Origin: Parvibaculaceae bacterium
Lineage (GTDB): Bacteria; Pseudomonadota; Alphaproteobacteria; Parvibaculales; Parvibaculaceae
Length of the DNA: 64,000 bases
Reading direction: 5' to 3'
Assembly: GCA_028283765.1 (NCBI GenBank)
Contig: JAPWJY010000009.1
Coordinates: forward strand, 186,001 to 250,000
Shown here: in pieces, positions 1 to 64,000 of the stretch
Position numbering within the stretch: position 1 is the stretch's first letter
Layout: the number at the start of each line of letters is the position of its first letter
The notes under the pieces: generated by a model
What the model saw: only the letters and a program-made list of their open reading frames with translations
The model's database searches: none
What the model was told of the DNA's origin: nothing
Made by a program: the position numbers and the translations under genes

Positions 1-1505
1 TCGCACCAAAAGATCAGACAGCGGATGAACTGGACTCTTTTGTCAATTCATTTGCCACACGGATCGAGGCCTTCACCGAAGAGGGCGTCGCCATCAATTC
101 TCACTTCCTCGACGGCCTCGGCACCATCGAGGCCAAACGCGCCGCGATTGAAAAACTCGAATCCCTTGGCGCAGGCAAAGGCACGATCCAGTTCCGCCTG
201 CGCGACTGGGGCATATCGCGCCAGCGCTACTGGGGCTGCCCGATCCCGGTTATCCACTGCCCGGATTGTGGCGTGGTGCCGGTGCCGCGCGACCAGTTGC
301 CGGTGGAACTGCCGCAGGATGTGACTTTCGACAAGCCAGGGAACCCGCTCGACCGGCACCCGGGCTGGAAGCATGTGCCCTGCCCGGCCTGCGGCAAGCC
401 CGCGCAACGCGAAACCGATACGTTCGACACATTCGTCGATTCCTCCTGGTATTTCGCACGATTCTGCAGCCCAAAATCGGACAATCCCTTCGATCGCGCG
501 GCCGCCGACTACTGGCTGCCTGTCGATCAATATATCGGCGGCATCGAGCACGCGATCCTGCACCTGCTCTATTCGCGCTACTTCACCCGGGCGATGAAGG
601 AATGCGATCTGCTGGGCCTTGCCGAGCCCTTCGACAGCCTGTTCACCCAGGGCATGGTCACCCACGAGACCTTCAGGGACGCCGACGGGCAATGGGTTTT
701 CCCCGAGGACGTGCGCCTTGCCGATGGCAGGGCAAGCGACATCAGGACCGGCGCGCCGGTCACGGTCGGCCCTGCCGAGAAAATGTCGAAGTCGAAGAAG
801 AACGTCGTCGATCCCGCCGCGATCATCGACCAGTACGGTGCGGACACCGCGCGCTGGTTCATCCTGTCCGACTCGCCACCCGAACGCGACATCCAGTGGA
901 CCGATGCGGGCGCGGAGAGCGCCTGGCGCTTCACCAACCGCTTCTGGCGCCTGGTCGCCGAGAATGTGGAGAGCTTGCCCCCGGCAGGCACCCCCGCACC
1001 CGGAGAGGCCGGTGAACATGCGCTTCCCCTGCTCAGGGCCGCCCACAAGGCGCTGGATGCCATCACCAATGATTTCGACGCGCTGCGCTTCAACCGGGCG
1101 GTCGCGCGCATCTATGAACTGGCCAACGCCATCGCCGCCTTCAAGGCGCAGGGCGCGGAGGACAACCATGCGCTCAGGGAGGCGCTGGAGATCATGGTGC
1201 TTGCCGCCGCGCCGATGATGCCGCATCTCGCCGAGGAAGCCTGGGGACTGCTGGGACATGACATACTGGTCGTCGACACGCCCTGGCCGGTGGTAAATCC
1301 CGCCCTTCTCGTCGATGATAGCGTGACCATCGGCGTTCAGGTGAATGGCAAGCTGCGCGATACGCTGACCATTGCCCCCGACGCCGGCAAGGCGGACGTG
1401 GAAAAAGCTGCGCTTGCTCTTGAGAAGATTATCAAGGCGATCGACGGCAAACCGGTGCGCAAACTCATTGTCGTTCCCGGCAAGATCGTCAATATCGTCG
1501 TCTGA
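1..1505 (+). CDS. leuS: Leucyl-tRNA synthetase, C-terminal part (5' end outside window)
   Basis: Class I aminoacyl-tRNA synthetase that charges tRNA-Leu in the cytoplasm. The frame is open from the window edge (first full codon at 3), so the N-terminal catalytic half is missing. Visible are the [12 protein letters not shown] block typical of LeuRS, a zinc-binding-type CPAC segment, the KMSKS signature at 780-794 that positions the tRNA acceptor end, and the alpha-helical anticodon-binding domain to the TGA at 1503-1505. About 500 codons are present, roughly 60% of a normal LeuRS. lptE and holA follow closely on the same strand, a common alphaproteobacterial arrangement. Identification is secure; only the start is unseen. 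Confidence 0.97.
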
Positions 1506-1553
1506 GCCGGCACTTGGCGGCAAAAAGGCAGAACAGGGGAGCTTAAGGCAGAA

Positions 1554-2081
1554 ATGATCCACGCACTGCGCCGGATAATGCTGGCCGCGCTTCTCGTGCC
1601 CGCCGCCGGGACGGCCCTGTCGGGATGCGGCTTTCAGCCCATGTATGCCGAATCGACACAAAACGCGGCGGCGGACCGCCTCGCCGCGATTGATGTCACC
1701 GCGCCTCACTCGCCACTTGGCCGTGAAATCCAGTATGATCTGTTCAACGCCATGAACGCGCAGGGTCTTGCGCCTTCGTCGCCACTCTACCAGCTCAATA
1801 TCTCTCCCGCCTACTATGAGCAGGATGTCGCGGTGGAGCTGAACACCAATGTTTCGCGCCGGAACTATGTTCTGGTGACCCAGTTCGTGCTGGTCGATTT
1901 ACAAACCAACAAGCCGGTCTTCAGCGGCAGCAGCCGCTCCTCCTCCTCCTATAACCGCTTCGAGTCGGAATTCGCCAACCTGTCGGCAAGCGAAGGCGCG
2001 ATGAAGCGCACCTCGCAGGCCGTGGCGGACGACATCAAGACCCAGCTCGCCGTCTATTTCACCCGCGAGAACGGGAAATAA
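1554..2081 (+). CDS. lptE: LPS-assembly lipoprotein LptE
   Basis: Outer-membrane lipoprotein that plugs the LptD translocon and helps insert lipopolysaccharide. The 175-residue product begins with a basic n-region and hydrophobic stretch ending in a lipobox (LSGC, Cys near residue 24), then GFQPMY, the usual start of mature alphaproteobacterial LptE. The rest is a compact domain with a Ser-rich segment (SSRSSSSYNR) around residue 125. ATG at 1554 has AAGG about six bases upstream. It lies 48 bp after leuS and only 4 bp before holA, so the three are probably co-transcribed. Confidence 0.9.
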   Translation: MIHALRRIMLAALLVPAAGTALSGCGFQPMYAESTQNAAADRLAAIDVTAPHSPLGREIQYDLFNAMNAQGLAPSSPLYQLNISPAYYEQDVAVELNTNVSRRNYVLVTQFVLVDLQTNKPVFSGSSRSSSSYNRFESEFANLSASEGAMKRTSQAVADDIKTQLAVYFTRENGK

Positions 2082-2085
2082 CCCG

Positions 2086-3129
2086 GTGAAGATCAAGCCT
2101 GCCGACGCGGACCGTTTCGCCGGCAGGCCGGACGGTGCGGTGCGCGCGGTGCTCGTTTATGGACCCGACCGGGGGCTTGTCCGCGACCGCATCAAGCGGC
2201 TGACGAAAAGCGTGGTCGAGGACCCGACAGACCCCTTCCGCATCGCGGACATCGCGGAAGCCGACCTGCGCAAAGACCCTGCCCGGCTCGCCGATGAGGC
2301 TGCCGCCATTTCGATGCTGGACGGGCGGCGCGTGGTCCGCATCGACGATGCCGGCGATTCAGTCGCGAAGATCCTGCAAGGCTTTATCGAGGATCCGGCG
2401 GGCGATGCGCTGGTGCTGGTCGAGAGCGGCGACCTTGGGCCGCGTTCCGCCTTGCGCAAACTCTTCGAGGACGCAAAAAACGCCGCTGCGCTCGCCTGCT
2501 ATGCCGACGACGCGCAGGCACTCGACCAGATCATCCGCGAAAAGCTCACCGCCGCCGGGCTGCGTCCCGAGCCCGCCGCGCTCGATTATCTTGTCCACCA
2601 TCTGGGGTCCGACCGCGGCATCACGCTCAGCGAGCTTGAAAAGCTGGCGCTTTACATTGACCTCCCCTCGCCCGGCGAAACCCGGACTGTGGGGCTTGCC
2701 GATGTGTGCGCGGCAATTGGCGACAGCGCAGCCTCCGGGCTTGACGATCTCATCGACGCCGTCGCGGGCGGCGATGTCGGCGCGCTCGATCTTGCCTGGG
2801 CGCGGGCCCGCGCGCTCGACGCGAACGCCGTCCAGATTCTCAATATGCTGATCCGCCATTTCAGCCAGTTGCAGCTTCTGGCCGCCCATCTGGAGGGCGG
2901 CAGTCCGCCGGATGCGGCAATGAGGGCCATGCGCCCGCCCGTCCATTTCTCCCGCCAGAATGCCGTCCGCCGTCAGATGAACCTGTGGACGCGGCGCAAG
3001 GCCGACCGCGCGCTGGAACTGCTTCTGGAAGCCGACAGCCAGCTCAAGCGCACCGGCCTCCCCGACGACGCGATCTGCGGCCAGCTTTGCCTGCGTCTCG
3101 CCATGGCCGCCCAGGCGGGCAGACGGTAA
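2086..3129 (+). CDS. holA: DNA polymerase III delta subunit
   Basis: Clamp-loader subunit that opens the beta sliding clamp during replication. The 347-residue length and the N-terminal pattern (VLVYGPDRGLVRDRI, the degenerate nucleotide-fold start of delta subunits) fit HolA, as does the C-terminal helical collar region with LNMLIRHFSQLQLL. Translation starts with GTG at 2086, four bases past the lptE stop, suggesting translational coupling. It ends 11 bp before the convergent parB stop. Confidence 0.93.
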   Translation: MKIKPADADRFAGRPDGAVRAVLVYGPDRGLVRDRIKRLTKSVVEDPTDPFRIADIAEADLRKDPARLADEAAAISMLDGRRVVRIDDAGDSVAKILQGFIEDPAGDALVLVESGDLGPRSALRKLFEDAKNAAALACYADDAQALDQIIREKLTAAGLRPEPAALDYLVHHLGSDRGITLSELEKLALYIDLPSPGETRTVGLADVCAAIGDSAASGLDDLIDAVAGGDVGALDLAWARARALDANAVQILNMLIRHFSQLQLLAAHLEGGSPPDAAMRAMRPPVHFSRQNAVRRQMNLWTRRKADRALELLLEADSQLKRTGLPDDAICGQLCLRLAMAAQAGRR

Positions 3130-3139
3130 ATCGGGATAG

Positions 3140-4120
3140 TCAGCGCAAGCCCTTGCCGCGCGTCGTCAACCGGCCGGTAACCTCATCGAGCTGTTCCAGC
3201 GTCTTGTAGGCGATGCGGATATCGCCTCCCTTGCCGTCGGCCCATGTGATCTCGACGACGAGGCCGAGCTTCTCCGACACGGTGCGCTCAAGCGCGACCA
3301 GGTCCGCATCCTTCTCCGCCCGGGTCTTTCCTCCGCTGGCGGATGTCGATTTCGAGGGCGCGCTTTCCTGCTTGCGCGCCAGCGCTTCCGCCTCGCGCAC
3401 GCTGAGGCCCCGCGTCGCGATTTCCTTCGCCAGCACCTCGGCGCGGGGATGGCCGACCAGCGCCCGGGCGTGTCCGGCGCTCAGCTTGCCTTCCTGCAAC
3501 AGGCTCTGCACCGGCTCCGGCAGCCCGAGCAGGCGCAGCGTGTTGGCGACATGGCTGCGGCTCTTGCCGATCAGCCGGGAAAGCTGCTCCTGCGTATGAT
3601 TGAACTGGCGCATCAGCCGGTCATATCCCTTCGCCTCCTCGACGGCGTTGAGATCGGCGCGCTGCACGTTTTCGATGATGGCGATTTCAAGCGACTCGGT
3701 ATCGCTCAGCTCGCGGACGACGACCGGCACCTGATGAAGCTGCGCACGCTGGGCCGCCCGCCAGCGCCGTTCGCCCGCCACGATTTCATAGGCATTCTTG
3801 TTGCCCTTCACCGGGCGGACAAGGATCGGCTGGAGAATGCCGCGCTCGCGGATCGAGGCGGCGAGATCGGCCAGATCCTCCTCGCGGAACAGATGGCGCG
3901 GCTGGTAGGGATTGGGCCTCAGGAACTCGATCGGCACCTCGCGCATGGAGCGGATCAATTCGGCGGCTTCCGCATCCACCGGCTCGATGTCGGGCTTTAC
4001 GGCTGCTTCCTTGCCTGCCGCATTGCTCGCGGCCGGATTGCGGATGCGATAGACCGGCTCCTCGCCGATCAGCGCTGCAAGCCCCCGTCCCAACCGGCGT
4101 GGTGTTTTCTCCTCGGCCAT
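3140..4120 (-). CDS. parB: Chromosome partitioning protein ParB
   Basis: CTP-dependent DNA clamp that loads at parS and organises the origin region for segregation by ParA. The 326-residue protein has the N-terminal LGRGLAALIGE motif that contacts ParA, the ParB/Srx box with GERRWRAAQ near residue 115, a helix-turn-helix parS-binding domain (SHVANTLRLLGLP), a charged linker and a C-terminal dimerisation domain. It lies 30 bp downstream of parA in a par operon. Three perfect parS sites are found 1.5-3.5 kb away (5613, 7600, 7648). Confidence 0.97.
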   Translation of the reverse strand: MAEEKTPRRLGRGLAALIGEEPVYRIRNPAASNAAGKEAAVKPDIEPVDAEAAELIRSMREVPIEFLRPNPYQPRHLFREEDLADLAASIRERGILQPILVRPVKGNKNAYEIVAGERRWRAAQRAQLHQVPVVVRELSDTESLEIAIIENVQRADLNAVEEAKGYDRLMRQFNHTQEQLSRLIGKSRSHVANTLRLLGLPEPVQSLLQEGKLSAGHARALVGHPRAEVLAKEIATRGLSVREAEALARKQESAPSKSTSASGGKTRAEKDADLVALERTVSEKLGLVVEITWADGKGGDIRIAYKTLEQLDEVTGRLTTRGKGLR

Positions 4121-4150
4121 TTCAGCGCCTCAACCTGTCGCCCGGCGCAG

Positions 4151-5038
4151 TCATGCCGCGTCGCGCCTGATGTCTTTTTCGCGCCGCAGAAGCTCCGCGG
4201 CCAGTTCCATATAGGCGCGGCTGCCCGCGCATTTGTGATCGTAAATGATCGCCGGAAGCCCGTAGGACGGCGCTTCCGAGATGCGCACATTGCGCGGAAT
4301 GACGGTCTTGTAGACCTTCTCGCCCAGAAAGGCCCGCACATCGGCCTCCACCTGCGTCGAGAGCCGGTTGCGCGGATCATACATGGTCAGCACCACGCCC
4401 TGGATTTCAAGATCTGGATTGAGCGTTGCCTTGACCCGCTCGACGGTGCGCAGAAGCTGGCTCAACCCCTCAAGCGGAAAAAATTCGCATTGCAGCGGCA
4501 CCAGAATGCCGTTCGCCGCCGTCATGGCGTTCAGCGTCAGCAGATTGAGCGAAGGCGGGCAATCGATCAGAACATATGTATACGGACGAGTTTCACGGCC
4601 CTCCCGGTCCGGCCCGGCCTCACGGGCCGCTCCATGATCCGGCAGGCCCTCGAACGCCTCGACCAGCCGGTGGCTGCGGTGCTCGGCATCGGCCAGCTCA
4701 AGCTCGGCCCCCAGCAGGTCCATGGTCGAGGGCACGAGATCGAGCCCCGGCACCTTGGTCGCGACGATCGCCTCGGCGAAACCGACATCGCCGACCAGTA
4801 CCTCATAGCTCGAATGGACGCGATCCTCGGCATAGACGCCAAGCCCGGTCGAGGCGTTGCCTTGCGGGTCGAGATCGATCAGGAGCACGTTCTCGCCGAC
4901 AGCGGCAAGCGCCGTACCCAGATTGATCGCGGTCGTGGTCTTGCCGACCCCGCCCTTCTGGTTCGCAAGCGCAATGATGCGCGGGCGGGCAGACCGGTCC
5001 GCCTTTTCCGTCGAGACATGGGGTTCAGCTAAGCTCAC
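4151..5038 (-). CDS. parA: Chromosome partitioning ATPase ParA
   Basis: Walker-type ATPase (Soj/ParA) that forms a nucleoid-bound gradient pulling ParB-parS complexes apart. The deviant Walker A motif KGGVGKT is at residues 28-34 from the chosen start, followed by DLDPQGNAS and the DCPPSL Walker B region. The start is not obvious: TTG at 5044 would have its purine run only two bases away, whereas GTG at 5038 has AAGGG about eight bases upstream, so GTG is preferred. The gene start overlaps the rsmG stop (5025-5027), linking mnmG-rsmG-parA-parB into one minus-strand transcript. Confidence 0.96.
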   Translation of the reverse strand: MSLAEPHVSTEKADRSARPRIIALANQKGGVGKTTTAINLGTALAAVGENVLLIDLDPQGNASTGLGVYAEDRVHSSYEVLVGDVGFAEAIVATKVPGLDLVPSTMDLLGAELELADAEHRSHRLVEAFEGLPDHGAAREAGPDREGRETRPYTYVLIDCPPSLNLLTLNAMTAANGILVPLQCEFFPLEGLSQLLRTVERVKATLNPDLEIQGVVLTMYDPRNRLSTQVEADVRAFLGEKVYKTVIPRNVRISEAPSYGLPAIIYDHKCAGSRAYMELAAELLRREKDIRRDAA

Positions 5039-5675
5039 GGCCAAGGCCCTTAACGGTCAGAATTATCCCGGACGGGTCGCTAAGGCTTTGAGCCTCAACG
5101 CTTTTCAGTGTCCAATATTTGCGCGCCCGGGTCAATTCAACTCCGGCCCCCTCCCCCTTCATGAAGAGGCCCGTGGTCTGAGGGCCAAAGAGCGGAAAAC
5201 TCCATTCCAGAAGCTGTTCAAGCGGGGCAAGCGCCCGGGCCGTCACCACATCGGCGGGCCCGCCGGTGAAATGGCCCGTGAAAGCCTCTATGCGTTCGGC
5301 ATGCACCGTCACCGGCGACCCCGTCAGCCGGGCAGCCTCGCGCAGGAAGGCGCATTTGCGTTGGTCGCTTTCGACCAGATGAACCATGACGCCAGACCGG
5401 TCGCGAAGCGCGATGGCGAGCACGATGCCGGGAAAACCGCCGCCCGAGCCGAGATCGACCACTATCTTCGCATCATCGGGGATCATGGGCACAAGCTGCC
5501 AGCTGTCGAGCACATGGCGGTGCCAGATGTCATCCAGGCTGGAGCGGGCAACGAGATTGATGGAGTTCTGCCATTTCAGCAGGAGAGCAACGAAAGTTTC
5601 CAGGCGGGCCGTTGTTTCACGTGAAACATCCATACGGGTGGCAAACTCCGCCGCCGTCCGCACCGGCCTTGTCAT
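5025..5675 (-). CDS. rsmG: 16S rRNA (guanine527-N7)-methyltransferase RsmG (GidB)
   Basis: SAM-dependent methyltransferase modifying G527 of 16S rRNA. The product is 216 residues, normal for the family. It has the SAM-binding signature VVDLGSGGGFPGI about one third in and downstream VTARALAPL, typical of RsmG. The ATG at 5673-5675 overlaps the mnmG stop as ATGA, which argues against the 49-codon longer open frame. A perfect parS site (5613-5628) lies inside the coding region and is read as the residues VSRET. Confidence 0.95.
   Translation of the reverse strand: MTRPVRTAAEFATRMDVSRETTARLETFVALLLKWQNSINLVARSSLDDIWHRHVLDSWQLVPMIPDDAKIVVDLGSGGGFPGIVLAIALRDRSGVMVHLVESDQRKCAFLREAARLTGSPVTVHAERIEAFTGHFTGGPADVVTARALAPLEQLLEWSFPLFGPQTTGLFMKGEGAGVELTRARKYWTLKSVEAQSLSDPSGIILTVKGLGRELS
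5613..5628. promoter_or_regulatory. parS centromere site 1 (inside rsmG)
   Basis: Perfect 16-bp palindrome TGTTTCACGTGAAACA, the canonical chromosomal ParB loading sequence, located in the rsmG coding region about 1.5 kb from parB. Confidence 0.97.
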
Positions 5676-7552
5676 CAGGCGCTCGCCCTGCTGGCGGCAT
5701 GGCGATGCGCGCCGCTCTTGATATGAACAAGCAGCGCCGTCACGGCGGCAGGCGTGACGCCATTGATCCGGGCCGCCTGCCCGAGCGTCGCCGGGCGCGC
5801 CTGCGTCAGTTTCTGGCGGCATTCGATGGAAAGCCCCCCGATTCGGGCATAATCCAGATCATCGGGAATCCGGATGCTTTCGTCGCGGCGGAAGGCCCGG
5901 ATATCCGCCTCCTGCCGGTCGATATAGCCGGAATAAAGGGCGTCCGCCTCGATCTGCTCGCGGATTTCAGGGGCGAGCGCGCCGAAGGCGGGCCAGATTT
6001 CGGCCAATGTCTCACTGGAAATATCGGGATAGGCCAGCAGGTCCGTGAGGCTGCGGGCGACGCCATCCTGATTGATCTTGAGGCCAAGCCTTGCAAGCTC
6101 GTTCGGCGTCATCCGCGCCGAGCGGGCAAGAACCCTCGCCTGCTCCAGCGTTTCAAGCTTTGCGGCGAACCGCTCCGTCCGGGCGTCGCCGACAAGCCCG
6201 ATGTCCCGCCCGCGCAAGGTCAGGCGCTGATCGGCATTGTCAGCGCGCAGCGTCAGCCGATATTCGGCGCGCGAGGTGAACATGCGATAGGGCTCGGTGA
6301 CGCCCCGGGTCACCAGATCGTCGATCATGACGCCGATATAGGCTTCGGCCCGGGTAAGGATGAAAGGTTCGGCCCCCGCCGCCGCCAGAGCGGCATTGGC
6401 GCCCGCGACGAGCCCTTGCGCCGCCGCCTCCTCATAGCCGGTGGTGCCGTTGATCTGGCCCGCCAGATAAAGGCCCTTCAGCCGCTTGGCCTCCATCGTC
6501 GGCAGCAGTTCGCGCGGATCGATATAGTCATATTCGATGGCATAGCCGTGGCGCTTCACCCTCACCTGCTCAAGGCCGGGGATGGTGCGCAGAAAGGCTT
6601 CCTGTATTTCTTCCGGCAGGGCCGTCGAAATGCCGTTGGGATAGATCGTATCGTCGTCGAGCCCTTCCGGCTCCAGAAAGATCTGGTGGCCGTCGCGGTC
6701 GCCGAAGCGCACCACCTTGTCCTCGATCGAGGGGCAATAGCGCGGGCCCACGCCCTCGATCAACCCGGCATAGACCGGCGAAAACCTGAGATTATCCCGG
6801 ATGATCCGGTGGGTTTCCATCGTGGTCCGGGTGATATGGCAGACGACCTGAGGGGTCGTGATCGCTCCGGTCATGAAGGAAAAGGGCACCGGAGGCTCGT
6901 CGCCCGGCTGCTCTTCAAGCTGCGCCCAGTCGATGGAATGGGCGTCGAGCCGGGCCGGGGTCCCGGTCTTGAGCCGCCCCATCTGGAAGCCGGCCGCATA
7001 AAGCTGATCGGAAATGCCAAGCGCAGGCGCTTCACCAACCCGCCCCGCCGGGATGCGCTTGAGGCCCAGATGGATCATGCCGCGCAGGAAAGTGCCGGTG
7101 GTGAGCACGATGCGCGCGGCATGAAAGCTGCGCCCGTCCTCGGTCCGTACGCCTTCCAAGCGGTCGCCGTCCAAAAGAAAGGCGTTCACCGCCCCTTCCA
7201 CGATGGTGAGATTGGCCTGGGCTTCGATGGCGGCCTGCATCGCTTGGCGATAGAGCTTTCGGTCGGCTTGCGCCCGCGGCCCCCGGACGGCGGGGCCCTT
7301 GCGGCGGTTGAGCAGGCGGAACTGGATGCCTGCCGCATCCGCGACCCGGCCCATCAGCCCGTCGAGCGCATCGATTTCACGCACCAGATGGCCCTTGCCG
7401 AGCCCGCCAATGGCCGGATTGCAGGACATTTCACCGATGGTCGCGAATTTATGGGTGATCAGCGCTGTGCGCGCGCCAAGGCGCGCCGATGCCGCGGCGG
7501 CTTCCGCGCCCGCATGGCCTCCCCCGATCACGATGACGTCAAAGCGTTCCAT
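5675..7552 (-). CDS. mnmG: tRNA uridine 5-carboxymethylaminomethyl modification enzyme MnmG (GidA)
   Basis: FAD- and NADH-dependent partner of MnmE that installs cmnm5 at wobble U34 of certain tRNAs. The 625-residue length is standard. The N-terminal dinucleotide motif [11 protein letters not shown] is at residues 9-19, followed by [14 protein letters not shown] (family signature around residue 45) and the later [12 protein letters not shown] and [16 protein letters not shown] blocks. The stop overlaps the rsmG start. Upstream is a 110-bp gap to mnmE containing two parS sites. Confidence 0.98.
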
Positions 7553-7599
7553 GGGATGATGATGTACGCGCGCGCCGGAAAAGGGTCAACGGGGACGAA

Positions 7600-7615
7600 T
7601 GTTTCACGTGAAACA
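7600..7615. promoter_or_regulatory. parS centromere site 2 (mnmG-mnmE gap)
   Basis: Perfect 16-bp TGTTTCACGTGAAACA in the intergenic space upstream of mnmG. Confidence 0.97.
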
Positions 7616-7641
7616 GGAAGGCGTCGCACCCATCCCTGTCA

Positions 7642-7669
7642 AAGTGATGTTTCACGTGAAACATCACTT
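7642..7669. promoter_or_regulatory. parS centromere site 3 within a 28-bp perfect palindrome
   Basis: The 16-bp parS core is at 7648-7663. The flanks (AAGTGA on the left, TCACTT on the right) extend the symmetry to 28 bp without a mismatch. The right flank overlaps the last sense codon and the TGA of mnmE (7664-7666), so the extension may partly reflect coding constraint or a double role as an mnmE terminator hairpin. Confidence 0.95.
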
Positions 7670-8989
7670 CCCGATGCAGAAATCCCGGAACACCACATCG
7701 AGCAAATCTTCCACGTCGATGCGCCCGGTCAAGCGCCCCAGCGCCCGTGCCGACAGACGCAGATCCTCGGCCACCAGTTCCAGATCGAGGCCCCGGCGGG
7801 CCGCCATGCCCGCCCGGCTCAGCGCCTCCATGCAAAGGGTAACGCCTTCGCGGTGCCGGGCCCGGGTCAGGAGCGGTTGATCGGAAAGATGCGCCAATTC
7901 AGCCACCCGGGCTTCGAGCGCCGCGATCAGCCCATCGAGCCCCTCCCCGGTCACGACCGACACCGCCAGAACATCCCCCGCCGGAGCAGTCCCGCCACGA
8001 TCGATCTTGTTGAGCACCTTGAGGTCGCCCTCCACGGCGTCCGCAAAACCGCCCAGAATGGACCCATCCGGCTCGATGGCAGCCAGCCGGATCGCAAGGT
8101 CAGCCGCCTTCGCCCGGGCCTTCGCCCGGCGCACGCCTTCCTGTTCGATGGCACTTTCGCTGTCGCGCAGACCCGCCGTGTCCACCAGCGTCACCGGCAC
8201 ACCCGCCATGTCGAGGCGTACCTCGATCAGGTCGCGGGTCGTTCCCGCCTCCGCCGAGACAATGGCGACCTCGCGCGCGGCGAGTCTGTTGACGAGGCTG
8301 GACTTGCCTGCATTGGGCGGCCCGACCACGGCGATCTCGATGCCATTACGCAAGCGCTCGCCACGCCCGCCGTCATCGAGATGGCGCTGAAGCTCATCCC
8401 GCAATTCATCGATTCCGGGCAGAACCCGCCCCGCCGGGTCTTCGCCTTCCACATCTTCCGAAAAGTCGATTTCCGCTTCGAGATAGGCCAGCAGCCGGAT
8501 CAACCGCCCGCGCCAGTCTTCATAAAGAGCGCCAAGGGCACCCTCCATCTGGCGCAGGGCCTGCCGCCGCTGGACCGTGGTTTCCGCATCGATGAGGTCG
8601 GCAAGGCCCTCAACCTCCGTCAGGTCGAGCTTGCCATTGAGGAAAGCCCGGCGGGTAAATTCTCCGGCTTCCGCCATGCGAAGCCCTTCGATTCGGCCAA
8701 GCGCGTCGAGCAGGCCCGACGCCACGGCCCGCCCGCCATGGATATGGAATTCAACGACATCCTCGCCGGTGAAGCTCGCAGGCCCCGGAAACCAGAGCGC
8801 CAGCCCGTCATCGATGGACTCCCGGGTCAGGGGATCGGCAAACCGGCGGCGCGCGGCCAGCCGTGGCTCCGGCAGGCTGCGGCCCGTCAGAAGAACAAGC
8901 GCTTCGCCCGCCTGCGGACCTGAAATCCTTATGATGGCGACGCCCGCCCGGCCCGCGCCCGACGCCAGCGCATAGATCGTTTCGCTCAC
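7664..8989 (-). CDS. mnmE: tRNA modification GTPase MnmE (TrmE)
   Basis: GTPase that works with MnmG in wobble-uridine modification. The 441-residue protein opens with SETIYALASGAGRAGVAIIR, the conserved folate-binding N-terminal domain. It has a G domain with Walker A GPPNAGKS, a TTRD switch motif and NKID, and ends in the diagnostic CIGK. The start is taken as GTG at 8987-8989 because homology begins there; no strong ribosome-binding site is seen. The stop codon sits inside the extended parS palindrome. Confidence 0.96.
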   Translation of the reverse strand: MSETIYALASGAGRAGVAIIRISGPQAGEALVLLTGRSLPEPRLAARRRFADPLTRESIDDGLALWFPGPASFTGEDVVEFHIHGGRAVASGLLDALGRIEGLRMAEAGEFTRRAFLNGKLDLTEVEGLADLIDAETTVQRRQALRQMEGALGALYEDWRGRLIRLLAYLEAEIDFSEDVEGEDPAGRVLPGIDELRDELQRHLDDGGRGERLRNGIEIAVVGPPNAGKSSLVNRLAAREVAIVSAEAGTTRDLIEVRLDMAGVPVTLVDTAGLRDSESAIEQEGVRRAKARAKAADLAIRLAAIEPDGSILGGFADAVEGDLKVLNKIDRGGTAPAGDVLAVSVVTGEGLDGLIAALEARVAELAHLSDQPLLTRARHREGVTLCMEALSRAGMAARRGLDLELVAEDLRLSARALGRLTGRIDVEDLLDVVFRDFCIGK

Positions 8990-9014
8990 GGCAAAACCCG
9001 GCCCGGCATGAAAC

Positions 9015-9305
9015 TCACTTGGGGTCCTTCTTCGCCCCTGTGGCCGTGGAGGCATGTCCTTCCTTGCCCTGCCCCATGGCATTGCGCGCCATGCTCCACA
9101 TCAGCTCGTTGAATTTTTCCAGCCCCTGCGTCCCCATCGGCATCACCGCCCTGGCGATGGTGTCCGGGTCGATGTAGGAGAAATTCTGGGCAACCTGCTT
9201 TTCAAACTGCGCCATCAACCGCTCCTGCATGGGCTTCACATCGGGCAGGCCCATCAGGGTGCGCGCCTCCTCCGCCGTCATATCGACATCGACCTTCACT
9301 TTCAT
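9015..9305 (-). CDS. Small conserved alphaproteobacterial protein (DUF6489-like)
   Basis: 96-residue soluble protein starting [15 protein letters not shown], followed by [15 protein letters not shown] and an amphipathic C-terminal half rich in Met and Gln. The pattern resembles the short DUF6489-type proteins often found next to mnmE in alphaproteobacteria; I give that family name from memory. No catalytic motif is visible and the function is unknown. The ATG at 9303-9305 begins the conserved region. The gene lies 25 bp upstream of mnmE on the same strand, so the two are likely co-transcribed. Confidence 0.75.
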
Positions 9306-9401
9306 GGGCGGAAAAGCTCCTTTGCTGCGGCACCGGGACGAGACTTTATATATAACCGACCGGGACAGGACACGCTTCAAGTGAACCCGCGCGAGGGCCT
9401 T

Positions 9402-11444
9402 ATGTCACGCAATTTTCTGGATGCCGAAACCAGCCCCTATCTGCTGCAGCACAAGGACAACCCGGTTCACTGGCGGCCATGGGGGCCGGAAGCGCTGGCG
9501 GCGGCAAAGGCGGAGAACAGGCCGATCCTGCTTTCGGTCGGTTATGCCGCCTGCCACTGGTGCCATGTCATGGCGCATGAAAGCTTCGAGGACCCGGCGA
9601 CGGCCGATGTGATGAACCGGCTCTTCGTCAACATCAAGGTGGACCGGGAAGAGCGGCCCGATATCGACACGATCTACATGAACGCGCTCCACCTGCTGGG
9701 CGAACAGGGCGGCTGGCCCCTCACCATGTTCCTCACCCCCTCGGGCGAACCCTTCTGGGGCGGCACCTATTTCCCGAAAACGCCGCAATATGGCAGGCCC
9801 GGTTTCACGCAGGTGCTCGAAACCGTCTCGACGATTTTTCACGACGAACCCGACAAGGTGGAGAAAAACCGCGCCGCGCTGGTGCAGGCGCTGGAACATC
9901 AGGCGACCCATCACCATCCGGGTGAGCCGACCGCGCAGGTGCTCGACATCGTCGCGGAAAAAATCCTGAGCCTGATCGACCTCACCCATGGCGGCATCAA
10001 GGGCGCGCCCAAATTTCCCCAGGCCGGGCTTTTCGCCCTGCTCTGGCGCGCTTTCCTGCGCAACGGCGATCCGGAATATCTGGACGCCGTGACCCGTACG
10101 CTCGATCACATCTGCGAGGGCGGCATCTATGACCATCTCGCGGGCGGATTCGCTAGATATTCCGTAGACGAACGATGGCTCGCGCCGCATTTCGAAAAGA
10201 TGCTCTACGACAATGCGCAACTGGTCGAACTGCTCACGCAGGTCTGGAAGGAAACCCGCGACGATCTCTATGCCCGGCGCGTGGCCGAAACAATCCGCTG
10301 GCTGATGGATGAGATGCTGACGCCGGAGGGCGCTTTTGCGGCCTCGCTCGATGCTGACTCCGAAGGCGAGGAAGGCCGGTTCTATGTCTGGAGCCGCAAG
10401 GAAATCGGCGACGTTCTGGGAAAAGACGCCGATCTTTTCTGCACGGCCTATGACGTCAGCGAAGCCGGAAACTGGGAAGGCCACAATATCCTCAACCGCC
10501 TTCATCGCGCGGACGATCATGTCAGCGAGGCGGAAGAGCTGGCGCTTGCCCCGCTCCGGGCGAAGCTTCTCGCCCGCCGCTCGATCCGCATCCGCCCTGC
10601 AACCGACGACAAGATCCTCGCCGACTGGAACGGCCTGATGATCGCAGCGTTGGCCGAAGCCGGCGCGACGTTCGCAAAGCCTGAATGGATCGCGGCTGCG
10701 GCCCATGCCTTCGCCTTCATTTCAGGCCATATGGTCAGGGAAGGACGCACCTCCCACAGCTACCGTTCCGGCAAGCTCCAGCACCGTGCCATGGCGGACG
10801 ATCTGGCGAACCTCGCGCGCGCGGGCGTCACCCTCTTCGAGGCAACCGGCGACCGGCGCTACCTGACTGCTGCGGAAGCGCTTGCCTGCGAACTCGACGC
10901 GCATTACCGGGACGCGACCTATGGCGGCTATTTCTTTACCGCCGACGATGCTGAAGGCCTGATCGTCCGTACCCGCACCGTATCGGATGACGCCACCCCT
11001 GCCGCGAACGGCACCATGCCTGGCGTGCTGGTCAAGCTTGGTCTCCTGACCGGCAAACAGGATTATCTCACCCGCGCAGATGAAATCATCCACAGCTTCT
11101 CCGGCGAGCTGTCGCACAATATCTTTCCGCTCGGCTCATGGCTCGGCGGTTTTGAAACCCGCCTGCGCCCGATCCAGATCGTGGTGGTTGGCGAAAAGGC
11201 CGCGCGCGCGCCTTTCGTCCGCGCTGTTTTCCAGACCGCCTTGCCGACCCGCGTGCTGCTCGAAGTGGACCCCGGCATGGCTCTGCCGCCCGGCCATCCT
11301 GCCGAGGGCAAGGAGGCTGGCCCTTCGGGCGTTGCGGCCTATGTCTGCATCGGCGAAAGCTGTTCCCTCCCCGTGACGGACCCGCTTGCGCTGGCACAGA
11401 GCCTGCGCGCGGCGCGCGCCGCAAGTCGTGATACGTTGGACTAA
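9402..11444 (+). CDS. Thioredoxin-domain protein, DUF255/YyaL (SSP411) family
   Basis: 680-residue protein of the YyaL/spermatogenesis-associated-protein-20 family. The N-terminal thioredoxin-like fold carries CHWC at residues 51-54 in [11 protein letters not shown], followed by [10 protein letters not shown]. The rest is a large (alpha/alpha)6-barrel-like region resembling N-acylglucosamine epimerases and cellulases, including [14 protein letters not shown] and KMLYDNAQL. The substrate is not known for the family, although the fold suggests a carbohydrate or redox role. ATG at 9402 has GCGAGGG as ribosome-binding site. It is divergent from the DUF6489-like gene across about 96 bp. Confidence 0.9.
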
Positions 11445-11503
11445 AAGAAAATGAAATGTTTCTGCCCATAACCGGCACGAACAACCACCAGCAGGAGATA
11501 ATC

Positions 11504-12196
11504 ATGAGTGGCGAAACCATCACCATATCAGGCCCGGACGGTTCCTTTTCGGGCTATCTCTCGAAGCCCGCGGGCGGCAAGGGCCCGGGCATCGTCGTCA
11601 TCCAGGAAATTTTCGGCGTCAATCAGGTGATGCGCGATGTCACCGATGGGCTCGCCGCGCAAGGTTTCGTCGCGCTTTGCCCGGATCTGTTCTGGCGTAT
11701 CGAACCCGGCATCGACATCACCGACAAGACCGAAGCCGAATGGAAGCGGGCGTTCGAGCTGTTCGGGGCCTTCGATATGGAAAAAGGTCTCCTCGACGTG
11801 CAGACGACCATCGACACGCTGCGTCCGCTCACGACCGGCAAGATCGGCGCGGTCGGCTACTGCCTCGGCGGTCAGGTCGCCTATCTCACCGCCTGCCATA
11901 CCAATGTGGATGCCTCTGTCGGTTTTTACGGGGTCAATCTCCAGTCGCGCCTCGCTGACGCTGAAAACATCAAGACGCCGCTGATGCTGCACATCGCGGG
12001 CAAGGATGAATTCACGCCGCCGGAAGCGCAGGCGCAGATCATCGCGGGCCTGAAGGACAATCCGCACGTCACGCTTCATACCTATCCGGAAGATGACCAC
12101 GCCTTCGCGCGCATCGGCGGCGTTCACTACAACAAGGCCTCCGCCGACAGCGCGAACGCCCGCACGCTCGACTTCTTCAAGAAGACTCTCGGCTAA
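11504..12196 (+). CDS. Dienelactone hydrolase family protein
   Basis: Alpha/beta hydrolase related to carboxymethylenebutenolidase. The 230-residue length fits. The nucleophile is Cys120 in GYCLGGQ, the hallmark separating dienelactone hydrolases from serine hydrolases. A conserved Glu is in QEIFGV near residue 35, with the acid in AGKDEFTPP and the His in DDHAFAR near the C-terminus. ATG at 11504 is preceded by CAGGAGA. No other aromatic-ring catabolic gene is adjacent, so a broad detoxifying esterase role is as likely as a beta-ketoadipate-type pathway. Confidence 0.9.
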   Translation: MSGETITISGPDGSFSGYLSKPAGGKGPGIVVIQEIFGVNQVMRDVTDGLAAQGFVALCPDLFWRIEPGIDITDKTEAEWKRAFELFGAFDMEKGLLDVQTTIDTLRPLTTGKIGAVGYCLGGQVAYLTACHTNVDASVGFYGVNLQSRLADAENIKTPLMLHIAGKDEFTPPEAQAQIIAGLKDNPHVTLHTYPEDDHAFARIGGVHYNKASADSANARTLDFFKKTLG

Positions 12197-12204
12197 CAGC
12201 AAAA

Positions 12205-12230
12205 GGCGGCGGCGCTTCGTTGCCGCCGCC
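12205..12230 (+). terminator. GC-rich hairpin after the dienelactone hydrolase gene
   Basis: Nine-bp arms GGCGGCGGC / GCCGCCGCC with an eight-base loop start nine bases past the stop codon. There is no T-tract, so it may be a 3' stabilising or Rho-associated hairpin rather than an intrinsic terminator. Confidence 0.45.
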
Positions 12231-12270
12231 GTCCCGTCCGCGTCTCCACAATCTAGAATGAGAGGCTCTC

Positions 12271-13254
12271 ATGCCCCAGTCCGTCAAAGCCATCCGCATT
12301 CATGAGCAGGGCGCGCCCTCCGTGATGAAACTGGAAAACGTCGAAGCCGAAGCGCTGAAGCCCGGCCAGGTGCGCGTCCGTCATGAGGCCATCGGCGTCA
12401 ATTTCATCGACACCTATCATCGCTCCGGGCTCTACAAGATCGCCCTGCCCTCCGGCATCGGCATGGAAGCGGCCGGCGTGGTGGAAAACATCGGCGAAGG
12501 GGTCACGGGCTTCAAGCCGGGCGACCGGGTCGGCTATTGCTCAGGCCCCATCGGCGCCTATGCCGAAGCCCATACGGTTTCAGCGGCCCAGTTGATGAAG
12601 CTGCCTGATGGCGTCAGCGCGGAAGATGCGGCGGCCCTGATGCTCAAGGGCCTGACCGTGCAATATCTGTTTCGCTCGACCTACCGGCTCAAGGGCGGCG
12701 AAACGATCCTGTTCCATGCCGCCGCCGGTGGCGTCGGCCTCATCGCCTGCCAGTGGGCGAAGCATCTCGGCGTCACCATGATCGGGACCGTCGGTTCCGA
12801 CGACAAGGCCGGTCTTGCCCTCAGCAATGGCTGCACGCATGTCATCAATTATCACAAGGAAGATGTGGTCGCCCGGGTGAAGGAGATCACTGGCGGCAAG
12901 GGCGTGCCGGTCGTCTATGACGGCGTCGGCAAGGATACGTTCACGATGTCGCTCGATTGCCTGAGCCCACGCGGCCTGCTTGCCTCGTTCGGCAATTCAT
13001 CGGGTTCCGTGACCGGCGTCGATCTTGGCATTCTCGCCGCCAAGGGCTCGCTCTACGTCACCCGCCCGACCCTGTTTCACTACATTTCCACGCGGGATGA
13101 GCTGGATGCGGCGTCCGCCGAACTGTTCGATCTGGTCGCGAGGGGAATCGTGAAGGCCGGCATCAGCCAGCGCTTCGCTCTTGCCGATGCGGTGAAGGCT
13201 CATGAAGCACTGGCGAGCCGCAACACGGTCGGCGCGACGGTGCTCATTCCATAA
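12271..13254 (+). CDS. qor: NADPH:quinone oxidoreductase, zinc-independent MDR family
   Basis: Medium-chain dehydrogenase/reductase of the quinone oxidoreductase (QOR) type, reducing quinones or related enones with NADPH. The 327-residue product has the N-terminal GVNFIDTYHRSGLY motif of QOR, GIGMEAAGVVE, and the Rossmann segment HAAAGGVGLIACQWAK near residue 150. Structural and catalytic zinc-binding cysteines are absent, as expected. ATG at 12271 follows GAGAGGC. It is followed by a palindrome and the convergent isochorismatase-like gene. Confidence 0.9.
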   Translation: MPQSVKAIRIHEQGAPSVMKLENVEAEALKPGQVRVRHEAIGVNFIDTYHRSGLYKIALPSGIGMEAAGVVENIGEGVTGFKPGDRVGYCSGPIGAYAEAHTVSAAQLMKLPDGVSAEDAAALMLKGLTVQYLFRSTYRLKGGETILFHAAAGGVGLIACQWAKHLGVTMIGTVGSDDKAGLALSNGCTHVINYHKEDVVARVKEITGGKGVPVVYDGVGKDTFTMSLDCLSPRGLLASFGNSSGSVTGVDLGILAAKGSLYVTRPTLFHYISTRDELDAASAELFDLVARGIVKAGISQRFALADAVKAHEALASRNTVGATVLIP

Positions 13255-13267
13255 GCTTGTAATATCC

Positions 13268-13292
13268 TTCCCCGCATCCAGTGTGCGGGGAA
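13268..13292. terminator. Hairpin between convergent genes
   Basis: Perfect nine-bp arms TTCCCCGCA / TGCGGGGAA with a seven-base loop, flanked by AATAT-type AT-rich sequence that partly extends the pairing. It lies between the qor stop and the stop of the opposing isochorismatase-like gene and could serve both strands. Confidence 0.6.
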
Positions 13293-13318
13293 AATATCCC
13301 ATGAGATATGCGGGAAGA

Positions 13319-13891
13319 TCAGGCCCGGCGCCCGCCCGCTTTTTTTTCGGCAAGCACCTCGTCTGTCGAAAGCACGCTGGCATAGCCGAAGGCCAGCGCC
13401 GCCATGAAGGCGGCATGGACCTGCCGCGCCGGCACCGTGACGCCGTTGAATTCGAGGTCGACCGTGGCGACGGCATCGTGAACGACGGTCGCCCCGAAGC
13501 CCAGATCGGCGGCCGCCCGCGTAACCGCGTCGATGCACATATGGCTCATCGCCCCGGCGATCCTGACATCGGTGATGCCGTGCCGGTCGAGGATCGCCTT
13601 GAGGTCCGTATCGCGAAAGGCGCTGATGTTCTCCTTGACGACGACGGGTTCCCCTTCGCTGACGGACACGGCCGGGTTGATCTCCGCGCCGGGAGAATCC
13701 GCCACGAAGAAAGGCGCATCGGGAGCGGATTCCTGATGCTGGACATGGACCACCAGATCCCCGGCCTTCCGTGCCGCATCGAGCAGGCGCGCCGCATTCG
13801 CAGCGGCATCATCAATGCCAACAAGCGGAAACCGGCCCCCGGCAAAATAATCGTTCTGTAGATCGACGAGGATCAGCGCTTGCCTTGCCAT
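13319..13891 (-). CDS. Isochorismatase-like cysteine hydrolase
   Basis: Member of the isochorismatase-like hydrolases (nicotinamidase, isochorismatase and related amidases). The 190-residue protein shows the family triad: Asp10 in LVDLQNDY, Lys86 in VVKENISAF and Cys119 in AMSHMCID, with the usual cis-peptide region before the Cys. The SHMCID form is closer to the general cysteine hydrolase group than to nicotinamidase, which normally carries additional metal-binding His residues. The substrate cannot be assigned. It sits 43 bp upstream of rho's stop-side end on the same strand. Confidence 0.88.
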   Translation of the reverse strand: MARQALILVDLQNDYFAGGRFPLVGIDDAAANAARLLDAARKAGDLVVHVQHQESAPDAPFFVADSPGAEINPAVSVSEGEPVVVKENISAFRDTDLKAILDRHGITDVRIAGAMSHMCIDAVTRAAADLGFGATVVHDAVATVDLEFNGVTVPARQVHAAFMAALAFGYASVLSTDEVLAEKKAGGRRA

Positions 13892-13934
13892 GTCCCGCTC
13901 TCACGTTGAAGTCCCCAGAAAACGGCGGAGAGTC

Positions 13935-15200
13935 CTATGTGTTCATGCTGTCGAAGAACTCGGCATTGCTCTTGGTCTGCTTGAGCTTGTCGAGCAGGAA
14001 CTCGACGGCGTCGATCGTGCCCATCGGGTTGAGAATACGGCGCAGCACATACATTTTCTGGAGCGTGGCCTTGTCGACCAGCAGCTCTTCCTTGCGGGTG
14101 CCGGACTTCAGAATATCCATGGCCGGGAACACGCGCTTGTCCGCGATCTTGCGGTCGAGCACGATTTCCGAGTTGCCCGTGCCCTTGAACTCTTCAAAGA
14201 TCACTTCGTCCATGCGCGAGCCGGTATCGATCAGCGCGGTCGCAATGATGGTAAGCGAGCCGCCTTCCTCGATGTTGCGCGCCGCGCCGAAGAAGCGCTT
14301 GGGGCGCTGGAGCGCGTTGGCGTCCACGCCACCGGTCAGCACCTTGCCCGAGGACGGGACGACCGTGTTGTAGGCGCGGCCGAGGCGCGTGATCGAGTCG
14401 AGCAGGATGACCACGTCGCGGCCGCTCTCAACCAGGCGCTTGGCCTTCTCGATCACCATCTCGGCAACCTGCACATGGCGCACGGCAGGCTCGTCGAAAG
14501 TCGAGGAAACCACCTCGCCCTTCACGGAGCGCTGCATGTCCGTCACTTCTTCCGGGCGCTCGTCGATGAGCAGCACGATCAGATAGCATTCGGGATGGTT
14601 CGCGGTGATGGCGTGGGCGATGTTCTGGAGCAGAACCGTTTTACCGGTACGGGGCGGGGCGACGATGAGCCCACGCTGGCCCTTGCCGAGCGGCGCCACG
14701 ATGTCGATCAGGCGCGCCGAGCGATCCTTCAGCGTCGGATCGTCGATTTCCATCTCAAGCTTGGAATTGGGATAGAGCGGCGTCAGATTGTCAAAATGGA
14801 CCTTGTGACGGACGCTGTCGGGGCTGTCGAAATTGATGGTGCTGACCTTGAGCAGCGCGAAATAGCGCTCGCCGTCCTTGGGACTGCGGATCTCGCCCTC
14901 GACCGTGTCGCCGGTGCGCAATGAAAAGCGCCGGATCTGGGAAGGCGAGACATAGATGTCGTCGGGACCCGGGAGATAGTTCGCCTTGGGCGAGCGCAGG
15001 AAGCCGAACCCGTCCGGCAGCACCTCGACGACGCCTTCGCCGACGATCTCCGTGCCCTGCTCTGCCAGTTCCTTGAGGATGGCGAACATCATGTCCTGCA
15101 TCCGCATGGTGCTGGCGTTTTCAACATTGAGTTCTTCGGCGAGAGCCAAAAGCTCGACTGGGGATTTGCGCTTCAAATCCTGCAGTTTGATCTGCTGCAT
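13935..15200 (-). CDS. rho: Transcription termination factor Rho
   Basis: Hexameric RNA-dependent ATPase that terminates transcription. The 421-residue product has the N-terminal helical domain ([19 protein letters not shown]), the cold-shock-like RNA-binding domain with GFGFLRS around residue 66, Walker A PPRTGKT at 182-188, and Walker [17 protein letters not shown]. The length is typical of alphaproteobacterial Rho without insertions. A 244-bp leader separates it from hemJ. Confidence 0.98.
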
Positions 15201-15444
15201 AATTATGTCTCGTAAGACCTGGCTGTAAGGTGCCTGTAGAGGCGGGGGGAGGAAACGTTCCCGGTCTGGCCTGAATTACCCAAAGCCCGGCAACGAGGGA
15301 AGGAGAAGCTGTTCATCTTTCCGGTCGAACCCGCAGTCTGGAACGCAACTATTCGGCTGAGGGGAAAGAAACGCATGGAAGGCAACCGGGTCGACCGGCG
15401 CATCTAGGCTGTATAGCCGAGGATTTTCCCAAATTCAATCGGAA
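15201..15444 (-). other. Leader/intergenic region upstream of rho
   Basis: 244 bp without a credible gene between the hemJ stop and the rho start. Rho mRNAs often have long autoregulated leaders, but I see no clear promoter boxes or strong hairpin here. Confidence 0.4.
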
Positions 15445-15888
15445 TCAGAAGGGCCGGACAATAACCAGAATGACGATAAACACGACCAGAAGAGGCGGGG
15501 CCTCATTGATGATCCGGAAAAATTTGGCCGATTTCCGGTTCTGGTCGCGCTCGAAAGCCTTCCGGTATTTCGAGAACATGCCATGGAGAGCGAGCATAAG
15601 AACGACAAGGGTCAGCTTGGCGTGGAGCCAGCCCTGCGTCATCAGCGCCGGGTTCGCCACGATCAGCAGAACGCCCAGAATCAGGGCCAGGATCATGGAC
15701 GGGTTGATGATGCCCCGCAGCAGGCGGCGCTCCATGATCTTGAAGGTCTCGGACAGTTCGCTGCCCACCGCCGCATCCGCGTGATAAACGAAAAGGCGGG
15801 GCAGATAGGCCATCCCCGCCATCCAGAAAATGACCGCGATCACATGGAAGGCCTTGATCCAGGGATAGGCGTCGGCAAGAAAGTCCAT
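15445..15888 (-). CDS. hemJ: Protoporphyrinogen IX oxidase HemJ
   Basis: Membrane protein converting protoporphyrinogen IX to protoporphyrin IX, the step before ferrochelatase. The 147-residue protein has four predicted membrane helices and the family signature with a conserved His in WIKAFHVIAVIFWMAGMAYLPRLFVYH... (residues 10 onward), plus the basic stretch MERRLLRGIINPSM. Its position three bases downstream of hemH, with hemE next, supports HemJ rather than a generic CopD-like protein. Confidence 0.92.
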   Translation of the reverse strand: MDFLADAYPWIKAFHVIAVIFWMAGMAYLPRLFVYHADAAVGSELSETFKIMERRLLRGIINPSMILALILGVLLIVANPALMTQGWLHAKLTLVVLMLALHGMFSKYRKAFERDQNRKSAKFFRIINEAPPLLVVFIVILVIVRPF

Positions 15889-15891
15889 GGG

Positions 15892-16935
15892 TTATCCTGT
15901 TGCCAGAGTGAGATGTTTGCCGGCGGTGCAGGGCGATCCGGCCTTGGCCTGCGAACACAGAATGCCCTTGCCATGGATAGCCTCCATGGAAAGTTTTGCA
16001 AGGGCGGCGATGAATTCCGGCTCCACCCCCAACGCGGGAACGCGGACATAGCGCGGCACGCCGGATTCCTTGGCCAGATCGCCATACTCAAGGTCGAGTT
16101 CGACCAGCGTTTCTGAATGTTCCGAAACGAAAGCGATGGGCACCACGATCAGGCTTTTGCCCTCGCGGCCTGCCTGCCTGATTTCCTCGTCCGTCGAAGG
16201 TCCGATCCATTCCATCGGGCCGACCCGGCTCTGGAAACAGCCCCGCCATGAGCCGGGTTCAAGACCCGCCGCTGCCGCCACCGCCGCGCAGGTCTGCTCG
16301 ACCTGCCGCTGATAAGGGTCGCCCGCGCTGATGACTTTTTTGGGAAGCCCATGAGCTGAAAACAGAATCCGGTAATCTTCATCCGCGCCAAACCGGCTCA
16401 TGGCCTCATGCAGGAGCCGCACATGGCATTGAATGAATCCCGGTTCAGTCGGATAGCAACATACGGTCGAGACCGGAAGATCCAGACCTGAGGCCCGGGC
16501 CGCCCGCTCCCATTCCATGAACGATGATTCAGTCGTCGTCGTCGAATATTGCGGATAGAGCGGCAGCAGCAGAATCCTGTCCGGCCCCCAGGCTTTCACC
16601 GCCTTGGCCGCCTCGCCCGAAAACGGATGCCAGTAGCGCATGGCGAGGAAGCATCTGGCTTCGACGTCTCCTGCCAGCGCCTGCTCCAGCGCCGCACCCT
16701 GCTTTTCGGTCAGGGGAACCAGCGGCGAGCGGCCGCCGATCTTTGCGTAGATTTCCCGGGCGACAGGCGCGCGCCGCCGCGAGATCAGCTTTGCGATCAA
16801 CCAGCGAAAAGGCTGGGGCAAACGGATGATGGCCGGATCGGAAAAAAGATTGAACAGGAACGGCTCGACCGAGGATGGCTGGTCGGGTCCGCCGAGGTTC
16901 ATCAGGACAATCGCCAGTTTTTCCCGTGAAGCCAT
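15892..16935 (-). CDS. hemH: Ferrochelatase
   Basis: Terminal haem-biosynthesis enzyme inserting Fe2+ into protoporphyrin IX. The 347-residue length is normal. It shows LMNLGGPD at the N-terminus, LPLYPQYSTTTTESS around residue 125, catalytic His195 in LFSAHGLP, and the downstream FQSRVGPMEWIGP and SEHSETLVELD segments with the conserved acidic residues. Two cysteines near the C-terminus (CSQ...C) could bear on Fe-S binding known in some ferrochelatases, but the spacing is not convincing. It lies between hemE and hemJ with gaps of 2-3 bases. Confidence 0.97.
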   Translation of the reverse strand: MASREKLAIVLMNLGGPDQPSSVEPFLFNLFSDPAIIRLPQPFRWLIAKLISRRRAPVAREIYAKIGGRSPLVPLTEKQGAALEQALAGDVEARCFLAMRYWHPFSGEAAKAVKAWGPDRILLLPLYPQYSTTTTESSFMEWERAARASGLDLPVSTVCCYPTEPGFIQCHVRLLHEAMSRFGADEDYRILFSAHGLPKKVISAGDPYQRQVEQTCAAVAAAAGLEPGSWRGCFQSRVGPMEWIGPSTDEEIRQAGREGKSLIVVPIAFVSEHSETLVELDLEYGDLAKESGVPRYVRVPALGVEPEFIAALAKLSMEAIHGKGILCSQAKAGSPCTAGKHLTLATG

Positions 16936-16937
16936 GG

Positions 16938-18014
16938 TCAGCGTTTTTCCCTCACCAGTGTAACCAGTTCGGTGATGTGTTCTGGTGGTGTCTGCGGCAC
17001 GATCCCATGGCCGAGGTTAAAGATGAAGGGAACGCCTGCCATGGTGTCGAGGATCGCGCTGGCGGCCCCTCTGAGGGCTTCTCCGCCCGCGACCAGAGCC
17101 AGCGGATCAAGGTTGCCCTGCAAGGTCACTTTGCCACCGAGAGCTTCTCTTGCCCATCCGCACGGCATGCTGGTGTCGAGGCCGACTGCGTCGACCGACG
17201 TCGCCTCGACATAGTCCGGATAGCGGGGCCCGGCGTTCCGGGGAAACCCGATGACAGGCACCCGAGGAAAAGACGCGCGCAGCGCGGCGACGATTTTTCT
17301 GGTGGGCTCGATCACCCATCGGGCAAATTCCTGTTCAGGCAGGGCGCCGGCCCAGGTGTCGAAGATCTGGACAGCCTCAGCGCCTGCCTCGATCTGGGCG
17401 AGAAGATGATCGATGGTGCCCTCAACCAGAATGTCGATGAGCTTCTGGAAGCCGGCGGGATCGCGATAGGCCCATGCCCGGGTCGCCGCCTGATCGGCCG
17501 TACTGCGTCCGCCCACCATATAGGTCGCAACCGTCCAGGGCGCGCCCGCAAAACCGATCAGCGCCGTTTCGGCGGGAAGGCTGTGGGACAGGCGGGAAAC
17601 CGTCTCGTAGACAGGCTCAAGCCGTTTGCGCTGAAGCCCGGGCCTCAATTGCGCCAGCCCGGCTTCGGTGGTGATGGGATCGAGCAGGGGACCGATGCCT
17701 TCCTCGAACCAGACTTTCTGCCCGAGTCCGTGCGGCACCACGAGAATGTCGGAAAAAAGGATGGCCGCATCGAAGCCATAGCGGCGGATTGGCTGGAGGG
17801 TCACTTCCTCGGCCAGTGCCGGGTTGTAGCAAAGGTCGAGAAAGCTCCCGGCTTTTTCCCGGGTCGCGCGGTATTCCGGCAGATAGCGCCCGGCCTGCCG
17901 CATCAGCCAGACCGGCGGCACAGGCAGCACCTCACCTCTCAGGGCCCGCAGAAACGATTTTTGAGGCAGGCCGCCGGTTTCAGCCGATTCAGGACGAATA
18001 TGCGATTGAGCCAT
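16938..18014 (-). CDS. hemE: Uroporphyrinogen decarboxylase
   Basis: Decarboxylates the four acetate side chains of uroporphyrinogen III to give coproporphyrinogen III. The 358-residue protein has the N-terminal VPPVWLMRQAGRYLPEYR signature near residues 35-52, GFAGAPWTVATYMVGG around residue 145, and GFPRNAGPRY. Its start faces the oriC region. hemE is the gene flanking the replication origin in Caulobacter and many other alphaproteobacteria. It probably heads the hemE-hemH-hemJ operon. Confidence 0.98.
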   Translation of the reverse strand: MAQSHIRPESAETGGLPQKSFLRALRGEVLPVPPVWLMRQAGRYLPEYRATREKAGSFLDLCYNPALAEEVTLQPIRRYGFDAAILFSDILVVPHGLGQKVWFEEGIGPLLDPITTEAGLAQLRPGLQRKRLEPVYETVSRLSHSLPAETALIGFAGAPWTVATYMVGGRSTADQAATRAWAYRDPAGFQKLIDILVEGTIDHLLAQIEAGAEAVQIFDTWAGALPEQEFARWVIEPTRKIVAALRASFPRVPVIGFPRNAGPRYPDYVEATSVDAVGLDTSMPCGWAREALGGKVTLQGNLDPLALVAGGEALRGAASAILDTMAGVPFIFNLGHGIVPQTPPEHITELVTLVREKR

Positions 18015-18071
18015 CGAGTTATGTAACCCAGAACAATAAAAGAAGAACTATTTGTGATGGATAGTAGGTCT

Positions 18072-18089
18072 TGTGGATGTTGTGGATCA
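18072..18089 (-). promoter_or_regulatory. Tandem weak DnaA boxes
   Basis: TGTGGATGT directly followed by TGTGGATCA, two and one mismatches from TGTGGATAA, arranged head to tail without a spacer near the hemE side of oriC. Confidence 0.6.
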
Positions 18090-18105
18090 AATCATGTCCA
18101 CACAT

Positions 18106-18114
18106 TTATCCACA
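18106..18114 (+). promoter_or_regulatory. DnaA box 1
   Basis: Perfect TTATCCACA 9-mer in the oriC region. Confidence 0.88.
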
Positions 18115-18229
18115 GGCTTTTGTTGATTTTTCGTCTGCCTGCTTCCTTATCGCACGGCCTGTGTAAAAGGTCACGGTCATCAGGGTCGCAGTCCAGCAAA
18201 CCCGCCATGTACAAGGTGGAAATCCATAT

Positions 18230-18238
18230 TGTGGATAA
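18230..18238 (-). promoter_or_regulatory. DnaA box 2
   Basis: Perfect TTATCCACA 9-mer on the minus strand, flanked by AT-rich sequence. Confidence 0.88.
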
Positions 18239-18415
18239 ATTGAATAAAGGAAATCCGCCATTTTTCAGACCCTGTACAGCTGGACTTTCCACATTTCGCA
18301 GCTTCATCGCGTTCAGTTTATTCACCGACTCATGAAAGGTCTGACAGTTCGGGTGGAATTTCCGGATGATCCGGGAGACTCTTGGAATCATGGGTCTTTT
18401 CCCCGTTGTCACAAC

Positions 18416-18424
18416 TTATCCACA
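18416..18424 (+). promoter_or_regulatory. DnaA box 3
   Basis: Perfect TTATCCACA 9-mer about 120 bp before the downstream gene start. Confidence 0.88.
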
Positions 18425-18546
18425 GGCCGGATTTCAGAAATGGCGGCCAACCCGGCATATGCTCCCGGAAGGCTGGCGCTGGACGCCTGAAAGCCCGATA
18501 TAAAGGCATGAAAGTCTAAATTTCCGTGAAAGGTGACCACCCCGGC

Positions 18547-19371
18547 ATGAATACGCGGCGGCTGTTCCATCTCCATCTGGTTTCCGATGCAACCGGTGAA
18601 ACGCTGAACGCGGTCGCCCGCGCGGCCTGCGCCCAGTTCGAGGATGTCCGGCCCATCGAGCATGTCTATGCGCTGGTCCGGGGGTCGCGCCAGCTTGAGC
18701 GGGTGCTGGCGGAGATCGAGGAATCGCCGGGCATGGTCATGTACACGATGGTGAACGAGGAACTGCGCCAGCGGCTGGAAAACCGCTGCAATGAACTCCA
18801 CACGCCTTATATCTCGGTGCTCGATCCGGCGCTCGACGCGCTCGCCAAATATCTCGGCCGGCAGACCTCGCACAAGCCGGGCTCCCAGCATGCGCTCGAC
18901 AGCAATTATTTCGACCGGATCGAGGCGCTGAATTACACGATGGCCCATGATGACGGGCAAAGTTCAGGCGACCTCAACAGCGCCGACGTGATCCTGGTCG
19001 GCGTCAGCCGGACCTCGAAGACGCCGACCTGCATCTATCTTGCGAACCGCGGCATCAAGGCGGCGAACATTCCTCTGGTGCCGGGGATTCCGCTCCCGGC
19101 CGAGCTTCCCGAAGCCCGGCAGCCCCTGATTGTGGGCCTGACCGCCAGTGCGGAGCGGCTGATGCAGATCCGCAAGAACCGGCTGCTTACCCTGAAGCAG
19201 GAAGATGATACGGCCTATGTCGACCGGTCGGCCATCGAGGAGGAACTGACCAATGCGCGCCGCGTCTACAGCCGCAACGGCTGGCCGGTGATCGACGTGA
19301 CCCGCCGTTCCATCGAGGAAACGGCGGCCGCGATCATCAACCTCTATCAGGAACACCGCAAACTGGCGTAA
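18547..19371 (+). CDS. Pyruvate, phosphate dikinase regulatory protein (PPSR, DUF299)
   Basis: Bifunctional ADP-dependent Ser/Thr kinase and Pi-dependent phosphorylase that switches pyruvate phosphate dikinase (or PEP synthase) off and on. From ATG 18547 the protein is 274 residues, the family's usual size. It starts RRLFHLHLVSDATGETLNAV and has the P-loop GVSRTSKTPTCIYLA near residue 155. A GTG seven codons upstream (18526) is possible, but ATG has AAAGGTGA about ten bases upstream and matches the conserved N-terminus. It is the first gene on this side of oriC, a conserved alphaproteobacterial position, and leads into maf-aroE-coaE-dnaQ. Confidence 0.92.
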   Translation: MNTRRLFHLHLVSDATGETLNAVARAACAQFEDVRPIEHVYALVRGSRQLERVLAEIEESPGMVMYTMVNEELRQRLENRCNELHTPYISVLDPALDALAKYLGRQTSHKPGSQHALDSNYFDRIEALNYTMAHDDGQSSGDLNSADVILVGVSRTSKTPTCIYLANRGIKAANIPLVPGIPLPAELPEARQPLIVGLTASAERLMQIRKNRLLTLKQEDDTAYVDRSAIEEELTNARRVYSRNGWPVIDVTRRSIEETAAAIINLYQEHRKLA

Positions 19372-19380
19372 ATCATTCCC

Positions 19381-19977
19381 ATGAGCATTGAACAGAAACT
19401 GGTGCTGGCGTCGGCCAGCAAGGTGCGGGCTTCGTTGTTGTCGGGAGCGGGTCTTCCCTATGAAATCGAGGTTTCGCCCGTCGACGAAGCCGCCCTCAAG
19501 CAAAAATTTTCGGGTGACGCCGATGCCCTCGCAATCCATCTGGCAATCGCCAAGGCGGAAGCCGTGAGCGCGCGCCGCGGTGCGGACCTCACCATCGGCG
19601 CGGATCAGGTGATGTCGTGCGACGGCCGTCAGTATGACAAGGCGAAGGATCTGGCCGAGGCCCGGCTTAACCTGCTGTCGCTGCGCGGCAGGACGCATAT
19701 TCTCCATTCGGCGATCGCGCTCGCCGAAAATGGCCGCGCCGTCTGGCATATGGTGGCCCGGGCGCATCTGACGGTGCGCGATTTTTCCGGCGCCTGGCTC
19801 GACCAATATCTGGAACAGGTTGGCGACAGGGTGCTTTCAAGCGTGGGCTGTTATCAGCTTGAAGGTCCGGGCGTGCAATTGTTCGAGCGGATTGAAGGCG
19901 ACTATTTCACCATTCTGGGCTTGCCGCTGCTGCCATTGCTTGCGCAGTTGCGCCTGCGCGGCCGGATTGCGGGGTAA
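19381..19977 (+). CDS. maf: Maf-family nucleotide pyrophosphatase
   Basis: House-cleaning pyrophosphatase acting on non-canonical or modified nucleotides. The 198-residue protein starts QKLVLASASKVRASLL, the conserved loop that binds phosphate, and carries the catalytic-region motif IGADQVMSCDG near residue 75. The metal/substrate-binding half ends in DYFTILGLPLLPLLAQLR. It starts 9 bp after the PPSR gene and ends 4 bp before aroE, so it is part of the same operon. Confidence 0.92.
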   Translation: MSIEQKLVLASASKVRASLLSGAGLPYEIEVSPVDEAALKQKFSGDADALAIHLAIAKAEAVSARRGADLTIGADQVMSCDGRQYDKAKDLAEARLNLLSLRGRTHILHSAIALAENGRAVWHMVARAHLTVRDFSGAWLDQYLEQVGDRVLSSVGCYQLEGPGVQLFERIEGDYFTILGLPLLPLLAQLRLRGRIAG

Positions 19978-19980
19978 GTC

Positions 19981-20838
19981 ATGAGAAAAGTCTGCGTCAT
20001 GGGCTGGCCGATCAGCCATTCCCGCTCGCCGCTCATCCATAATTACTGGATCGAAAAATATGGCGTGGCCGATGCGCTCTATGAGCGGCTGGCCGTGGAG
20101 CCGGAAAAGCTTGCCGGTGTGCTGGAAAATTTCGGCAAGCTTTCATATGTCGGTGGAAATGTGACGGTGCCGCACAAGGAGGCCGTCTTCGCGCTTCTGG
20201 CGGATGTTGATGCAACGGCCCGGCGTCTGAAAGCCGTGAACACCATTGTGACCACGCCATCCGGCCTTCAGGGGCGCAACACCGATGGCTATGGCTTCAT
20301 TGCCAATCTGCGCGAGCGCTCCCGCCACTGGCGTCCGGAAAACGGACCTGCGGTCATGGTCGGGGCGGGCGGCGCGGCGCGTGCCATCGCTGCCGTGCTG
20401 GAGGAATCCGGCGTGCCGGAATTGCGCATTGTCAACCGCACGATCACCCGCGCCGACACGCTGATCGGCGATCTGGGCCTGCAACGCGCCATTTCATATG
20501 ACTGGGATCATCTCGACAGAGCCCTCGAAGGCGCGGCCCTGCTGGTCCAGACGACCTCGCTCGGCATGACCGGTATGGCCCCGCTCGATCTGAAGCTCGA
20601 TGCCCTGCCTATATCGGCGCTGGTCACGGATATCGTCTATACGCCCTTGATTACGCCCCTGCTGGCCGCGGCCCGCGCGCGGGGCAATGACATTGTGGAT
20701 GGGCTCGGCATGTTGCTCCATCAGGCGGTGCCGGGTTTCGAGGCCTGGTTCGGGGTGCGCCCGGAGGTGACGCCGGAACTGCGCGCGCTGGTGCTGGCGG
20801 ACATGGGGATTGCGGAGGAGGAACCGGGATGCTGCTGA
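19981..20838 (+). CDS. aroE: Shikimate dehydrogenase
   Basis: NADPH-dependent reduction of 3-dehydroshikimate to shikimate in aromatic amino acid synthesis. The 285-residue protein shows [17 protein letters not shown] (substrate-binding Ser pair), GNVTVPHKE with the catalytic Lys near residue 69, NTDGYGF, the Rossmann GAGGAARAI, and [10 protein letters not shown] at the C-terminus. The start lies 4 bp after maf; the stop overlaps coaE by ten bases. Confidence 0.96.
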
Positions 20839-21452
20839 TCGGTCTGACAGGCTCCATCGGGATGGGAAAATCGGAAACGGCGAAAATGTTCCGCCGTCTC
20901 GACGTGCCGGTTTATGACGCGGACGCCGCCGTCCACACGCTTTATGCGCCGGGCGGTGCGGCGGTCGGGCCCATCGGGGAAGCCTTTCCGGGCACCATCG
21001 TCGAGGGTGGGGTGGACCGGCAGGCCCTGTCGCGCCATGTGCTCGGCGAGCCGGAACAGATGAAAAGGCTGGAGGCCATCGTCCATCCGCTGGTCGGCAA
21101 GGTGCAGCTCGATTTCCTGCGGCACAGCCATGAAAGCGGCCACGACATGGTCGTGCTCGATATTCCGCTCCTTTATGAAACGGGGGGCGAGAGCCGGGTC
21201 GATGTGGTGGTGGTGGTGAGCGCCCCCCACCATCTCCAGCGCGAGCGCGTGCTCGCCCGGCCGGACATGACGGAAGCCAAGTTCGCGGCCATTCACGCCA
21301 AGCAGGTTCCCGACGATGAAAAGCGCCGGCGCGCGGATTTCCTTGTTGAAACCGACAAGGGCCTCGATCATGCCTTCGCCGAGGTGACAAAAATCGTCGA
21401 GACCCTGAGGGGCCGTGAAGGCACGGTCTTCAGGACCCGGCTTGAGCCTTGA
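20829..21452 (+). CDS. coaE: Dephospho-CoA kinase
   Basis: Last step of coenzyme A synthesis. The 207-residue product has P-loop [12 protein letters not shown] at residues 5-16, DADAAVH near 33, and a [13 protein letters not shown]-like core that includes VLDIPLLYE near residue 112. It overlaps aroE by ten bases, indicating translational coupling. Confidence 0.96.
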
Positions 21453-21471
21453 GTTTGTGGGGAGACAGGCC

Positions 21472-22179
21472 ATGCGCGAGATCGTGCTCGATACCGAAAC
21501 GACCGGCTTCAAGCCCGAGGAAGGGCACCGGCTGGTCGAAATCGGCTGCCTTGAGCTGATCAACCATATTCCGACGGGCAAGGTTTTTCACCGCTACGTC
21601 AACCCGGAGCGCGACGTGCCGCTGGAGGCGGAAGCGGTGCATGGGCTTTCAACCTCGCGGCTGATGGGCGAACCGATCTTCGCAGCCATTGCCCAGGAAT
21701 TCCTCGCCTTCATCGAGGATGCGCCGCTCGTCATCCATAACGCACGCTTCGACATGGCCTTCCTCAATGCCGAGCTGGCCCGGATCGGTCTTCCCGCACT
21801 CCCCGACACGCAGGCCATCGATACGCTTGAGATGGCCCGCAACCAGTTCCCCCGCCAGCAGAACAGCCTCGATGCGCTGTGCCGCCGCTTCAACGTGGAC
21901 AATTCGGGCCGCGTCAAGCATGGCGCGCTGCTGGACGCCGAGCTTCTGGCCGAGGTCTATCTGGAGCTGATGGGCGGGCGTCAGGCGGGCCTGAGCTTCG
22001 GAACCGAAATCGACGAAAGCGCGGGCGCCCGCGGGCACCGCGCGGCAAATCCCCGTCCGGTGCCCCTGCCTTCATATGTCAGCGAGGCGGAACAGGCGGC
22101 CCATGCCGCCTTCATCGCCAGCTTCAAGACCGAGGCCCTGTGGCTCAAGCTGGAAAAGACGGAAAGCCAGGAGCCCTGA
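21472..22179 (+). CDS. dnaQ: DNA polymerase III epsilon subunit (proofreading exonuclease)
   Basis: 3'-5' exonuclease of the replicative polymerase. From ATG 21472 (GGGGAGACA upstream) the 235-residue protein shows ExoI LDTETTGF near residue 5, ExoII HNARFDMAFL near residue 97, and the ExoIII region with KHGALLDAELLAEVY around 150. The C-terminal tail after residue 190 matches epsilon subunits that bind alpha. An upstream in-frame extension lacks the conserved start and overlaps coaE, so it is rejected. It is the last gene of the PPSR-maf-aroE-coaE-dnaQ run. Confidence 0.96.
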   Translation: MREIVLDTETTGFKPEEGHRLVEIGCLELINHIPTGKVFHRYVNPERDVPLEAEAVHGLSTSRLMGEPIFAAIAQEFLAFIEDAPLVIHNARFDMAFLNAELARIGLPALPDTQAIDTLEMARNQFPRQQNSLDALCRRFNVDNSGRVKHGALLDAELLAEVYLELMGGRQAGLSFGTEIDESAGARGHRAANPRPVPLPSYVSEAEQAAHAAFIASFKTEALWLKLEKTESQEP

Positions 22180-22209
22180 TCCCGGCTGACCGTGTTGCCG
22201 TCTGGCAGA

Positions 22210-22698
22210 TCAGGCGTGCCCGACCTGCTCGCCGGAATTCGACTGGCGCGAATGATAGAGCGCCACGAAGTCGATGGGATCGATCATCAGCGGCGGGAAA
22301 CCGCTTTCGCGCACGAGATCGGCAACAAGGCGGCGCGCGAACGGGAACAGCAGGCGCGGCCCCTCGATGAACAACACCGGCTGGATCGAATCCTCGGGAA
22401 TCCCGATAAGACGGAGCAGGCCCGCCATATCCAGTTCGACATGGAAAATGGTTTCTTCGAGCCGGAGGGCGCGGATTTTCATCGAGAACACGACTTCATA
22501 GTCGGTCGGGGAAAGCTGTCCGGCCTGCACGTCGACCTCGATGTCGAGGCGAGGCTGCTCGGCGGTCTGGGCCAGCAGCGCCATCGGCGCGCCCGGTGCT
22601 TCGAAGGACAGGTCCTTGATATATTGCGCGAGGACGCGCAATTGCGGTGTTTCGCCTTCGCCAGTCGTGGGGATCTCTACGGCGCCGGTATCGGACAT
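22210..22698 (-). CDS. secB: Protein-export chaperone SecB
   Basis: Tetrameric cytosolic chaperone that keeps preproteins unfolded for SecA. The 162-residue product contains RVLAQYIKDLSFEAPGAP near the N-terminus, LDIEVDVQA, FHVELDMAGLLRL, and the FPFARRLVADLVRESGFPP block typical of SecB. It converges on dnaQ with 30 bp between stops. It is divergent from the Tim44-like gene, a frequent alphaproteobacterial neighbour pair. Confidence 0.96.
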   Translation of the reverse strand: MSDTGAVEIPTTGEGETPQLRVLAQYIKDLSFEAPGAPMALLAQTAEQPRLDIEVDVQAGQLSPTDYEVVFSMKIRALRLEETIFHVELDMAGLLRLIGIPEDSIQPVLFIEGPRLLFPFARRLVADLVRESGFPPLMIDPIDFVALYHSRQSNSGEQVGHA

Positions 22699-22946
22699 GA
22701 AACAAAACCTTGTGCAAAATGGATCAGCGATGGATCAGCGCGTGCCCGCGCTCGCGGAGAGCCCGTGGCTAACATGGATCAGGGGGCCGGAGCAAGGTTG
22801 GCCCGCTTCCGGCTACGCCGTGGGAGCGGGGTTGAGGCATATAGGGGCGGCGGGTGGTAATATCGGACCGTTTCGCCTACTTTATGTGAAGTGTCCGGCT
22901 GATCGTGCGGGCATGAACCGCAGTTACAGAGAAAGAGGCGTTCGGA

Positions 22947-23666
22947 ATGGGCGACAGTTTTGGCCCGCTGGATCTGATATGGCTCGCCGTGGCCGTAGCC
23001 TTGCTATGGAAACTTCGCGGAGTCCTGGGCCGCCGCACGGGCGAGGAACGGCCGCATTACGATCCCTATGCCGCGCCGGACAAGAGCATCCCCCGCAAGG
23101 ACGGCGATGTCCTGCCTTTCCCCAAGCGCGCCGAGGCCGACACGCCGGATGACAACGCTCCAAAACCATGGAAGCCAGAGCCCGCCTGGAAGAAGCTCAC
23201 CCCGGAAGGCTCGCCTCTGGCGCAGGGCCTGACCGAGATTTCCATCGCCGACCGCCATTTCGACGCCGACACCTTTATTGAGGGCGCCCGCGCGGCCTAT
23301 GAGATGATCGTGACGGCTTTCGCCGCGGGCGACCGGCAAAGCCTCAAACCCCTGCTTGCCGCCGATGTCTACAAGAGCTTCGATCAGGTGATTGCCGGCC
23401 GCGAGGCGCGGCGCGAAACCATCGAACAGACCTTCATCGGCCTTACGGGCTCGGAGATGACGGCGGCCGTGCTTGAAGGCAACAAGGCGCGGATCACGCT
23501 CAAGTTCATGAGCGAACTGACGTCGGCGACCAGGGATGCCGATGGGGTGGTCATCGCCGGGGATCCCGCCACGGTGCGCTATGTCACCGACATCTGGACT
23601 TTTGAACGCGACATCACCAACCGCGATCCCAACTGGGCGCTCGTTGCCACCAGCGCCGGTGCCTGA
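22947..23666 (+). CDS. Tim44-like domain membrane protein
   Basis: 239-residue protein with one N-terminal membrane helix (LDLIWLAVAVALLWKL), a charged proline-rich linker, and a C-terminal Tim44/TimA domain starting near residue 95 (FIEGARAAYEMIVTAFAAGDR ... LKPLLA). In mitochondria Tim44 tethers Hsp70 to the import channel; bacterial homologues are inner-membrane proteins of uncertain function. ATG at 22947 is the first residue before the membrane helix. mltA starts two bases after its stop, so the two are co-transcribed. Confidence 0.88.
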   Translation: MGDSFGPLDLIWLAVAVALLWKLRGVLGRRTGEERPHYDPYAAPDKSIPRKDGDVLPFPKRAEADTPDDNAPKPWKPEPAWKKLTPEGSPLAQGLTEISIADRHFDADTFIEGARAAYEMIVTAFAAGDRQSLKPLLAADVYKSFDQVIAGREARRETIEQTFIGLTGSEMTAAVLEGNKARITLKFMSELTSATRDADGVVIAGDPATVRYVTDIWTFERDITNRDPNWALVATSAGA

Positions 23667-23668
23667 AC

Positions 23669-24790
23669 ATGCGTTTGCGTTCCCTGTCCGGCGCGCTCTG
23701 CGCCGCTGCGTTGCTGTTTGCCTCCCTCTCGCCGCTTGAGGCGGCGCCCGCTTACAAGGTGCTGGGCTTCGGCGATCTGCCGGGCTGGACAAGCGACGAC
23801 CAGAACGATGCGCTGAACGCCTTTCGCCGCTCCTGCGCCCGGATCATGAAGCTTGCGCCCGATGCGCCGCTCGACGCCACGACCGCCACCAGCTTTTATG
23901 GCGCGGCGCGGGACTGGCAGGGGCCCTGCACGCAGGCGGCCTCCGTGCGCTCGGGCGCGGGATCGGCCCGCGCCTTTTTCGAGCGCTGGTTCCTGCCGGT
24001 TTCCTTCACCGGCGACAAGGCCGGTCTTTTCACCGGCTATTATGAGCCTGAATATCGCGGCGCGCTGAAACAGGGCGGCGTCTACCAGACCCCGATCCTT
24101 TCCATTCCCGCCGACTACAGGCCGGACGCGCCCTATTACACCCGGACCCAGATCGAAACCGGCAAGGTCGATGCGCAACGCTACGCCATCGTCTGGCTTG
24201 CCGATCCCGTCGATGCCTTCTTTCTGCATGTGCAGGGCTCGGGCCGCATCCGGCTGGAGGGCGGGCGGACATTGCGGGTCGGCTTTGCCGCGAAGAACAA
24301 CCGCCCCTATACGGCTGTTGGCCGGGTTCTGCTCCAGCAGGGCGCGCTGAAACCGGGTGAGGTTTCCATGCAGACCATCCGCGCCTGGCTGGAAGCGCAT
24401 CCGGCGCAGGAGACGGCCTTGCTGCGCCAGAATGATTCCTATGTGTTTTTCCGCGTGCTCACCGACGTGCCCTCTGAGCTTGGACCGCTGGGCTCGGAAG
24501 GCACCCATCTGACGCCGGGACGCAGTCTTGCGGTCGACCGGCGTTTCCATCCCATGGGCTCCCCGGTCTGGCTCGACGCTTCCGCTGTGCCGGTGCCGTT
24601 CAACGATGGCGTCAACAAGCCGATGCAGCGTCTCGTCATCGCACAGGATGCGGGTACGGCGATCACCGGCCGTCAGCGCGGAGACGTGTTCTGGGGCGCG
24701 GGACCGGAAGCCGCCGACATCGCGGGCAGGATGCAGTCCCCGGGAGCGCTTGTGGCGCTGGTGCCCCGCTCGGCGCTCGGCAAAGAGTGA
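23669..24790 (+). CDS. mltA: Membrane-bound lytic murein transglycosylase A family
   Basis: Cleaves peptidoglycan glycan strands to 1,6-anhydro-muropeptides in the periplasm. The 373-residue protein has a cleavable signal peptide (residues 1-25, ending EAAP) without a lipobox, the MltA domain with FTGYYEPEYRG near residue 115 and FFLHVQGSGRIRL near 185, then a 3D domain with catalytic-type Asp in VIAQDAGTAITG near 330. It sits between the Tim44-like gene and smr. Confidence 0.93.
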   Translation: MRLRSLSGALCAAALLFASLSPLEAAPAYKVLGFGDLPGWTSDDQNDALNAFRRSCARIMKLAPDAPLDATTATSFYGAARDWQGPCTQAASVRSGAGSARAFFERWFLPVSFTGDKAGLFTGYYEPEYRGALKQGGVYQTPILSIPADYRPDAPYYTRTQIETGKVDAQRYAIVWLADPVDAFFLHVQGSGRIRLEGGRTLRVGFAAKNNRPYTAVGRVLLQQGALKPGEVSMQTIRAWLEAHPAQETALLRQNDSYVFFRVLTDVPSELGPLGSEGTHLTPGRSLAVDRRFHPMGSPVWLDASAVPVPFNDGVNKPMQRLVIAQDAGTAITGRQRGDVFWGAGPEAADIAGRMQSPGALVALVPRSALGKE

Positions 24791-24808
24791 CGGGACGGAC
24801 GGGCGCGC

Positions 24809-25471
24809 ATGGCAAAGGGCAAAAGTCAGACCCCGTCGCTGCCAGAGCCAAAACCACGGCGGCGTCGCGTCCGGCTTCCCTCGGAGGCTGAGCTTGAGCT
24901 ATGGCGGGCCGTCACGAAAGACGTTGCGCCCTACACGCCGCAAAACCCGGCTCCCGTCCCGGAAAACGGGGATATTCCCCTCCTTCCGCCAGCAGCGAAT
25001 CCGGCCCGGAGCGAACCTGCGCCGGCCCGCCGCCCCCAGCCGCCATTGCCGGACTGGCCTTCGCGCGCCCAGCCGAAGCCCGAGACAGCGCCGCCGCTGA
25101 CCGGGCTCGACAGGCGGACGAGCCAGAAGCTCTCGCGCGGCCAGATGGAGGCCGATGTCCGCATCGATCTCCATGGCATGACGCAGATCGTGGCTTATGA
25201 GGCGCTTCTCGGTTTTCTGATCCGGGCCCGCGCGCAGGATGCGCGCCTCGCGCTCGTCATCACCGGCAAGGGCGAGTCCGGGTTCGCCCGGCACACGCTC
25301 CATTCCGTGCGTTTTCATCCGACACCGGAGCGAAAGGCCGTGTTGCGCTCGCAGGTGCCGCAATGGTTCCATGAGGAGCGCTTCCGCGAACTGGTCGCGG
25401 GCTTCCAGCCGGCCCACCCCCGCCATGGCGGAGGCGGGGCCTTTTATGTCTGGATCAGGCGCAGGCGTTAG
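24809..25471 (+). CDS. Smr (MutS2 C-terminal-like) domain protein
   Basis: 220-residue protein. The first ~100 residues are basic then proline-rich and probably disordered. The C-terminal Smr domain starts near residue 113 with VRIDLHGMT and continues with LVITGKGE, HTLHSVRF and VPQWFHEERF, ending FYVWIRRRR. Smr domains are nicking or RNA-cleaving endonucleases in several systems. This short form is common next to mltA in alphaproteobacteria and its substrate is unknown. The stop lies 20 bp from the convergent hslU stop. Confidence 0.9.
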   Translation: MAKGKSQTPSLPEPKPRRRRVRLPSEAELELWRAVTKDVAPYTPQNPAPVPENGDIPLLPPAANPARSEPAPARRPQPPLPDWPSRAQPKPETAPPLTGLDRRTSQKLSRGQMEADVRIDLHGMTQIVAYEALLGFLIRARAQDARLALVITGKGESGFARHTLHSVRFHPTPERKAVLRSQVPQWFHEERFRELVAGFQPAHPRHGGGGAFYVWIRRRR

Positions 25472-25491
25472 GCCGGGCCCGTTCGCGGAAT

Positions 25492-26799
25492 TTAAAGGAT
25501 GAATTTCGACAGATCGGCGTTGCGCGCGAGATCGCCGACATGTTTCTCCACATAGGCCCGGTCGATGGCGATGGTTTCGCCGCCGCGATCCGTCGCGGAA
25601 AAACTGATCTCGTCGAGCACGCGCTCCATCACCGTGTGCAGGCGGCGCGCGCCGATGTTCTCCACCGTCGAGTTCACGCTGGCGGCAATTTCGGCGATGG
25701 CGTCGATGCCGTCATCGGTGAAGTCGAGGGTCACGCCCTCCGTTCCCATCAGGGCGTGATATTGCTTGATCAGGCTTGCTTCCGTCTCGATCAGGATACG
25801 GCGGAAATCCTCGCGGGTCAGCGCCTGCAACTCGACGCGGATGGGCAGGCGGCCCTGCAATTCGGGCAGCAGGTCGGAGGGCTTGGCCACATGGAAAGCG
25901 CCCGACGCGATGAACAGGATGTGGTCGGTCTTGACCGCGCCGTGCTTGGTCGAAACCGTGGTGCCCTCGATCAGCGGCAGCAGGTCGCGCTGCACGCCCT
26001 CGCGGCTCACGTCCGCGCCGCCCCGGTCCGCGCGCGCGCAGATCTTGTCGATCTCGTCGAGGAAAACGATGCCGTTCTGTTCGACGGACCCGATCGCCTC
26101 CTGCGTCAGGCTTTCCTGATCGAGCAGCTTGTCGGATTCATCCGCGATCAGCGCCTCGTAGGAGTCGCGCACCGTGGTGCGCCGCGTCTTGGTGCGCCCG
26201 CCGAAGGCCTTGCCGAAAATATCATTGAGATTGACCATGCCGATCTGGCCTGTCGGCATCCCGGGAATTTCCAGCCCCTGGACACCACCGGTGTCAGGCA
26301 CCTGAATTTCGATTTCCTTGTCGTCGAATTCGTTGTCGCGCAGCTTCTTGCGGAAGCTCTCGCGGGTCGCTGAGGATGAGCCAGCGCCGACCAGCGCGTC
26401 GAGCACGCGCTCCTCGGCGGCCATATGGGCTTTGGCGCGCACGTCCTTGCGGCGCTTGTCGCGGGTCTGGCCGATGGCGATCTCGACGAGGTCGCGGATG
26501 ATCTGCTCGACATCGCGGCCGACATAGCCGACCTCGGTGAATTTGGTGGCCTCGATCTTGATGAAGGGAGCCTCGGCGAGCCTGGCGAGGCGGCGGGAAA
26601 TCTCGGTCTTGCCGACGCCGGTGGGCCCGATCATCAGGATGTTCTTGGGCTGGACTTCCTCGCGCAGCCCGTCGGGAAGCTGCTGGCGGCGCCAGCGGTT
26701 GCGCAGCGCAATCGCGACGGCGCGCTTGGCGTCATGCTGGCCGATGATGAAGCGGTCGAGTTCGGAGACGATCTCGCGCGGGGAAAAGCTCGTAATCAT
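25492..26799 (-). CDS. hslU: HslU, ATPase subunit of the HslUV protease
   Basis: AAA+ unfoldase that feeds substrates to HslV. The 435-residue protein contains [22 protein letters not shown], Walker A GPTGVGKT near residues 58-65, the pore-loop motif [10 protein letters not shown], the I-domain insertion, Walker B VFLDEID, and the C-terminal ...DLSKFIL tail that inserts into HslV. It lies 27 bp downstream of hslV on the same strand. Confidence 0.98.
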
Positions 26800-26826
26800 G
26801 ATCAGTCCGTTACAGGTCGGCGAGGG

Positions 26827-27366
26827 TCAGATCGTCTCGACGACGACATTCTCGTTGGTGAAGACGCAGATTTCGGCGGCGATCTTCATGGCGCGCCGCG
26901 CCACTTCCTCGGCGTCGAAATCCGTATCGATGAGGGCGCGGGCCGCGGCCAGCGCGTAATTGCCGCCCGAGCCGATGCCGACGACGCCGTGCTCGGGTTC
27001 GAGCACGTCGCCGGTGCCGGTCAGCACCAGCGTCACGCTGGCGTCGGCGACGATCATCATGGCTTCGAGGCGGCGCAGATAGCGGTCGGTGCGCCAGTCC
27101 TTGGCGAGTTCCACGCAGGCGCGGGTCAACTGGCCGGGATATTGTTCAAGCTTGGCCTCAAGCCGCTCGAACAGCGTCATGGCGTCCGCCGTCGCGCCGG
27201 CAAAGCCTCCGACGACATCGCCCTTGCCGAGGCGGCGCACCTTGCGGGCATTGCCCTTGATCACGGTGTTGCCGAGGCTCACCTGCCCGTCGCCGGCAAC
27301 CACGACCTTGCCGTTCTTGCGCACGCCCAGAATGGTCGTGCCATGCCAGCCCGGTGTATCACTCAT
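26827..27366 (-). CDS. hslV: HslV, peptidase subunit of the HslUV protease
   Basis: Proteasome-like N-terminal-threonine protease. The 179-residue protein has [22 protein letters not shown]; the catalytic Thr would be Thr10 after removal of a nine-residue propeptide (ending WHG), longer than the single Met removed in E. coli. [14 protein letters not shown] and [14 protein letters not shown] match the family. It is upstream of hslU in an operon. Confidence 0.97.
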
Positions 27367-27461
27367 GTCTTGAAATCCTTGTCACAGGCCCGCCGGGTGG
27401 GGCGGGAATAGCGCGCTACCATGTGGCGGGGCCCCTCTCCCGGTCAAGAGCGCCAGCCGGA

Positions 27462-27857
27462 TCATTCGTCCAGCGGCGGCTTGCCGAGCGCCGCGCGGGC
27501 GGCCTCGCGGTGGCGGGGCCGGATATGGCCGGAAACGAGGCCGATCGCCGTCATCAGCACCGTGGCGTCATCGGTGAAGCCGAAGCCCGCGATGACGTCG
27601 GGGATGACGTCGACGGGCATGACGAAATAGGCAAGCGCGGCGAACAGCGTCGCCTTCACGCGCATCGGGGTTTTCGCATCCGTCGCGCAGAACCAGGCGG
27701 CGGCGGCCTCCTCGGCGAAGGGCACCTTGCCCGCGAGGCGCAGGAGCTTCTTCCAGAAACCTTGCCGGACGGTTTCCTCGTTCCGCGCGAGGGTTTCCGG
27801 CTGCTGGATCAGCGCGCCCTCCAGATCGGGCACAATTCCGGGGCTTTGCTCTCTCAT
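27462..27857 (-). CDS. YkvA-like DUF1232 membrane protein
   Basis: 131-residue protein with a cationic first half and the DUF1232 segment TPMRVKATLFAALAYFVMPVDVIPDVIAG (residues ~75-105), in which a short hydrophobic helix and the PxDxIPD motif are typical; a second hydrophobic stretch follows. The function is unknown. I chose ATG at 27855-27857; a TTG 21 codons upstream also keeps the frame. It lies 95 bp upstream of hslV on the same strand, so hslVU may be partly read from here. Confidence 0.8.
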   Translation of the reverse strand: MREQSPGIVPDLEGALIQQPETLARNEETVRQGFWKKLLRLAGKVPFAEEAAAAWFCATDAKTPMRVKATLFAALAYFVMPVDVIPDVIAGFGFTDDATVLMTAIGLVSGHIRPRHREAARAALGKPPLDE

Positions 27858-28085
27858 GGGCTGAACATGGGGAGGATAAGGCCAAAGCTCAAGATGAGGC
27901 GGACGTTGCGTCACGGACAAAAGAACCGGCAGGAAGCACGCAAACCAAGGCGAATCCTTGCTTTTTTACTCGGCGGAACGGTCCGAATTTGCTAAATCCG
28001 CTGCCAAGGGGCGTTCCGCCACCGGGGAGCCGGAGAGCTTCCGGGCCGGAAATCGCCAGAAACATGGATCAGGGAGTCTCAGGAC

Positions 28086-28868
<783 letters not shown>

Positions 28869-28889
28869 ATCACTCGGCAACCCATCCGG

Positions 28890-28917
28890 AAAGCCCCGCG
28901 AGCCATCGCGGGGCTTT
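28890..28917 (+). terminator. Intrinsic terminator after the HSD10-like gene
   Basis: Perfect 11-bp arms (AAAGCCCCGCG and complement) around a six-base loop, ending in CTTT, 22 bp past the stop codon. Confidence 0.85.
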
Positions 28918-29029
28918 CTGTTTGCATGGCCGGTCGAGGAGAGCGGGCCTTTCAGTTCTCGTGGACTTTACTGATGGCTCTGTACCAGTTTGTGAAAACT
29001 CGCGCGGGCTCACGGTCCTGAAACAAGTC

Positions 29030-29515
29030 TCAGGCCGAGGATTTACCAGCCGATGAGCGGCTCGATGCCGTCTGGAGCTCACGCCTGAGCTGGTTAAGGC
29101 GCAAGGTCATGGCACCGGCTCGCTGATCCTCCGGGACCTCAACGATCTCGCTGTAGAGCCGCGTGGCGACCTTGACGCTCTGCCCCATGCCAATCCTTTG
29201 GTTTTCTTCCCGGTAAAGGGCCTGTACGGCCTCTGTGAGCCTGCCAAGCAGCTCGCCATCAATGCCGGGAGCATCCCTGTAATCAGGAGAGGCCGTGCTG
29301 GCGGGCTCGGCGCCGAGCAGCCAATCCACTGAAACATTGGATTTTTTAGCTATCCGCAATAAGTGCTCGGCTTTCGGAATCGACCCCTCTCGCCAGATCC
29401 TGTCGAAGGTGGCGCTCGGGATGCCGACTTCCTTCGCCCAGATATATGGCTTCTTGTCGCCGATCAGCAATTTAAGCCTGTCCTTGAAATCGGAGTTCCC
29501 TATTTCAGAGTTCAT
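29030..29515 (-). CDS. Phage CI/c-type repressor with N-terminal HTH
   Basis: 161-residue DNA-binding protein. Residues 9-70 form the CI-repressor HTH domain: FKDRLKLLIGDKKPYIWAKE, VGIPSATFDRIWREGSIPKAEHLLRIAK, and VSVDWLLG. The remaining ~90 residues are mostly helical, with no S24 (LexA-like) peptidase. Such proteins control lysogeny in P2/Mu-type phages. Its ATG (29513-29515) lies inside repeated AACTC operator-like elements, implying autoregulation. Divergent to the right is a broken Ner-like gene. No integrase, transposase or structural phage gene is nearby, so this appears to be an orphan immunity repressor. Confidence 0.82.
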   Translation of the reverse strand: MNSEIGNSDFKDRLKLLIGDKKPYIWAKEVGIPSATFDRIWREGSIPKAEHLLRIAKKSNVSVDWLLGAEPASTASPDYRDAPGIDGELLGRLTEAVQALYREENQRIGMGQSVKVATRLYSEIVEVPEDQRAGAMTLRLNQLRRELQTASSRSSAGKSSA

Positions 29516-29532
29516 CAGGGCAACTCCGAAAT
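29487..29532. promoter_or_regulatory. Putative repressor operators overlapping the repressor start
   Basis: Three copies of an AACTC-type element: complement of AACTCCGATTT at 29487-29497, complement of AACTCTGAAAT at 29502-29512, and AACTCCGAAAT at 29522-29532. The last two form an inverted pair with a nine-base spacer around the repressor start codon. Confidence 0.6.
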
Positions 29533-29622
29533 CGAACCAACGTGGAACCCAATGCTCAGGAAGGAAATTTCTCCTTTTGTTTCATTCACTTGATGGAACC
29601 CATGACAGAGCGGAGCAAACAC

Positions 29623-29633
29623 AACTCCGAAAC
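29623..29633. promoter_or_regulatory. Putative repressor operator (distal copy)
   Basis: AACTCCGAAAC, matching the copy at 29522 in ten of eleven positions, 12 bp before the -35 box of the rightward promoter. Confidence 0.55.
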
Positions 29634-29644
29634 GGAAATCATGG

Positions 29645-29673
29645 TTGAATAACTCTAAAAACGGGGTTACACT
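29645..29673 (+). promoter_or_regulatory. Rightward sigma-70-type promoter with embedded operator
   Basis: TTGAAT at 29645-29650 and TACACT at 29668-29673 with a 17-bp spacer. A fifth AACTC element (AACTCTAAAAA, 29651-29661) fills the first part of the spacer, so a bound repressor would block RNA polymerase. This is the layout expected of a phage early promoter. Confidence 0.55.
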
Positions 29674-29740
29674 CGTCATGGAAGTTGAATCTTGCCTCTG
29701 TTTAAAAGCCCGCCTTCACCAGGGCGGGTCAGGTAGAAAA

Positions 29741-29961
29741 ATGCCGTGCACAGCCGGAGGGATGCACCCGGAAGAAATAAAAGCCGCCCCGCGCGCCCGC
29801 TACGGCTCGCCTGAGGCCTTTTGCGTTCAGGGCCACGACCCCCGCTCTGCCATCCGCTTCGCTCTCAAGCGGGCATGGCGGCGGGTCGAGGCGCTGACAT
29901 CACGGCGCTCGACAGCATTCTGGCCTCCCAGTTGTTCTGGCCCGCTTCAGGACTCTCCTGA
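29741..29961 (+). pseudogene. Ner/Nlp-like DNA-binding regulator, frameshifted
   Basis: From ATG 29741 (or ATG 29762, which has CCGGAGGG before it) the frame gives MHPEEIKAAPRARYG, then PRSAIRFALKRAWRRVEA. This resembles the Mu Ner / E. coli Nlp (SfsB) family pattern HPxxIxAxLR ... AL.R.W...E. After about 29891 similarity jumps to another frame (ITALDSILASQLFWPASGLS, 29899-29958, stop 29959-29961), where the family's expected AL......WP ending appears. One base is missing or two are extra near 29891-29898. Ner is the early repressor transcribed opposite to c in Mu-like phages. A sequencing error is an alternative to genuine decay. Confidence 0.55.
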
Positions 29962-29967
29962 AGGACA

Positions 29968-30156
29968 ATGAACCATATTCGCACAACGCTCACACCCGGG
30001 AAGACCTCTCAGGGAAAATCTCTCCAGCCTTCCACGGACGAATGGACCGGCCAGCGGCAAGAAACGTCCGTTTCCACCGGACCGAAACGATCAGCCTTCA
30101 TGAAAGGTTTGCTGCTTTTCCTGTGGCACTTCTCAAACAGGGAATATCCTCAATAG
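29968..30156 (+). CDS. Small hypothetical protein downstream of the Ner-like gene
   Basis: 62 codons from ATG 29968, with GAAGGA just upstream and a start placed seven bases after the restored Ner-frame stop. The product is polar with a hydrophobic stretch near the end (AFMKGLLLFLWHF). I recognise no family. It may be a remnant of the next phage gene or a chance frame. Confidence 0.22.
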   Translation: MNHIRTTLTPGKTSQGKSLQPSTDEWTGQRQETSVSTGPKRSAFMKGLLLFLWHFSNREYPQ

Positions 30157-30165
30157 ACGCCGATT

Positions 30166-30468
30166 TCAGCCGGCGATCTGGTCCATGATCCGTGCCAGCT
30201 TGACATCGCGCTTGCTCAGGCCATCGACGTCATGGGTAGTCAGCGTCACCTCGACCTTGTTGTAGACGTTGAACCATTCAGGGTGATGATCGGCCTTTTC
30301 CGCCTCGAGTGCGACCCGGGCCATGAAACCGAACGCCTCGTTGAAGTTGTTGAACCTGAAAGTCTTCTGGATCGCATCGCGTTTCGGGTCAAGAGTCCAG
30401 CCGGGGAGTTTTTCCAGCGCGGCCTTGTGTTCCTTGTCCGTCAATCTGGTGATTTTGCCTTTGGGCAT
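30166..30468 (-). CDS. phhB: Pterin-4a-carbinolamine dehydratase
   Basis: Dehydrates 4a-hydroxytetrahydropterin, recycling the cofactor of aromatic amino acid hydroxylases; some homologues act in molybdopterin metabolism. From ATG 30466-30468 (GAGGAAG upstream) the protein is 100 residues, normal for the family. The active-site region [20 protein letters not shown] followed by [12 protein letters not shown] contains the three conserved His. No phenylalanine hydroxylase gene is adjacent. Confidence 0.93.
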
Positions 30469-30554
30469 GATCTTCCTCACGGTTTGCTGCTGCGGCCTGT
30501 TCTCCAACCCTCGTCTCTCTTGAGAGCGAGATCAAGCATGCCTAGATAGCATGT

Positions 30555-30956
30555 ATGACGGAGAAAGCGCTGAAGGCTCCGGGCCTTGAGGATTTCGAGA
30601 AGATCGCGGCAAGCGCCTATGCGCGCCTGCCGAAGCAGTTCCGTGCGCTCTGCGGCAATGTCGTTATCAAGGTCGAGGACCTGCCCTCGCGGGAGGTTCT
30701 CGCGCAGATGGGCATTGATAACCCGCTCGACCTGATGGGGCTTTATTCAGGCGTGGAGCTGACGCGGCAGAGCGTGTTCATGCCGCCGCTTCTCCCTGAC
30801 ATGGTGTTTCTCTACCGGCTTCCAATCCTGCGCTACTGGCAGGAATATGACGAAACCGTCGAGGATATTATTTCTCATGTGCTGGTCCATGAGATCGGCC
30901 ATCATTTCGGCCTCTCCGACGATGACATGGAACATATCGAGCGCAGCCAGGATTAA
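30555..30956 (+). CDS. Minimal zincin metallopeptidase-like protein
   Basis: 133-residue protein of the short metallopeptidase family found widely in actinobacteria and alphaproteobacteria. The zinc-binding motif is HEIGHHFGLSDDDM near residues 112-125 (HExxHxxGxxD type), preceded by FMPPLLPDMVFLYRLPILRYW. It is too short for a normal protease and its physiological role is unknown. The stop overlaps the convergent thpR stop at a TTAA. Confidence 0.88.
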   Translation: MTEKALKAPGLEDFEKIAASAYARLPKQFRALCGNVVIKVEDLPSREVLAQMGIDNPLDLMGLYSGVELTRQSVFMPPLLPDMVFLYRLPILRYWQEYDETVEDIISHVLVHEIGHHFGLSDDDMEHIERSQD

Positions 30957-31495
30957 ATATCCGTGAACGGATAGCGCCGCTCGACGACATAGGGGCCGCC
31001 GCCCGTATGAGAGCGTGCCGACATCAGGACGCAGCCTGTCGCGGTGAAAACGGGCGCGGCGAACAGCGAATGCGCCTGAAGCCAGGGAATGATCCCGGCA
31101 GCCGAGAAATGGGCGTTGAGGCGCGCGAGCGTGACGTGGGGCATGAACTTGCGCTTGTCGCTCGAAAGACCCAGCCGCCGCGACACGCTTTCATGGCGGC
31201 CCTGCAACTGAAGCAGCGCGGGCGAGAGCCGCACACCCGCCCACAGGGCGCGCGGCTTGTCATGGCCGAATTCGCCGGTGCCCTCGATCTCCACATCGAA
31301 ACAACCGGATTCGGTTTCCGCCAATGCCTCGTCCAGATCGGCCGCGACATCTTCGGGAACATCCCCGAAGAAGCGCAACGTGATATGAAAGCTCTCGCGC
31401 CCGATCCAGCGTGCGCCCTCAAGCCCGCCTTGCAGCAGGGCAAGGCGGTTCGCGGCGGAATCGGGAATTTCGAGCGCGGAGAAAAGGCGGATCAT
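30953..31495 (-). CDS. thpR: RNA 2',3'-cyclic phosphodiesterase ThpR (LigT-like)
   Basis: 2H phosphoesterase opening 2',3'-cyclic phosphates to 2'-phosphates on RNA. The 180-residue protein has the two catalytic motifs HITLRFFG (near residue 37) and HVTLARL (near residue 119) and the start RLFSALEIPD. Its stop overlaps that of the zincin gene. The aldo/keto reductase gene is 15 bp upstream in the same orientation, so co-transcription is likely. Confidence 0.92.
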   Translation of the reverse strand: MIRLFSALEIPDSAANRLALLQGGLEGARWIGRESFHITLRFFGDVPEDVAADLDEALAETESGCFDVEIEGTGEFGHDKPRALWAGVRLSPALLQLQGRHESVSRRLGLSSDKRKFMPHVTLARLNAHFSAAGIIPWLQAHSLFAAPVFTATGCVLMSARSHTGGGPYVVERRYPFTDI

Positions 31496-31510
31496 GGCGT
31501 TCTCGTCTGC

Positions 31511-32557
31511 TTACGGGCAGGGATTGGGCTGGAGATGATGCGCCTCGTTGAGGTCCTTTTCCAGTTCCTCGCTCCATGGCACGTCGATGGAGCCGATCGC
31601 CAGCTTCAACTGCTCCATCGTCGTCGCGCCGATGATGTTGGAGGTAACGAAGGAGCGCGTGGTCGCGAACTGGTTGGCCATCTGTGAGGGGTCGAGCCCA
31701 TGTTTTGCGGCAATCGCCAGATAAAGCTCGACGGCCCGGTTCGCCTGCGGCCCTTCATAGCGTTGCAGGCGGTTGAACAATTGCTTGCGTGAGCCCGCAG
31801 GCAAGGCGCCGTTCTGGTATTTGCCGGAAAGATAGCCTTGCGCCAGCGGCGAATAGGCGAGCAGGCCGACATGCTCGCGGTGGGCGATTTCCGCGCCGCC
31901 CAGCTCGAACGTCCGGTTGAGCAGATTGTAGGCGTTCTGGATCGACTGCACGCGGGGAAGGCCCCGGGCGTCCGATTCCTGCACGAACTTCATCGTGCCC
32001 CACGGGGTTTCATTGGAAAGGCCGATATGGCGCACCTTGCCGGTTTTCACAACCTCGGCGAGGGTTTCGAGAATTTCATGGATCGGATGGGCATCCGCCT
32101 TTTCATGCCGGTAGGCGAGGCCGTGGCCGCCGAACAGCGAAACCGGACGGTCCGGCCAGTGAAGCTGGTAGAGGTCGATATAATCCGTCTGGAGACGTTT
32201 CAGGCTCTTATCCACGGCTTCCAGAATCTGCGCGCGGCTATGGTCGGTGGAGGAGCCGTCATCGCGCAGCCAGTTCATCTGGCCCCGGCCCGCCGCCTTG
32301 CTGGCGAGGATCACCTTGTCGCGATTGCCGCTTTTCTTGAACCAGGTGCCGATGATCTGCTCGGTGCGGCCTTGCGTTTCCCGGCGCGGCGGCACGGGAT
32401 ACATCTCGGCGGTGTCGAAGAAATTGACGCCCTGGGCGAGGGCATAGTCCATCTGCTCGTGGCCCTCGGCTTCCGTGTTCTGTTCGCCCCATGTCATGGT
32501 GCCAAGGCAGATGGCGCTCACCTTGAGATCGGTGGTGCCGAGCTTGCGATATTCCAT
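31511..32557 (-). CDS. Aldo/keto reductase, Tas-like
   Basis: NADPH-dependent reductase of the AKR superfamily, 348 residues, similar in layout to E. coli Tas. N-terminal MEYRKLGTTDLKVSAICLGTMTWGEQNT; catalytic tetrad visible as Asp and Tyr in FDTAEMYPVPP, Lys in ILASKAAG, His in LYQLHWPDR. The C-terminal cofactor region contains VTSNIIGATTMEQL. The substrate is unknown. The TesA-like gene lies 36 bp upstream on the same strand. Confidence 0.9.
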   Translation of the reverse strand: MEYRKLGTTDLKVSAICLGTMTWGEQNTEAEGHEQMDYALAQGVNFFDTAEMYPVPPRRETQGRTEQIIGTWFKKSGNRDKVILASKAAGRGQMNWLRDDGSSTDHSRAQILEAVDKSLKRLQTDYIDLYQLHWPDRPVSLFGGHGLAYRHEKADAHPIHEILETLAEVVKTGKVRHIGLSNETPWGTMKFVQESDARGLPRVQSIQNAYNLLNRTFELGGAEIAHREHVGLLAYSPLAQGYLSGKYQNGALPAGSRKQLFNRLQRYEGPQANRAVELYLAIAAKHGLDPSQMANQFATTRSFVTSNIIGATTMEQLKLAIGSIDVPWSEELEKDLNEAHHLQPNPCP

Positions 32558-32593
32558 TGGATGTTCCTGGAGATACTGATTTAGGAGGGATGA

Positions 32594-33292
32594 TTATTGC
32601 GGTGAGGCCGTCCGGCTGGCTTTGGCCTTGCGGACCTCTGCGATGAAGTCTTTCACCGTCGGCAGCAGCCGGGAAACCACGATGGCGACGCCGTCGTCAT
32701 TGGGATGCATGCCGTCGATGGTGAGTCTGGAGTGCTCGTCGGGCAGGACGCCCGCCATGAAGAAGGGAATGTAGAGGAGCCCATACTTCTTTGCCAGCCC
32801 GGGGAAGATCGCATTGAATTCCTTGCCATAGTCCGGGCCGAGATTGGGCGGGGCCAGCATGCCCGCCAGCATGACCGGGATGCCGCGCTTCTGAAGCGCG
32901 ACGATGATGGCTTCGAGATTCTTCCCGGTCAGCGCCGGGTCGATGCCGCGCAGGCCGTCGTTTGCGCCCAGTTCGAGGATGACGCCGTCCGTTTCCGGGC
33001 CGATGGCCCAGTCGAGCCGGGAAAGCCCGTCCGTTGTCGTATCGCCGGAAACGCCCGCGTTGACGATCTTCACATCCGCCGCGCCGCTGGCCGCCACGGC
33101 CTCGTTCAGCCGGTCGGGAATGGCGTGGCCCGGCGGCAGCAGATAGCCTGCGGTCAGGCTGTCGCCGAACATGGTGATGGTGACGGGCGCGGGGCCGGCA
33201 AAGACCGGCATGATGGTTGCCGCCATCAGCGCGAGGAAGACCGCCGCCGCAGACGGCAGATGAGCATGGGGGCGAGGCCCGGAATGGGACAT
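32594..33292 (-). CDS. tesA: TesA-like arylesterase / lysophospholipase (SGNH hydrolase)
   Basis: Periplasmic SGNH hydrolase acting on thioesters, aryl esters or lysophospholipids. From ATG 33290-33292 the protein is 232 residues with a signal peptide (hydrophobic AAAVFLALMAATIMPVFAG), block I Ser in FGDSLTAGY, block II NAGVSGDTT, block III LGANDGLRG, and block V DGMHPND. A longer frame exists upstream but would run through the promoter of the divergent ABC operon. It is divergent from an ATPase/permease pair exactly as E. coli tesA is from ybbA-ybbP. Confidence 0.9.
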   Translation of the reverse strand: MSHSGPRPHAHLPSAAAVFLALMAATIMPVFAGPAPVTITMFGDSLTAGYLLPPGHAIPDRLNEAVAASGAADVKIVNAGVSGDTTTDGLSRLDWAIGPETDGVILELGANDGLRGIDPALTGKNLEAIIVALQKRGIPVMLAGMLAPPNLGPDYGKEFNAIFPGLAKKYGLLYIPFFMAGVLPDEHSRLTIDGMHPNDDGVAIVVSRLLPTVKDFIAEVRKAKASRTASPQ

Positions 33293-33374
33293 ATTATCGG
33301 GTTCGGGCTCATTGCAATGTGGCGTGCGGGGGCCATATCCCGACAGGCGCATGGCGAACAGGACAGGATTGCGG

Positions 33375-34067
33375 GTGAGCGAACCGATCATTGAACTTGA
33401 GAACGTCAAACTGAGCCTCAAAAGCGCGGCGGGAACGGTCGACATATTGCGCGGGATTGACCTCAAGGTCGAGCGCGGCGGCGCGGCCGGGCTGATCGGT
33501 CCTTCGGGCTCGGGCAAATCGACGCTCCTGATGGTGCTGGCGGGGCTGGAACGGCCCACGAGCGGCAAGGTGAGGATCGCGGGGGAGGATTTCTCCCGGC
33601 TCGACGAGGATGGCCTCGCCCGCTTTCGCCGCTCCCATATAGGGATCGTCTTTCAATCCTTCCACCTCGTGCCGACGATGAGCGCGCTTGAAAATGTCGC
33701 GATCCCGCTGGAGCTTGCGGGCGTCCGCGATGCGTTCGACCGGGCCGGGGCCGAACTGGCGGGCGTCGGGCTCGGCCATCGGCTGGATCATTATCCAGGC
33801 CAGCTTTCCGGCGGCGAGCAACAGCGCGTGGCGCTGGCCCGCGCCGTCGCAGGCGCCCCGGAAATATTGCTGGCCGACGAGCCGACCGGCAATCTCGATC
33901 AGGCCACGGGAGCGGACATCATCTCCCTGATGTTCGATCTCCATGCCCGCAAGAAGACGACGCTGGTTCTGATCACCCATGACTCCCTGCTCGCGAACCG
34001 GTGCAACCGCGTCATCACCCTGCGCGATGGCCTGATCGAGGGCGAGACGGCGGGAGCGCCTGTGTGA
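33375..34067 (+). CDS. ybbA: ABC transporter ATP-binding protein, YbbA/LolD type
   Basis: ATPase of a MacB/LolCDE-like transporter. Walker [11 protein letters not shown]-loop [17 protein letters not shown], signature [14 protein letters not shown], and Walker [12 protein letters not shown] are all intact. GTG at 33375 begins at the conserved [14 protein letters not shown]; an ATG eight codons upstream (33351) is an alternative start. The stop overlaps the permease ATG (TGATG). Function in the family is extraction or mechanotransmission of membrane-derived substrates rather than import. Confidence 0.92.
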
Positions 34068-36613
34068 TGGCGGGACCGGCGGACGGCTGGGCCCTTGCGT
34101 GGCGCTTCGCCCGGCGCGAGCTGCGTGGCGGATTGCGGGGATTCCGCATCTTTCTCGCCTGCCTCATGCTCGGCGTTTTCGCCATCGCCGCGGTGGGCTC
34201 GGTTTCCTCCGCGCTCGTCGCCGGGCTGGACCATGAAGGGCAGACCATTCTGGGGGGCGATGCCGACGTGGCGGTGATCCACCGGCAGGCGAGCCCCGCG
34301 GAGTTTGCCTTCATCGGCAAGGACAATCAGGTCGCCGTAACCGCGCAGATGCGTTCGATGGCGCGCACTGAAGACAGCAGCCGCCAGAGTCTGGTCGAGT
34401 TGAAGGCTGTCGATGGAGCTTACCCGCTTTATGGCGCGGTCGAGCTTGCTCCCGCCCAGCCATTGGCCCGGGCGCTTGAGCAGCGCAATGGCCGCTGGGG
34501 GGCGGTCGCCGAAAGTACGCTGATCCAGCGCCTCGGCCTTAAAATCGGGGATAATGTCAGGGTCGGCATCGAGAACTTCGAGCTGAGGGGCGAAATCGTC
34601 CATGAGCCGGACCGGGTCGGCGACGGGTTCGCCATCGGTCCCCGGGTCATGATCGCCGATGGCGCGCTGGAGGCCACGGGCCTGATCGTGCCCGGCAGTC
34701 TGGTCACCTATCACTACAAGGTGAAGCGCCCGGCGAATGAGCGCAGCGCCGCCTCGCTCAAGGAATGGACGCAATCCCTTGATGAGGCCTTCCCGGATGC
34801 GGGCTGGCGGGTGCAGGACCGGACCAACAGCGCGCAGGGCGTGCGCTCGTTCGTCAGCCGGGTGGCTCTCTTTCTTTCCTTTGTCGGACTGACGGCGCTT
34901 CTGGTAGGGGGCGTCGGCGTCGCCAATGCGGTCAAAAGCTATATTGACGGCAAGCGGGAAACCATCGCGACCCTGAAATGCCTCGGTGCGACCGGCGATC
35001 TCGTATTCTGCATCTATCTGATGCAGGTGATGGTGCTGGCGGGGCTGGGCACGCTCGGCGGGCTCGTGCTCGGCGCGCTGGTGCCGTTCGTGATGAAGGA
35101 GGTGGCGGGAACCCTGCTGCCGATCCCCGTGAGCTTCGGGCTCTATCCCGCGCCGCTCGTCGTGGCCGCCGCCTATGGTCTGCTGACGGCGCTTGCCTTC
35201 GCCATCTGGCCGGTTGCCCGCGCCCGGGACATTCCCGCCGCAAGCCTGTTCCGTGAACTGGTCGCGCCCGACCGGCGCTGGCCCCGACCGGCCTATGCGG
35301 CAGCGGCGGGCCTGAGCCTGCTGGCGCTGGCGTTGCTTGCCATCGCCACGGCGGACCGGCCGCTCTTCGCGCTCTGGTTCGTGCTGGGCGCAGCGGGCGT
35401 GTTTCTGCTGCTGCGTCTGGCGGCCACGGCCGTGATGGCGCTGGCCGCCCGCGTGCCGCGCCTGCGCCGTCCCGAACTGCGGCTGGCGCTTGCCAACCTG
35501 CACCGGCCCGGCGCGCCGACCGTGGCCGTCATGCTGTCGCTCGGGCTGGGGCTGACGCTGCTCGTCACGGTGTCGCTGATCGACCGCAACCTGACCGCCG
35601 AGATTGCCAAGGATCTGCCCGCGCGCGCGCCCTCGTTCTTTTTCGTCGACATCCAGCGCAACCAGGCGGACCAGTTCGCCGCGCTGGTCGCAAAGCAGCC
35701 GGGCGTCAGCGCTTTCGAACGGGTGCCCATGCTCCGGGGCCGCATCGTCTCGGTCAAGGGGCAGAGCGCCGCCGACATGAAGGTCGCGTCCGACGCCCAG
35801 TGGGCCCTCAAGGGCGACCGGGGCATGACTTTCTCGGCAACGCTGCCGCGCGGTTCGACACTGGCGCAAGGCAAATGGTGGCCCGCGGATTATAAGGGGC
35901 CGCTTCTTGTTTCCATGACGAAGGACATCGCCAAAGGCTTTGGCGCCGGCATCGGCGACAGCATCACCGTCAATGTGCTGGGCCGCGACCTGACGGCGAC
36001 CATCGCCAACACGCGTGATGTGGACTGGACCAGCCTCGGCATCAATTTCGTGCTGGTCTTCTCCCCCGGTGCGCTCGAAGGCGCGCCCTATAGCGAGCTT
36101 GCGACCGTGACCATGGAGCCGCAGGGCGAGCAGGCGCTGGAAACGGTTATTGCCCGCACGTTTCCCAATGTGACCTCGATCCGGGTCAAGGAGGCGCTCG
36201 ACGCGGCGAACGGACTGCTCGGCAACTTTACTCTCGCGATCCGCACCACCAGCATCGTCACGCTGGTGGCGGGCGTGCTGGTGCTGGCGGGGGCCATCGG
36301 CGCGAGCTTCCGCGCCCGCGCCCGCGAGGCGGTGCTGCTGAAGGTGCTGGGGGCGACCCGGGCCCGGGTGCTGGCCATTCAGGCGGCGGAATTCGCCCTG
36401 CTCGGCCTCTGCACCGCGCTGGTCGCCGCTCTGGCGGGCTCGCTTGCCTCCTATCTGGTCGTGGTGGAGGTGATGGGCCTCAAATGGTCGATGCCATGGG
36501 CCGTGCTGGGGTTCACGCTCGTCGGTTCGGTGCTGGCCACGGTCGCGCTGGGGCTTGCCGGCTCCTTCCGCATCCTTTCGGTGCCGCCGGCCCGGATTCT
36601 GCGTCAGGATTGA
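34067..36613 (+). CDS. ybbP: FtsX-like ABC permease, YbbP type
   Basis: 848-residue inner-membrane protein with a duplicated FtsX architecture: N-terminal helix (FRIFLACLMLGVFAIAAVGS), a large periplasmic domain, three helices (LFLSFVGLTALLVGGVGVANAV onward), a middle pair near residue 420-470, a second periplasmic domain and a final three-helix FtsX domain ending SVPPARILRQD. This ten-helix form matches YbbP. It is translationally coupled to the ATPase. The likely role is moving a lipidic or hydrophobic compound, possibly linked to the neighbouring esterase. Confidence 0.9.
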   Translation: MAGPADGWALAWRFARRELRGGLRGFRIFLACLMLGVFAIAAVGSVSSALVAGLDHEGQTILGGDADVAVIHRQASPAEFAFIGKDNQVAVTAQMRSMARTEDSSRQSLVELKAVDGAYPLYGAVELAPAQPLARALEQRNGRWGAVAESTLIQRLGLKIGDNVRVGIENFELRGEIVHEPDRVGDGFAIGPRVMIADGALEATGLIVPGSLVTYHYKVKRPANERSAASLKEWTQSLDEAFPDAGWRVQDRTNSAQGVRSFVSRVALFLSFVGLTALLVGGVGVANAVKSYIDGKRETIATLKCLGATGDLVFCIYLMQVMVLAGLGTLGGLVLGALVPFVMKEVAGTLLPIPVSFGLYPAPLVVAAAYGLLTALAFAIWPVARARDIPAASLFRELVAPDRRWPRPAYAAAAGLSLLALALLAIATADRPLFALWFVLGAAGVFLLLRLAATAVMALAARVPRLRRPELRLALANLHRPGAPTVAVMLSLGLGLTLLVTVSLIDRNLTAEIAKDLPARAPSFFFVDIQRNQADQFAALVAKQPGVSAFERVPMLRGRIVSVKGQSAADMKVASDAQWALKGDRGMTFSATLPRGSTLAQGKWWPADYKGPLLVSMTKDIAKGFGAGIGDSITVNVLGRDLTATIANTRDVDWTSLGINFVLVFSPGALEGAPYSELATVTMEPQGEQALETVIARTFPNVTSIRVKEALDAANGLLGNFTLAIRTTSIVTLVAGVLVLAGAIGASFRARAREAVLLKVLGATRARVLAIQAAEFALLGLCTALVAALAGSLASYLVVVEVMGLKWSMPWAVLGFTLVGSVLATVALGLAGSFRILSVPPARILRQD

Positions 36614-36697
36614 CCCATAATGGCAAGAAGTTGCCGTAAGGTGCCGTCCGGGAGCCCACCTTGCGAAAGGTTCATAATTTACCCATAGCGGTTTCCC

Positions 36698-36726
36698 TTG
36701 AATTGGAGCCTGCGGGGGATGATATT
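36698..36726 (+). promoter_or_regulatory. Candidate promoter for the Bax-inhibitor-1 gene
   Basis: TTGAAT (36698-36703), 17-bp spacer, GATATT (36721-36726), 32 bp before the start codon. Single-sequence match only. Confidence 0.35.
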
Positions 36727-36758
36727 GAAGGCAACTCTCTCCGGGAGGTTTTGCAGAG

Positions 36759-37514
36759 ATGGCTGAATTCAATCAGGATCGTTTCCAGGCACGCAGCGGC
36801 GCCCAAGGCGCTGTCGCGGTCGATCAGGGCCTGCGTTCCTATATGCTCTCCGTTTACAATTACATGGCCGTCGGGCTCGCCCTCACGGGCCTTGTCGCCT
36901 GGGCGACCTTCCAGGCCGCCGTCGTGGCGACGCCGGAGGGCCTTGCCCTCACCGGTTTCGGCAACGCCATTTATGCAAGCCCGCTCAAGTGGGTGGTCAT
37001 GCTGGCCCCGCTCGCCATGGTGTTCTTCCTGAGCTTCAGGGTGAGCAAGATGAGCCTCAGCGCGGCGCAGATCTCGTTCTGGGCCTTCGCAGGCCTGATG
37101 GGACTGTCGCTTTCGAGCATCTTCCTCGTCTATACGGGCGTCAGCATCACGCGCGTGTTCTTCATCACGGCGGCGTCGTTCGGCGCGTTGAGCCTTTATG
37201 GCTACACGACGAAGCGGGATCTTTCGGGCTTCGGCTCGTTCCTGATGATGGGCCTTTTCGGCATCATCATCGCCTCGCTGGTGAACCTGTTCCTCCACTC
37301 GACCATGATGCAGTTCGTCATCTCGATCATCGGCGTGCTGGTGTTCGCGGGCCTCACCGCCTATGACACCCAGCGCATCAAGGAAATGTACTGGGTCGGG
37401 GACGCGGCCGCCGCCGCAGGCAAGAAGGCGATCATGGGCGCGCTGTCGCTCTACCTCAACTTCATCAACATGTTCCTGATGCTGCTCCAGCTTTTCGGCA
37501 ACCAGCGCAACTGA
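36759..37514 (+). CDS. Bax inhibitor-1/YccA family membrane protein
   Basis: 251-residue inner-membrane protein with about seven hydrophobic helices, including YNYMAVGLALTGLVAW, VFFITAASFGALSLYGY and FAGLTAYDTQRIKEMYW. The last is the C-terminal acidic signature linked to pH-sensitive calcium leak in BI-1 homologues; bacterial YccA modulates FtsH. ATG 36759 is preceded by GGGAGG. It is monocistronic, with an intrinsic terminator 42 bp after the stop. Confidence 0.92.
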   Translation: MAEFNQDRFQARSGAQGAVAVDQGLRSYMLSVYNYMAVGLALTGLVAWATFQAAVVATPEGLALTGFGNAIYASPLKWVVMLAPLAMVFFLSFRVSKMSLSAAQISFWAFAGLMGLSLSSIFLVYTGVSITRVFFITAASFGALSLYGYTTKRDLSGFGSFLMMGLFGIIIASLVNLFLHSTMMQFVISIIGVLVFAGLTAYDTQRIKEMYWVGDAAAAAGKKAIMGALSLYLNFINMFLMLLQLFGNQRN

Positions 37515-37555
37515 CGGTTCATCATGGCCCCGGCATGGGGCTGGATCGGATCGAG

Positions 37556-37581
37556 AACCCCGGCCTCAGGCCGGGGTTTTT
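37556..37581 (+). terminator. Intrinsic terminator after the BI-1 gene
   Basis: Eight-bp arms CCCCGGCC / GGCCGGGG with a three-base loop followed by five T residues. Confidence 0.88.
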
Positions 37582-37693
37582 GTTTATAATGACGGTGACG
37601 CCGAGCGTGGCCTTGCCCATGGAAGACTGCGTGGCCTGTATCCCGGTGCTCGCGTATGCCCTGACGGGTGCCTGGCAGAAAGAAAGGGGCATC

Positions 37694-38413
37694 ATGAGAA
37701 TACATTTCGTGGTCCATGAATCGTTCGAGGCGCCGGGCGCCTATGAAACATGGGTTCGGGCGCGTGGGTACGAAGCAACATATTCGCGCGTTTACGCCCA
37801 TGAGCCCTTGCCCCAATCGATCGGGGGCATCGACCTGCTGGTCGTCATGGGTGGCCCGCAATCGCCATCGACAACCCTGGAGGAATGCCCCCATTTCGAT
37901 GCGGCCGCCGAATGTGCGTTGATCGCGGAATGCGTCGCGGCGCACAAGGCGGTCGTCGGCGTCTGCCTGGGGGCGCAGTTGCTCGGTACGGCCCTCGGCG
38001 CTCCACATGCGCATAGCCCGGAGAAGGAGATCGGGCAATTCCCGATCAGGCTCACGGATGAAGGAAGGGCGGACCCGAAGTTCGCCCATTTTGGCGACAT
38101 GCTGGACGCGGGCCATTGGCACAGCGATATGCCCGGCCTGACCGGGAATTCAAGGGTCATCGCATACAGCGAGGGTTGCCCCCGCCAGATCATCAAGTAC
38201 GGGGAACTGGCATATGGATTTCAATGCCACATGGAGTTCACGCCGGATGTCATCGAATGGCTGATCGCGGCGTCCGGGAGCGATCTGGCGTCGCCGGGAG
38301 AGCATCCGTTCGTGCAGCAGCCCGATGCCCTGCGCGCCAACAGCTATGAGGCCATGAACCGGAAGCTCTGGGGCTTCCTGGACCGGCTCATGGAGACGTA
38401 TGCCGGAAATTAA
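37694..38413 (+). CDS. Class I glutamine amidotransferase-like protein
   Basis: 239-residue stand-alone type 1 GATase domain. The nucleophile elbow GVCLGAQLLG places Cys at residue 91 and the His is in FQCHMEF near residue 178. VVMGGPQSP near 50 completes the oxyanion region. ATG 37694 is preceded by AAAGGGG. Similar proteins are annotated as GMP-synthase-like or gamma-glutamyl hydrolases, but no synthetase partner lies next to it, so the substrate is open. Confidence 0.88.
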   Translation: MRIHFVVHESFEAPGAYETWVRARGYEATYSRVYAHEPLPQSIGGIDLLVVMGGPQSPSTTLEECPHFDAAAECALIAECVAAHKAVVGVCLGAQLLGTALGAPHAHSPEKEIGQFPIRLTDEGRADPKFAHFGDMLDAGHWHSDMPGLTGNSRVIAYSEGCPRQIIKYGELAYGFQCHMEFTPDVIEWLIAASGSDLASPGEHPFVQQPDALRANSYEAMNRKLWGFLDRLMETYAGN

Positions 38414-38447
38414 GGGGTGGACCCGTTCCGGATCGGTAAATGACAAA

Positions 38448-38471
38448 AACCCCGCCATTTCTGGCGGGGTT
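38448..38471 (-). terminator. Terminator between convergent genes, stronger for the thiolase strand
   Basis: Perfect ten-bp arms AACCCCGCCA / TGGCGGGGTT with a four-base loop. On the minus strand the hairpin is followed by TTTTTG, fitting termination of the thiolase transcript. Confidence 0.85.
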
Positions 38472-38515
38472 CTGCGGCGGGTCCGGAAAAACCGGACCAG
38501 CGACGGATCTCTGGA

Positions 38516-39718
38516 TCAATAGATCTCGAACAGGCCGGCCGCGCCCATGCCGCCACCGATGCACATGGTGACGACGCCATACCTGATCTTCTGGCCAGCG
38601 GCCTTGCGGCGGCGGCCTTCGAGCAGGATATGGCCGGTGCAGCGCGCGCCGGTCATGCCGAACGGATGGCCGATCGAAATCGAGCCGCCGTTGACGTTGT
38701 ACTTCTCGGGGTCGATGCCGAGGGTGTCGCGGCTGTAGAGGCACTGGCTGGCGAAAGCTTCGTTCAGCTCCCAGAGGTCGATGTCGTCGACCTTGAGGCC
38801 ATGGCGCGCCAGCAGACGGGGCACGGCGTAGATCGGGCCGACGCCCATTTCATCGGGCTCGCAGCCCGCGACCGCGAAACCGCGGAACGCGCCCAGCGGC
38901 TCGATCCCGCGCTTGACGGCTTCACCGGCTTCCATCAGCACCACGGCGGCGGCGCCATCGGAAAGCTGCGAGGCGTTGCCGGCGGTGACGAAATTGCCTT
39001 CGCCGCGCACGGGCTTGAGCGAGGCGAGGCCCTCCAGCGTGGTTTCCGGCCGGTTGCACTCGTCGCGGTCGACGGTGTAGTCGACGATCTTTTCCTCGCC
39101 GGTCGCCTTGTCCACGATCTTCATCTTCGTCTGCATCGGCACGATTTCGTCGGCATACTTGCCGGCGGCCTGGGCGGCGGCGGTCAGCTTCTGGCTGCGC
39201 AGCGAATATTCATCCTGATATTCGCGCGAGACGTTGTAGCGCTTGGCCACGATGTCGGCGGTTTCGATCATCGGCATCCAGAGCGCCGGATAGGTGGCGA
39301 GCAGATGATCTTCCAGAAGGTTCTTGGTGTTCTGGCCCTGCATCTGGACCATCGAGATCGACTCGACGCCCGCGCCGACCATGACCGGCACGTCCTCGTT
39401 GAGGATGCGGCCCGCCGCCATGGCGATGGTCTGGAGGCCCGAGGAGCAGAAACGGTTGACCGTGGTGCCAGAGGTGGTGACCGGACAGCCGGCCCACAGG
39501 GTGGCGAGGCGGCCGATGTTCATGCCGGTCGCGCCTTCAGGCGCGCCGCAGCCCATGATGACGTCCTCGACGTCGCCGGGCTCGATCCCTGCGCGGGCGA
39601 TGGCGTGCTTGATGGCGTGGCCGCCCATGGCCGCGCCATGGGTCTGGTTGAAGCCGCCGCGGCCGGATTTGGCAAGGCCGGTGCGGGCGGTGGAAACGAT
39701 GACAGCTTCTCTGGACAT
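38516..39718 (-). CDS. Acetyl-CoA C-acyltransferase (thiolase)
   Basis: 400-residue thiolase catalysing condensation or cleavage of 3-ketoacyl-CoA. The acylated Cys91 is in TTVNRFCSSGLQ, the His in SIGHPFGMTGAR near residue 353, and the second Cys in MCIGGGMGAAG near 383. Features such as DRDECNRPETTLEGLASLKP are common in degradative thiolases of alphaproteobacteria. It is monocistronic and divergent from the hotdog thioesterase pair, so a link to CoA-ester turnover is plausible. Biosynthetic versus degradative use cannot be separated by sequence. Confidence 0.92.
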   Translation of the reverse strand: MSREAVIVSTARTGLAKSGRGGFNQTHGAAMGGHAIKHAIARAGIEPGDVEDVIMGCGAPEGATGMNIGRLATLWAGCPVTTSGTTVNRFCSSGLQTIAMAAGRILNEDVPVMVGAGVESISMVQMQGQNTKNLLEDHLLATYPALWMPMIETADIVAKRYNVSREYQDEYSLRSQKLTAAAQAAGKYADEIVPMQTKMKIVDKATGEEKIVDYTVDRDECNRPETTLEGLASLKPVRGEGNFVTAGNASQLSDGAAAVVLMEAGEAVKRGIEPLGAFRGFAVAGCEPDEMGVGPIYAVPRLLARHGLKVDDIDLWELNEAFASQCLYSRDTLGIDPEKYNVNGGSISIGHPFGMTGARCTGHILLEGRRRKAAGQKIRYGVVTMCIGGGMGAAGLFEIY

Positions 39719-40002
39719 GGGGACTCTCCCGGTCGGTGGCGGATAAATGTCAGGGTTGCGCCGGCCCGATGAGCCAGCTTCCCGAACTTTGGGCGCACAA
39801 TAGACGCCTTCCGTTGCGTAAGGAAACGAGAAAATCGGCCCCGCTTGTTCAGGGATGAACAGGGGGATTCATCACATCGGGAGCCGGTTCCTCCGCCTGA
39901 CGGGCAAACGGGGCGAATTCCCCATAGCCCCGGGCTTTCCTCTGGCGGGCGCGCACGCTAGACAGGGCCATCCATATTCAGTGCAATCGCGTGAGGTGAC
40001 AG

Positions 40003-40401
40003 ATGGCGGAGGGAACGGGGCGTGCCGGAGAGCCGCGAGGCCATGGCTTTGCCGGTTATGTGGGTCCGATCGATCTGACCGGGGATGTTTTCTCTTTTAC
40101 CGTGGAGCCCCGGCACCTCAATGGCGGTGACAGGCTCCATGGCGGGATGATGATGTCGTTCGCCTCGCTGGTGCTGGGCGCGGTCGCAGACCGGGCGGCG
40201 GAGGGCGGACAGGCGTCTCCCCTTTCGATCAACTGCGATTTCGTCAGTGCGGGCGAGCCCGGCGATCGTGTCGAGGCCAGCGGCGAGATCACCCGCAAGA
40301 CCCGGACGGTGCTTTTCGTCGCCGCCACGCTGAAGGCGCGCGGCAAGGTGATGATGACCGCGACCGGCGTTTACAAGGTTGTTGCGGAGGCGCGGGCGTG
40401 A
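40003..40401 (+). CDS. PaaI-family hotdog thioesterase (first of a pair)
   Basis: 132-residue single-hotdog protein. The HGGMMMSFASLVLGAVAD helix with the HGG-type motif (near residue 46) is the PaaI/thioesterase active region, and the C-terminal strands include RTVLFVAATLKARGKVMMTATGVYKVV. ATG 40003 has GAGGTGACAG upstream. It probably hydrolyses acyl-CoA esters. It overlaps the next paralogue as GTGA, so the two are made together and could form a heteromer. Confidence 0.88.
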   Translation: MAEGTGRAGEPRGHGFAGYVGPIDLTGDVFSFTVEPRHLNGGDRLHGGMMMSFASLVLGAVADRAAEGGQASPLSINCDFVSAGEPGDRVEASGEITRKTRTVLFVAATLKARGKVMMTATGVYKVVAEARA

Positions 40402-40841
40402 GCGGGGACGAAAGCATCGCGCCATGGGTGGATGTGCCGGCCCCGGAGGGGTTCGGGCCGGTCACGCTCCGGGATCCGTTCGAGGCCTTTGTCGGCCCCT
40501 TTTTCGAGCGGACCGGGGAAGATGGCTCGCGAACCCATGCCTTTCTGGTCGATGAGCGCCATGCGCGCGCCGACGGCAGCCTGCATGAGGGTATGCTGAT
40601 GACCTTCGCCGATGCTTTTCTGGGCTCCATGGCCTGGCAGGGCTCAGGCGGGCGGATCTGCGTTACGCTGAGCATGCAGACGAGCTATCAGGATGAGGCG
40701 AGACTGGGCGATCTCGTGATCTGCCGGGCGAAGCTCGATCACAAGACCCGTTCCATCCTGTTCGTCTCCGGACAATTCATGGTGGGAGACCGCCTCATCA
40801 TGACGGCGACCAGCCTGTGGAAGGTGGTGGGAGAGAAATAG
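40398..40841 (+). CDS. PaaI-family hotdog thioesterase (second of a pair)
   Basis: 147-residue hotdog-fold protein starting with GTG at 40398 overlapping the previous stop. The core helix region DGSLHEGMLMTFADAFLGSMAW (HEG instead of HGG) and RSILFVSGQFMVGDRLIMTATSLWKVV align with the upstream gene, indicating a tandem duplication with divergence. The N-terminal 30 residues (PWVDVPAPEGFGPVTLRDPF) are extra. Likely a thioesterase, substrate unknown. Convergent with the diguanylate cyclase gene. Confidence 0.85.
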   Translation: MSGDESIAPWVDVPAPEGFGPVTLRDPFEAFVGPFFERTGEDGSRTHAFLVDERHARADGSLHEGMLMTFADAFLGSMAWQGSGGRICVTLSMQTSYQDEARLGDLVICRAKLDHKTRSILFVSGQFMVGDRLIMTATSLWKVVGEK

Positions 40842-40848
40842 CGCTGGT

Positions 40849-42000
40849 TCACTCGGGCTCGTCGATACAGACCCGGTTGCGGCCGGCCTTTTTCGCCGCA
40901 TAGACCATCTTGTCCGCCCGGTCGACCAGCGCCATCAGCGTTTCGCCCGGTTTATATTCGGCGATGCCGAAGCTGGCGGTGATGTTGCCGCTGCCGGGAA
41001 TATCGTCGAACACGGCCATCCTGAGGCGGCTGCGCACCCGGTCCGCGAAACGCTGCGCCACATATCTGTCCGCATTCGCCAGAAGGACCACGAACTCCTC
41101 GCCGCCGAAACGTCCGAGTACGTCCACCGTGCGGACTTCCTCGCTCAGGATGGACGAGAATTTGCGCAGCACGAGATCGCCCGAGGCGTGGCCGTACATA
41201 TCGTTTACCCGCTTGAAATGATCAATGTCGCTGAACACGAGGCTGATGGCGTCCCTGTTCTTGCGGGCGATCTTTTCCAGCGCCAGCTCCTCGAAGCCAC
41301 GGCGGTTGTAAAGACCGGTGAGCGCGTCGGTGCTGCCCACTTTCTTGAAATCCGCGATGATGTCGCTGGCGACCGCCCAGAGCAGTAAAAACGCGATGGC
41401 CAGAAAGAAAATGGCCGCCGACAGGCTGAAGACCAGCCAGAAAGTGGACGCGAAGAAGGTGACGGGATCCGGATTGGGCGTGCCGGGTGCCAGGGTCAGG
41501 ATCGTACGGGGAAAGAAATGTAAGCCGGTCAGCAGGAGGAGCCAGAAGAGCATGCTGTCTATCGACGATCCGCGCCGGAAATGCCGGATTTTGAAGGCCG
41601 TCACAAGCATAACGGCGCCCGCGCCAAAATTGAGAACGTAGGCGCGCATGGCAAAATCGAACTTGATATAGAAGAAATAGTAATCAAGGAAAGTCGTTAC
41701 AGAAAAAATGAGACCATAAGATAAATAATCGAAGTCTATTTCGGCTCTTTTTGTGATACCGCCCGACAAAACGATCAGGCTGGAAAGATACAGGATACAG
41801 ACGACGATCGAGTTCTGGCCGGCATCGCGCGGAACGATGAAAACCTGCGCGCAGATCGAAACCGCGATCAGCAGGAACGCCGCTGCGAAATAAATGATGT
41901 ACTGGCGTGTCCGCTGGTTCAGCCACAACAGGAAAAACATCGTGGCGACCAGAAAGGCGAGGACAGGATTGATCAGGGTCAAAAGCTGACTTGCACTCAT
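40849..42000 (-). CDS. Membrane-bound diguanylate cyclase (GGDEF)
   Basis: 383-residue protein: six to seven N-terminal membrane helices (MASE-like sensor, residues 1-210) followed by a GGDEF domain. Catalytic GGEEF is intact, and the product-inhibition site RTVD lies five residues before it, as in PleD. The DALTGLYNRRGF and FSDIDHFKRVND motifs are conserved. It should make cyclic-di-GMP in response to an unknown membrane signal. ATG at 41998-42000 is preferred over an adjacent GTG because AGGAGG is better spaced. Confidence 0.93.
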   Translation of the reverse strand: MSASQLLTLINPVLAFLVATMFFLLWLNQRTRQYIIYFAAAFLLIAVSICAQVFIVPRDAGQNSIVVCILYLSSLIVLSGGITKRAEIDFDYLSYGLIFSVTTFLDYYFFYIKFDFAMRAYVLNFGAGAVMLVTAFKIRHFRRGSSIDSMLFWLLLLTGLHFFPRTILTLAPGTPNPDPVTFFASTFWLVFSLSAAIFFLAIAFLLLWAVASDIIADFKKVGSTDALTGLYNRRGFEELALEKIARKNRDAISLVFSDIDHFKRVNDMYGHASGDLVLRKFSSILSEEVRTVDVLGRFGGEEFVVLLANADRYVAQRFADRVRSRLRMAVFDDIPGSGNITASFGIAEYKPGETLMALVDRADKMVYAAKKAGRNRVCIDEPE

Positions 42001-42524
42001 CACCCCTCCTTCCTGACACCCATGTCCGGAGGAGTTATCTGGACGTCAGCCTCCAGATATTGACCCCCTGTCCTGCAACCTGGGAGATTTTCAAATGAAC
42101 GACAAGCACGGCTACCCCATAGCCATGCCTCGTGCCACGCCGCCAGAACGCAATTTCATACTGCTTGATAAACGGTCTTAAGTCGAAGGATTGCGCAATG
42201 TAATTGCCTGACTGACTGCCGGTTTCCCTCAATGGCCCGTCTTTAATCTTGAAACGCACAAAATACAATTAATTAAATAAATTTGTCTTCAATATATAAG
42301 CGGTTTTCGCCCTCCAGTAGCGGAACGCAACGTCAGTATGCCTCCGGGAAACGCTTTGCAAAGTGCGTGGCCGCCCGTTCTGCAAGTGCCTCGCAACTGC
42401 AAGGAATTCAATGTTTCCGGGCATTTGCGAGAAAAGTCCCTTCTTGCGGATCGGGTTTGCTTTGCGGCGAACGGCGGGCTAATAGAGGGAAACACCCGTA
42501 TCTGGTTCTGAAGGTTGCCCCGTC
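42001..42524. other. AT-richer intergenic region between diguanylate cyclase and sdh operon
   Basis: 524 bp separating divergent transcripts. A TTG-started open frame of 77 codons exists at 42035-42268 on the minus strand, without a ribosome-binding site or a recognisable family. The stretch 42262-42300 is strongly AT-rich (AATTAATTAAATAAATTTG and similar). Promoters for both sides must lie here, but I cannot place boxes with confidence. Confidence 0.5.
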
Positions 42525-42926
42525 ATGGCTGAGACGAAATCGGCAAGACCCCTGTCCCCCCATCTACAGGTCTACCGGCCTACCATCACGATGACGATGT
42601 CCATCGTTCATCGCATTACCGGCATGGCGCTCTATTCCGGCACGCTGCTGCTGGCCTGGTGGCTGGTGGCGCTGGCCAGCGGGCCTGAGGCCTATGGCTG
42701 GTTCGAATGGTTCATTTCCAGCATCATCGGCAAGCTCGTGCTGCTCGGATACACCTGGGCGCTGCTTCATCATCTGCTGGGCGGCCTTCGCCATTTCCTC
42801 TGGGATACGGGCCGGGGTTTCGATCTCAAGACCGCCAACACGCTGGGCTGGGCCTCGATCATCGGCTCGCTTGCCCTGACCGTGGTCGTCTGGATTCTCG
42901 CCTTTGTCCTGTCGGGAGTGCTTTGA
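42525..42926 (+). CDS. sdhC: Succinate dehydrogenase cytochrome b556 subunit
   Basis: Membrane anchor of complex II carrying haem b and part of the quinone site. 133 residues with three helices; RPLSPHLQVYRPTITMTMSI and HRITG at the N-terminus are the SdhC signature (quinone-site Ser/Arg), and HHLLGGLRHFLWD near residue 84 provides the haem ligand His. First gene of sdhCDAB; sdhD starts directly after its stop. Confidence 0.95.
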   Translation: MAETKSARPLSPHLQVYRPTITMTMSIVHRITGMALYSGTLLLAWWLVALASGPEAYGWFEWFISSIIGKLVLLGYTWALLHHLLGGLRHFLWDTGRGFDLKTANTLGWASIIGSLALTVVVWILAFVLSGVL

Positions 42927-43310
42927 ATGTCGGATATGCGTACACCCCTGAGCCGCGTCCGCGGGCTTGGTTCGGCCAAAACCGGTACGGAGCATTTCTG
43001 GGCCCAGCGGGCTACGGCCTTCGCCCTGGTGCCGCTCGCCATTTTCCTCATCGCTTCCGTCGTGGCGCTTGCCGGTTCGGATTATGAAACCGTCCGCCAT
43101 TATGCCGGCAACCCGCTCGTCGCCATCGCGCTGCTCGCGCTGATCGGCGCTGGCGTCTACCACATGCGGATCGGCATGCAGGTCGTTATCGAGGATTACG
43201 TGACCACGGAAGGCCCCAAGGTTCTGAGCCTTCTTGCAAACAGCTTCTTTGCCGTACTGGTCGGTCTCGCCTGCGTTTACGCGGTGCTGAAGATCGGTTT
43301 CGGCGCGTGA
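42927..43310 (+). CDS. sdhD: Succinate dehydrogenase hydrophobic anchor subunit
   Basis: Second membrane subunit of complex II. 127 residues, three helices; the start RTPLSRVRGLGSAKTGTEHFW and the motif YHMRIGMQVVIEDY (haem-ligand His and quinone-site residues) are typical of alphaproteobacterial SdhD. No gap separates it from sdhC. Confidence 0.95.
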   Translation: MSDMRTPLSRVRGLGSAKTGTEHFWAQRATAFALVPLAIFLIASVVALAGSDYETVRHYAGNPLVAIALLALIGAGVYHMRIGMQVVIEDYVTTEGPKVLSLLANSFFAVLVGLACVYAVLKIGFGA

Positions 43311-43333
43311 TCTGGTGAAAGAGCGACACGACC

Positions 43334-45133
43334 ATGGCCATTTCTCAGGACTACAAGTTCCACGATCATACCTTTGACGTCGTCGTCGTTGGCGCGGGCG
43401 GCGCAGGGCTCCGCGCCACGCTCGGCTGTGTCGAACGCGGCCTGAAGACCGCCTGTATCACCAAGGTGTTCCCGACGCGCAGCCACACGGTCGCGGCGCA
43501 GGGCGGCATCTCGGCTTCCCTCGGCAACATGGGGCCGGACGACTGGCGCTGGCACATGTACGACACCGTCAAGGGGTCGGACTGGCTCGGTGATCAGGAC
43601 GCGATCGAATATCTCTGCCGCCATGCGCCCGAAGCGGTTTTCGAGCTTGAGCATTTCGGCGTGCCGTTCAGCCGGACCGAGGAAGGCAAGATCTACCAGC
43701 GCCCCTTCGGCGGCATGACCACCAATTTCGGCGAGGGCATCGCCCAGCGCACCTGCGCCGCCGCCGACCGCACCGGCCACGCCATCCTGCACACGCTCTA
43801 TGGCCAGTCCGTCCGTCACTCGGCCGAGTTCTTCATCGAATATTTCGGCATCGACCTCATCATGGACGATGCCGGGGTCTGCCGGGGCGTCGTCGCGCTC
43901 GATCAGGCGACGGGCGAACTGCACCGCTTCAGCTCCAGCCTCGTCATCCTCGCCACCGGCGGCTATGGCCGTGCCTATTTCTCCGCGACCTCGGCGCACA
44001 CCTGCACCGGCGACGGCAACGCGATGGTGATCCGCGCCGGGCTGCCGCTTCAGGATATGGAGTTCGTCCAGTTCCACCCGACGGGCATCTATGGGGCGGG
44101 TTGCCTCATTACCGAGGGCGCGCGCGGCGAAGGCGGCTATCTCACCAATTCAGCGGGCGAGCGCTTCATGGAGCGTTATGCCCCCTCGGCGAAGGATCTG
44201 GCGTCACGCGACGTCGTCAGCCGCGCCATGACCATGGAAATCCGCGATGGGCGCGGCGTCGGGCCCAAGAAGGATCACATCCATCTGCACCTCGATCATC
44301 TCGATCCCGCCGTGCTGAAGGAGCGGCTGCCGGGCATTTCGGAATCCGCCAAGATTTTTGCGGGCGTCGATCTGACCAAGGAGCCGATTCCGGTGCTGCC
44401 GACCGTGCATTACAACATGGGCGGCATCCCGACCAACTTCCATGGCGAGGTGCTGACCCTCAAGGACGGCAATCCGGACACGGTGGTGCCCGGCCTGATG
44501 GCGATCGGCGAGGCGGCCTGCGTGTCGGTTCACGGCGCGAACCGGCTTGGCTCCAACTCCCTGATCGACCTTGTGGTGTTCGGCCGTGCGGCGGGCATCC
44601 GCGCCGCCGAACTGGTGCAGCCGAGCCAGCGCCAGCCCGAACTGCTGAAAAGCGCGGGCGAGAACGCCATCGAGCGGCTCGATCATTTCCGCCATGCCAA
44701 GGGCGGCACGCCGACCGCTGACCTGCGCCTGCAGATGCAGCGCGCGATGCAGGAAGACGCCGCCGTTTTCCGCACTCAGGAAAGCCTCGAACAGGGTTGC
44801 AAGCGGGTGGCCGAGGTGTTCTCGGGCATCGAGGATATCCGCGTGACCGACCGTTCGCTGGTCTGGAACTCGGACCTGATCGAAACGCTGGAACTCGATA
44901 ATCTGATCGTGCAGGCCATCGCCACGGTCGAAGGCGCGGTCGCGCGTCAGGAAAGCCGCGGTGCTCACGCGCGCGAGGATTTCCCCAACCGCGACGACGT
45001 GAACTTCATGAAGCACACGCTGGCCTGGGTCGATCCGGCAACCGGCAAGGCGACGCTGGATTACCGTCCGGTCCACACCTACACGCTTTCGAACGACATT
45101 GAGTACATCAAGCCCAAGGCGCGCGTTTACTGA
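43334..45133 (+). CDS. sdhA: Succinate dehydrogenase flavoprotein subunit
   Basis: Catalytic subunit oxidising succinate to fumarate. 599 residues. [12 protein letters not shown] binds FAD near residue 15 and [16 protein letters not shown] contains the covalent-FAD His near 50. [21 protein letters not shown] and the later substrate-binding [15 protein letters not shown] are intact. It lies 23 bp after sdhD. Confidence 0.98.
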
Positions 45134-45153
45134 ACGCGCGGAGGTAACGAGCC

Positions 45154-45933
45154 ATGGTCCAGTTCACTCTGCCCAGAAATTCCACGATGTCGGAAGGCAA
45201 GACCGTCAAGGCGCCTGCGGGCGCCAGGAACATCAAGCGCTTCCGTATCTATCGCTGGAATGAGGAAGACGGGAAAAACCCGGTCATCGACACGTTCGAG
45301 GTCGACCTCGATACGTGCGGACCGATGGTTCTCGACGCGCTGATCAAGATCAAGAACGAGATGGACCAGACCGTCACGTTCCGCCGCTCCTGCCGCGAGG
45401 GCATCTGCGGTTCGTGCGCCATGAATATCGATGGCAAGAACACGCTGGCCTGCACCCGCGGCATCGACGAGATCAAGGGCGATGTGAAGATCTATCCGCT
45501 GCCACACATGCCGGTGGTCAAGGATCTGGTGCCGGATCTCACCCATTTCTATGCCCAGCACGCTTCAATTGAGCCCTGGTTGCAGACCAAATCGCCCGAG
45601 CCGCAGAAGGAATGGAAGCAGAGCCACTCGGACCGTGAAAAGCTCGATGGTCTTTATGAGTGCATTCTGTGCGCCTGCTGCTCGACCTCATGCCCGAGCT
45701 ACTGGTGGAACGGCGACCGCTATCTCGGTCCGGCCGCACTCCTTCAGGCCTATCGCTGGCTCATCGACAGCCGCGACGAGGCGACCGGCGAACGTCTCGA
45801 CAATCTGGAAGATCCGTTCCGGCTTTACCGCTGCCACACCATCATGAACTGCGCGCAGACCTGCCCCAAGGGATTGAACCCCGCCAAGGCTATCGCCGAG
45901 ATCAAGAAGATGATGGTGGAGCGCCGCGCCTGA
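45154..45933 (+). CDS. sdhB: Succinate dehydrogenase iron-sulfur subunit
   Basis: Electron-transfer subunit of complex II, 259 residues. Cysteine sets for all three clusters are visible: [2Fe-2S] [13 protein letters not shown] near residue 74, [4Fe-4S] [17 protein letters not shown] near 171, [3Fe-4S]/[4Fe-4S] [17 protein letters not shown] near 228. It starts 20 bp after sdhA and is followed by an intrinsic terminator. Confidence 0.98.
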
Positions 45934-45960
45934 TCCGTGCCGGCATTGCCGCTCATGTAC

Positions 45961-45996
45961 AAAGGCCGTACCCTTCAGGGTGCGGCCTTTTCTTTT
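45961..45996 (+). terminator. Intrinsic terminator after sdhB
   Basis: 13-bp arms with one G-U pair (AAAGGCCGTACCC / GGGTGCGGCCTTT), four-base TTCA loop, then TTCTTTT, 27 bp beyond the sdhB stop. Confidence 0.88.
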
Positions 45997-46010
45997 GCGG
46001 AGGAAACCAG

Positions 46011-46391
46011 ATGCTCGATCACATAGGTCTCGGCGTTACGGATTACGGTGCGGGAAAGGAATTTTACACGAAGGCGCTGGCACCGCTCGATTATACGCCG
46101 ATATGGGAATCCCCGGCCGAGGACGGGATCGGCGGACATGCCGGGTTCGGTGCGGGTGAGAAGCCTGATTTCTGGATCGGACAGGGCATGCCTGCACCCG
46201 GCCTTCATGTCGCTTTTCTGGCAAAAAGCCGGGCGGCGGTCGATGCCTTCTACAAGGCGGCGATAGCGGCGGGCGGGCGCGACAATGGCAAGCCGGGCCT
46301 GCGTCCCCATTATCACGAGAATTATTATGCCGCCTTCGTCTTTGATGCAGGCGGCCATAATATCGAGGCCGTCTGCTACAATCCTGAATAG
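46011..46391 (+). CDS. VOC-family (glyoxalase/bleomycin resistance-like) protein
   Basis: 126-residue single-domain vicinal-oxygen-chelate protein: MLDHIGLGVTDYGAGKEFYTKAL at the start, GLHVAFLAKSRAAVDAFYKAA in the middle and NYYAAFVFDAGGHNIEAVCY at the end, with His and Glu metal-ligand candidates in the usual strands. ATG 46011 has GGAGGAAACC upstream. Whether it is a dioxygenase, isomerase or binding protein cannot be told. Confidence 0.88.
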   Translation: MLDHIGLGVTDYGAGKEFYTKALAPLDYTPIWESPAEDGIGGHAGFGAGEKPDFWIGQGMPAPGLHVAFLAKSRAAVDAFYKAAIAAGGRDNGKPGLRPHYHENYYAAFVFDAGGHNIEAVCYNPE

Positions 46392-46454
46392 CGGGTCCGA
46401 ATTAAACAACCGCTCCTCCCCGGCGCGAGGCCGGAGAGGAAGGTTGCTCCGTTT

Positions 46455-47516
46455 TCAGGCGAAGGTGGATTTCACCATCGCACCCCAGTCGCGGGTGGTG
46501 CCGGGGAAACGATCCGCGCCCTGGTTTGCGAACATCCAGCCGGGATAGGTAGGCCGCAGGGCGCTCACCGCCTCTATTTCAGCCAGATCCTCCGCGGTCA
46601 GCTTTACGTCCACTGCGCCCAGATTGTCGTTCAACTGGTCAAGGGTGCGCGCCCCGACGATGACAGTGGTGACGTAATCCTTGTGGAGTTGCCAGCCGAG
46701 CGCGACCTGCGCGACCGTGGCCCCATGGCGTTTGGCGACGGCCTGCAACACCTCGATGATGTCGAAACCCTTCTGGACATCGACCGGCGGGAAATTGAAT
46801 ACGGTGCGGCGGCCGTCGTTCGCCCCGGTGTTGTTGCGCGTGAACTTGCCGGAAAGGAAGCCGCCCGCAAGCGGGCTCCATGTCATCAGGCCCAGTTTCT
46901 GGTCCTTGAGGAGCGGCACGATCTCATGCTCCAGGTCGCGGCCGGCAAGGGAGTAATAGGCCTGAAGGGAGGCGAATTTTTCGAGGTTCTGCGCGGCGGA
47001 GATGCCGAGCGACTTCATGATGTGCCATGCCGCCAGATTGGAGCAGCCGATATAGCGCACCTTGCCCTGCCGCACGAGATCGTCGAGCGCGCGCAGCGTT
47101 TCGTCGAAGGGCGTGATCGGGTCGAAGCCATGGATCTGGTAAAGGTCGATATGATCCGTGCCGAGGCGCTTCAGGCTGGCTTCCGCCTGATCCATGATGT
47201 GATAACGCGACAGGCCGACCTCGTTCGCGCCCGTGCCCATGCGGCCAAACACTTTCGTGGCCAGCACGACGTCGTTGCGCCGCTTGCCCAGCGCCTTGCC
47301 GGTGAGGGTTTCGGATTCGCCGTAGGAATAGATATTGGCCGTGTCGATGAAGTTGATGCCGGCGTCAAGCGCGCGGCCCACCATCGCATCGGTCTCCTTC
47401 TGCGAGAGGCCGCCCATTTTGCCGAACAGCGAACCGTCGTCGCCGCCGAAGGTCATGGTGCCGAGCGTGAGCCGTGAAACGACAAGACCGGTATTTCCCA
47501 GTTGTTGATATTGCAT
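46455..47516 (-). CDS. Aldo/keto reductase
   Basis: 353-residue AKR: YQQLGNTGLVVSRLTLGTMTFGG start, FIDTANIYSYGESE (Asp, Tyr), VLATKVFGRMG (Lys), LYQIHGFDP (His). ATG 47516 is chosen over the ATG two codons upstream because AAGGA is better spaced; the long in-frame extension beyond that overlaps the tetR gene and lacks homology. It lies 71 bp downstream of the TetR gene on the same strand, so its expression is probably TetR-controlled. Confidence 0.9.
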   Translation of the reverse strand: MQYQQLGNTGLVVSRLTLGTMTFGGDDGSLFGKMGGLSQKETDAMVGRALDAGINFIDTANIYSYGESETLTGKALGKRRNDVVLATKVFGRMGTGANEVGLSRYHIMDQAEASLKRLGTDHIDLYQIHGFDPITPFDETLRALDDLVRQGKVRYIGCSNLAAWHIMKSLGISAAQNLEKFASLQAYYSLAGRDLEHEIVPLLKDQKLGLMTWSPLAGGFLSGKFTRNNTGANDGRRTVFNFPPVDVQKGFDIIEVLQAVAKRHGATVAQVALGWQLHKDYVTTVIVGARTLDQLNDNLGAVDVKLTAEDLAEIEAVSALRPTYPGWMFANQGADRFPGTTRDWGAMVKSTFA

Positions 47517-47587
47517 CGTCATGTCCTTTTCAGAGTGAACATTCATCCGGTAAATGACCGCGAACAGACCGTTCGCGGGGGTGGTGC

Positions 47588-48178
47588 TTAAAGCTTGAGC
47601 GCATCCCAGCAGGCCAGCATCACATCGTGGCGTATGCCGGGGGTGACCGGGCGGCCCGCTTCGCGGTGGGCGTTGACGAGGGCGACGATGGGCCCTGTCA
47701 TGAGCGCATAGAGAATGTCCGGCGGCAGCGGCTTCAGGATCTGTTCGCGGTACCCCTCCTCGAAGAAATCCTTGAAGGCCTGAGGCGTCGTTTCCCACAT
47801 GGTGGTCTTCAGCTCGCGCAGGAACGGCGAACTGGCGTATTGCTCCATGAAGATGAAGCTCCGGGGATTGGCGAGGTAATAATTGAAGAGGTTCGTCCAC
47901 AGGGTGAAAAAGCGCTCGCGGATCGATTGGGCCGTGTCGAAGCCAATCAGCATGTCGGCCATCATCTGTTGCTTGATTTCCCGGTAGAGGTCGTGGATCA
48001 GCGCTTCCTTGCCGGGGAAATAGCGGTACATGGTGCCGACCGGCACCCCCGCCTGTCTGGCCAGCGCCGCCATGCCGGTGCCGTGAAAGCCATGGTCGGC
48101 GATCAGCGACAGGGCCGCGTCAAGGATTTGCCGCCGCTTGTCAGGCACGGGTTTCTGTGAAGCGGAATGATCGTTCAT
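47588..48178 (-). CDS. TetR-family transcriptional regulator
   Basis: 196-residue repressor. The N-terminal HTH (RRQILDAALSLIADHGFHGTGMAALARQAGVPVGTMYRYFPGK spans residues ~15-57) is canonical TetR, and the helical ligand domain is typical length. An 18-bp inverted repeat covers its start codon, suggesting autoregulation. It probably controls the downstream aldo/keto reductase in response to an unknown small molecule. Confidence 0.92.
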   Translation of the reverse strand: MNDHSASQKPVPDKRRQILDAALSLIADHGFHGTGMAALARQAGVPVGTMYRYFPGKEALIHDLYREIKQQMMADMLIGFDTAQSIRERFFTLWTNLFNYYLANPRSFIFMEQYASSPFLRELKTTMWETTPQAFKDFFEEGYREQILKPLPPDILYALMTGPIVALVNAHREAGRPVTPGIRHDVMLACWDALKL

Positions 48179-48181
48179 TCC
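48164..48181. promoter_or_regulatory. Putative TetR operator
   Basis: GGAATGATCGTTCATTCC: seven-bp perfect inverted arms around a four-base centre, overlapping the tetR start codon (48176-48178). Size and symmetry match TetR-family sites. Confidence 0.6.
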
Positions 48182-48347
48182 GAAAATCTGGGGGCGGTTA
48201 TCCGTATTACAAGAGAGGGGTCTTATTATTTCAACCAGCCCGGATATGAAACGTGCGTTTCCGGAGGGTGAGAGCCCCCGCTTTGCTCTGGGCAGGGCGG
48301 AGGCGGGCCGCTAGGCTGACGCCGTGTTCACCAGACAGGGGATAAAG

Positions 48348-48596
48348 ATGGGCATTTTCGCATGGATCATTCTCGGCCTGATCGCCGGGCTGATCGCCAA
48401 GCTGTTGATGCCGGGGCGCGATCCCGGCGGCTTTTTCATCACGATCATCATCGGCATCATCGGCGCCATCGTCGGGGGCTATATCGCGGTCAATCTGGGC
48501 TGGGGCTCGGTCACGGGGCTCAATCTGGAAAGCATCCTGATCGCCGTCGGCGGTTCGATCGTTTTCCTGTTCATCTACCGCCTGCTCGCGCGCTGA
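48348..48596 (+). CDS. GlsB/YeaQ/YmgE family small membrane protein
   Basis: 82-residue protein with three short glycine-rich helices (MGIFAWIILGLIAGLIAKLLMPG, FFITIIIGIIGAIVGGYIA, ILIAVGGSIVFLFIYRLL). This is the transglycosylase-associated (YeaQ/GlsB) stress protein family of unknown biochemical role. ATG 48348 is preceded by GGGATAAAG. It is divergent from tetR and followed by a hairpin. Confidence 0.88.
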   Translation: MGIFAWIILGLIAGLIAKLLMPGRDPGGFFITIIIGIIGAIVGGYIAVNLGWGSVTGLNLESILIAVGGSIVFLFIYRLLAR

Positions 48597-48605
48597 CTTG
48601 TCGAC

Positions 48606-48640
48606 ATCCCCGCTTCCGGAGCTCCTCGGGGAGCGGGGAT
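48606..48640 (+). terminator. Hairpin after the GlsB-like gene
   Basis: Nine-bp arms ATCCCCGCT / AGCGGGGAT enclosing 17 bases, followed by GATCGTTT, ten bases past the stop. Confidence 0.6.
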
Positions 48641-48726
48641 GATCGTTTGAGAACCTGCTTGCCATCGAGGGGGTGAACGCCATTTATAGAGGGCGTTGTC
48701 TTTTCGCCCCGCGAAGGAAATTCCCC

Positions 48727-49419
48727 ATGGCGACCAAACCCTCGATCCTGATTACCGGCGCCAATCGCGGCATCGGCCTTGGCCTTGCCGGTCATTTTGC
48801 GGGGCTGGGCTGGCAGGTCCATGCGACCGCCCGCAAGCCGGATGCCGCCCACAAGCTCCACGCCCTGCCGAATGTTTCGGTGCATCAGCTCGACATCGCC
48901 AATGAGGGTTCGATCCTGGAACTGGTCGATGAACTGAACGGGATTCCGCTGGACGTGGTGTTCAACAATGCGGGCATTGCGGCCAGCAAATCGTCTGCCG
49001 AACTGGGTCAGTCCACCAAGGCGGACTGGGAAGAGATTCTGGCGGTCAACACGATAGGGCCCTATCTGCTGGCCGAACGGCTGGTGGCGAACCTGCTGGA
49101 AGGTACGAAGCGCCTGCTGATAAACACTTCAAGCCAGCTTGGCTCCTTCAAGGTCGCCGACACCAAGTGGGACCCGCTCTATTCCGTCTCCAAGGCCGCG
49201 CTCAACATGGCCATCCTGCATCTTTCCCAGGAACTGGGTCCGCAGGGCATCGCCGTCGTCGCCGTGCACCCCGGCTGGGTGCAGACGGACATGGGCGGCT
49301 CGGGCGCGGACATCACGGTCGCGGAATCGGTCGCGGGCCTCAGCGCCCTCGTTGAAAAGCTGACATTGAAGGATAACGGCAGCTTCTACGCCTGGAACGG
49401 CAAACCCATGTCCTGGTAG
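48727..49419 (+). CDS. Short-chain dehydrogenase, C-factor-like
   Basis: 230-residue SDR: ILITGANRGIGLGLAGHFA at the N-terminus, NNAG near residue 80, Ser in LINTSSQLGS, catalytic YSVSK near residue 156, and HPGWVQTDMGG after it. This layout resembles C-factor/CsgA-type and sniffer-type SDRs. ATG 48727 follows CGAAGGAAATTCCCC. Its stop is 13 bp from the convergent aminotransferase-class gene. Function unknown. Confidence 0.88.
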   Translation: MATKPSILITGANRGIGLGLAGHFAGLGWQVHATARKPDAAHKLHALPNVSVHQLDIANEGSILELVDELNGIPLDVVFNNAGIAASKSSAELGQSTKADWEEILAVNTIGPYLLAERLVANLLEGTKRLLINTSSQLGSFKVADTKWDPLYSVSKAALNMAILHLSQELGPQGIAVVAVHPGWVQTDMGGSGADITVAESVAGLSALVEKLTLKDNGSFYAWNGKPMSW

Positions 49420-49432
49420 GGTCCGGGCCTTC

Positions 49433-50749
49433 TCAGGACACATCCTTCAGCACGCTTTCCATGCGGTCGAGAAAAATATCCGCATGCTCCCTGCCGAAGA
49501 CGAGGGGCGGGCGGATCTTGAGGATGTTGGCCCCGGGACCCGTTGCGCTGATCAGCACCCGGCGGTCGCGCAGGCCGTTGACGATCCGGGTCGTAAGCTC
49601 GGCCGCCGGTGTGCGGGCATCGTCTCCGGCGACGAGTTCGAGGCCGGTGAAGAGTCCTGCGCCCCGGACATCGCCGATGGCCGGAAAGCGTTTCGCAAGG
49701 TCCGAAAGGCCTGCGCGCATATAGTCGCCCACCTCTTTTGCCTGTTGCGGCAGGTTCTCACCCTCAATGATGTCGAGCACGGCAAGGCCGACGGCGCAGG
49801 AAACCGGGTTGCCGCCGAACGTATTGAAATAGCGGGCCTTCCGGCCGAATTCCTCGACCAGGTGTGGCTTCATGAAAACGCCTGCCATGGGGTGGCCGTT
49901 GCCCATGGGCTTGCCCACGGTCACCATGTCGGGCACCAGCCCGTGGCGGGCGAAACCCCAGAAGTCGGGGCCTATGCGGCCGAAGCCCGGCTGAACCTCG
50001 TCCGCGATGAAAAGTCCGCCTTCCGAACGGATCGCCTCCACCGCCTCGCGCAGGAAACCGGCAGGCTCGGCGAAAACGCCGTCGCTTGAGAAAATCGTGT
50101 CGACGAGAAGCGCAGCAGGTTCGATGCCGTGGCTCCGCATGTCGGCGATGGCGGCGCGAACATCCGCGGCCATCTGCTGTCCGATGTCGCCCTTGCGCCG
50201 GTAGGCGTCCGGCGCGGGGATGAGACGGACATGGTCGCTGCGCTTCACATAGTCGCCGAGAGAGGGAGAGAGTTCGGAAACCGCGCAAGTCAGCCCGTGA
50301 TAGGCGAGTTCCGTCACGATGAGCCCGGTTCGCCCGGTGAAAGCACGGGTTATGCGCAGGGCCAGATCATTGGCCTCGCTGCCCGTGCAGGTGAACATCA
50401 CATGGCTGAGGGCTTCGGGCACGCGGGCGAGAAGCCGCTCGGCATAATCGAGGATGGTCTCATGCAGGTAGCGGGTATGGGTGTTCAGCGTGGCGGCCTG
50501 CCGGCTCAGCGCCTCCACCACTTTGGGATGGCAATGCCCCACCGAGGCGACATTGTTATAGACGTCGAGATAGGCCTCGCCCGCCGGATCATAAAGCCAG
50601 ACGCCTTCGCCGCGCACGATGTGGACAGGCTTCTGGTAGAACAGGCGATAGGCTGGCCCCAGAAGCTTTTCCCGGCGCTGCACGAGCGCCCGGTCCTCGG
50701 GGGAAAGACCGTTGCGCGCTGCCGGATCGAAAGCATTGACCATGGCCAT
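49433..50749 (-). CDS. Class III PLP enzyme, phospho-amino-alcohol phospholyase-like
   Basis: 438-residue fold-type I PLP enzyme. The PLP Lys (about residue 280) is in VTVGKPMGNGHP, preceded by IADEVQPGFGR (Asp about 250) and followed by FNTFGGNPVSCAVGLAVLDIIE. The GKPMGNGHP form is characteristic of ethanolamine-phosphate and 5-phosphohydroxylysine phospholyases (AGXT2L1/L2) rather than ordinary omega-transaminases. The kinase gene directly upstream fits a phosphorylate-then-eliminate route giving aldehyde, ammonia and phosphate. ATG 50749 (AAAGGA upstream) lies four bases past the kinase stop. Last gene of the nine-gene operon. Confidence 0.85.
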   Translation of the reverse strand: MAMVNAFDPAARNGLSPEDRALVQRREKLLGPAYRLFYQKPVHIVRGEGVWLYDPAGEAYLDVYNNVASVGHCHPKVVEALSRQAATLNTHTRYLHETILDYAERLLARVPEALSHVMFTCTGSEANDLALRITRAFTGRTGLIVTELAYHGLTCAVSELSPSLGDYVKRSDHVRLIPAPDAYRRKGDIGQQMAADVRAAIADMRSHGIEPAALLVDTIFSSDGVFAEPAGFLREAVEAIRSEGGLFIADEVQPGFGRIGPDFWGFARHGLVPDMVTVGKPMGNGHPMAGVFMKPHLVEEFGRKARYFNTFGGNPVSCAVGLAVLDIIEGENLPQQAKEVGDYMRAGLSDLAKRFPAIGDVRGAGLFTGLELVAGDDARTPAAELTTRIVNGLRDRRVLISATGPGANILKIRPPLVFGREHADIFLDRMESVLKDVS

Positions 50750-50753
50750 GATG

Positions 50754-51815
50754 TCAGTTCCTTTCACATGCCGCCGCGAGGCGGTCGAGGGCGGCGTTCC
50801 AGTCGAGTTCGGCGAAACGCGCCAGCCCGTTCCAGGCGGCCGGGCTGTTTCTGAGGATATAGGTCCGGTTTTCGGGATAGCGGAGCGCGCGCCAGTTCGT
50901 GATGGCGACGGTCGTCACCATGCGCGCGGCGATGAGATCGGGCAGCAGGCCGATTTCGAGCGGCTCGAGCGGGCAGACCAGATTATAGGCCGAAACGAAA
51001 TCGACAATCTCCTCGACCGGATTGCCATCGAGGCTGATCTGGTAGGAGGCCGCGATCGCCACATCGTTGATCAGCGGCGTTTCCACCATGTCGCCAAAAT
51101 CGAAAATGCCGGTGACCCGCTCATAATCGTTCGCGGCGACAAGGACATTATAGGGGTTGAGATCGTTGTGGACGATCTGCCGGCGCAGATGCGGCATCGC
51201 GGGCGCGGCATGTTCATCGAAGCGGTCGAGAAAATGCTCCGCCAGATGGCGTTGTTCCGGATTTTCGATGTGGTGCAGCAGCGGCCTGAGGCCGGCGGCA
51301 TGTTTTATGTCCCACTGGAGGAAATGGCCCGCCGCTGGATGGCTGAAATCCTTCAGCGCAAGGCCGAGCCGGGCCAGGGCAATGCCCAGGGCGCGCCGCT
51401 GCCCCTTGCTGTGGATGGCCTTGTGCAGGGGCACGCCGGGAAGAAGAGTCAGGAGACGGATGATCATGGGCCGCCCGTCTTCCCCTTTCAGGGTGAAATC
51501 GGGTTTATCGTCGCGGGCGCGCAGGAGCCTCGGCACCGGAAGGGTCGGATTGCTGTGCTCGATGTGCAGCAGGGCCTGGGTCTGGAAATCCGTCACCACG
51601 GGGTCTTCGGCCGGGTTGGTGACCTTGACGATATAATCCGTTCCGGAATCCGTCGAAAGACGGAAGTTCTGGTCGCGCTCGCCGGTCAGCAGGCACGCCT
51701 TGCCGTCCACGGCGAAGTGTTCCCGTGCAATCCGCTCGACCAGGGATGCGGAAAGCGAAGGCGAGGGAGTCGCCAGCAGACCTTCGGTCAGGCCGGTCGA
51801 TGAAGCTTGAGACAT
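50754..51815 (-). CDS. APH-fold phosphotransferase, hydroxylysine-kinase-like
   Basis: 353-residue aminoglycoside-phosphotransferase-fold kinase. N-lobe has GERDQNFRL and YIVKVTNPAEDP (ATP-binding Lys). The catalytic loop is QIVHNDLNPYNVLV and the metal site GIFDFGDMVETPLINDVAIA. The DQNF motif and layout resemble animal hydroxylysine kinase (HYKK), whose partner PLP enzyme is a phospholyase, the same pairing as here. The likely substrate is a hydroxyl group of an amino-alcohol or related compound. ATG at 51813-51815. Position between the SDR and phospholyase genes supports catabolic use. Confidence 0.82.
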   Translation of the reverse strand: MSQASSTGLTEGLLATPSPSLSASLVERIAREHFAVDGKACLLTGERDQNFRLSTDSGTDYIVKVTNPAEDPVVTDFQTQALLHIEHSNPTLPVPRLLRARDDKPDFTLKGEDGRPMIIRLLTLLPGVPLHKAIHSKGQRRALGIALARLGLALKDFSHPAAGHFLQWDIKHAAGLRPLLHHIENPEQRHLAEHFLDRFDEHAAPAMPHLRRQIVHNDLNPYNVLVAANDYERVTGIFDFGDMVETPLINDVAIAASYQISLDGNPVEEIVDFVSAYNLVCPLEPLEIGLLPDLIAARMVTTVAITNWRALRYPENRTYILRNSPAAWNGLARFAELDWNAALDRLAAACERN

Positions 51816-51844
51816 TTGGGCACTCTTGACGATGATGACGCGTA

Positions 51845-52618
51845 TCAGGGCGCGGAGTTGGCGCCGCCGGCAAGGCACTCGCCGCCATCGACCACCAGCG
51901 CATGGCCGGTGATGTAGGACGATCTGTCCGACACCAGGAAAAGAATCGCTTCCGCTATTTCCTCCTGCTTGCCGAAACGGCCCATGGGCACCATGCCGGA
52001 TACGACGTTCTCCAGCGCATCGCGCCCGCCAAGTTGCTTCGTATAGGGATCGTTGAAGGGCGTGTCCACCCAGCCGGGACAGAGCGCGTTCACGCGGATG
52101 CCGAAGCGGGCATAATCGAGGGCGATCTGCTTGGTCATGGTGATGACGGCGGATTTCGTCGTGATATAGGCCAGCATGCCCTTGTCGAGGAAAACGCCCG
52201 CGTTGGAGGCGGTGTTCAGGATCGCGCCTTTTCCCTGTGCCCGCATGATGGGCATGACCGCGCGGCAGGCCGCGAACTGGGCATGAACGTTGACGGCCCA
52301 TGAGCGGTCAAGGCCGGCGCCGTCGATTTCCTCCAGTCCGCCCGCAATCTGAATCCCTGCGTGATTGTGCAGAATATCGATCCGTCCATATGTCTCATGG
52401 GTCTCGGCGACAAGCGCCGTGATGGCGCCCTCATCCGCGACATCGAGCGGCCGGGCGATGGCGCGTGCCCCCGCCAGCGCTGCGGTTTCGGCTGCAGCTT
52501 CTCCATTGCGGTCGGTGACGATGACGGTGGCGCCTTCCCGCGCCATGGCGATGGCGGCGGCCCGGCCGATGCCGGAACCCGCAGCGGTGATAATGGCAAT
52601 TCGCTCGGCAAGGATCAT
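51845..52618 (-). CDS. Short-chain dehydrogenase of the diol-dehydratase operon
   Basis: 257-residue classical SDR: AIITAAGSGIGRAAAIAMAREG, acidic residue in VIVTDRNG (NAD preference), NHAG near 86 (usually NNAG), Ser in LNTASNAGVF, catalytic YITTK near residue 150, and a C-terminal VVDGGECLAGG. It probably oxidises an alcohol or reduces a carbonyl intermediate of the operon's substrate. The start overlaps the ABC ATPase stop by four bases. Confidence 0.88.
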   Translation of the reverse strand: MILAERIAIITAAGSGIGRAAAIAMAREGATVIVTDRNGEAAAETAALAGARAIARPLDVADEGAITALVAETHETYGRIDILHNHAGIQIAGGLEEIDGAGLDRSWAVNVHAQFAACRAVMPIMRAQGKGAILNTASNAGVFLDKGMLAYITTKSAVITMTKQIALDYARFGIRVNALCPGWVDTPFNDPYTKQLGGRDALENVVSGMVPMGRFGKQEEIAEAILFLVSDRSSYITGHALVVDGGECLAGGANSAP

Positions 52619-53718
52619 GGGCGCAAGCTCCGTTCGGAATTGGCGTCGAAGATGTGGATCTGGTCGGGGTCGATCAGGAAACGCGCGGGCGCGCCAAGGG
52701 GCGGCACCTTGCCTGGCGTGCAGCGCGCGGTGATTTCACGTCCCGCGACCTCGCCGATGACATAGACTTCCGCGCCGCAGGGTTCGATGACATTGACCAT
52801 GATGTCGAGGCCGAAGCCTGCGCCTTCGGGGTCATAGGTGAGGGCTTCCGGGCGCAGGCCGACAAGCACGGGCGTTTCTTCTACCGGCAGCCCCTTCGTC
52901 CAGAGGGGTGGAAGCGAAAGCGCTTCCTTGCCGCGTTCGGTGTTGATGAAAATTTGCCCTTTGGCGCTGGAAGCAGGCGTGATTTCCCCGGTCAGGAAGC
53001 TCATGCCGGGCGAGCCGATGAAGGAGGCGACGAAAATGGAAGCGGGCCGGTTGTAGAGATCGTCTGGCGTACCGATCTGCTGGATTTCACCGCGATTCAT
53101 GGCGACGATGCGGTCGGCCAGCGTGAGGGCCTCGATCTGGTCGTGGGTGACGTAGATGACGGTCTTTTTCTCCGCCAGATGCATGCGCTTGATTTCGGTG
53201 CGCATGCTGGTGCGCAACTGGGCGTCGAGATTCGAGAGCGGTTCATCGAAAAGATAGAGAACCGGCCTGCGCACGATGGCGCGCCCCATGGCGACGCGCT
53301 GGCGCTGGCCGCCGGAGAGTTCGCGAGGCTTGCGGGAGAGAAGATGCTCGATCTTCAGCATCCGTGCCGCTTCCGCCACGCGGGTCTCGATTTCCTTTTT
53401 GGGCAGCTTGTTCAGCTTGAGGCCGAAGGACATGTTTTCCGCCGCCGTCATATGCGGATAAAGCGCATAGGACTGGAAGACCATGGCGATGTCCCTGTCC
53501 TTGGGGGCGGCCCATGTCACATCGCGCGCACCGATGAGGATGTTGCCGTCGCTGACCGGCTCCAGCCCCGCGATCATGCGCAGCAGGGTGGTTTTTCCGC
53601 AGCCGCTGGGGCCAACGAGAACGACGAATTCCCCATCCTGAATATCGAGGTCCAGCTTCTCCAGAACATTGATCGGACCAAAGCTTTTCGTGACTTGCTT
53701 AACTGTAACGCCCGCCAA
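52615..53718 (-). CDS. ugpC: CUT1 sugar/polyol ABC transporter ATPase (UgpC/MalK type)
   Basis: 367-residue ATPase energising the permeases encoded upstream. Walker A GPSGCGKTT near residue 37, Q-loop VFQSYALYPHMTAAENM, signature LSGGQRQRVAMGRA, Walker B LYLFDEPLSNLDA, and the C-terminal regulatory TOBE-like domain (GLRPEALTYDPEG) are present. The start is TTG at 53716-53718, chosen because a full AGGAGG lies seven bases upstream and no ATG/GTG fits. It follows the dehydratase small-subunit gene, which splits the transporter genes. Confidence 0.93.
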   Translation of the reverse strand: MAGVTVKQVTKSFGPINVLEKLDLDIQDGEFVVLVGPSGCGKTTLLRMIAGLEPVSDGNILIGARDVTWAAPKDRDIAMVFQSYALYPHMTAAENMSFGLKLNKLPKKEIETRVAEAARMLKIEHLLSRKPRELSGGQRQRVAMGRAIVRRPVLYLFDEPLSNLDAQLRTSMRTEIKRMHLAEKKTVIYVTHDQIEALTLADRIVAMNRGEIQQIGTPDDLYNRPASIFVASFIGSPGMSFLTGEITPASSAKGQIFINTERGKEALSLPPLWTKGLPVEETPVLVGLRPEALTYDPEGAGFGLDIMVNVIEPCGAEVYVIGEVAGREITARCTPGKVPPLGAPARFLIDPDQIHIFDANSERSLRP

Positions 53719-53735
53719 AATCAGGCCTCCTTCAT

Positions 53736-54170
53736 TCAGTAACGCTTCTGGAAAAGGCCACGCCGCTCATAGACGCTCGCGGCCTCCTCGATCATGGTTG
53801 CGACATGGGCCGCGCCATATTCCCGGCGCAGCATGTCGGCCTGGGCCAGCAATGTCCGGGCATCGGGCGCGCGCCCGGGCCGCAACAATTCATAGGTTTC
53901 GAGGATGACGTGCTGCGGCACGTTCACGAGATCGGCCGCCCGTTCAAAGTTGTGAACCAGCGTGTGCCGCCCGGCGGCGCGCGCCACGTCAGCCTGAAGA
54001 TGCAGGGCTTCGGGGGTGATCGCGATGTCCTGTGGGGTGATTTCGCCTGCCAGCACGGCCTCGACCGTCAGGGCGGACAAGGGCTTGCCTGTCGGGGTCC
54101 TGATTTTCTCCGGCGCTTTTTCAGCGACGGGATAAATATCCATGAGATCGGGCATATGGGGATCAGGCAT
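53736..54170 (-). CDS. pduE: B12-dependent diol/glycerol dehydratase small subunit
   Basis: 144-residue small (gamma) subunit. YPVAEKAPEKIRTPTGKPL, VLAGEITPQDIAITPEALHLQADVA, NFERAADLVNVP and LETYELLRP match the conserved PduE/DhaE pattern; the N-terminus is shorter than in enteric homologues. It overlaps the fused large/medium subunit gene by eight bases. With that gene it supplies a full dehydratase. Confidence 0.93.
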   Translation of the reverse strand: MPDPHMPDLMDIYPVAEKAPEKIRTPTGKPLSALTVEAVLAGEITPQDIAITPEALHLQADVARAAGRHTLVHNFERAADLVNVPQHVILETYELLRPGRAPDARTLLAQADMLRREYGAAHVATMIEEAASVYERRGLFQKRY

Positions 54171-56445
54171 GGGTTTTCTCCCTGTCCGGAGCGAGCGCGA
54201 GTTCGACGGGTGCGGCGGCGGGATCGGTCATTTCCGTTTCGATGGCGTAGAGCAGCGCCACGCGCACATGGAAGCGCGCGCCAAGAGCCTCACCCTGCAC
54301 CGGCACCATCACCGGCTCCGGCGCTTCGCCCCAGGTGTGGCGGGCGGCATTGCGGCCCAGCGCGCGATAATGATCGAGGCTTGCCAATGGCGCATTCGAG
54401 AAAAGCTCAAGGTTCATGTGGGGCATCCGCCCGGCCTGATGCAGGACGGTGGTTCCCTTGGCCTGAATGCCGATGCCGAAACCGGAGCCGGAAAGCCCGG
54501 CGGCGCTCAGGCCCAGAAAGGAGGTATCGGCAGTGTGGCGGATGCGGACCAGCCGGGCCTTGCCGCCGCCCTCCTCGATCCCCGCGACCAGAGCCGAGAC
54601 GACATCTTCGAGCCTGTGCCCGGCAAGCGTGCGGTGCATCCGTTCGCCGAAGGCGGGGCTGAGGCCGATCACCACCTCATGAGGATCGGAGCCCGTCACG
54701 GCATCGCCCTTCGGCAGAAGCCACGGAGCGGCGCGCGCCGCCATGTCCTGCGACGCCAGCACGCCGTCGCGGGTCAGAACATCGCGGATGCCCTGCACCT
54801 CGCGCCAGCGCGCCGCGTCCATGTGATAGCCGGTGGCCGGGCCCGCATAATCGTTGGGATCGTTGATGGCGCTGACCACCCGGCCGTCGCGGATCATGGC
54901 GGATGTTTGCAGATAATCCCCCGAAATCCGCTGCTTCAGCATGAACAGAAGATTTTCAGCCTCGGCGCGGTAACCCCTGACGGCAAGGGCGCGCACCACA
55001 TCGAGCGCGGTCAGGCCCCGGGCCTTGATGGCTTCGCTGATGGGCGTGACCTCGCCCGGCGTGAAGCTGTCCGTTTCCTGCGAGCCGGAGGCGAAGACGA
55101 CGGAGGTGATGCGCTCAAGCCCGACATGGGCAAGATCCAGCTCATCCAGAACCGCCGACAAGGCCTCCGTGGCGCGCATGCGCAGCGAGAGAACATGATC
55201 CTCATCCACCGGCGTCAGCCCGCCATCCACTTCAAAATCGCGCTGGAGGACGAGGTAATCCTCGATTTCCTCGCCGTTGAAGAGGGAGGGGTTGAAGGAG
55301 TTGTCGTATTTCTTGATCGATCCGAACCCGGAGCAGATAAGGTCGGACCCGGCCAGCAGGTAAGGCGTGATCTTGGCGCCGACTCGGATTTCGGATTCGC
55401 TGACGCGGGTGTCATTGCCGGAGGCGCATTCAAGGCCGAGCCAGACGGCGATCAGATTCTCGGCCATCAGTTCGCGCAGGCCCCCCGCCATGGAGGCGGT
55501 CAGCGGCGCGCCGTCGATGCCGCCGTTCTGCGTGCCCTGCACGCCCATCGCCCGTTGCAGGCACAGGCAGCGCGCCTCCAGATAAAGGAGCGATTTCGAT
55601 TCATGAAAGCCCATCAGCAGTTCCGACGCCGCGCCCGATGTGCAGCGGGCCTTGATGCCGCGTGAGGCATAAGCGGCGGTCAGGAACGCCTTGGACCAGG
55701 GCGTGTCGTCGCCATCGATGAAGGCGCGCTCGGTGCCATAGACGGAAACGGTTTCCGCATAGGTGGCGAGCCCGGCAAGGCCGATTTGAAGTTCCTCGGC
55801 CTCTTCGATGGAGCACTGGAAGAGCGCGCCGCCTTCCCCGACGGATGCGCCCACCGTGCAGGCGAGCGCATTTGCCCAGGCATTGGAGGCGACGCGCATG
55901 GTCGTCTCGATTTCCGCAAAGCCGAGCGCGACCGCCGTGGCGCTGTCGGCCGCCAGTTGCAGCGGATCATCCTTGGCGTTGGTGACATGGGCCTGGTTGG
56001 CTGGCGTCTTGCGCTGGCGCATCTTGGCATAGGCGAAGGAGATTTCGAGCGCGGTCAGCTTACCGACCACATCGGCGAGCTTGGCGGGCGTCATGCCGCG
56101 CGCGAGGCGCTCCAGCTCGTGCCGGGGCACATTGATGTCGACCAGCATCCGCGCGATTGCGCCGCTGTCCAGCGCCATGGCCTCGTCCACCACCGAGGGG
56201 TCGAGATGGTGGCGGGCGATGAACTCGTCGATGATGTCGAAGTCCGCTTCCAGCTTGCCGTCCATGGCCGTGATGCGGCCAGCCCCGACGCTGTAGGCGG
56301 GATCGGGATCGTAGGGGCTGTGGAAGACGGAGAATCCGGCTTCAGGATTTTCAGCGGCGAAGAGATCGTGGCGCAGGGGACGCCGGTCCCACTCCTCGAA
56401 ACGCCGCCAGCGGTTGCTGTTGGTTGGCCGGCCATCCATGGTCAA
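54163..56445 (-). CDS. pduCD: B12-dependent diol/glycerol dehydratase, fused large and medium subunits
   Basis: 760-residue adenosylcobalamin enzyme converting 1,2-diols or glycerol to aldehydes. Residues ~1-560 match the large subunit. Counterparts of Klebsiella catalytic and metal residues His143, Glu170, Glu221, Gln296, Asp335 and Ser362 appear at His153, Glu180, Glu231, Gln306, Asp345 and Ser372, a constant offset of ten. Examples are QAHVTN, YAETVSVYGTE, GVQGTQNGG. Residues ~585-760 match the medium subunit (VVIGLSPAFG, GIEEGGGKARLVR, GIGIQAKGTTVLHQ, NLELFSNAPL). Enteric bacteria encode these as two genes. The start overlaps the upstream permease stop. No reactivase or shell genes are adjacent. 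Confidence 0.95.
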   Translation of the reverse strand: MTMDGRPTNSNRWRRFEEWDRRPLRHDLFAAENPEAGFSVFHSPYDPDPAYSVGAGRITAMDGKLEADFDIIDEFIARHHLDPSVVDEAMALDSGAIARMLVDINVPRHELERLARGMTPAKLADVVGKLTALEISFAYAKMRQRKTPANQAHVTNAKDDPLQLAADSATAVALGFAEIETTMRVASNAWANALACTVGASVGEGGALFQCSIEEAEELQIGLAGLATYAETVSVYGTERAFIDGDDTPWSKAFLTAAYASRGIKARCTSGAASELLMGFHESKSLLYLEARCLCLQRAMGVQGTQNGGIDGAPLTASMAGGLRELMAENLIAVWLGLECASGNDTRVSESEIRVGAKITPYLLAGSDLICSGFGSIKKYDNSFNPSLFNGEEIEDYLVLQRDFEVDGGLTPVDEDHVLSLRMRATEALSAVLDELDLAHVGLERITSVVFASGSQETDSFTPGEVTPISEAIKARGLTALDVVRALAVRGYRAEAENLLFMLKQRISGDYLQTSAMIRDGRVVSAINDPNDYAGPATGYHMDAARWREVQGIRDVLTRDGVLASQDMAARAAPWLLPKGDAVTGSDPHEVVIGLSPAFGERMHRTLAGHRLEDVVSALVAGIEEGGGKARLVRIRHTADTSFLGLSAAGLSGSGFGIGIQAKGTTVLHQAGRMPHMNLELFSNAPLASLDHYRALGRNAARHTWGEAPEPVMVPVQGEALGARFHVRVALLYAIETEMTDPAAAPVELALAPDREKTHA

Positions 56446-57332
56446 TTCTCCCTCATGACACGCAGAAGGAAGAGCGTAAGAGCGATCACGACGATCAGCA
56501 AAATAAAGGACACAGCGGCGGCCTGGCCGATGTCGAGAAAGCGGAAACCGAGGCGATAGGCATAGAAGCTGATCGTTTCCGTTTCCTTGCCGGGGCCGCC
56601 CTGGGTCAGCATGTAGATGAGATCGTAGCTTTTGAGCGCCGCGATCATGCGGATCAGCAGCGTCACCATGATCACCGGCCGCATGAGAGGCCAGACCACA
56701 TAGCGCAAAATATGGAAGCGGTTGGCGCCATCGATGCGGGCGGCCTCCACCGGCTCCATGGGCATGGATTTCAGACCGGCATAGAGCATCAGAAGCATCA
56801 TCGAGGTCTCGGTCCAGACATCGACGAAAACCACGGTGCCGAGCGCCAGATGCGGATCGCCGAACCAGCCCTGAGGCGGGATGCCCAGCCCGCCGATCAG
56901 CCAGTTCACGATGCCGAGGCTTGGATTGAACATCAGCCGGAACATCAGGGCGATGGCGACAGGCGTCATCAGGATCGGGGTCAGAAGGATGATGAGATAG
57001 AACTGCCGTCCCGGCAGATGCGGCTGATTGAGAAGAAGCGCCAGCCCGAACGCGACGAAGAACTCGATGGTGACGCAGAGGAACGTCAGCTTGAGCGTCA
57101 CCCAGGACACCGAGCCGAAATCATCGGCGAGCACGGACTGATAATTTCCAAAGCCGGCGAAATCGCCCATGCCATAGGTGATGATGTAGGTCTGGAAACT
57201 CAGATAGACGGAATAGAGAAGAGGCGCGGCCACGACCAGGGTCAGCACGATCGCCGTGGGCGCCAGAAAAACATACTGGGCCCAGTTCCGGCGTTTGCCT
57301 GCCTGATGGTTCAGGGTCGTCGTAACGGTCAT
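56442..57332 (-). CDS. CUT1 ABC transporter permease, MalF/UgpA type
   Basis: 296-residue inner-membrane permease with six helices: YVFLAPTAIVLTLVVAAPLLYSVYLSF at the start and the EAA loop PVEAARIDGANRFHILRYVVWPLMRP near residue 200, which contacts the ATPase. It pairs with the MalG-type permease encoded 2 kb upstream, with the binding-protein gene between. Four-base overlap with the dehydratase gene implies transport and catabolism are co-translated. Confidence 0.94.
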   Translation of the reverse strand: MTVTTTLNHQAGKRRNWAQYVFLAPTAIVLTLVVAAPLLYSVYLSFQTYIITYGMGDFAGFGNYQSVLADDFGSVSWVTLKLTFLCVTIEFFVAFGLALLLNQPHLPGRQFYLIILLTPILMTPVAIALMFRLMFNPSLGIVNWLIGGLGIPPQGWFGDPHLALGTVVFVDVWTETSMMLLMLYAGLKSMPMEPVEAARIDGANRFHILRYVVWPLMRPVIMVTLLIRMIAALKSYDLIYMLTQGGPGKETETISFYAYRLGFRFLDIGQAAAVSFILLIVVIALTLFLLRVMREN

Positions 57333-57349
57333 GATCGCGCCTCTATCTC

Positions 57350-58651
57350 TTACTTCAGCAGCGGGTCGCCCTTGACCAGGGCGCCGAATTTACCCTCGGA
57401 GGCTTCGAGCGCATCCTTGGGAGCCACGTTGTCGGCAAGGACGGAGCCCATCACCTCGGCGAAGGTTTCGACGAGCTGGGTCGAGCGCGACATGATCGGA
57501 AGGCCCTTGGAGTGATCGAGAGCGGTGCCGACCTGCGCCATCACGGGCCACTTCTTGATGAAGGCGGGATCCTTGTAGATCCAGCTCTGCGAAGGCTGGC
57601 CGCCCGCCATCGCCCGCTTGTAGGCGACGTCCTTCGATTCAACCCACTTGATGAATTCCCATGAACAACCGGTGTTCTTGGCGTTGCTCGGGATTGCCCA
57701 GCCCCATGCGCCGAGGAAGCTGTCCTTGCCGGGCACCGGCGCGAACATCATCTTGTCGACCACCGTGGAATCCTTGGGGTCCTGCAAGGTGGGATAGAGG
57801 AAGAGATAGCTGATGGCGAAGATGGCCTTGCCCTGCTTCAGCGTATTGGCGACGTCGTCGAAGTTGGCGCCGAGCGCGCCGGGCTGCGCCGCGTTGCGGA
57901 TGAGGTCGGCATAGATCGAGACGGCCTTCACCGCTTCGGGAGAAGCGATCGTCGGCTTCCAGGTCTTGCGGTCATAGAAGTCGCCGCCTTCGCCGAAGAG
58001 ATAGTTGGTGGCTTCCATCACGACAGGATCGGAACGCTGGCCGGCCATGGCGATGCCGCTCATGTTCTTGTATTTCCCGGACCATTTGACGACTTCGTCA
58101 AACTCTTCAAGCGTCGCCGGCACGCGCCAGTCGCGCTTGAATTCCGCCTTGTAGGCGGCCTGGAAAGCCGGATCCTCGACAATGTCCTTGCGGTAGAGGA
58201 TACCCATTGCATAGTGCCAGAACGGCAGCATGTAGGTCTTGCCCTGGACCTTGCCGTTGAGCGCCATGAGGCTGGGGAAATAGACGCTCGTGTCCACCTT
58301 GTCGCGGGCGATCAGGCTGTCGAGGTCCTGAATCCAGCCGGCGGTCTTGAATTCGCCGACCCAGTAGCTGTCCACGATCAGCACGTCATAGCTGGATGTC
58401 GATGCCGTCAGGCTCGGCACCAGTTTTTCGTGCATGAGGGAATAGTTGACGGCCTCGATGTTCACCTTGGTGTCGTGGGCCTTTTCAAATTCCCCCTTGA
58501 TGCTGGAGAGCGCATCGGTATCTGGCACCGTTTCCATCAGAATGTTGATGTCGGAGCCCTTGCAGACATCACCGGCAGCGAGGGCCGGAGCAGCCGTACC
58601 CAGCATCAGCGCCAGGATGGTCGTTAACCCACCAAGTTTCATTGACCTCAT
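57350..58651 (-). CDS. ABC transporter substrate-binding protein, family 1
   Basis: 433-residue periplasmic binding protein. Signal peptide MRSMKLGGLTTILALMLG ending ALAA (cleavage near residue 26), then DINILMETVPDTDALSSIKGEFEKAH, the usual start of sugar/polyol-binding (UgpB/SmoE-like) proteins, and LIVDSYWVGEF-type core motif. Two Cys (in DVCKGSD and NTGCSWEF) could form a disulfide. The ligand is unknown, but operon context points to a polyol or amino-alcohol. ATG 58651 has AAGGAAAGGAA upstream. Confidence 0.93.
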   Translation of the reverse strand: MRSMKLGGLTTILALMLGTAAPALAAGDVCKGSDINILMETVPDTDALSSIKGEFEKAHDTKVNIEAVNYSLMHEKLVPSLTASTSSYDVLIVDSYWVGEFKTAGWIQDLDSLIARDKVDTSVYFPSLMALNGKVQGKTYMLPFWHYAMGILYRKDIVEDPAFQAAYKAEFKRDWRVPATLEEFDEVVKWSGKYKNMSGIAMAGQRSDPVVMEATNYLFGEGGDFYDRKTWKPTIASPEAVKAVSIYADLIRNAAQPGALGANFDDVANTLKQGKAIFAISYLFLYPTLQDPKDSTVVDKMMFAPVPGKDSFLGAWGWAIPSNAKNTGCSWEFIKWVESKDVAYKRAMAGGQPSQSWIYKDPAFIKKWPVMAQVGTALDHSKGLPIMSRSTQLVETFAEVMGSVLADNVAPKDALEASEGKFGALVKGDPLLK

Positions 58652-58700
58652 TTCCTTTCCTTCGCGTGTTTGACGGTGTTCATCTCGCTCGTTCTTTCTC

Positions 58701-59525
58701 TCAGCCCTTCACCGCCCCAAGGCTTAATCCGGCAACGAGCAATTTGCGGATGGCGAAATAGATGATGACCATGGGTGCGATCGCCAGCACGGTTGAGGCG
58801 CAGACCGCGCCGATGGCGGTGCCCTGCTGGGTGACGAGACTGGAGATCGCCACCGGCAGGGTTTTCGTTTCCTGGCCTGACAACATCAGGGCGAACAGGA
58901 ACTCGTTCCAGCACAGCACGAAGGAGAGCACGCCCGCCGCCCCGATGCCCGGCAGCGCGGCCGGGAGAATGATGTGCCAGAAGACGCCGAAGAAACCCGC
59001 GCCGTCGATCAGCGCGGCTTCATCCAGTTCGCGCGGCACGCGCTTGAAGAAGCTCATCATCAGCCAGACCACATAGGGCAGGTTGAAGGTGAGGTAGGTG
59101 ATGATCAGGCCGGCATGGGTGTCGGCGAGCCCTACCCGCTTGAAGATGAGGAAGAACGGGATCACCAGCACGATGGGCGGCATCATCTGGGTCGCGAGGA
59201 TCGCCACCGGGACCACGGGGCCGCCGGTGCGGAACCGGTCGATCGCATAGGCGGCCAGCGAGCCGATGACGAGGGCGATCACCGTGGTGACCAGCGCGAT
59301 GATGAGGCTGTTGAGGAAGAAGGTGCCGAAATCGAATTCCAGCAGGATGGCGCGGTAATTATCGAGAGTGGGCGTGAAGAACAGGTCCGGCGGCATTCTG
59401 TAGGCCACGACCTTGTCGACGAAGGAGGTGCGCAGGACCCATAGCAGCGGCAGCAGCACCAGGGCGCTGGCCGTTCCCAGAATGAGATGAGATGCCCATT
59501 GCACCCATCGAGACTCGCCGATCAT
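58701..59525 (-). CDS. CUT1 ABC transporter permease, MalG type
   Basis: 274-residue inner-membrane permease with six helices, LILGTASALVLLPLLWVLRTSF at the start and EAA loop ELDEAALIDGAGFFGVFWHIILPAALP near residue 180. ATG 59523-59525 with GGAAG upstream is preferred; a GTG seven codons earlier (59546) would put the start against the operator-like palindrome. It is the first gene of the nine-gene operon. Confidence 0.93.
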   Translation of the reverse strand: MIGESRWVQWASHLILGTASALVLLPLLWVLRTSFVDKVVAYRMPPDLFFTPTLDNYRAILLEFDFGTFFLNSLIIALVTTVIALVIGSLAAYAIDRFRTGGPVVPVAILATQMMPPIVLVIPFFLIFKRVGLADTHAGLIITYLTFNLPYVVWLMMSFFKRVPRELDEAALIDGAGFFGVFWHIILPAALPGIGAAGVLSFVLCWNEFLFALMLSGQETKTLPVAISSLVTQQGTAIGAVCASTVLAIAPMVIIYFAIRKLLVAGLSLGAVKG

Positions 59526-59550
59526 AGCCGCTTCCACATCTGTCACATAG

Positions 59551-59564
59551 TATATGTTATAACA
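59551..59564. promoter_or_regulatory. Putative GntR operator upstream of the transporter/dehydratase operon
   Basis: TATATGTTATAACA, containing the ten-bp perfect palindrome TGTTATAACA, 26 bp before the permease start and between it and the gntR stop. It matches 13 of 14 bases of the element upstream of gntR at 60349. Confidence 0.65.
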
Positions 59565-59638
59565 CTATGGGGGTGGAGAGGACGCTTGCAAGCGAAAAGT
59601 CGCGGGCAATCTTGTTTCGGCTGAGTCTTTCAGACGGA

Positions 59639-60322
59639 CTAGACCGCCTCGTCCAGCGGCACATCGTCGGTGAGGAAGCGGGCGAGATAGTGGGCAGCTT
59701 CCAGAATATCCCTCTGAACCGCATTCTTGACGCCCTCGGCGTCATGGGCGGAAACGGCGGCCAGGATCTCCTCATGATGGGTGTTGGCAGTCTCATGAAA
59801 CCGGCCTTCGCTCACCAGCGCGTTCAGCCAGGGGCCGGTCTGCAACCAGCCCAGATCGATGATCTGGCGCAGAAAGGGCATGTTCGCGGCTTCGTAAAGA
59901 GTGAAGTGAAACCGCTCATTATGGGCCAGATAGTCGGCAAAACGCTGCTCGGCGATGTCTTCGGCCATGGCGGAAGACAAGGCTTCAAGCTGCTTGCGGT
60001 CGGCCGCGGTCAGATGAGGCGTCGCCTCCATGGCGGCGAGCCCCTCAAGCCGGACCCGGACCTTGGTGATTTCCTGAAAACGGCTGCTGGTCAGGATCGG
60101 CACGATGACGGTACGATTGGGCTGGAGTTGCAGCGCCTGCGCCGCGATCAGCCTTTGCAGCGCCTCGCGCACCGGCGTCGCGGATATGCCGAGTTCCTTG
60201 CCGAGGGTGCGGATGGTCATGGCCTGCCCGGGCTTGAACCGGCCCGAACGCAAGGCGTCCCGCAAGGCGGAATAGGCCTTTTCGTGGAGCGGCTCCTGCG
60301 TCAGTTGCTGAAGAGGCGTCAT
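59639..60322 (-). CDS. GntR-family regulator, FCD (FadR-type) subfamily
   Basis: 227-residue regulator. Winged helix at residues ~10-75 (AYSALRDALRSGRFKPGQAMTIRTL, ELGISATPVREALQRLIA) followed by an all-helical FCD ligand domain with likely metal-binding His in FHFTLYEAA and ...HHEEILAAV. ATG 60322 has GGGAGGA upstream. It lies directly upstream of the transporter/dehydratase operon in the same orientation. Matching elements before both units suggest it represses that operon and itself, released by a pathway acid or alcohol. Confidence 0.93.
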   Translation of the reverse strand: MTPLQQLTQEPLHEKAYSALRDALRSGRFKPGQAMTIRTLGKELGISATPVREALQRLIAAQALQLQPNRTVIVPILTSSRFQEITKVRVRLEGLAAMEATPHLTAADRKQLEALSSAMAEDIAEQRFADYLAHNERFHFTLYEAANMPFLRQIIDLGWLQTGPWLNALVSEGRFHETANTHHEEILAAVSAHDAEGVKNAVQRDILEAAHYLARFLTDDVPLDEAV

Positions 60323-60348
60323 CAAGCCGTTCCTCCCTGAATTCACGA

Positions 60349-60362
60349 TATATGATATAACA
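60349..60362. promoter_or_regulatory. Putative GntR operator upstream of gntR
   Basis: TATATGATATAACA, one base different from the 59551 element, 27 bp before the gntR start codon, consistent with autoregulation. Confidence 0.62.
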
Positions 60363-60547
60363 GAAAAACGGGGCCGTATAGATGGTTGGGCCTGTGAGCG
60401 CATGATCGCAAGGCGGCCCTGTTAGGGAAAGATTTGTGCGGGTTCTTCAGCACGGGCTTGCGGGACGTCAGGGAATATAGCCCGCGCGGCCGGGACTGCC
60501 TATCCGGGGGAGAGGGCGCGGTCCGGCGTCACGAATATTTCATCCGC

Positions 60548-61831
60548 TCAGACGAGCCGGTAGCGGATCGGGACCGATTTGGGCCCGCCCACGAAATTCG
60601 TCACTGTCCGGCGCGGCTCGCCCGCCAGTTCGATGGAGTCGAGCCGGGGCAGAAGTTCCTCGAAAAATATCCGCATCTCCATGCGTGCCAGATGCATGCC
60701 CAGGCACATGTGCGCGCCATATCCGAACGCAATATGCCGGTTGGAGGGCCGGTCGAGCCGGAAACTGAAAGGGTCCTCGAACACGTCTTCGTCACGGTTG
60801 CCGGAGGGGAAGCACAGCACCACCCAGTCGCCCTTGCGGACCGTTTGCCCCCGGACCTCATGGTCGGCGGCGGCCATCCGCACGAACTGATGGATCGGCG
60901 TCGTCCAGCGGATGGATTCCTCCACCAGCGCGGGAATGAGCGAGGGGTCGGCCTTTGCCTTCGCAAGCTGTTCAGGGTGTTCGCACAGGGCCCAGATGCC
61001 GCCGGCGGTCGATGACGAGGTGGTGTCGTGGCCTGCGAAGGCGGCGGTAATGTAATAGCCCATGGCGTCGAGATCGCTGATCGGCTCGCCATCGATTACG
61101 CTGTTGGCGACCACGGAAACGAGATCGCCGGTTGGATGACGGCGGCGGTCGTCGGAAATCTTCTGGAAATAGCCGTTCGCCTCGGCAATCACCTCGCGCA
61201 GCATGGCGGCGGCCTGCTCGGGCGTCGGTTTCTCGCGGGTGCGGTTGAGGTCGTCGTCATTGTTGCCGAAATATTGCTGCGTCAGGCGCAGCATCATCGG
61301 CTCATCTTCCTCCGGCACGCCAAGGATCGACATCACCACCAGCAGCGGATAATGGACGGCGACCTCGCTGACGAAGTCGCATTCGCCGCCTGCTGCCGCC
61401 AGACGCTCCACATGGCGGCGCGCGATGGCGCGGATGCCGTCTTCAAGCGGTTTCAGGTTCTTTGGCTGAAACCAGGCCTGGGTCAGCAGCCGGTATTTCA
61501 TGTGGTCGGGCTCGTTCATCGCCACGATGCTGCGGAACATCTGGCCGATGCCGGCCTTTTTCGCGAAATCGAGGGTCGCATTGTCTTCAAGGCTGCCGAG
61601 ACCGCTCAGGAACACGTTGTTGCTCCGCGCCACCGTCTGGATGTCGTCATAACGCGACGCAACCCAGAAGGGGTTGTAGCCGTCGAGTTCGGCCCGCGCG
61701 AAGGGATGATCCTTGCGGATAACGGCAAGCGACTGGTGCAGCCTGTCCCAGTCGGCGTAGGAGCGGGGATCGGCGACGATCTTCGCGAGATCCTGAGGCA
61801 ATTCGGCGGCCTTTGTCATGGTCTGCGTCAT
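60548..61831 (-). CDS. Cytochrome P450
   Basis: 427-residue soluble bacterial P450. I-helix oxygen-activation motif AGHDTT at 266-271, ExxR at Glu305-Arg308, haem-binding loop FGYGAHMCLGMHLAR with thiolate Cys376. No membrane anchor. Ferredoxin and reductase partners are not in the window. Overall motif pattern is that of class I terpene/steroid/fatty-acid hydroxylases; the substrate is unknown. The start overlaps the amidohydrolase stop as ATGA, so the two act in one pathway. Confidence 0.95.
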   Translation of the reverse strand: MTQTMTKAAELPQDLAKIVADPRSYADWDRLHQSLAVIRKDHPFARAELDGYNPFWVASRYDDIQTVARSNNVFLSGLGSLEDNATLDFAKKAGIGQMFRSIVAMNEPDHMKYRLLTQAWFQPKNLKPLEDGIRAIARRHVERLAAAGGECDFVSEVAVHYPLLVVMSILGVPEEDEPMMLRLTQQYFGNNDDDLNRTREKPTPEQAAAMLREVIAEANGYFQKISDDRRRHPTGDLVSVVANSVIDGEPISDLDAMGYYITAAFAGHDTTSSSTAGGIWALCEHPEQLAKAKADPSLIPALVEESIRWTTPIHQFVRMAAADHEVRGQTVRKGDWVVLCFPSGNRDEDVFEDPFSFRLDRPSNRHIAFGYGAHMCLGMHLARMEMRIFFEELLPRLDSIELAGEPRRTVTNFVGGPKSVPIRYRLV

Positions 61832-62829
61832 CGTGATTCCGTCCCTTCCAGAAACCTCAGCGCGTTCTCATGGGTGATCTTTCTCAACTGATCGGCGGAG
61901 AGATCGAGTTCGCCCAACCGGCCATGCGGATCATGCTCCATGATCGCGAAGGGATAGTCGGTGCCGGTCAGCAACTGGCCGACGCCGAACTGGTCGATCA
62001 GGAAGCGCAGCGCCGTCCGGTCATAGACCAGCGTGTCGTAAAAGAAGGTGCGTGCAAGCTCGCGTGGCGGGCGCGGCATGGCTTTCTGAAGGCCGGGCGC
62101 CATGGTCCAGGCATGTTGAAGGCGCGGCAGCATCTGCCCGAATGTGCCGCCGCCATGGCTGAAGGCGATGCGGAGCTTGGGGTGGCGGGTGATGAGGCCG
62201 CCCGTCATCAGCGAGGCGATAGCATAGGCGGTTTCACAAGGGAAGGCGACGACCTGCTCCAGCACGGCCGGGCCGACCAGACGGTCCATTCCGGCGGGCC
62301 TTAGTGGATGCACGAAAATCGGCACGCCGCGCGCCTCGGCCTCGGCGAAGAAGGGTTCGAAACCGGGATGGCCGATGGCCTTGCCTTCGACATTGGTGCC
62401 GATCTCGACGCCCTTGAGGCCGAGCGTCCCGGTCAGGTGGATAAGTTCCTCGATGGCCAGATCGACCGACTGCAGGGGCACCATGCCGAAACCCACGAAA
62501 CGGTCCGGGGCCTCGCTCACCATGGCCGCGATCTGCTCGTTGATGTAGCGGCCAAGGTTTCGGGCATCCCCGGCGGGCAGCCACCAGGACAAAAGCTCCG
62601 GCATCGGCGAGAGCACCTGCCTGGTGATGCCCATCTGCGTCATCTCCCCGATGCGCCGCACCGTGTTCCAGCAATTGTCCTCTATCTCGCGATAGGGCTT
62701 GCCGCTGACGAGAACCCGGGCATGGCAGCAATCGGCATGTTCGATGGAGGGCCAGGGCACGTCGCTCGCGTGGCCGAGATAGGGCGGCAGCGAGGCCGGC
62801 ACGATATGGGTATGGATGTCGATTGCCAT
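61828..62829 (-). CDS. Amidohydrolase family 2 (ACMSD-like) protein
   Basis: 333-residue TIM-barrel metal-dependent hydrolase or decarboxylase. Metal ligands are in DIHTH (His6, His8), IFVHPLRP, AFSHGGG and GTDYPFAI, the layout of 2-amino-3-carboxymuconate semialdehyde decarboxylase and related aromatic-acid decarboxylases/hydratases. ATG 62829 begins at the metal motif. Overlap with P450 downstream and an SDR 17 bp upstream indicate one operon. Confidence 0.9.
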   Translation of the reverse strand: MAIDIHTHIVPASLPPYLGHASDVPWPSIEHADCCHARVLVSGKPYREIEDNCWNTVRRIGEMTQMGITRQVLSPMPELLSWWLPAGDARNLGRYINEQIAAMVSEAPDRFVGFGMVPLQSVDLAIEELIHLTGTLGLKGVEIGTNVEGKAIGHPGFEPFFAEAEARGVPIFVHPLRPAGMDRLVGPAVLEQVVAFPCETAYAIASLMTGGLITRHPKLRIAFSHGGGTFGQMLPRLQHAWTMAPGLQKAMPRPPRELARTFFYDTLVYDRTALRFLIDQFGVGQLLTGTDYPFAIMEHDPHGRLGELDLSADQLRKITHENALRFLEGTESR

Positions 62830-62846
62830 GGGTTCCGCCCGGCCTC

Positions 62847-63626
62847 CTAGAAGAGGCCCGGATAGCGGCCGCCATCGAGCATCACGTTCTGCCCGGTCAT
62901 ATAGCTCGCGTGCTCGCTGCAATAGAAGGCGCAGACGGCGCCGAATTCCTCGACCCGGCCGAAGCGCTTCGCCGGGCTGGCTGCTCTTTGCGCCGCCAGC
63001 TCATCCTCGATGCTGCGGCCGGACCGCGCGGCCAGCTTGCCGAGGTTGGATGTCAGCCGGTCGGTTTCGAATTGCTCCGGCAGCAGATTGTTCAGCGTCA
63101 CGTTCGAGGCGATATATTTCGGCGCGATCGACTTCGCGAATCCGGTAAGCCCGAGCCGGGCGGCGACGGAAAGGCTGAGCGCGTCGAACGGCATTTTCAC
63201 CAGCATGGAGGTGATGTTGATGATCCGGCCGAACCCGCGCTCCGCCATGCCGTCGATCACCTCGCGGATCAGCATGATGGCGGACACCATGTTGCTGTTG
63301 ACGGCTTCCAGCCATTGCTCCTCGGTGAAGCCGCGCCAGTCGCCCAGGGGCGGCCCTCCGGCATTGTTGACGAGAATATCCGGTGCCGGACAGACATCGA
63401 GCGCGGTCGCCCGTCCTTGCGCCGTGGTGATGTCGCCAGCCGCGATCGAGATGCGCACCGGATAGGTCTCGCGCAATGCGCCGGCGGTGGCCGACAGCGC
63501 CGACGCGTCGCGCCCGGTGATCGTGACGTTGACGCCTTCGGCGGCGAGCGCCTCGGCGCAGGCTCTTCCCAGCCCCTTGCTCGCGCCGCAGACAAGCGCA
63601 TTGCGGCCTTCAATACCCAGCTTCAT
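62847..63626 (-). CDS. Atypical short-chain dehydrogenase lacking YxxxK
   Basis: 259-residue SDR-fold protein. NAD(P)-binding GASKGLG near residue 14 and NNAG at 87-90 are intact, as is Ser140 (INITSM), but where Tyr and Lys are expected the sequence reads SVAAR (Ser153, Arg157). A divergent SDR subgroup with such changes exists, so it may use another mechanism, bind without catalysis or act as a partner subunit. ATG 63626 is preceded by GCGAGGA. It lies between two other genes of the P450 cluster. Confidence 0.85.
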   Translation of the reverse strand: MKLGIEGRNALVCGASKGLGRACAEALAAEGVNVTITGRDASALSATAGALRETYPVRISIAAGDITTAQGRATALDVCPAPDILVNNAGGPPLGDWRGFTEEQWLEAVNSNMVSAIMLIREVIDGMAERGFGRIINITSMLVKMPFDALSLSVAARLGLTGFAKSIAPKYIASNVTLNNLLPEQFETDRLTSNLGKLAARSGRSIEDELAAQRAASPAKRFGRVEEFGAVCAFYCSEHASYMTGQNVMLDGGRYPGLF

Positions 63627-63669
63627 CCCGGTTTCCTCGCCTACATCTGAAATCGACAAATACGGATGC

Positions 63670-64000
63670 TCAAAGCATCGTGCTGCCGCCATTCACGCTG
63701 ATAACCTGCCCCGTCACGAAGGAGGCTTCGGGGCTTGCCAGATAGGCGACCATGGAGGCCACTTCCTCCACTTCGCCGGGCCGCCCGAGCGGAATGACGT
63801 CCGTGAACTTGCGCATGATCGGAAGGCCCGCCGCCATCGCCTTCTTCACGGGCGGCGTTGCCACCATGCAGGGGGCGACCGTGTTCACGGTGATCCCGCT
63901 TTTGGCGAATTCGCGCGCAAGCCCGGTCGTGAGCCCGTGCACGCCGCCTTTCGCCGCATTATAGGCGGCATGGTCCCACAACCCGTTGCGCACCGAATCC
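63670..64000 (-). CDS. Short-chain dehydrogenase, 3' part (5' end outside window)
   Basis: The reading frame is open to the window edge; 109 codons are visible. The catalytic YNAAK pentapeptide, then [32 protein letters not shown] and [16 protein letters not shown] identify the C-terminal half of a FabG-like SDR. It is 43 bp upstream of the atypical SDR on the same strand and probably belongs to the P450/amidohydrolase operon. Confidence 0.92.

Follow-up and report, generated by a model that had tools for sequence, protein, structure and literature searches.

The AACTC-type repeats at 29487-29661 of the window (the whole 64,000-nucleotide stretch of Parvibaculaceae DNA that was analyzed) very probably represent the operator array of the lysis-lysogeny switch of a Mu-like transposable phage, left behind with its repressor after the phage was lost; that the repressor binds them we infer from comparative sequence data. 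The preliminary description of this DNA had interpreted the repeats as operators for the neighbouring repressor, their consensus being near AACTCCGAAAT, and phylogenetic footprinting strongly supports this proposal, since the motif and its spacings are shared by transposable phages with related repressors.

All five copies were found where the preliminary description had placed them, each matching AACTCCGAAAT with 0-3 mismatches (Table 1). As had also been claimed, an inverted pair spans the repressor start codon, with copies 2 and 3 (S2 and S3) on either side of it, and the last copy lies inside the 17-bp spacer of the TTGAAT/TACACT promoter (Pe). S3 and S2 form an 11-bp inverted repeat, ATTTCGGAGTT-9 bp-AACTCTGAAAT, in which the start codon closes the spacer, and the Shine-Dalgarno GGAG (29524-29527) is carried on the complement of S3. 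S4 lies immediately upstream of Pe, and copy 5 is more aptly described as AACTCTAAAAACGGGGTT, a dyad of 18 bp at 29651-29668 (+) that fills the Pe spacer. Pe diverges from the repressor and was too weak to be called by a generic consensus promoter scan; a promoter is found at the corresponding position in the phage relatives.

Table 1. Features of the insert and its flanks (window coordinates; site offsets are relative to the repressor)
Feature	Position	Strand	Remarks
SDR gene	28086-28868		Flanks insert; terminator extends to ~28925
Insert, probable relic of a transposable-phage switch	28930-30160 (limits approximate)		Flanking genes adjacent in many same-family genomes
Repressor, 161 aa	29030-29515	-	CI-type helix-turn-helix (PF07022) and helical C-terminal domain
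S1, AACTCCGATTT	29487-29497	-	2 mismatches to AACTCCGAAAT; +18(+) from repressor start; codons 7-10
S2, AACTCTGAAAT	29502-29512	-	1 mismatch to AACTCCGAAAT; +3(+); codons 2-5 (N-S-E-I); family-conserved place
Repressor start codon ATG	29513-29515	-	Closes the 9-bp S3-S2 spacer (its final 3 nt)
S3, AACTCCGAAAT	29522-29532	+	0 mismatches; -17(-); family-conserved place
S4, AACTCCGAAAC	29623-29633	+	1 mismatch to AACTCCGAAAT; -118(-); runs on into GGAAAT
Early promoter Pe (putative)	29645-29673	+	-35 TTGAAT 29645-29650, 17-bp spacer, -10 TACACT 29668-29673
S5, copy 5 as 11-mer	29651-29661	+	3 mismatches to AACTCCGAAAT
ner-like gene (HTH_35 region)	29741-29971	+	Apparent frameshift split in both strains
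Pterin-carbinolamine-dehydratase-like (PCD-like) gene	30166-30507		Other flank of insert

The cluster had been called unlikely by chance, which holds only moderately, as 0.2-0.8% of shuffles equal it at 1-2 mismatches. In free-word dinucleotide shuffles of 29480-29670 the cluster was matched 2, 8 and 23 times per 1000 (1, 2 and 3 mismatches), and the same count was reached by 10, 32 and 106 of 664 other 191-bp stretches of the window. At these rates (1.5-5% of the other stretches at 1-2 mismatches), the cluster by itself is suggestive and not decisive. Using the consensus AACTCCGAAAT, which was derived post hoc, 431 matches with at most 2 mismatches were counted in the 3.24-Mb genome, so that 0.025 would be expected in 29480-29670, where four were seen.

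More decisive evidence came from viral contigs, which were searched in two ways. A protein-first retrieval, an alignment scan for the helix-turn-helix (HTH), gave 18 loci. Nine of them, eight of which are distinct (L112 and L113 are near-identical), have an x-R-x-W helix resembling that of the window repressor, and all nine carry 4-7 sites of at least 9/11 within -220 to +60 of the repressor start (0.10-0.24 in shuffles), while those checked among the nine loci with other helices (L120, L121, L123, L125, L126 and L128) have no sites. The AACT(C/A)CGAA sites of the x-R-x-W contigs lie at fixed places: at +3(+), or +6 in L114, where site and start codon are two codons apart; at -14 to -17(-); at -117 to -121(-); mostly at -48 to -50(+); and, in four of the eight distinct phages, at -25 to -29(-). 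The DNA-first search used the pattern TTCGGRGTT-N6-RTG-AACTMCGAA, which comprises the Shine-Dalgarno arm, six bases, the start codon and the codon arm. It matched 10 viral contigs, five of them new, and every match was a repressor start. Of the five new contigs, four also show sites at -49 and -120, positions that the query did not cover; the exception, L136, has no -120 site and a weak -49 site, and its repressor is cut by the contig end. With one mismatch allowed, the pattern was absent from all 397 other genomes, leaving the host's own genome as the sole match among 398.

Across the 14 contigs, the core AACTCCGAA is present at +3 and -17 in all 14, at -29 in 5, at -49 in 12 and at -120 in 13. 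L114 also lacks the -49 site, so this site is not universal. Beyond the -120 site lies a divergent -35, a spacer of mostly 17 bp and a -10, and dyads comparable to that in the Pe spacer occur in L111, L112, L115, L116 and L117. Every array-bearing contig long enough to show it is Mu-like and has MuA, several with ner-like or MuB genes. The same putative operator sites and spacings, partly within the ribosome-binding site and first codons, thus recur in more than 10 transposable phages. Protein searches found no cultured phage with a AACTCCGAA array. In a spacer-length control with ATTTCNGAGTT-N4..20-AACTCNGAAAT, five contigs (four distinct) had 9-bp spacers. Three related podovirus contigs with a 10-bp spacer were set aside as a coding coincidence inside a coiled-coil gene, as were the T4-like structural-gene contigs L102, L104 and L105, matched by a looser pattern and likewise coding.

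We define these loci as the AACTCCGAA start-codon operator family, of which the window has the +3(+)/-17(-) pair with the Shine-Dalgarno in the -17 arm, and the -118(-) site followed by -35, 17 bp and -10. The uncultivated IMG/VR transposable phages of this family (L098, L101, L103, L106, L111, L115-L117, L132, L134-L137) share the window's operators, spacings, start-codon overlap and promoter. On sufficiently long contigs they have ner-like and MuA genes, whereas the window, as a relic, lacks MuA and MuB. The window keeps the +3, -17, -120-type (-118) and promoter-spacer sites, S4 and S5 being at family-conserved places as S2 and S3 are; S1 is not conserved in position and is extra relative to the phages. 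The -29 site is missing from the window, and the -49(+) site is missing from both the window and G001, a genome of the same genus (best match 5/11).

These comparisons bear on the possibility that the cluster is a chance product of AT-rich intergenic DNA, combined with first codons (N-S-E-I-G-N-S-D) that happen to spell the motif. The free-word test is just moderately significant and S1 and S2 are coding, which would suit that explanation, and the preliminary statement that the repeats are not explained by coding has to be qualified accordingly, as copies 1 and 2 lie inside the repressor coding sequence. Against chance plus coding, the codons are held at the nucleotide level, AAC and GAA being fixed in 14/14 contigs, and sequence, strand and spacing are conserved across phages. 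This explanation has next to no probability, and the comparative data already refute it.

The sites might instead belong to a host regulator with genome-wide targets, the phage relic merely carrying copies. In keeping with this, a cellulose-synthesis gene cluster is preceded by a further exact copy at C7:6560; this copy is compatible with chance, as we estimate that ~1.5 copies of an 11-mer are expected in 3.24 Mb. The preliminary description had named equally frequent copies elsewhere in the genome as grounds for refutation, and this check did not refute the operator reading: outside the cluster, counts equal those of the reversed-pattern control, both for AACTCCGAAAT (at most 2 mismatches) and for AACTCYGAAAWCGR (at most 2) over the 3.24 Mb. 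The 14-mer AACTCYGAAAWCGR has six genome matches with at most 1 mismatch, three of them at the repressor locus. The genome motif search that had been suggested for detecting host targets thus gave no excess of further copies and no sign of a host regulon. Most of the other matches examined fall inside coding sequence. A host regulon was rejected on these grounds, and ownership of the sites by a host regulator is highly improbable.

Within the phage-switch reading, the protein that reads the sites is most likely the repressor, because spacing is kept while the letters of the motif follow the repressor. In L114 and L117 the helix LTPGVFNRMW is paired with AACTACG and not AACTCCG, save at the Shine-Dalgarno arm, which keeps CC, and the operator-encoded Ser of the repressor becomes Tyr. 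Replaced helices in L134 and L135 are paired with a different base at position 10 of nearly all sites (G in L134, C in L135). In L018, a transposable phage that is more distant and has a different HTH, AACTGTCGC occurs at 0, -18, -52 and -124, compared with 0, -18, -52 and -121 in the family, and the array lies ahead of the start codon. No site above 8/10 occurs in about 30 further PF07022 homologs from Pseudomonadota that have other helices, which suggests that the motif is limited to particular helices; such sites are also missing from Neisseria homologs, whose helix FSRIWNEG is similar. Chromosomal S24 repressors of the alphaproteobacterial family f73, whose HTH is 55-62% identical to that of the window and whose helix is IPSATFxRIW, have TAACTCCGAAAACGGA upstream together with an inverted copy, and both persist in genus g456 despite divergence elsewhere. 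These helix-motif correlations represent few independent events.

The core is retained in L134, L135 and L100 despite their different helices, so a protein other than the repressor could be the reader. One candidate is the N-terminal domain of a MuA-like transposase, for which the array would be, or would also be, a transposition enhancer. In Mu, operator and enhancer are a single element at a comparable place (PMC3820752), and every sufficiently long array-bearing contig has MuA. Several observations weigh against an enhancer: the motif varies with the repressor helix; the MuA N-terminal domain of L135 differs too, yet the core stays; DMS3 has a similar MuA N-terminal domain and other repeats; the f73 loci have the motif, with no transposase seen in neighbouring ORFs; and the window has no MuA. 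We consider an enhancer function unlikely.

It is also conceivable that the inverted pair acts mainly as an mRNA hairpin, in which the CUCC of codons 3-4 pairs with GGAG to hide the Shine-Dalgarno and control repressor translation. Strong hairpins are predicted in L112 (z -4.8), L119 (-5.4), L111 (-3.4) and L118 (-3.2), and some phages may form one across the start site. L115, L117 and L114 have no significant structure, however, the predicted fold of the window uses other pairs, and the arm changes in L114, L115 and L117 break pairing rather than keep it. A hairpin would also leave the distant -49 and -120 copies unexplained, and the comparable L018 array lies upstream of the start codon. Lacking conservation, the hairpin was rejected as the primary function, and we regard it as very unlikely to be the main role of the pair.

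The operator reading is accompanied by evidence that the locus is an insert. The SDR and PCD-like genes are adjacent in many same-family genomes, with ~76-234 bp between the two gene matches, and relatives of the host lack the entire ~1.2-kb insert, which G001 shares; this adjacency implies that ~1.2 kb was inserted in an ancestor of G000 and G001. Inspection by eye found neither a target-site duplication nor phage ends. In some same-family genomes (L070, L085 and L088) the SDR/PCD-like intergenic region is extended and apparently contains other small ORFs; this may be a recurrent insertion site.

The repressor reaches the Phage_CI_repr (PF07022) cut-off marginally (22.3 vs 22 bits), an assignment backed by homology to phage repressors. 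It has no match to the Peptidase_S24 domain, which is present in its homologs L115 and L015. Its best full-length relative is encoded on viral contig L137 (36% identity, E 6e-32), and its C-terminal domain resembles those of alphaproteobacterial transposable-phage repressors. Protein searches using the window repressor alone gave no close phage, and a fold search with it (structure model pLDDT 78.6) returned ordinary HTH matches only, all with E > 0.3. The divergent ner-like remnant falls short of the curated cut-off for PF13693 both in frame (E 0.026) and when read through (E 0.0015), and the phage relatives have intact ner-like ORFs at the corresponding place. No transposase lies in the insert; the PCD-like gene comes next and there is no MuA or MuB beside repressor and ner. 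A Mu-transpos_C profile search of the genome gave no match, with the controls silent too. Elsewhere in the host's family, contig C57 of G005 (L007, 8825-13198) holds a transposable prophage early region with repressor, ner, MuA, MuB and a different operator.

Comparison with G001, the single other strain carrying the locus, suggests that the relic is constrained. All 71 repressor residues available in G001 are identical, with four synonymous changes, and 29607-29674 (S4, Pe and S5) has no change, while the adjoining 59 bp (29548-29606) has 13. From these two strains, the relic and its repressor look to be still under selection. Two site changes are C/T swaps at one tolerated position; G001 has AACTCCGAAAT at S2, which gives a perfect 11-bp inverted repeat with S3. 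There is also no change in 29832-30050, despite the broken ner-like frame and ~20% divergence in other nearby non-coding DNA; a 62-aa ORF (29968-30156) begins within this stretch. The lack of change could reflect either constraint or recent recombination.

In the mechanism that we propose, a dimer or higher oligomer of the repressor most likely occupies AACTCCGAA(AT) half-sites. On S3/S2 the repressor would cover its own Shine-Dalgarno GGAG, start codon and codons 2-5 and would limit its own expression, acting at the promoter or as a roadblock, while on S4 and the S5 dyad it would block Pe. In an intact phage Pe would drive ner, A and B, which the repressor would hold off; the repressor of the relic could make its host immune to phages of the AACTCCGAA operator family. 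Given the missing -49 and -29 sites, the weak Pe and the broken ner, the switch of the window may be decaying. A broader and more speculative proposal, doubtful at present, is that transposable phages share a fixed scaffold (0, -18, -52, ~-121) while the letters change with the repressor, that the array is at once operator, ribosome-binding site and start codons, and MuA-read enhancer, and that the relic is selected for immunity.

A CI-type repressor with a divergent ner and operators between them is an already known kind of switch. In Mu, repressor and ner are divergent with operators between, and the early promoter leads to ner-A-B (PMC3820752). The window family resembles this early switch (repressor c/ner, Pe, PcM, operator/enhancer) in these respects and differs in that the Mu repressor is homologous to MuA, whereas that of the window family is CI-type (PF07022), in its operator sequence, in the overlap with the ribosome-binding site and codons 2-5, and in the absence of A and B from the window. 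The Pseudomonas phages DMS3, MP22 and Komp_PA14_H have a CI-like c repressor, a full-length homolog of the L101 repressor at ~38%, and divergent early genes with MuA and MuB; they differ in having other repeats at the repressor start and no start-codon AACTCCGAA pair. DMS3 (L130) has four AGYTCTATAG-type repeats 45-110 bp upstream of the c repressor, spaced 19-23 bp, which are candidate operators. L018 resembles the window in its spaced array before a CI-like repressor and in the C-terminal domain, and differs in motif, HTH and the position of its start codon downstream of the array; it lies in G081, where five AACTGTCGC sites precede the repressor at 6591-6725. The f73 S24 repressors share the window's helix and have AACTCCGAAAACGGA with an inverted copy upstream, and differ in the S24 domain, another geometry and the absence of a start-codon site. 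In the f73 loci L054-L059 and L009 the S24-type repressor follows two conserved chromosomal genes (loci read: L015-L017), with the AACTCCGAAAACGGA inverted pair upstream; it is possibly a domesticated phage repressor.

What appears to be new, within the collections and literature searched, is the AACTCCGAA operator class with its fixed geometry and overlap with the translation start; our literature search found no paper describing a AACTCCGAA-type motif, or a transposable phage whose operators lie at a start codon. For a group of uncultivated transposable phages, this class provides a sequence-defined candidate operator together with the rules of its spacing; one operator would double as Shine-Dalgarno sequence and codons 2-5, so that the third residue of the repressor (Ser or Tyr) follows the operator. 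The correlation between helix and motif opens a way into CI-type specificity, and the motif combined with its geometry makes it possible to recognize such switches and relics in raw sequence. Repeats within repressor coding sequence are also seen in the Mu-like phages L022 and L131 of Vibrio and Shewanella, where AAAAGGAAC occurs in both orientations upstream of the repressor and inside its N-terminal coding extension; these are candidate coding-embedded operators with another motif.
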